DNA of 16,857 bases from Nitrospinota bacterium (GTDB lineage: Bacteria > 2-12-FULL-45-22 > JACOWJ01), in NCBI GenBank assembly GCA_016176845.1, contig JACOWJ010000014.1, positions 1-16,857 of the forward strand, read 5' to 3'. Every line of letters begins with the position of its first letter. Positions within the stretch are counted from its first letter, which is position 1. The position numbers and the translations under genes were made by a program. Under the pieces are notes generated by a model. It was not told the DNA's origin. It did no database searches and saw only the letters and a list, made by a program, of their open reading frames with translations. Shown here in pieces: positions 1 to 16,857 of this stretch.

Positions 1-16
1 CCAAGGGGTTCCGAAG

Positions 17-991
17 ATGGAGCAGGCGGCCTATGCTAAATGGCTACGCTATTACCTGGATTTTTGCCACAAGTACCATTTTCCTCCACAACAGAGAGGG
101 AGTCTGGCTCCCTTTCTCCAGAAGTTAGAGGAAAAGAACCAAACGAAGGCGCAACGGCAGCAGGCCTCTGACGGAATCACGCGCTATTACGAGCTTCTTC
201 GTTCCACGGCCTCCCCAAGCGATGGCCCTCCGCCCCAAACAGTGAGCCCTCCGGGTAAGATTCCGGATGGATCCTCTCATCCCGCTCTCTTATCCGATCG
301 CGAGGCAAACGCCTCCCCACCCGTCAGCCCTCCAGAAGAGACCCATGAAGGACCGTCTCATCGCCCGCTTTTATCCGTTCACGAGGCAAGCGCTTCCTTG
401 AAAGCCAGTTCTCCGTTCTCCCGCTCTCAGGGAAAGGCTCACTCTGAGCCATCTACTAGGATCGACTCTTCCTCCACGAGTGTGCACACATCAACCGGGG
501 TTTCCTGGACAGAGCCATACGCCAGGTTGGCCCAAGAGATCCAGCTCCGGCACTATTCCCCGAAAACCTTGAAAAGCTACAAGCAGTGGATGCAACACTT
601 TCAAACATTTACTCGAAGCAAGGACCCGCTCTTACTCTCTTCTGTTGATGTCAAGGAATTCTTGACATTTTTGGCGGTGACGAAAAAGGTATCGGCTTCC
701 ACCCAGAACCAGGCGTTCAACGCGCTCTTATTTTTTTACCGGCATGTGCTGAACAAGGAGTTCGGCAAGATCGAAGGAGTTGTCAGGGCTAAGCGAAAGC
801 CCTACATCCCCGTGGTGTTGTCTCGTGAAGAGATCGATGCGATTCTGGCGCCTTTGCCCCTGCCGTACAACCTGGTGGTGAAACTGTTGTATGGCTGTGG
901 CCTTCGGCTTTCGGAATGTCTGCACCTTCCTCACGATCGAGTTATTGATGGACAATCTCTTAGCGATGTCCACATAAACAAAAAAGCCTAG
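17..991 (+). pseudogene. Tyrosine recombinase/integrase, truncated in the catalytic domain
   Basis: The 324-residue product starts at an ATG 8 nt after an AAGGGG Shine-Dalgarno. It has two regions resembling phage-integrase SAM-like core-binding domains, at about residues 3-60 and 168-255. A Ser/Pro-rich linker with a tandem repeat separates them. The second region is followed by the typical junction VVLSREEIDAIL and then LLYGCGLRLSECLHL, which carries the first catalytic Arg (about R297). Homology stops near residue 304 (base ~926); the tail to the stop is unrelated, and neither other frame resumes the family. The Lys/HxxR/H/Tyr part of the active site is therefore absent, and full-length members would be roughly 150 residues longer. 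Strand cleavage is not expected. I infer a 3' truncation by insertion or deletion. A functional DNA-binding fragment is possible but less likely. Confidence 0.75.
242..403 (+). repeat. 81-bp in-frame tandem duplication in the integrase linker
   Basis: Two imperfect 81-bp units (242-322 and 323-403) encode 27-residue repeats starting VSPPGKIPDGSSH and VSPPEETHEGPSH. Both continue through a conserved LLS..EA.AS motif. They lie between the two core-binding-like domains (residues 76-129), so the linker appears to have grown by duplication. Confidence 0.7.
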
Positions 992-1298
992 CTCTTTGAT
1001 GTGACCTCAACGATGTCACACTCGGCGGCTCGGCTGTCTTGAACCAGGGGTCAGGATCGGCAAGATCGGCAGCGGTTTCTCTGTCAAGGGGGTGTTGTCT
1101 CACCGGTAATGAGATACAGGGCAGCCCTCCCGATAGGTCAACAGAAGGTTCCGGCAGGCAAGGCGGGCGATGCGGGAAGATTCCGGGCTTGATGCGCGGC
1201 GTGATCGCTGCGGGCAAGCTAATTCGGAGGACCTCAAGGCTCTCTCTCGATCCCGGAGACGATGAGCGGCGTTCCTACAAGTCGATCTCCGCTCTTAG
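992..1298. other. Gene-free stretch between the broken integrase and the MITE-like element
   Basis: Open frames exist on both strands here (the plus frame 1039-1575, the minus frame 960-1217). They lack recognisable domains, and the plus one runs antisense through tusA. A short inverted repeat, TGTGAC (1000-1005) with GTCACA (1015-1020), lies just after the integrase stop. The rest is GC-rich, with many short complementary blocks. It could be the remnant of an inserted element that replaced the integrase 3' end, or a structured RNA. I recognise no known family. Confidence 0.4.
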
Positions 1299-1377
1299 GG
1301 CCTATCCGAAAACCTTGCCTGAGGGAGTGCTCTCGACGGAAAAAGCGGAGGAGAGAAAGGAGTTTCCGGATAGGCCG
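1299..1377 (-). mobile_element. MITE-like 79-bp element with terminal inverted repeats
   Basis: The left end GGCCTATCCGAAAAC (1299-1313) is matched at 14 of 15 positions by the reverse complement of the right end (1362-1376). Four bases TTAG flank the element on both sides (1295-1298 and 1378-1381) and look like a target-site duplication. A TTAG duplication fits the YTAR targets known for some IS5-family elements; assignment to that family is inference. The interior is non-coding with a CTCTC/GAGAG inner stem, so a transcript would fold into a long hairpin. A related inverted copy lies at 16695-16760. The right duplication contains the tusA stop codon, so in tusA mRNA this hairpin would follow the stop directly and might stabilise or terminate it. 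Confidence 0.65.
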
Positions 1378-1626
1378 TTAGTGGGCCTTGCGCAGATAGA
1401 AAATGAAGGCCTCGTCTCTTTCCACCACTTGCAGGATCTCTTGGCCGGTCCTCTTGGCAAAGGCGCGGATATCGGGCTTCGATCCTGGGTCAGTGGCCGC
1501 CATCTCCAGAATCTGGCCCATAGCCATCTCGTTCAATGCCTTTTTGGTGCGCAATACCGGCTCTGGACAGCATAAACCCTTGCAGTCCAAGATCCGATCT
1601 GGCTGATAGGAACCACTCTCCGACAC
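1378..1626 (-). CDS. tusA: TusA/SirA-family sulfur carrier protein
   Basis: This 82-residue protein has the TusA-family size and core. The motif LDCKGLCCPEPVL (residues 13-25) holds the CPxP signature, with Cys20 the expected persulfide-carrying residue. In the family this cysteine accepts sulfur from a cysteine desulfurase and passes it on for tRNA 2-thiouridine, molybdenum-cofactor or dissimilatory sulfur metabolism. The pathway here cannot be told from the neighbours. The start is a GTG 5 nt after an AAGGAGAGG Shine-Dalgarno. It lies 53 nt downstream of nrdR, the last gene of the minus-strand set. Its stop codon coincides with the presumed target duplication of the MITE-like element. An additional cysteine (C19) directly precedes the catalytic one. 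Confidence 0.88.
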   Translation of the reverse strand: MSESGSYQPDRILDCKGLCCPEPVLRTKKALNEMAMGQILEMAATDPGSKPDIRAFAKRTGQEILQVVERDEAFIFYLRKAH

Positions 1627-1679
1627 GTCCTCTCCTTGATCTTACCGGATCTTATCGGGTATCTCTTCCCAGTTTTACC

Positions 1680-2153
1680 TCAGCCCCGGTCTTTTTTCTC
1701 CCGCTGGTCCAAGAGATCCTTTAGTTCCCGCATAAACTCGCCGAGATCCTTGAAGGAGCGATATACCGAGGCGAAGCGGACATATGCCACCTCATCCAGG
1801 TTTTGCAGCTCCTGCATCACCTTCTCCCCGATGATCGTAGAGGGGATCTCCTTCTCGCCGTGCTCTTTCACAGTTCTCTCTACTCGTGCCAATAGCTCTT
1901 CCCGGGCCTCGATTCCTACGGGCCTCTTCTCCAGGGCCTTTTCGATTCCCGCCCTGATCTTTTGGCGGTCGAAGGGCTCGCGCCGCCCGTCCTTCTTGAT
2001 GACCACAGGCAGGGAGTCCTCCACCCGCTCGTAGGTCGTGAAACGATACCCGCATTCCAGGCATTCCCGGCGGCGGCGGATGGTATTGACTTCCTTCACC
2101 AGGCGGGAATCGATCACTTTGGTCTCGCTATGGCGACATCCAGGACACCTCAC
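1680..2153 (-). CDS. nrdR: NrdR, ATP-cone/zinc-ribbon repressor of ribonucleotide reductase genes
   Basis: The 157-residue product matches the family in length and layout. An N-terminal zinc ribbon has the ligand pairs C3/C6 and C31/C34 (MRCPGC and [14 protein letters not shown]). An ATP-cone domain follows at about residues 48-138, beginning [17 protein letters not shown]. NrdR senses ATP/dATP through the cone and represses nrd operons at NrdR boxes; that is family knowledge. Its ATG overlaps the end of the dCMP deaminase gene by 4 nt (2150-2153), implying translational coupling. Placing it with a deoxynucleotide enzyme and glyA puts regulator and precursor supply in one transcript. No nrd gene is in the window, so its targets lie elsewhere. 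Confidence 0.96.
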
Positions 2154-2617
2154 CCCTCTTCTCCTTCTCCGGCGAGCAGTTGCAGCCGCTCCAGCCTCGC
2201 TTCTACTAAGATCTCGGAGGCCAGAGGGTCCGGGTAACCCTTTTCGTAGATAATCTTCGTGACACCCGCGTTAACCAGCATCTTGGCGCAGAGGCTGCAA
2301 GGGTGATGGGTGCAGTAAAGCACCGCTCCCTTGACGCTCACCCCATGGAGCGCCGCCTGGAGGATCGCGTTTTGTTCGGCATGCAGGGCCCGACACAACT
2401 CGTGCCTCTGGCCCGAGGGCACGTTTTCCTTCTCGCGTAAACAACCGATATCCAGACAGTGGCGGAGGCCGCTGGGGGCCCCATTATACCCCGTGGTCAG
2501 GATCCGGTGGTCCTTGACCAATAGCGCCCCCACCTGGCGGCGCAAACAGGTAGCCCGTTGAGCCACCAGCCGGGTGATCTTCATGAAGTAGTCATCCCAG
2601 TCGGGCCTTCCCATCAA
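2150..2617 (-). CDS. dCMP deaminase (ComEB/dCMP deaminase family)
   Basis: This 155-residue zinc-dependent cytidine/deoxycytidylate deaminase converts dCMP to dUMP, the substrate for thymidylate synthase. The catalytic signature is HAEQNAI at residues 79-85 (zinc ligand H79, proton shuttle E81) with PCSLC giving zinc ligands C107 and C110. The segment with C54, C59 and H72 resembles the second, structural zinc site seen in many dCMP deaminases. The N-terminus reads [12 protein letters not shown], close to the usual family start. Either of the two adjacent ATG codons could be used, and no strong Shine-Dalgarno distinguishes them. It follows glyA by about 120 bp of repeat-bearing spacer and overlaps nrdR. 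A ComEB-like role in DNA uptake is not implied. Confidence 0.93.
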
Positions 2618-2690
2618 TCAGCGTCCGGGCAAGGCATGGAGTTTTCGCGAATCTCGATGCTCACTGGATTGGGGTGTCCTTGTAAGCCAT

Positions 2691-2742
2691 ATTCATGGGC
2701 TTGGGTGCTCCAGGGGTGCATGGGGGATTGGCATGACTTACC
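2691..2742 (+). repeat. Dispersed GCTTGGGTG-family repeat, copy A
   Basis: This segment in the dCMP deaminase-glyA spacer contains CATGGGCTTGGGTG, then ATGGGGGATTG, then GGCATGACTTACC. The first two blocks match copy B at 4721 in the same order. The last matches the end of copy C at 4782 (GGGCATGACTTGTTACC). It reaches the last codons of glyA (stop 2738-2740). Seen only by eye; boundaries are approximate. Confidence 0.6.
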
Positions 2743-3994
2743 TGCGGGCCAGCCTCTCGGGATAAAGCGGGAAGGCCTCGCACAGCTCGCGGACCTTGCG
2801 GTGGGTCTTTTCCTGAATGGAAGGATCCCCGAGATCCTGCAGCACCTCGGCGATCATCTCGGCGATCAACTCCATTTCGGTCTCCTTCATGCCACGGGTG
2901 GTAACGGCCGGTGTCCCCAGCCGGATGCCACTGGTGACCTGAGCGGGCTGTGGGTCGAAGGGGATCTTGTTCTTATTCACCGTGATGCCCGCACGATCCA
3001 GGGCCTCTTCGGCGACCTTTCCCGTCAGACCCTTGGTCCTCAGGTCCACCAGCATCAAGTGATTATCGGTGCCGCCGCTGATCAGTCGGAAGCCGCGCTC
3101 CTGTAGCCCCATCGCCAGGGCCTTGGCGTTCTTCACGATCTGATGCTGGTATTCTCTGAACTCCGGGGTCAGGGCCTCTTTCAAGGCCACCGCTTTGGCA
3201 GCGATGATATGCATCAGGGGGCCACCTTGGACGCCCGGAAAGGTGGTCTTGTTGATCAGAGGGCCAAATTCCCCCTTGCCCAGGACCATCCCCCCTCGGG
3301 GGCCTCGGAGCGTTTTGTGGGTGGTGGTGGTGACGAACTCGGAATAGGGGATGGGGCTGGGGTGGGCCTGAGCGGCCACCAGCCCGGCGATATGGGCCAT
3401 ATCCATCATGATCGGACAGCCCACCTCATCGGCAATCCGCCGGAAGGCCACGAAGTCAATGATGCGAGGATAGGCGCTGGCCCCCACCACGATCAGTTTG
3501 GGCCGGTGCTCCTTGGCAAGTCGTTCCACCTCGGCGTAGTCGATGGTCTCAGTCTCCGGGTGCACCCCGTAGGGGACGATCCGGTACATCTTGCCGGAGA
3601 AGTTGACGGGGCTGCCGTGGGTGAGATGGCCCCCATGGTCCAGGTTCATCCCCAGGATGGTGTCTCCGGGCTTGAGGATCGCGAAATAGACCGCCATGTT
3701 GGCCTGGGCGCCGGAGTGGGGCTGAACGTTGGCCCAATCCGCCCCGAAGAGCTCCTTGGCCCGCTCGATGGCCAGGCTCTCAGCGACATCGACAAACTGG
3801 CATCCCCCGTAATACCTCCGGCCTGGATAGCCTTCCGCATACTTGTTGGTCATCACCGAGCCCTGGGCCTCCAGGACGGCCTCGCTGGCGTAATTTTCCG
3901 AGGCGATCAACACCAGCGTGCGGGCCTGCCTCTCCGTCTCCTGATCAATGGCTTGAGCGATTTCCGGATCGACCTCTGACAACCTCTTGGTCAT
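2738..3994 (-). CDS. glyA: Serine hydroxymethyltransferase
   Basis: This PLP enzyme interconverts serine plus tetrahydrofolate with glycine plus 5,10-methylene-tetrahydrofolate, the methyl donor for dTMP synthesis. I start it at the ATG at 3994, giving 418 residues, about the usual length (E. coli GlyA has 417), and beginning [16 protein letters not shown]. It has a GGAG 3 nt upstream and an AAGGG a little further. An upstream in-frame ATG at 4036 adds 14 unconserved residues and lacks a Shine-Dalgarno. The PLP lysine is in [14 protein letters not shown] (K227). Substrate and cofactor motifs such as [21 protein letters not shown] and MDMAHIAGL are intact. It sits 91 nt downstream of rpiB, with a heptamer repeat between them, and probably shares its transcript. 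Confidence 0.97.
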
Positions 3995-4040
3995 GAGCTC
4001 CATTCCCTTTTCATTCAATCGTATAGGAATTTCCATTTTC

Positions 4041-4065
4041 AGCTATGAGCTTTGAGCTATGAGCT
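4041..4065 (+). repeat. AGCTWTG heptamer repeat, copy 1
   Basis: Three and a half units of a 7-bp motif (AGCTATG, AGCTTTG, AGCTATG, AGCT) fill the rpiB-glyA spacer. The same motif occurs twice more as the arms of an inverted pair before proA (10902-10932 and 11046-11076). Because AGCT is self-complementary, the array can pair with its inverted copies. It lies upstream of glyA and not at a coding end. Confidence 0.75.
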
Positions 4066-4085
4066 AATTTAAGTTTACCCAAGGA

Positions 4086-4565
4086 TCAACTACGCCGGGA
4101 TTCCCTCAGGGAGAAGAGATTCTCTTCCAGGGCCTTGATTTTCGCCAACCGCCGGTTATGTCGATCTCCCTCGAAGGGGGTGATCAACCAGGTCCTGACA
4201 ATCTCAAGGGCTACCTTCTCCTCCAAGACCCTCCCGCCCAGGATCAGGATATTGGCATCGTTGTGCTGGCGGCTCATCGTGGCGGTGTAAAGATCGTGAC
4301 ACAAGGCCCCACGGACGTTGGGAAATTTGTTGGCCACGATCGACATGCCGATCCCCGTCCCACAGGCCAGGATCCCCCATAGGACTTCCCCTTGGGAGAC
4401 CAGGGCGGCCAGTCTGGCGCCGTAGTCGGGATAGTCTACGGACTCCGTTCCATGGGGGCCAAGGTCTTCTACCTGGTATCCCTCATTCAGGAGGAGGCCC
4501 CTGATCGCCTCTTTCAAGGCGTATCCCCCATGATCGCTGGCCAGGGCTATCATTTTCTCGTTCAT
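4086..4565 (-). CDS. rpiB: Ribose-5-phosphate isomerase B
   Basis: The 159-residue protein belongs to the RpiB/LacAB family, which interconverts ribose 5-phosphate and ribulose 5-phosphate. Visible motifs are ASDHGG (residues 9-14), the catalytic-base region ACGTGIGMSIVANK with C68 and the anion-hole loop, and RQHNDANILILGGR with H101. The start is an ATG preceded by a moderate AGGA; an internal ATG at residue 5 is the alternative and would give MIALASDHGG. It is the first gene of the minus-strand set rpiB-glyA-dCMP deaminase-nrdR-tusA and diverges from rplU. No convincing promoter was identified on its side of the spacer. Confidence 0.95.
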   Translation of the reverse strand: MNEKMIALASDHGGYALKEAIRGLLLNEGYQVEDLGPHGTESVDYPDYGARLAALVSQGEVLWGILACGTGIGMSIVANKFPNVRGALCHDLYTATMSRQHNDANILILGGRVLEEKVALEIVRTWLITPFEGDRHNRRLAKIKALEENLFSLRESRRS

Positions 4566-4683
4566 TTTTCGTTCCTACCCATGCTCAAGAGCGGATGGCA
4601 ATCGTTGGTTCGTGGCCGACGGGATTCGCAGCCGATTGGATAGCGAATAAGGTTTTTAGTACGAAAATAACCCCTCACCCCAA

Positions 4684-4706
4684 CCCTCTCCCCCGAAGGG
4701 AGAGGG
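4684..4706. repeat. Perfect 9-bp hairpin within a CCCTCACCCCAACCCTCTCCC-type intergenic repeat
   Basis: CCCTCTCCC (4684-4692) pairs perfectly with GGGAGAGGG (4698-4706) across a CCGAA loop. The bases just before (from about 4670) read ACCCCTCACCCCAACC. From memory, this is a widespread type of bacterial intergenic palindrome. Between divergent genes it is unlikely to be a terminator. Confidence 0.6.
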
Positions 4707-4720
4707 AGCCTCACAGGCCC

Positions 4721-4833
4721 TTTTCATGCGCTTGGGTGTCCCAAGGGAGATGGGGGATTGACACGAAAATAGTCCCGGGAATTTTCATGCGCTTGGGTGC
4801 CCAGAGGGCATGACTTGTTACCGTGAAAATGCC
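4721..4833 (+). repeat. Dispersed GCTTGGGTG-family repeat, copies B and C in tandem
   Basis: TTTTCATGCGCTTGGGTG occurs identically at 4721-4738 and at 4782-4799, 61 bp apart. Copy B continues with ATGGGGGATTG as in copy A. Copy C continues with GGGCATGACTTGTTACC and runs into the TACCGTGAAAATG repeat, so the families are nested or composite. Confidence 0.7.
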
Positions 4834-4893
4834 CGAATCTTCCGGGGGGCATTTGCATCCCCGGGGGCGGCCAACTTCGGCCGGCCATGTCGG
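4819..4893 (+). repeat. TACCGTGAAAATG-family repeat, copy 1
   Basis: This stretch shares TACCGTGAAAATGCCCGAAT exactly with 16761-16780. It then shares a CTTCCGGGG block, GGGGGCGGCCAACTT, and a diverged CCATG-CGG end. It is internally palindromic in parts (for example GGCCGGCC). It is non-coding and about 75 bp long, with boundaries judged by eye. Confidence 0.7.
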
Positions 4894-4997
4894 TTTAGCT
4901 CTTTTCTCAGGGAATACTGATTGTGAATATTAGGGGAATATGGGGTGGAAGTCAAGCCTAAAGTACATCGAGGGCCATGGAGAGAAGGATAAACTTC

Positions 4998-5026
4998 TTG
5001 ACCGGAGGCTCCCTCTCTGATATAAA
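4998..5026 (+). promoter_or_regulatory. Probable sigma70-type promoter for rplU-rpmA
   Basis: TTGACC (4998-5003) is separated by exactly 17 bp from TATAAA (5021-5026), five of six matches in each box to the consensus. Initiation near 5033 would give a leader of about 70 nt before rplU. This is the clearest promoter in the window. Confidence 0.65.
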
Positions 5027-5057
5027 TGATCCGGATATGATGAGGTCTTGTTCCATC

Positions 5058-5075
5058 GCGGGGGATGTTCCCCGC
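5058..5075 (+). promoter_or_regulatory. Leader hairpin upstream of rplU
   Basis: GCGGGG (5058-5063) pairs with CCCCGC (5070-5075) around a GATGTT loop. It lies between the predicted transcription start and the rplU Shine-Dalgarno (GAGGAG, 5088-5093). Ribosomal-protein operons are often autoregulated through leader structures; whether this is one is inference. No U-run follows, so it is not a standard attenuator. Confidence 0.4.
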
Positions 5076-5101
5076 CCGAATTCTATCGAGGAGCCGAATC
5101 G

Positions 5102-5542
5102 ATGTACGCAATTGTCTGTACGGGTGGAAAACAATACCGGGTGACGGAAGGAGAAGTCATCACGGTAGAGCGGATCCCGGGCGAGGTGGGAGACGCTGTG
5201 GAGTTGAAAGATATCCTGCTGGTAAAGGGCGAGGAGGACCTCCGGATAGGCGCGCCGACCGTGGAGGGCGCCTTGATCCAGGGACAGATCGTCCGGCAAG
5301 ACCGGGGTAAGAAGATCATCGTCTTCAAGCACAAGAGGCGGAAGGGCTATCGCAAGAAGCAGGGGCACCGGCAGGATTTGACCTGGCTGCGGATCCAGAA
5401 GATCGAAATGGGGGGGAACGAAGTCCCTTCTTCCGCCCTTTCTGAGGAGGAGCATGGGAGGCTTCTGATGCTAGATATAATCTCCGCACAAGCAAATCCT
5501 TCTCTCACCCCGTCTGAGGAGGAGCATGCGGGGGGCGAGTGA
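5102..5542 (+). CDS. rplU: 50S ribosomal protein L21 with C-terminal extension
   Basis: The start at 5102 gives MYAIVCTGGKQYRV, the canonical L21 N-terminus, 8 nt after GAGGAG. An ATG further upstream in frame would add 18 unconserved residues. The L21 core runs through the basic KHKRRKGYRKKQGHRQDL segment and ends near residue 102, the usual family length (~103). About 44 further residues follow, acidic and rich in Ser/Glu, with SEEEHG and SEEEHA marking an internal duplication. L21 binds 23S rRNA and is incorporated early in 50S assembly. It is followed 33 nt later by rpmA, the usual partner. The extension may protrude from the ribosome or may be neutral read-through into a former spacer. 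Confidence 0.95.
   Translation: MYAIVCTGGKQYRVTEGEVITVERIPGEVGDAVELKDILLVKGEEDLRIGAPTVEGALIQGQIVRQDRGKKIIVFKHKRRKGYRKKQGHRQDLTWLRIQKIEMGGNEVPSSALSEEEHGRLLMLDIISAQANPSLTPSEEEHAGGE
5426..5532 (+). repeat. 72-bp-spaced duplication at the 3' end of rplU
   Basis: CCTTCT (5426, 5498) and TCTGAGGAGGAGCATG (5441-5456, 5513-5528) recur with a spacing of exactly 72 bp, so the reading frame is kept. The duplicated segment encodes the L21 tail repeats. Confidence 0.65.
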
Positions 5543-5575
5543 GGCCCCAGGAAGCGATAAGGAGGTGAAAGAGGC

Positions 5576-5830
5576 ATGGCTCATAAAAAAGGCGGTGGCA
5601 GTAGCAGCAACGGCAGAGACAGCCGTGGCAAGAGGTTGGGCGTGAAGCGCTTTGCCGGCCAGCGGGTCCCGGCTGGCAGCATCCTGGTACGCCAGCGGGG
5701 CACCAGGTTCAAACCTGGCACGAACGTGGGAATGGGCCGGGATTATACCCTCTTTGCCAGGATCGATGGCATCGTCCAGTTCACAGGAAGCGATAAAGGC
5801 AGAAAGATCCATGTGCTGGCCGCCCTCTAA
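5576..5830 (+). CDS. rpmA: 50S ribosomal protein L27
   Basis: The 84-residue protein has the standard L27 sequence: [16 protein letters not shown] at the start, then [21 protein letters not shown] and the [10 protein letters not shown] segment. L27 lies near the peptidyl-transferase centre, with its N-terminal tail reaching the tRNA acceptor ends. There is no Firmicutes-style cleavable N-terminal extension. A strong AAGGAGGTG Shine-Dalgarno stands before the ATG. The usual Arg of the SSRNGRDS motif is Ser here. It is co-transcribed with rplU and followed by a probable terminator. Confidence 0.97.
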
Positions 5831-5844
5831 AGGTTTTGTCTTGG

Positions 5845-5872
5845 GGAGGCCCTCTTTTCAAGAAGGGCCTCC
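5845..5872 (+). terminator. Probable intrinsic terminator after rpmA
   Basis: GGAGGCCCT (5845-5853) pairs perfectly with AGGGCCTCC (5864-5872), 15 nt after the rpmA stop codon. It is followed by a T-rich but interrupted tract (TGGTCTTCTCAAATTCTT). It would separate rplU-rpmA from obgE, at least partly. Confidence 0.6.
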
Positions 5873-5955
5873 TGGTCTTCTCAAATTCTTGAGCATCTCT
5901 TTTGGAAATCTCCCTTAAATTCATAGTTCGATCGCAGAGGAATTTCCATTTTTTC

Positions 5956-6029
5956 AGATTCCTCAGTCGCTATCGCTCCTTCGGAATGACAGATTGTGCG
6001 GCTGTCATTCCGAGCGAAGCGAGGAATCT
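5956..6029. repeat. Long imperfect palindrome with GATTCCTC...GGAATGACA arms
   Basis: The left arm (5956-5992, AGATTCCTC to GGAATGACAG) is matched by the reverse complement of the right arm (6002-6029, CTGTCATTCC to GAGGAATCT) across a short loop. The left arm carries an extra internal block. From memory, this GGAATGACA palindrome is common in intergenic regions of many bacteria. It is non-coding. Confidence 0.7.
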
Positions 6030-6177
6030 AAATTCAATGGATCGCGGGTTACCCCGGAGAATGGTCTTCGGTTCTTGGGGCAGGGGTGTGGCCTTAGGTT
6101 GCCTTGCGGGGGCCCGCCGGTTGCGGCGAGCACGGACATTGGGGTGGGAAGCCCCGAGTAAAGCAGGTGAGTAAGAG

Positions 6178-7218
6178 ATGTTTGTCGATCAAGTGAAGAT
6201 TTACGTCAAGGGAGGGGACGGAGGAAGGGGCTGCCTTAGCTTTTGTCGGCAGAAATATCGACCTCGAGGAGGGCCGAACGGTGGGGATGGGGGGCGGGGA
6301 GGGGATGTGATTCTCCAGGCCTCGATCAATCTCCGCACGTTGCTGGACTTTCGCTACCGACCCCAGAATATCGCCCCCAGGGGCGGACACGGCAGCGGCA
6401 GCTGCCGCAAGGGAAGGGATGCGCCCCTTTGCATTTTGAAGGTTCCGGTGGGGACCCTCGTCAAGGATGTTCAAAGCCAGGAGGTGTTGGGCGATCTGAT
6501 GCGGGAAGGGGAGGAACTGGTGGTGGCCCGCGGAGGTCGCGGAGGTTGGGGCAATGCTCATTTCAAGTCCTCCACCAACCAGGCGCCCCGCCGGGTCGAA
6601 GGGGGGAGAGCCGGGGAGGAGCGGTGGCTGCAGCTAGAGCTAAAGTTGATGGCGGACGTTGGGTTGATCGGCCTGCCCAATGCGGGCAAGTCCACCTTCC
6701 TATCGCGCATCTCCGCCGCGCATCCCAAGGCCGCCCCATATCCCTTTACCACCCTGACCCCGAAGTTGGGGGTGGTCCAGTTGCCGGATTACCGAAGCTT
6801 TGTTGTGGCCGATATTCCGGGCCTGATCCCTGGCGCCCATCAGGGCAAGGGCCTGGGGGACCGGTTCCTGCGACACATCGAGAGGACGAGCCTGCTGGTC
6901 CACCTGGTTGACCTGGCGGTGGAAGATCCCATCGCCGCTTTTCATGCCGTGGAGAAGGAGCTGGAGTATTACAGCCCGGCCCTGGCCAGGAAGCCTCGAT
7001 TGGTGGTGGCCAATAAGATCGACCTCCCCCTGGCCTCGGAGAAGCTGCCCCAGGTCGAGAGAGACCTCCGCTCCCTGGGAATCCGAATCTATCCCCTATC
7101 GGCCAGGACCGGTCAGGGGGTGCCTGCATTGATCTGCGTGATGGATCAGAGGCTTCGGGAGATGGCGTGGGCTTCCCCGGAGCCGGTGGCCGAAGAGCTC
7201 GGCATCGCAGCCCCTTGA
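6178..7218 (+). CDS. obgE: Obg-family GTPase (50S assembly, stress response)
   Basis: The 346-residue protein has the Gly-rich Obg fold at residues 1-157 (KGGDGGRGCLSF, GGPNGGDGGRGGDV), then a G domain: GLPNAGKS (165-172), switch-region PFTTL, DIPGLI (212-217), NKID (279-282) and SAR (308-310). The C-terminal OCT domain found in some Firmicutes is absent. Obg binds late 50S intermediates and responds to ppGpp, which suits its place behind rplU-rpmA. The loop after the G3 motif reads PGLIPGAHQGKG where PGLIEGAH is usual, a small deviation of unknown effect. The ATG at 6178 is the natural start (MFVDQVKIYVKGGDGG). Confidence 0.96.
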   Translation: MFVDQVKIYVKGGDGGRGCLSFCRQKYRPRGGPNGGDGGRGGDVILQASINLRTLLDFRYRPQNIAPRGGHGSGSCRKGRDAPLCILKVPVGTLVKDVQSQEVLGDLMREGEELVVARGGRGGWGNAHFKSSTNQAPRRVEGGRAGEERWLQLELKLMADVGLIGLPNAGKSTFLSRISAAHPKAAPYPFTTLTPKLGVVQLPDYRSFVVADIPGLIPGAHQGKGLGDRFLRHIERTSLLVHLVDLAVEDPIAAFHAVEKELEYYSPALARKPRLVVANKIDLPLASEKLPQVERDLRSLGIRIYPLSARTGQGVPALICVMDQRLREMAWASPEPVAEELGIAAP

Positions 7219-7253
7219 GGGCGATTCCCTTACACAATTCACCGGATGTGGGG

Positions 7254-8414
7254 ATGGATAATGATCAAGAGAAGAGGGCTCGCCCCGAGCTCATAGGGGG
7301 CTTCCGGCGGGTGGTGGTGAAGGTCGGCAGTGGGGTGTTGACTACAGCGGGCCAGGGGCTCAACCTGTCCATCATCGAGGGACTGGTGGAGCAGATGGCG
7401 GCGCTACAAGCCTCGCGGGTGGAGCTCCTCCTGGTCTCTTCGGGGGCGGTAGCCTCGGGCCTCCAGCGTCTGGATCTCAAGGAGGTCCCCAAGAGCATCC
7501 CCCAAAAACAGGCAGCCGCCGCGATCGGTCAAAGTCACCTGATCTGGATCTATGAGAAGCTCTTCGGGCAGCGCGGCCAAAAAGTGGCCCAGATCCTCCT
7601 GACCCATGAGGATCTGGCCAATCGCGCCCGCTATTTAAATGCGCGCAACACCTTGTTGACCTTGCTCCACTACCGGGTTATCCCCATTATCAACGAGAAC
7701 GACACGGTGGCCGTGGAGGAGATCAAGTTCGGCGACAATGATACCCTATCGGCCCTGGTGGCCACCATGATGGAGGCCGACCTGTTGATCATCCTGTCGG
7801 ATGTGGATGGCCTTTTCGATGGCGACCCGCGCGGAAATATCCAGGCCAGGCTGATCCCAACGGTGGCCGGCATTACTGCAGAGATCGAAGCGATGGCAGG
7901 GAAAAGCCGTTCCCGTACGGGCATTGGAGGGATGGTGACCAAGCTCCAGGCAGCCAAGAAGGCCGGTGCCCTGGGGATTATGACCGTGATCGCCAACGGG
8001 AAAACCCCCCTGGTTTTGTCCCGGATCTTGGAGGGGGAGCAGGTTGGGACGCTCTTTTTGCCCCAAAAGGATCGGTTGGCCAGCCGCAAACATTGGATCG
8101 CCTATACCTTGAAGCCGCACGGCCAACTCGTGGTAGATGATGGAGCCAGGAGGGCCCTGATGGCCAACGGCAAGAGCCTCCTCCCCAAGGGGGTGGTCGA
8201 GGTGAGAGGCCGGTTTGGCCCGGGGGATGCCGTAGTCTGCTACGATTTCCAAGGACGAGAGTTCGCCCGGGGGCTGACCAATTATGGTTCTCGGGAGCTG
8301 CAAGCAATCAAAGGGCATCACACGGCGGAGATCGAAGATATATTGGGGTACCGGTATTTCGATGAAGTGATCCATCGGGACGACCTGGTGCTGTACCCCT
8401 TTGGGGAATTGTAA
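7254..8414 (+). CDS. proB: Glutamate 5-kinase with PUA domain
   Basis: This enzyme phosphorylates glutamate to gamma-glutamyl phosphate, the first step of proline synthesis. I start it at the ATG at 7254 (386 residues). The frame is open upstream into obgE, but that part lacks family similarity. The Shine-Dalgarno is poor (only GGGG next to the ATG), so start confidence is moderate. The amino-acid-kinase domain shows VVVKVGSGVLT (21-30), SSGAVASGL (62-70), INENDTVAVEEIKFGDND (146-163), LSDVDGLFDGDPR and RTGIGGMVTKLQAA (221-234). The usual second Gly-rich sequence GTGGM is GIGGM here. A PUA domain fills residues ~290-370. It begins 35 nt after obgE. Its pathway partner proA is 2.7 kb downstream, beyond two inserted genes. 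Feedback inhibition by proline is a family property. Confidence 0.95.
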   Translation: MDNDQEKRARPELIGGFRRVVVKVGSGVLTTAGQGLNLSIIEGLVEQMAALQASRVELLLVSSGAVASGLQRLDLKEVPKSIPQKQAAAAIGQSHLIWIYEKLFGQRGQKVAQILLTHEDLANRARYLNARNTLLTLLHYRVIPIINENDTVAVEEIKFGDNDTLSALVATMMEADLLIILSDVDGLFDGDPRGNIQARLIPTVAGITAEIEAMAGKSRSRTGIGGMVTKLQAAKKAGALGIMTVIANGKTPLVLSRILEGEQVGTLFLPQKDRLASRKHWIAYTLKPHGQLVVDDGARRALMANGKSLLPKGVVEVRGRFGPGDAVVCYDFQGREFARGLTNYGSRELQAIKGHHTAEIEDILGYRYFDEVIHRDDLVLYPFGEL

Positions 8415-8479
8415 AATGCAAATTGCAAATTTAAAATTTCCCATCTTCAATTTACCATTTCCAATTCTCGCGAAGCGAG
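8415..8479. repeat. AT-rich spacer with AAATT-type repeats and a small hairpin
   Basis: The proB-to-dehydratase spacer is strikingly AT-rich against its surroundings. It contains the iterated GCAAATTGCAAATTTAAAAT and short AATTTACCATTTCCAATT blocks, followed by a CTCGC-GAA-GCGAG stem (8467-8479). A weak promoter reading is possible: TTGCAA (8423-8428), 17 bp, TTCAAT (8446-8451). If used, it would drive the inserted pair separately from proB. Confidence 0.4.
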
Positions 8480-8498
8480 CCGGGTTCTGGAGGACGAT

Positions 8499-9620
8499 AT
8501 GGAAAGTTTGATGGAGCGATTCAGGGAGAGCTTTGACCGCCGATACGAACGCGCCAGGGAAAGGAAGGCCGCCGGCCAGAGGATCATCGGCTGGGTCTGT
8601 GCCTGGGTGCCCGAGGAGATCTTTGCCGCAGCAGGCTTCCTGCCCTTCCGGGTGATGGGAGGAGGGGCGGAGACGCCCCGGGCCGACGCCCATCTCTACT
8701 CGAACAATTGCACCTTCGTGCGCAGCTGCCTGGAGGAGGCCTTCAAGGGCAACGTGGATTTCCTGGACGGGTTGGTGGCGTGCAACAGCTGCGACCATGT
8801 CCGGCGGCTATACGACTCCTGGCAGCAATACATTGCGACGCCCTTCAAGAAGGCCTTGGGGGTCCCCTGCAAATCATCTCCCATGACGATCAAGCTGTTC
8901 GCCCAGGATCTGGCATTGTTGCGTCAAGAACTGGGGGAGGCCTTCGGGGTGACGATCACCGATGAGGATCTGCGGCGGGCCATCGAGGTTTACAACCGCG
9001 GGAGGAGCTTGTTGCGGCAGCTCTATGAGCTGAGGAAGGCGGACTCTCCTCCGATAACGGGCGCCGAGGCCCTGGAAGTAGTTAAAGCGGGCTGGTACAT
9101 GCCGCGGGAGGAGTACAACGGGCTCTTGGTCGAGCTGCTGGCCAGGCTCAAGGGAAGAAAGGTGGAAGCCGGAGAGCATCGGCTTATGGTGCTGGGGAGC
9201 CAGATGGACGACCCCGGCTATCTCCGGGTCATCGAGGAGCTGGGGGGGATCGTGGTGATCGATGACCTCTGCTGTGGCTCCCGCTCCTTCTGGAATCTCG
9301 CTGGGATCGACGGGGACCCCATTCAGGCCCTGGCGGAGCGCTATGTGAACCGGCCCTTCTGTCCCAGGATGCACCCGAGGGAGCCTCGGGTCAAGCACCT
9401 TCAACAGCTGGCTCGGGAGTACCGGGTGGATGGGGTGATCTTCGAGAGCATCAAATTCTGTGATTTGAACGCCGGGACATTCCCGGTGATCAAGGCCTGT
9501 TTCGATGAACTGGACCTGCCCGTGTTGAACCTGGAGCGGGAGTACACGATGACCAGTGCCGGACAGATGAAAACCCGTGTGGGGGCTTTTTATGAGAGCC
9601 TCGAGGGGAGGAGGGCGTAG
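8499..9620 (+). CDS. 2-hydroxyacyl-CoA dehydratase/benzoyl-CoA reductase family, smaller subunit (BcrC/HgdB-like)
   Basis: This 373-residue protein belongs to the HgdB/BcrC-type family of [4Fe-4S] proteins that, once activated by an ATP-driven one-electron donor, remove water from 2-hydroxyacyl-CoAs or reduce aromatic-ring CoA esters. Family signatures are GWVCAWVPEEIFAAAGFLPFRV (31-52), NCTFVRSCLE (70-79), DGLVACNSCDHVRRLYDSW (90-108) and, near the end, DGVIFESIKFCDLNAG (311-326). Cluster ligands are probably among C34, C71/C77, C95/C98 and C321. Length fits BcrC or HgdB. The ATG follows GGAGG by 6 nt, and the partner subunit begins 2 nt after the stop. No activating ATPase (HgdC/BcrAD type), CoA transferase or acyl-CoA dehydrogenase is in the window, so the substrate cannot be assigned. 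It lies between proB and proA. Confidence 0.85.
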   Translation: MESLMERFRESFDRRYERARERKAAGQRIIGWVCAWVPEEIFAAAGFLPFRVMGGGAETPRADAHLYSNNCTFVRSCLEEAFKGNVDFLDGLVACNSCDHVRRLYDSWQQYIATPFKKALGVPCKSSPMTIKLFAQDLALLRQELGEAFGVTITDEDLRRAIEVYNRGRSLLRQLYELRKADSPPITGAEALEVVKAGWYMPREEYNGLLVELLARLKGRKVEAGEHRLMVLGSQMDDPGYLRVIEELGGIVVIDDLCCGSRSFWNLAGIDGDPIQALAERYVNRPFCPRMHPREPRVKHLQQLAREYRVDGVIFESIKFCDLNAGTFPVIKACFDELDLPVLNLEREYTMTSAGQMKTRVGAFYESLEGRRA

Positions 9621-9622
9621 CT

Positions 9623-10900
9623 ATGGAGAGAGAGAGATCGGACGATCTGAGCCTGGAGAACATGGTAAAGCGGTTTCGCAACCGATTGGCCCGCCAGAGA
9701 GAAGAGGGGAAGGAGCTGAGCAAGCAGCTATTCACCGAGGCTATGGCCAACTATTTTGAGCGGGCGGGCAACGCCCGGGAGCAAGGGAAGCCCCTGGTCT
9801 TCACCAGCGTGCTGGCCTTCCCGGAGGTATTTACCGCCATGGGAGCGGTGCCCTTCGCCCCGGCGCAGTATTGCATCCAGCTGATGGTTCAGGGCTTCAG
9901 CTCCAAATATATCGATCGGGGGGTGGCCTTTGGGGTCTCCAAAGAAGTCTGCTCCGCCAACACTGCCTCCGTGGGGATGGCCGCCGATGGGATCTTTCCC
10001 CAGCCGGACCTGCAGTTTGCCACGGCTCAGCAGCCCTGCGACCCGGCGGTGGTGGAATCCGAGCTGCTCAACCTGATCTATAAGGTCCCCATTTACTGGT
10101 TTAACATCCCTTACCGCCTGGGCGAGGGGACGGTGGATTACTTCAAGGAGGAATTCAAGGGGGTGATCGGCTTCCTGGAGGAGCACGTGGGGTTGCGCTA
10201 CGATGAGGCCAAACTGAAAGAATGCCTCAGAATCGCCAAAGAGGCCCACCACTGGTACAAGAAGCTGCAGGAGCTGCGGCTGGAGGCGATCCCGGCCCCC
10301 ATCGGCTGCCGGGAGGCCTATTCCTCCTATAGCTCTCTGGTATTTATGGAGGGGCGGCCCGAGACGATTGCGATCAACAAGGCCCAGTACGAAGAGATCC
10401 GGGCCAAGGTCGATCGCAAAGAGGGCGTGGTCCCCCAGGAGCGCCACCGGGTGGTGGTCAATGGGGCTTACCCCTTCTGGAACATGCGGCTGTTTGACTG
10501 GATGGAGCAAGAGTTCGGGGCGGTGGTGGCGTTAGATTTCAATAACTCCATCTACATGGACTCCCTGGACGATGAGTTGGAGGACCCGATCGAGTACCTG
10601 GCCCGCAAGTCCACGGGGACCAACCTGGCGGTGAAGGTGGCCTGCGCCCCTTACCCAGAGTTTGCTGAGGAGATCGGCCGCAGCGCTAAACGGGCGCAGT
10701 GTGACTCTTCAATCTATTTCACCCACTTTGGCTGCAAGATGTCCTGCGGTTCCAACAAGGTCTTCTCGGATGCCTTGATGGATATCGCCGGCATTCCCAC
10801 AGCCATCGTGGATATCGATGCCTACGACAAACGAATTGTCTCCGAGGCTCAGATCAAGGCCTCCATCAGCAACTATTTTAAGATGTTGGAAAACCGATAA
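9623..10900 (+). CDS. 2-hydroxyacyl-CoA dehydratase/benzoyl-CoA reductase family, larger subunit (BcrB/HgdA-like)
   Basis: The 425-residue protein is the probable partner of the preceding gene. Only 2 nt separate the two, and GGAGGAGGG at the end of the first gene serves as its Shine-Dalgarno. Recognisable parts are an N-terminal helical region (1-55), VFTSVLAFPEVFTAMGAVPF (59-78, a variant of the family's opening strand), SKEVCSANTASVG (106-118), TAQQPCDP (134-141) and HFGCKMSCGSNKVFSDAL near residues 368-385. Candidate cluster ligands are C110, C139 and one of C371/C375. This size and pairing resemble BcrB or HgdA. In the family the two subunits form a heterodimer, each with a [4Fe-4S] cluster. 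A heptamer-repeat inverted pair separates it from proA. The substrate is unknown. Confidence 0.82.
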   Translation: MERERSDDLSLENMVKRFRNRLARQREEGKELSKQLFTEAMANYFERAGNAREQGKPLVFTSVLAFPEVFTAMGAVPFAPAQYCIQLMVQGFSSKYIDRGVAFGVSKEVCSANTASVGMAADGIFPQPDLQFATAQQPCDPAVVESELLNLIYKVPIYWFNIPYRLGEGTVDYFKEEFKGVIGFLEEHVGLRYDEAKLKECLRIAKEAHHWYKKLQELRLEAIPAPIGCREAYSSYSSLVFMEGRPETIAINKAQYEEIRAKVDRKEGVVPQERHRVVVNGAYPFWNMRLFDWMEQEFGAVVALDFNNSIYMDSLDDELEDPIEYLARKSTGTNLAVKVACAPYPEFAEEIGRSAKRAQCDSSIYFTHFGCKMSCGSNKVFSDALMDIAGIPTAIVDIDAYDKRIVSEAQIKASISNYFKMLENR

Positions 10901-10901
10901 T

Positions 10902-11076
10902 AGCTCAAAGCTCATAGCTCAAAGCTCATAGCAGCTTTAAGCCATAGTCTTCGAGGGGATGTTTGGGCATCTGAGCTCGCCGAGCTAAGAAGTTTGCGGA
11001 CATGGCGATACCAGAGGTCCAATTCTCTTTCCGAAGTCTATATCCGCTATGAGCTATGAGCTTTGAGCTATGAGCT
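10902..11076. repeat. Inverted pair of AGCTWTG heptamer arrays flanking ~113 bp
   Basis: The left arm (10902-10932) is four and a half heptamers AGCTCAA/AGCTCAT. The right arm (11046-11076) is the same motif in reverse orientation. Aligned end to end they differ at 3 of 31 positions, and a 7-bp shift makes them match still better. The enclosed 10933-11045 has no gene but includes the palindromic GAGCTCGCCGAGCT. In RNA the arms would close a large stem-loop between the dehydratase pair and proA. Copy 1 upstream of glyA shows the motif is dispersed. Confidence 0.75.
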
Positions 11077-11094
11077 TATCTTGGGAGGGGTTGG

Positions 11095-12351
11095 GTGTCT
11101 CTGAAGCAAAGGATGGACCAGTTGGCCCAGCGGGCCAGGGGAGCAGCCAAGGGGCTGGCCGGCTTATCCTCGAAGGTCAAGGACGAGGCCTTGCAGGAGA
11201 TGGCCCTTAGCCTTGAGCGGGGAGGTGAGCTCTTGCTGGAGGCCAATCGACTCGACCTGGAGGCCGCCCGCCAGAAAGGCCTTTCTTCCGCTATGCTGGA
11301 CCGGCTGACCCTGAACCCCAAGCGGCTCTCCGACATGGCCCGGGGCCTGAGGGAGGTGGCCGCCTTGCCCGATCCGGTGGGGGAAGTGGTCAAGATGTGG
11401 AAGCGGCCCAATGGGCTTCTCATCGGCAAGATGCGGGTCCCCTTAGGGGTCATCGGGATCATCTACGAGTCTCGCCCCAATGTCACTGCGGATGCTGCGG
11501 GGCTTTGCCTGAAAGCGGGAAACGCCGTGATCTTACGGGGAGGGTCGGAGGCCTTCCTCTCCAATCGGGCCATTGTAACCCTTCTACGAGAGGCCCTGGA
11601 CCGGATAGGGGTCTCCCCGGAGACCTTGCAATTTGTGGACACCACAGACCGAGAGGCGGTATTGGAGCTGCTGAAGTTGGACCGGTATATCGACCTGATC
11701 GTCCCCCGGGGAGGGCCGGAACTGATCCGGATGGTGGCAGAGAGCTCCACCATCCCAGTGGTCAAGCACGACAAGGGACTCTGCCACATCTATGTGGACC
11801 GGGAGGCCGATCTGGCCATGGCCGAAGAGATCGTCTATAACGCCAAGGTGCAACGTCCCGGGGTTTGCAACGCCATGGAGACCTTGCTGGTGCACCGGGA
11901 AGTGGCCGAGGCCTTCCTCCCCCGGATGGCTGGGCGTCTGCTGAAGGCCGGCGTGGAACTGCGGGGATGTCCGGTGACCTGCCGGCTCATCCCCCAGGCC
12001 CAAGAGGCGACGGAAGAGGACTGGGATACGGAGTATCTCGACCTGATCCTATCGGTCAAGGTGGTGGAGGAGATCCAGGAGGCCCTCGATCATATCTCCC
12101 GGTACAGTTCCATGCTCTCCGAGGCGATCGTGACCCAAAACTACGGCCGGGCCATGCGGTTTATTCGGGAGGTGGACTCGGCGGCGGTCTATGTGAACAG
12201 TTCCACCCGCTTCACCGATGGGGGCGAGTTTGGTTTGGGGGCCGAACTGGGGATCAGCACCCAAAAGCTACACGTGCGGGGGCCCATGGGACTGGAAGAC
12301 TTGACCTCTATGAAGTATATTATTTTTGGAGAAGGGCAGATTAGGGAATGA
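11095..12351 (+). CDS. proA: Gamma-glutamyl phosphate reductase
   Basis: The 418-residue NADPH-dependent enzyme reduces gamma-glutamyl phosphate to glutamate 5-semialdehyde, the second step of proline synthesis. It has the ALDH-superfamily layout: IIYESRPNVTADAAGLCLKAGNAVILRGG (122-150), the catalytic cysteine C258 in QRPGVCNAMET, and the C-terminal STRFTDGGEFGLGAELGIST segment. Length is normal. The start is a GTG at 11095 following GGGAGGGG. The preceding bases are the heptamer repeat, so no upstream start is plausible. nadD follows 4 nt after its stop, so the two are probably translated from one message. Confidence 0.97.
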   Translation: MSLKQRMDQLAQRARGAAKGLAGLSSKVKDEALQEMALSLERGGELLLEANRLDLEAARQKGLSSAMLDRLTLNPKRLSDMARGLREVAALPDPVGEVVKMWKRPNGLLIGKMRVPLGVIGIIYESRPNVTADAAGLCLKAGNAVILRGGSEAFLSNRAIVTLLREALDRIGVSPETLQFVDTTDREAVLELLKLDRYIDLIVPRGGPELIRMVAESSTIPVVKHDKGLCHIYVDREADLAMAEEIVYNAKVQRPGVCNAMETLLVHREVAEAFLPRMAGRLLKAGVELRGCPVTCRLIPQAQEATEEDWDTEYLDLILSVKVVEEIQEALDHISRYSSMLSEAIVTQNYGRAMRFIREVDSAAVYVNSSTRFTDGGEFGLGAELGISTQKLHVRGPMGLEDLTSMKYIIFGEGQIRE

Positions 12352-12355
12352 GGTA

Positions 12356-13051
12356 ATGAGGATCGGGATTCTGGGAGGCACCTTCAACCCTGTTCATTAT
12401 GGCCATTTGATCTCTGCCAATGAGGCAGTGGAGAGGTTTCGGCTGGAGAAGGTGATCTTTATTCCGGCCGCCCGCCCTCCTCACAAAGTGCAGCAGCGGC
12501 TGATCGATGCCCACCATCGGTTGATGATGACCCTCCTGGCGACCCTTTCTCATCCCCGCATGGAGGTCTCGGCCATCGAGCTCGAAAGGGAGGGAAAATC
12601 CTATTCGATCCACACCATAGAAGAGCTCAAGCGATCTCATCCCCCGGAGACGGAGTTCTTTTTCATTGGAGGGTGCGATGCATTCATGGAGGTGGCCACC
12701 TGGAGAGAGGTGGATAGGCTATTTCGGGCCTGTCACTTCATCGTCAATGCCAGGCCCGGTTATCCCCTGAAAGATTTGAGGGGGATGTTGGAGGAGACGG
12801 TCACTCCTCTTTATCGTGACCTCTCTTTCAGAGATGGAGGGAGGGATGAGCTGACCAACTGCATCCAGATTGTGGCTTCCGGTTCTCCCTATGTCATCTA
12901 CCTCGCGGAGGCCATCTTGATCGAAATATCGGCCAGCGATATCCGCCGCAGATTGGCTCAGGGGAGAACGATTCGGTATCTGGTCCCTGACATCGTGGAG
13001 CAATACGTAAGGAAACATGGGCTTTATGGGGCTGGGCAGGACTCCCTTTGA
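12356..13051 (+). CDS. nadD: Nicotinate-nucleotide adenylyltransferase
   Basis: The enzyme transfers AMP from ATP to nicotinate mononucleotide, giving deamido-NAD. I start it at the ATG at 12356 (231 residues, MRIGILGGTFNPVHYGH), 4 nt after the proA stop and with GAGG just upstream. An upstream in-frame extension would overlap proA without adding family sequence. The nucleotidyltransferase motifs are GGTFNPVHYGH (7-17) and ISASDIRRRL (191-200). The second usually reads ISSTxIR, so Ala-Ser replaces Ser-Thr. The mid-domain FIGGCDAF replaces the common IxGxD form. Length is at the upper end of the usual range. It sits in the common nadD-rsfS order. Confidence 0.95.
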   Translation: MRIGILGGTFNPVHYGHLISANEAVERFRLEKVIFIPAARPPHKVQQRLIDAHHRLMMTLLATLSHPRMEVSAIELEREGKSYSIHTIEELKRSHPPETEFFFIGGCDAFMEVATWREVDRLFRACHFIVNARPGYPLKDLRGMLEETVTPLYRDLSFRDGGRDELTNCIQIVASGSPYVIYLAEAILIEISASDIRRRLAQGRTIRYLVPDIVEQYVRKHGLYGAGQDSL

Positions 13052-13074
13052 AGGGAGCGCCGACACGGGTTTTT
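13042..13074 (+). terminator. Possible weak terminator/hairpin over the nadD stop codon
   Basis: CTCCCT (13042-13047) pairs with AGGGAG (13052-13057). The nadD stop TGA (13049-13051) lies in the 4-nt loop. A run of five T follows, but only about 12 nt later (in GGGTTTTTCG). Stop-codon occlusion and partial termination are both conceivable. Confidence is low. Confidence 0.25.
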
Positions 13075-13181
13075 CGCTTTAAGGCCAGGGTCAGTGGCGG
13101 CGCGCAGAAGCTTCGCTTCCTAAATGAAAGCTAATGTTTTCTAAAATTTAAACGATTATAAAGGAGAACACAGGGCAGCCT

Positions 13182-13532
13182 ATGCCATTAACCTTGGAAG
13201 AGAAGACGCGGCTGTGCTATGAGACAGCTCAGGACAAGAAGGCCTATGACCTGGTGATTCTGGATTTAAGGAAATATTCTTATGTAACCGATTATTTTAT
13301 CATCTGTAGCGGGAGCTCTACCGTTCAGGTTCAGGCAATCGCTGATGCCATTGATGAGAAGCTGGGGAAGGAAGGCATTCGTCCCTTGGGAAGGGAGGGC
13401 TATTCTGAGGCCCATTGGGTGTTGTTGGATTATGCGGATGTAGTCATTCATATCTTCCATGAGGAGACTCGTAAATTCTACGACCTGGAACGCCTTTGGG
13501 GAGATGCGGCAGCAGGAGAGATCCCAGGGTAG
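13182..13532 (+). CDS. rsfS: Ribosomal silencing factor RsfS (DUF143/Iojap family)
   Basis: The 116-residue protein shows the Iojap/RsfS core: KKAYDLVILDLRKYSYVTDYFIICSGSS (19-46), a helical region, then EGYSEAHWVLLDYADVVIHIF (72-92) and the terminal RKFYDLERLWGDA (97-109). RsfS binds L14 and blocks joining of the 30S subunit when nutrients are short. Its place after nadD is the usual one. A GGAG lies 15 nt before the ATG and a GGG 6 nt before, so initiation may be modest. The 130-bp upstream spacer is locally AT-rich (TTTAAACGATTATAAAGG) and could carry its own promoter. Confidence 0.95.
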   Translation: MPLTLEEKTRLCYETAQDKKAYDLVILDLRKYSYVTDYFIICSGSSTVQVQAIADAIDEKLGKEGIRPLGREGYSEAHWVLLDYADVVIHIFHEETRKFYDLERLWGDAAAGEIPG

Positions 13533-13576
13533 GAGATCCCTGGCAAGAGCTCAAGGAAAGACAGGAGGATCCCCTG

Positions 13577-13942
13577 ATGGAAAAGGATAAATTACAGTAT
13601 TTCAAAGAAAAGCTGCTGACGCTCAGAAGGGACTTGGCAGAGCAGGTAAAGGCGAGCAGTCGCTTTGGCCGAGAGATCGATGAGGGCACTCTCGACAGTG
13701 GAGATAAAGCGAGCGATACCTATCTAAAACAGATGGTATTCGATCGAGGAGAGAATGAGAGCAGGCAGCTAGAGCTCATCGAAAGTGCTCTGATGAAGAT
13801 CCGGGACGAGGATTATGGGATCTGTGAGGAATGTATGGGGCCTATCCCGGAGAAACGATTGGAGATCGTTCCCTACGCCAAATATTGCGTTCGGTGCAAA
13901 GAGGAGCTAGAAAAAAAGGAAACCAAGGTCTCGCAGGATTAA
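13577..13942 (+). CDS. DksA/TraR-family C4 zinc-finger protein
   Basis: The start at 13577 gives 121 residues, with AGGAGG 9 nt upstream. An N-terminal coiled-coil hairpin (about 3-78) carries DSGDKA at its tip (D40, D43, A45). This fits the DxxDxA pattern DksA uses to reach the RNA polymerase active site. The zinc finger has C83/C86 (GICEEC) and C104/C107 (CVRC). The protein is shorter than E. coli DksA (151), as in many DksA-like proteins outside gammaproteobacteria. It probably modulates transcription initiation, with or without ppGpp; that is inference from family. It follows rsfS by 44 nt, putting two growth-arrest regulators side by side. Alternative names used for such proteins include DnaK suppressor-like and YocK/YteA-like. 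Confidence 0.9.
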   Translation: MEKDKLQYFKEKLLTLRRDLAEQVKASSRFGREIDEGTLDSGDKASDTYLKQMVFDRGENESRQLELIESALMKIRDEDYGICEECMGPIPEKRLEIVPYAKYCVRCKEELEKKETKVSQD

Positions 13943-14001
13943 TCCTTCCCCAAACCAATAAGGTTTGCCCCAAAAGCGCCCATTGTTTCATCGACTGCCG
14001 C

Positions 14002-14020
14002 AAGGCCCAATGGGGCCTTT
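14002..14020. terminator. Probable bidirectional terminator between the DksA-like gene and the convergent transglycosylase gene
   Basis: AAGGCCC (14002-14008) pairs perfectly with GGGCCTT (14013-14019) around AATG, followed by TTAAG. It lies between convergent stop codons (13942 and 14031). U-runs are short on both sides. An alternative stem pairs CCCATTG (13979-13985) with CAATGGG (14008-14014), so two mutually exclusive folds exist. Confidence 0.5.
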
Positions 14021-14030
14021 AAGAACCGAA

Positions 14031-15464
14031 TTATTTGAGCCGCGCTGTACGAGTGTTCTTGACCACTCGGCTGAGTATTTGACGTCTTTTCTTCGCCGCG
14101 CCGGCCACCAGGCTGGTCCGATCCGGTTTGTTACGCTTCTTTGCCCTCAATGTAGCAAGCCGCCGCCCGCTCTTGCGTCCTTTTTTCTTGACCAGGGCTA
14201 ATGACCCCCTCTTCCCCCGGGCCTTTCGCCAACGGAAGGATAGCGAGCGATCTTCCTCTTTTGAGCTCTGTTCTTGGAGATACGCGACCATGTTCTCCCG
14301 GAGGATTTCCTTTGAGCCCCTCGGGATCTTCACTTTGTAGTTTGGATAATTGGGAGGGGTAAGGCCCAACTTCAGCTCCGGATTGAGCCTTTTAATCTCC
14401 TCGTAAGACGCATTGGACCAGCGAGCAATCCGTTTTAAGGGTGTCATCCCGGGGACTGCCACCTCTTCGTAAAGAAAGGGGGGGCGATATTCCAGATCCA
14501 TGAAGCCGAACTTTTCTGGATCCTTGGCGATGATCGTAGCCGCCATGAACTTGGGGACATAGTTGCGGGTCTCCGGAGGTAGATAGCCGTTTCTGGCCAG
14601 ATACCAGAAGTCGGTATTGTCCGTCTTCTTGATGGCCCTCAAGACCCGGTTTTCACCAGCATTATAGCCAGCCTGGGTCAGAAGCCAGCAGTCGAACATG
14701 TCGTACATCTCTTTAAGATATTTGCTGGCAGCCTGGGTAGATTTGATCGGGTCGAGGCGTTCATCGATCCACCGATTGATTCTCAGGCCGTATCGCCTTC
14801 CCGTATCCGCGATGATTTGCCAGGGACCCCAGGCCTCGGCAGGGGAGTGGGCCTTGAGGTTGAATCCGCTCTCGATGAGGGCCAGGTAAACCAAGTCTTC
14901 GGGCAGGCCGTTTTCTCTCAGGATCTCCTTCATCGAGGGGACGTACTGAGAGGAACGCGCCAGCCATTGCGAGAAGACATGTCTTCGGCTCTCTTGGAAA
15001 TAATCCAGGAACTTTTTCACTTCGTTGGTCCACAGCAAGGGGACCGATGGAGGGGTTTTCCCTATGGTTAGAGGAGGGGACTCTTCCCCATATTCTTCTT
15101 CTTCCGCATCCACATCCTGGCCCAACCGGTTCCTTTCTGTGGGCGCCTCAAGCCTTGGCCCTCCTGCTTCCCCTCCCCCCAGAAATGGGATCTCAGCTCC
15201 TTTCGTGGGACGTCCGTCGCCGTAAGCCTTCTCCTCCAACTGTTCCTCTTCGTCGTTGAGGGTCTCTGAGAGATCAGACTTGTTTTCCTTGGGATTTCTG
15301 TCTTTGGCCTCGCTCTTGGGGATCGGGGTGGCGCGGACCTTGGTGGCGAAAAGGGTGCAGCTGACAACGGCGAAGAGGATCACCAGCAGGCGCACTGCCA
15401 CTTTGAGGGAAAGGACGCAGTTCGACGGAAGGTAGAACCGAGGACCTTTTGGGTGATCGTTCAT
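14031..15464 (-). CDS. Exported MltD-like lytic transglycosylase (SLT domain)
   Basis: The 477-residue protein cleaves, by family, the MurNAc-GlcNAc bond with 1,6-anhydro formation. A hydrophobic segment (about 18-40) directs export. VVSC at 33-36 is a marginal lipobox, so it may be a lipoprotein like E. coli MltD. An acidic, low-complexity linker (50-135) precedes the SLT domain (~165-320), with catalytic Glu198 in ALIESGFNLKAHSPAEAWGPWQI, then QAGYNAGENRV and YVPKFMAA. Residues ~335-383 (TPLKRIARWSNASYEEIKRLNP, KVKIPRG) look like a LysM-type module. The last 70 residues are very Lys/Arg-rich, which is unusual. The ATG follows AAAGGAGG by 5 nt. It is convergent with the DksA-like gene and in the same direction as the gene at 15593. 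Confidence 0.92.
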   Translation of the reverse strand: MNDHPKGPRFYLPSNCVLSLKVAVRLLVILFAVVSCTLFATKVRATPIPKSEAKDRNPKENKSDLSETLNDEEEQLEEKAYGDGRPTKGAEIPFLGGGEAGGPRLEAPTERNRLGQDVDAEEEEYGEESPPLTIGKTPPSVPLLWTNEVKKFLDYFQESRRHVFSQWLARSSQYVPSMKEILRENGLPEDLVYLALIESGFNLKAHSPAEAWGPWQIIADTGRRYGLRINRWIDERLDPIKSTQAASKYLKEMYDMFDCWLLTQAGYNAGENRVLRAIKKTDNTDFWYLARNGYLPPETRNYVPKFMAATIIAKDPEKFGFMDLEYRPPFLYEEVAVPGMTPLKRIARWSNASYEEIKRLNPELKLGLTPPNYPNYKVKIPRGSKEILRENMVAYLQEQSSKEEDRSLSFRWRKARGKRGSLALVKKKGRKSGRRLATLRAKKRNKPDRTSLVAGAAKKRRQILSRVVKNTRTARLK

Positions 15465-15592
15465 AACCCCTCCTTTCCTTGCTTGGTGGAGCGTGAGGAA
15501 TGAGCAGCAAGTCGTTTATTTTCTCACTGCTTATTAAACTTAACCGATAGACAGCCCCTCTATTCTTGCGTGTTGTTCCATGCTTCCCCAGA

Positions 15593-16645
15593 CTACTGGC
15601 TGGTTTCTTTGGGAGACTGGTGTGCTGAAAGAAGGGTTGTCGAGTCCTTCCTCCCTCTCAACAGCTCGACAAATGCCTCCAACCGAGTTTTAGTCCGCAT
15701 ATCCAGACAGATAGGCTTATCTCCCTCAACGGTCAAGATAGGCACGCCCAAACATTGGCGGAAGATGATATCCTCCAGCTGGCGGAAACAAAAGGCCTGG
15801 ACATAATGGATCAGCCCTTGAATCTCCCTCTTGGCAATCTCCTCCTGAATATCGCGGACCCTGCCCCAGATCCCGTAAGGATAAGTATAGCAGCGGTATC
15901 GCTCAACCAGATCCGCTGAGGAGATCGAGGGCAAACTGAACTGCCGCTGAACCTCATGGTAAACGATTCGGGCTCCGAAGGCTTCCAGGTAATCATGAAG
16001 GCCCTCCCAAATGGGCGGCACTCCGATGTAGCCCAACCGGACTTCCTCCTGGAAGGGGATGGCAGACTCCAGCTGGGCCAAATAGCCATCGACCTCCTTT
16101 TCGAAGCCCACGGGGTCCCCTCCTCTCATGTCCGTGCTTTGGACCAAGAAGAGATGGTTATGATAGCCATCGACGAGATTGGCTCGCCAGGTCAGCTCAT
16201 CGATCCGGTGGAGCTTTCGCCGCAAGGGGTCTAGCTCATCTTTGACGACGTTGACCTCTTCCCAACCGATGTTCCACCGGGCCATCAACCGCTCCATCTG
16301 CTGGCGCAGGATGCGGCTATCCCGATCGGCAGGATAGGAAAAGGGCAGGATCTCCATCCCGGCCAGCTCCAAGAGCTCCATCAGGACCCGGCTGTTGCTG
16401 CAATCCCCCCAGTCGACCGCGATGATGGTCCTTATTCCCTCCCTTTGGGCTACCGCATAAATCCCCTTGATCCAAGAGCAGGTCTGGGTAGGAAACCCCA
16501 ATCGCTCCGCTTCTTCCAGGACCTCCAAGGGACGATTCTGGCCGATAAAGAGGTTGTTCAGGTCCACTGGGCGCTTGCCCGCAGCCAGAATGATCTCAAC
16601 CGGAACAGTTGTCGTGAAGCCAACTGCAGACATGATTGAGGACAT
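15593..16645 (-). CDS. Solitary 2-hydroxyacyl-CoA dehydratase-family (HgdB-like) protein
   Basis: I give the start as the ATG at 16645 (350 residues). The frame extends to a TTG at 16672 and another ATG lies at 16633; none has a strong Shine-Dalgarno. The fold signature is clear: GFTTTVPVEIILAAGKRPVDL (9-29) matches the opening YxxSxVPEEIIxAAGxxPVR motif. TCSWIKG (55-61), VDWGDCSNSR (78-86) and LIHYVQAFCFRQLED (278-292) carry the three conserved cysteines C56, C82 and C286. GVPILTVEGDK and TRLEAFVELL end the domain. It resembles single-gene homologues such as the MJ0007 type more than the paired subunits at 8499 and 9623. Its reaction is unknown. The third cysteine is embedded in a divergent FCFRQ context, and the family's first-motif Cys is replaced by Thr. 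No partner is adjacent. Confidence 0.78.
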   Translation of the reverse strand: MSSIMSAVGFTTTVPVEIILAAGKRPVDLNNLFIGQNRPLEVLEEAERLGFPTQTCSWIKGIYAVAQREGIRTIIAVDWGDCSNSRVLMELLELAGMEILPFSYPADRDSRILRQQMERLMARWNIGWEEVNVVKDELDPLRRKLHRIDELTWRANLVDGYHNHLFLVQSTDMRGGDPVGFEKEVDGYLAQLESAIPFQEEVRLGYIGVPPIWEGLHDYLEAFGARIVYHEVQRQFSLPSISSADLVERYRCYTYPYGIWGRVRDIQEEIAKREIQGLIHYVQAFCFRQLEDIIFRQCLGVPILTVEGDKPICLDMRTKTRLEAFVELLRGRKDSTTLLSAHQSPKETSQ

Positions 16646-16694
16646 TTGCCCAGCAGTGTAACAGAAACCCAAGGGCCAGTCAAGGGGTTTCTAC

Positions 16695-16760
16695 GGCCTG
16701 TTCGGAAACTCCTTTCTCTCCCCGGCTTTTTTCGGCGAGAGAGTCTCCTCAGCAAAGGTT
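16695..16760 (+). mobile_element. Diverged, right-truncated copy of the 79-bp MITE-like element
   Basis: Read on this strand, GGCCTGTTCGGAAACTCC, TTTCTCTCC, CGGC-TTTTTTCGGCGAGAG, CTCC-TCAG and AAAGGTTT follow the reverse complement of 1299-1377 through nearly its whole length. The expected far inverted repeat (GGTTTTCGGATAGGCC) is missing. The sequence passes directly into the TACCGTGAAAATG repeat instead. It lies about 50 bp upstream of the solitary dehydratase-family gene. Confidence 0.6.
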
Positions 16761-16835
16761 TACCGTGAAAATGCCCGAATCCTTCCGGGGCCCGTTTTCA
16801 TTCTGGGGGGCGGCCAACTTTGCTTGCCCATGACG
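16760..16835 (+). repeat. TACCGTGAAAATG-family repeat, copy 2
   Basis: This copy shares TACCGTGAAAATGCCCGAAT and GGGGGGCGGCCAACTT with copy 1 at 4819-4893, with a diverged centre and end (CCATGACGGCTTC). It continues towards AGATAGGCTCTT at the window edge, so the full element may extend beyond the window. Confidence 0.65.
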
Positions 16836-16857
16836 GCTTCAGATAGGCTCTTGGGCC

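Follow-up and report, generated by a model that had tools for sequence, protein, structure and literature searches.

A predicted double-cubane HGD-D enzyme pair between proB and proA in a Nitrospinota genome, one copy of a large paralogous family

For the BZD-type class I benzoyl-CoA reductase BzdNO (PDB 8s02), a heterodimer of two HGD-D subunits, the structure paper reports a defined role in catabolism, the first for a double-cubane enzyme, and assigns acid-base catalysis to Glu65 and His131 of the BzdO subunit (PMC11971306). Two other described systems are relevant here: the 2-hydroxyisocaproyl-CoA dehydratase HadBC (PDB 3o3m) and the DCCP proteins (PDB 6eno, 7yyl), homodimers that carry a double cubane in each subunit. 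In the locus described below, from an uncultured bacterium, the genes for the two HGD-D subunits, beta and alpha, of a predicted oxygen-sensitive iron-sulfur enzyme are placed between proB and proA, proline-synthesis genes that are normally adjacent. Our best explanation as a whole, to which we assign a probability of roughly 0.7, is that the pair is an inserted duplicate encoding an ATP-activated double-cubane reductase that draws on an activase encoded in trans and has no relation to proline.

The window, i.e. the whole stretch of 16,857 nucleotides that was analysed, is the complete contig C19 of a metagenome-assembled genome (MAG) of 1,531,706 bases in 61 contigs, 68% complete. It was compared with Nitrospinae RIFCSPLOWO2_12_FULL_45_22, a member of the same order and the sole other genome of the phylum available for comparison, hereafter the sister genome, which has been placed in the GTDB class 2-12-FULL-45-22 of Nitrospinota_B (PMC10839748). 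The features of the locus are as follows.

6178 to 7218, + strand: obgE, the conserved upstream neighbour after rplU and rpmA; same order and 60% identity in the sister locus L049
7254 to 8414, + strand: proB, glutamate 5-kinase (AA_kinase and PUA domains); TIGR01027, 457.6 bits (cut-off 186)
8415 to 8498: AT-rich spacer; carries a degenerate array, with a 7-bp unit, of the dispersed TTGAAAA-type repeats
8499 to 9620, + strand: beta subunit, HGD-D (PF06050), BzdN-like; 312 bits against a cut-off of 28.4
9623 to 10900, + strand: alpha subunit, HGD-D (PF06050), catalytic-type; 175 bits against the same cut-off
10901 to 11094: spacer with an inverted AGCTCAT/AGCTCAA 7-mer array, an imperfect palindrome of about 180 nt
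11095 to 12351, + strand: proA, glutamate-5-semialdehyde dehydrogenase, GTG start; TIGR00407, 513.4 bits against 317, and NF001221, 620 against 289
12356 to 13051, + strand: nadD-like cytidylyltransferase (PF01467), the conserved downstream neighbour; same order in sister locus L049

In both subunits the PF06050 domain is full-length and above the curated cut-off, which places them in the BCR/HAD superfamily. Only two bases separate the end of beta from the start of alpha, which lies behind a purine-rich stretch, and the two genes are thus tightly coupled. Profile matches and coordinates therefore bear out the first-pass annotation, made from the letters alone, in its claim that two tightly coupled PF06050 genes split proB from proA on the same strand. 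The contig also holds a third, stand-alone and very divergent HGD-D gene at 15593 to 16672 on the minus strand (88.6 bits); it lacks the equivalents of Cys34 and Cys258 of beta and hence is not of the full double-cubane type. At 17 to 991 on the plus strand lies a tyrosine-recombinase-like gene with an N-terminal SAM domain only, whose reading frame stops short of a complete catalytic domain and which is probably a broken copy.

The beta subunit resembles BzdN in fold and in its ligand set. In the alignment, Cys34, Cys71, Cys98, Cys258, Cys288 and Cys321 fall on all six [8Fe-9S] ligand positions common to BzdN and DCCP, whereas HadC retains four of the six and lacks the equivalents of Cys34 and Cys258, both of which beta has. 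The structural model of beta (pLDDT 90.5) matches BzdN best (8s02_B, TM 0.95, rmsd 1.7 A, 35% identity), with HadC (TM 0.92) and DCCP ranking behind. BzdN is likewise the best match among the NCBIfam profiles, at 233 bits against a cut-off of 453.8 that is not reached, and the HadC equivalog is missed by far (161 bits, cut-off 700). Judged by its ligand set, beta is predicted to be a double-cubane [8Fe-9S]-type subunit, in which the cluster would presumably be occupied.

Alpha is more remote. It has the three [4Fe-4S] ligand cysteines that it shares with BzdO (Cys110, Cys139 and Cys371), an additional Cys375 common to many of its kin, and no cysteine at the Cys34 equivalent. At the column of BzdO His131, in a part of the alignment that covers BzdO, alpha has Ala142. 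Where HadB and most alpha subunits have glutamate it has Ala81, a position equated with BzdO Glu65 through HadB, since that part of BzdO is absent from the alignments. The model (pLDDT 80) is nearest to HadB (3o3m_A/C, TM 0.86-0.87), and the catalytic subunits HadB and BzdO rank ahead of BzdN-type subunits. The best NCBIfam score is 81 bits, for HadB (cut-off 750), and BzdO scores 41 (cut-off 448.6); alpha is far from every characterised family.

These comparisons place the pair in the BCR/HAD family and give it a beta subunit of the double-cubane type, but do not establish it as BzdNO, HadBC or DCCP. It differs from DCCP in that the two subunits are unlike each other and alpha offers a three-cysteine site only, without the Cys34 equivalent. 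The full double-cubane set in beta and the missed HadB and HadC cut-offs argue against a dehydratase of the HadBC type, which agrees with the pair in fold and subunit make-up; neither an activase nor a CoA-transferase is present at this locus. Among the dehydratases HadBC, FldBC and HgdAB, this comparison covered HadBC. The likeness to BzdNO goes further, as both are heterodimers of HGD-D subunits, but the equivalog cut-offs are missed here, adjacent bzdPQ genes are lacking and the pair sits inside proBA. If the pair were a true benzoyl-CoA or other aryl-CoA reductase, dearomatising a ring with help from a BcrAD/BzdPQ-type activase in trans, this would account for the first rank of BzdN in both profile and structural matches, and BzdQ-related activases do occur in the genome. 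We nonetheless regard this as unlikely: beta scores far under the BzdN cut-off, alpha carries alanine at both positions of the BzdO residues assigned acid-base roles (PMC11971306), and BcrB/BcrC- and BzdO-like copies elsewhere in the genome are better candidates. Benzoyl-CoA itself is an unlikely substrate because the catalytic glutamate and histidine are not conserved in alpha. The preferred assignment is that of a double-cubane-type heterodimer that probably acts on a different CoA ester.

The pair is one copy within a large paralogous expansion, as judged from the 29 HGD-D matches that a profile search finds in this genome against four clear activases. Some 15 of the genes are of the alpha type and about 12 of the beta type, and one more is divergent. 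At least a dozen paralogues occupy unrelated genomic places; the set in the sister genome is comparable, with at least 18 alpha-type matches. In both trees the sister of the window pair is another pair of the same genome, on contig C14 (support 99/98 for beta and 99 for alpha), with which it shares 59-60% identity in beta and 47-48% in alpha. An MFS transporter lies upstream of the C14 pair and a fused double family-III CoA-transferase downstream of it; in the sister genome a family-III CoA-transferase lies next downstream of the alpha gene on contig C88. Operons of the had and fld type also include family-III CoA-transferases, and the nearest paralogues resemble them in this respect. The nearest kin appear catabolic and CoA-linked, a context that is absent around the copy in proBA. 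This phylum-level lineage, in which the HGD-D family has been little explored, encodes over a dozen heterodimers of the double-cubane type and few activases; given that BzdNO was described as the first catabolic double-cubane enzyme (PMC11971306), the Nitrospinota_B genomes constitute a reservoir of new low-potential reductases.

The four clear activases, found with the PF01869 profile, are encoded on contigs C21, C34 (two) and C53. There is no PF01869 match on contig C19, and so no adjacent BzdPQ-type genes; the earlier statement that no activator lies nearby is correct for the contig but does not extend to the genome. As the activases are fewer than the HGD-D pairs, sharing of activases in trans is likely. 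The orphan activase on C21 adjoins an MFS transporter that shares 51% identity with its counterpart in the C14 cluster. By analogy, the pair probably operates like a BZD-type class I benzoyl-CoA reductase, with cluster roles taken from the BzdNO structure (PMC11971306). Low-potential electrons from ferredoxin would pass to an ATP-driven activase encoded elsewhere, from there to the [8Fe-9S] double cubane in beta and on to the [4Fe-4S] cluster of alpha, where a CoA thioester would be reduced or reductively dehydrated. Beyond the presence of activases in trans, this route is modelled on BzdNO throughout, and a CoA-ester substrate is suggested by the family-III CoA-transferases that neighbour its closest relatives. 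A separate observation concerns the surroundings of the family: LolA_like/DUF1329 outer-membrane-type proteins recur next to HGD-D pairs and the orphan activase (loci L035, L036, L039 and L047), as do MFS transporters and CoA-transferases.

How the pair came to lie between proB and proA is best judged from other genomes. In the sister genome the order rplU-rpmA-obgE-proB-proA-nadD is uninterrupted, with a proB-proA spacing of 106 bp, and its proB and proA are 72% and 73% identical to those of the window. In a broad bacterial sample, 54 genomes had both genes above cut-off and 29 of these had them clustered; measured from HMM match to HMM match, the gap ranged over 35-711 bp in 28 of them and reached 2743 bp in this genome only, so that none of the other 28 clustered genomes has a comparable gap. 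A strict pattern scan of GTDB r220 matched the loci of the sister genome only, and the distribution is a sampled rather than an exhaustive one. The full operon order is preserved around the pair here, whereas the 2.7 kb placed between proB and proA is missing from the other operons sampled. From the uninterrupted sister cluster and a gap outside the range of the 28 other loci we conclude that the arrangement arose in one lineage, with an insertion as its simplest explanation. With a single relative for comparison, the direction, an insertion here rather than an excision in the sister genome, is inferred from the wide occurrence of adjacent proBA genes. The simple insertion with retained strand proposed by the first-pass annotation gains support from the uninterrupted sister cluster and from the nearest kin being a paralogue in the same genome. 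On this reading a two-subunit HGD-D enzyme of catabolic type would have been duplicated, and one copy would have entered the proB-proA spacer in the orientation of proB and proA. There is no sign of a recent foreign origin: GC and GC3 of the pair are in line with those of the neighbouring genes (GC3 0.80, against 0.78 for proA, 0.75 for proB and 0.80 for glyA). By itself, the insertion into proBA is a one-lineage curiosity.

The spacers on either side of the pair contain repeats, and their bearing on the insertion can be assessed genome-wide. The spacer ahead of beta is AT-rich, as had been noted at the outset, with 40% GC against about 58% genome-wide, and the inverted heptamer arrays after the pair are likewise real, at 10902-10939 and 11039-11077. 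The proposal that they record the insertion is not supported. Genome-wide, the TTGAAAA-type family gives 230 matches where a reversed control gives 20, and the AGCTCAT/AGCTCAA family, dispersed and intergenic, has 56 exact 12-mer matches against none for the control. Taken together the two families occur about once per 9 kb, with 1.07 per 10 kb on HGD-D contigs and 1.08 on control stretches, and the arrays were therefore rejected as insertion scars. Both inverted 7-bp array families hardly occur at those loci of the sister genome that were examined; a further inverted 7-bp array site lies at 4040-4065 of the window, and the proB-proA spacer of the sister genome (L049:3451-3556) holds a repeat-like inverted sequence of a different kind (CCTGAGCGTAGCGAAGGGTCTT...CTTCGCTTCGCTCAGAATGAC).

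Dispersed repeats on both sides also raise the question of a misassembly that joined the pair between proB and proA. Members of genome-wide families do stand in both spacers, on a single contig of a fragmentary MAG, but such an artefact is improbable: it would require two independent false joins although on either side of the pair the ancestral order and orientation, obgE-proB and proA-nadD, are kept, the GC and GC3 of the pair match those of its neighbours, and no N runs are seen in the sequence read. A promoter scan returned one weak promoter-like match before beta (TTGTAA-17-TAAAAT at 8409-8437), and a scan for terminator-like sites between the genes found no more than expected by chance; proB, the pair and proA are presumably co-transcribed. 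The array region 10902-11077 is predicted to fold strongly (z = -5.1) and could weaken read-through into proA.

The second idea of the first-pass annotation was that glutamate-derived carbon is partitioned between proline and an anaerobic CoA-ester route, with the pair acting for example as a 2-hydroxyglutaryl-CoA dehydratase. Such coupling would sit well with the shared strand, the tight gene order and the lack of terminator-like sites above chance, yet we consider it very improbable. The pair is absent from the cluster of the sister genome and from the other sampled clustered proBA loci, the double-cubane cysteines of beta set it apart from the dehydratase subunit HadC, and a dozen or more paralogues occur at places with no relation to proBA. 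The glutaconyl-CoA decarboxylase of the hydroxyglutarate route (PF03977) has no match in either genome, both of which are incomplete, and a glutamate fermentation route was rejected on this ground. Neither conservation, beta type nor the decarboxylase search thus supports a link to proline, and while the insertion half of the earlier interpretation holds up, its metabolic half does not. The pair looks like a stray copy of a large same-genome family.

The nearest paralogue adds an observation of its own. The C14 beta gene contains a single in-frame TGA (L035:6941-6943), aligned to Cys98 of the window beta (NTUDHIRRLYDAW against NSCDHVRRLYDSW), and the genome encodes selA, selB and a tRNA-Sec. 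No other homologue checked has a stop at this position. The hairpin that directly follows the TGA is the second most stable among 50 homologous sites, and Rfam yields no SECIS family there. About half of the codons in the C14 beta gene that are one base away from TGA are cysteine codons, so that a random nonsense change or an error at a cysteine is not improbable. On this single example, the C14 beta is a candidate selenocysteine-containing double-cubane subunit. We tentatively suggest, at somewhat less than even odds, that the window pair belongs to an undescribed, lineage-expanded Nitrospinota_B subfamily of ATP-driven double-cubane reductases in which Cys98 can be replaced by selenocysteine. 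No described HGD-D selenoprotein was found in the literature searched, the coverage of which is incomplete, and a selenocysteine-ligated [8Fe-9S] cluster, if true, would be new as far as that literature shows. If the UGA in the C14 gene does encode selenocysteine, this subunit would provide a means to study how a change of ligand tunes the [8Fe-9S] cluster.
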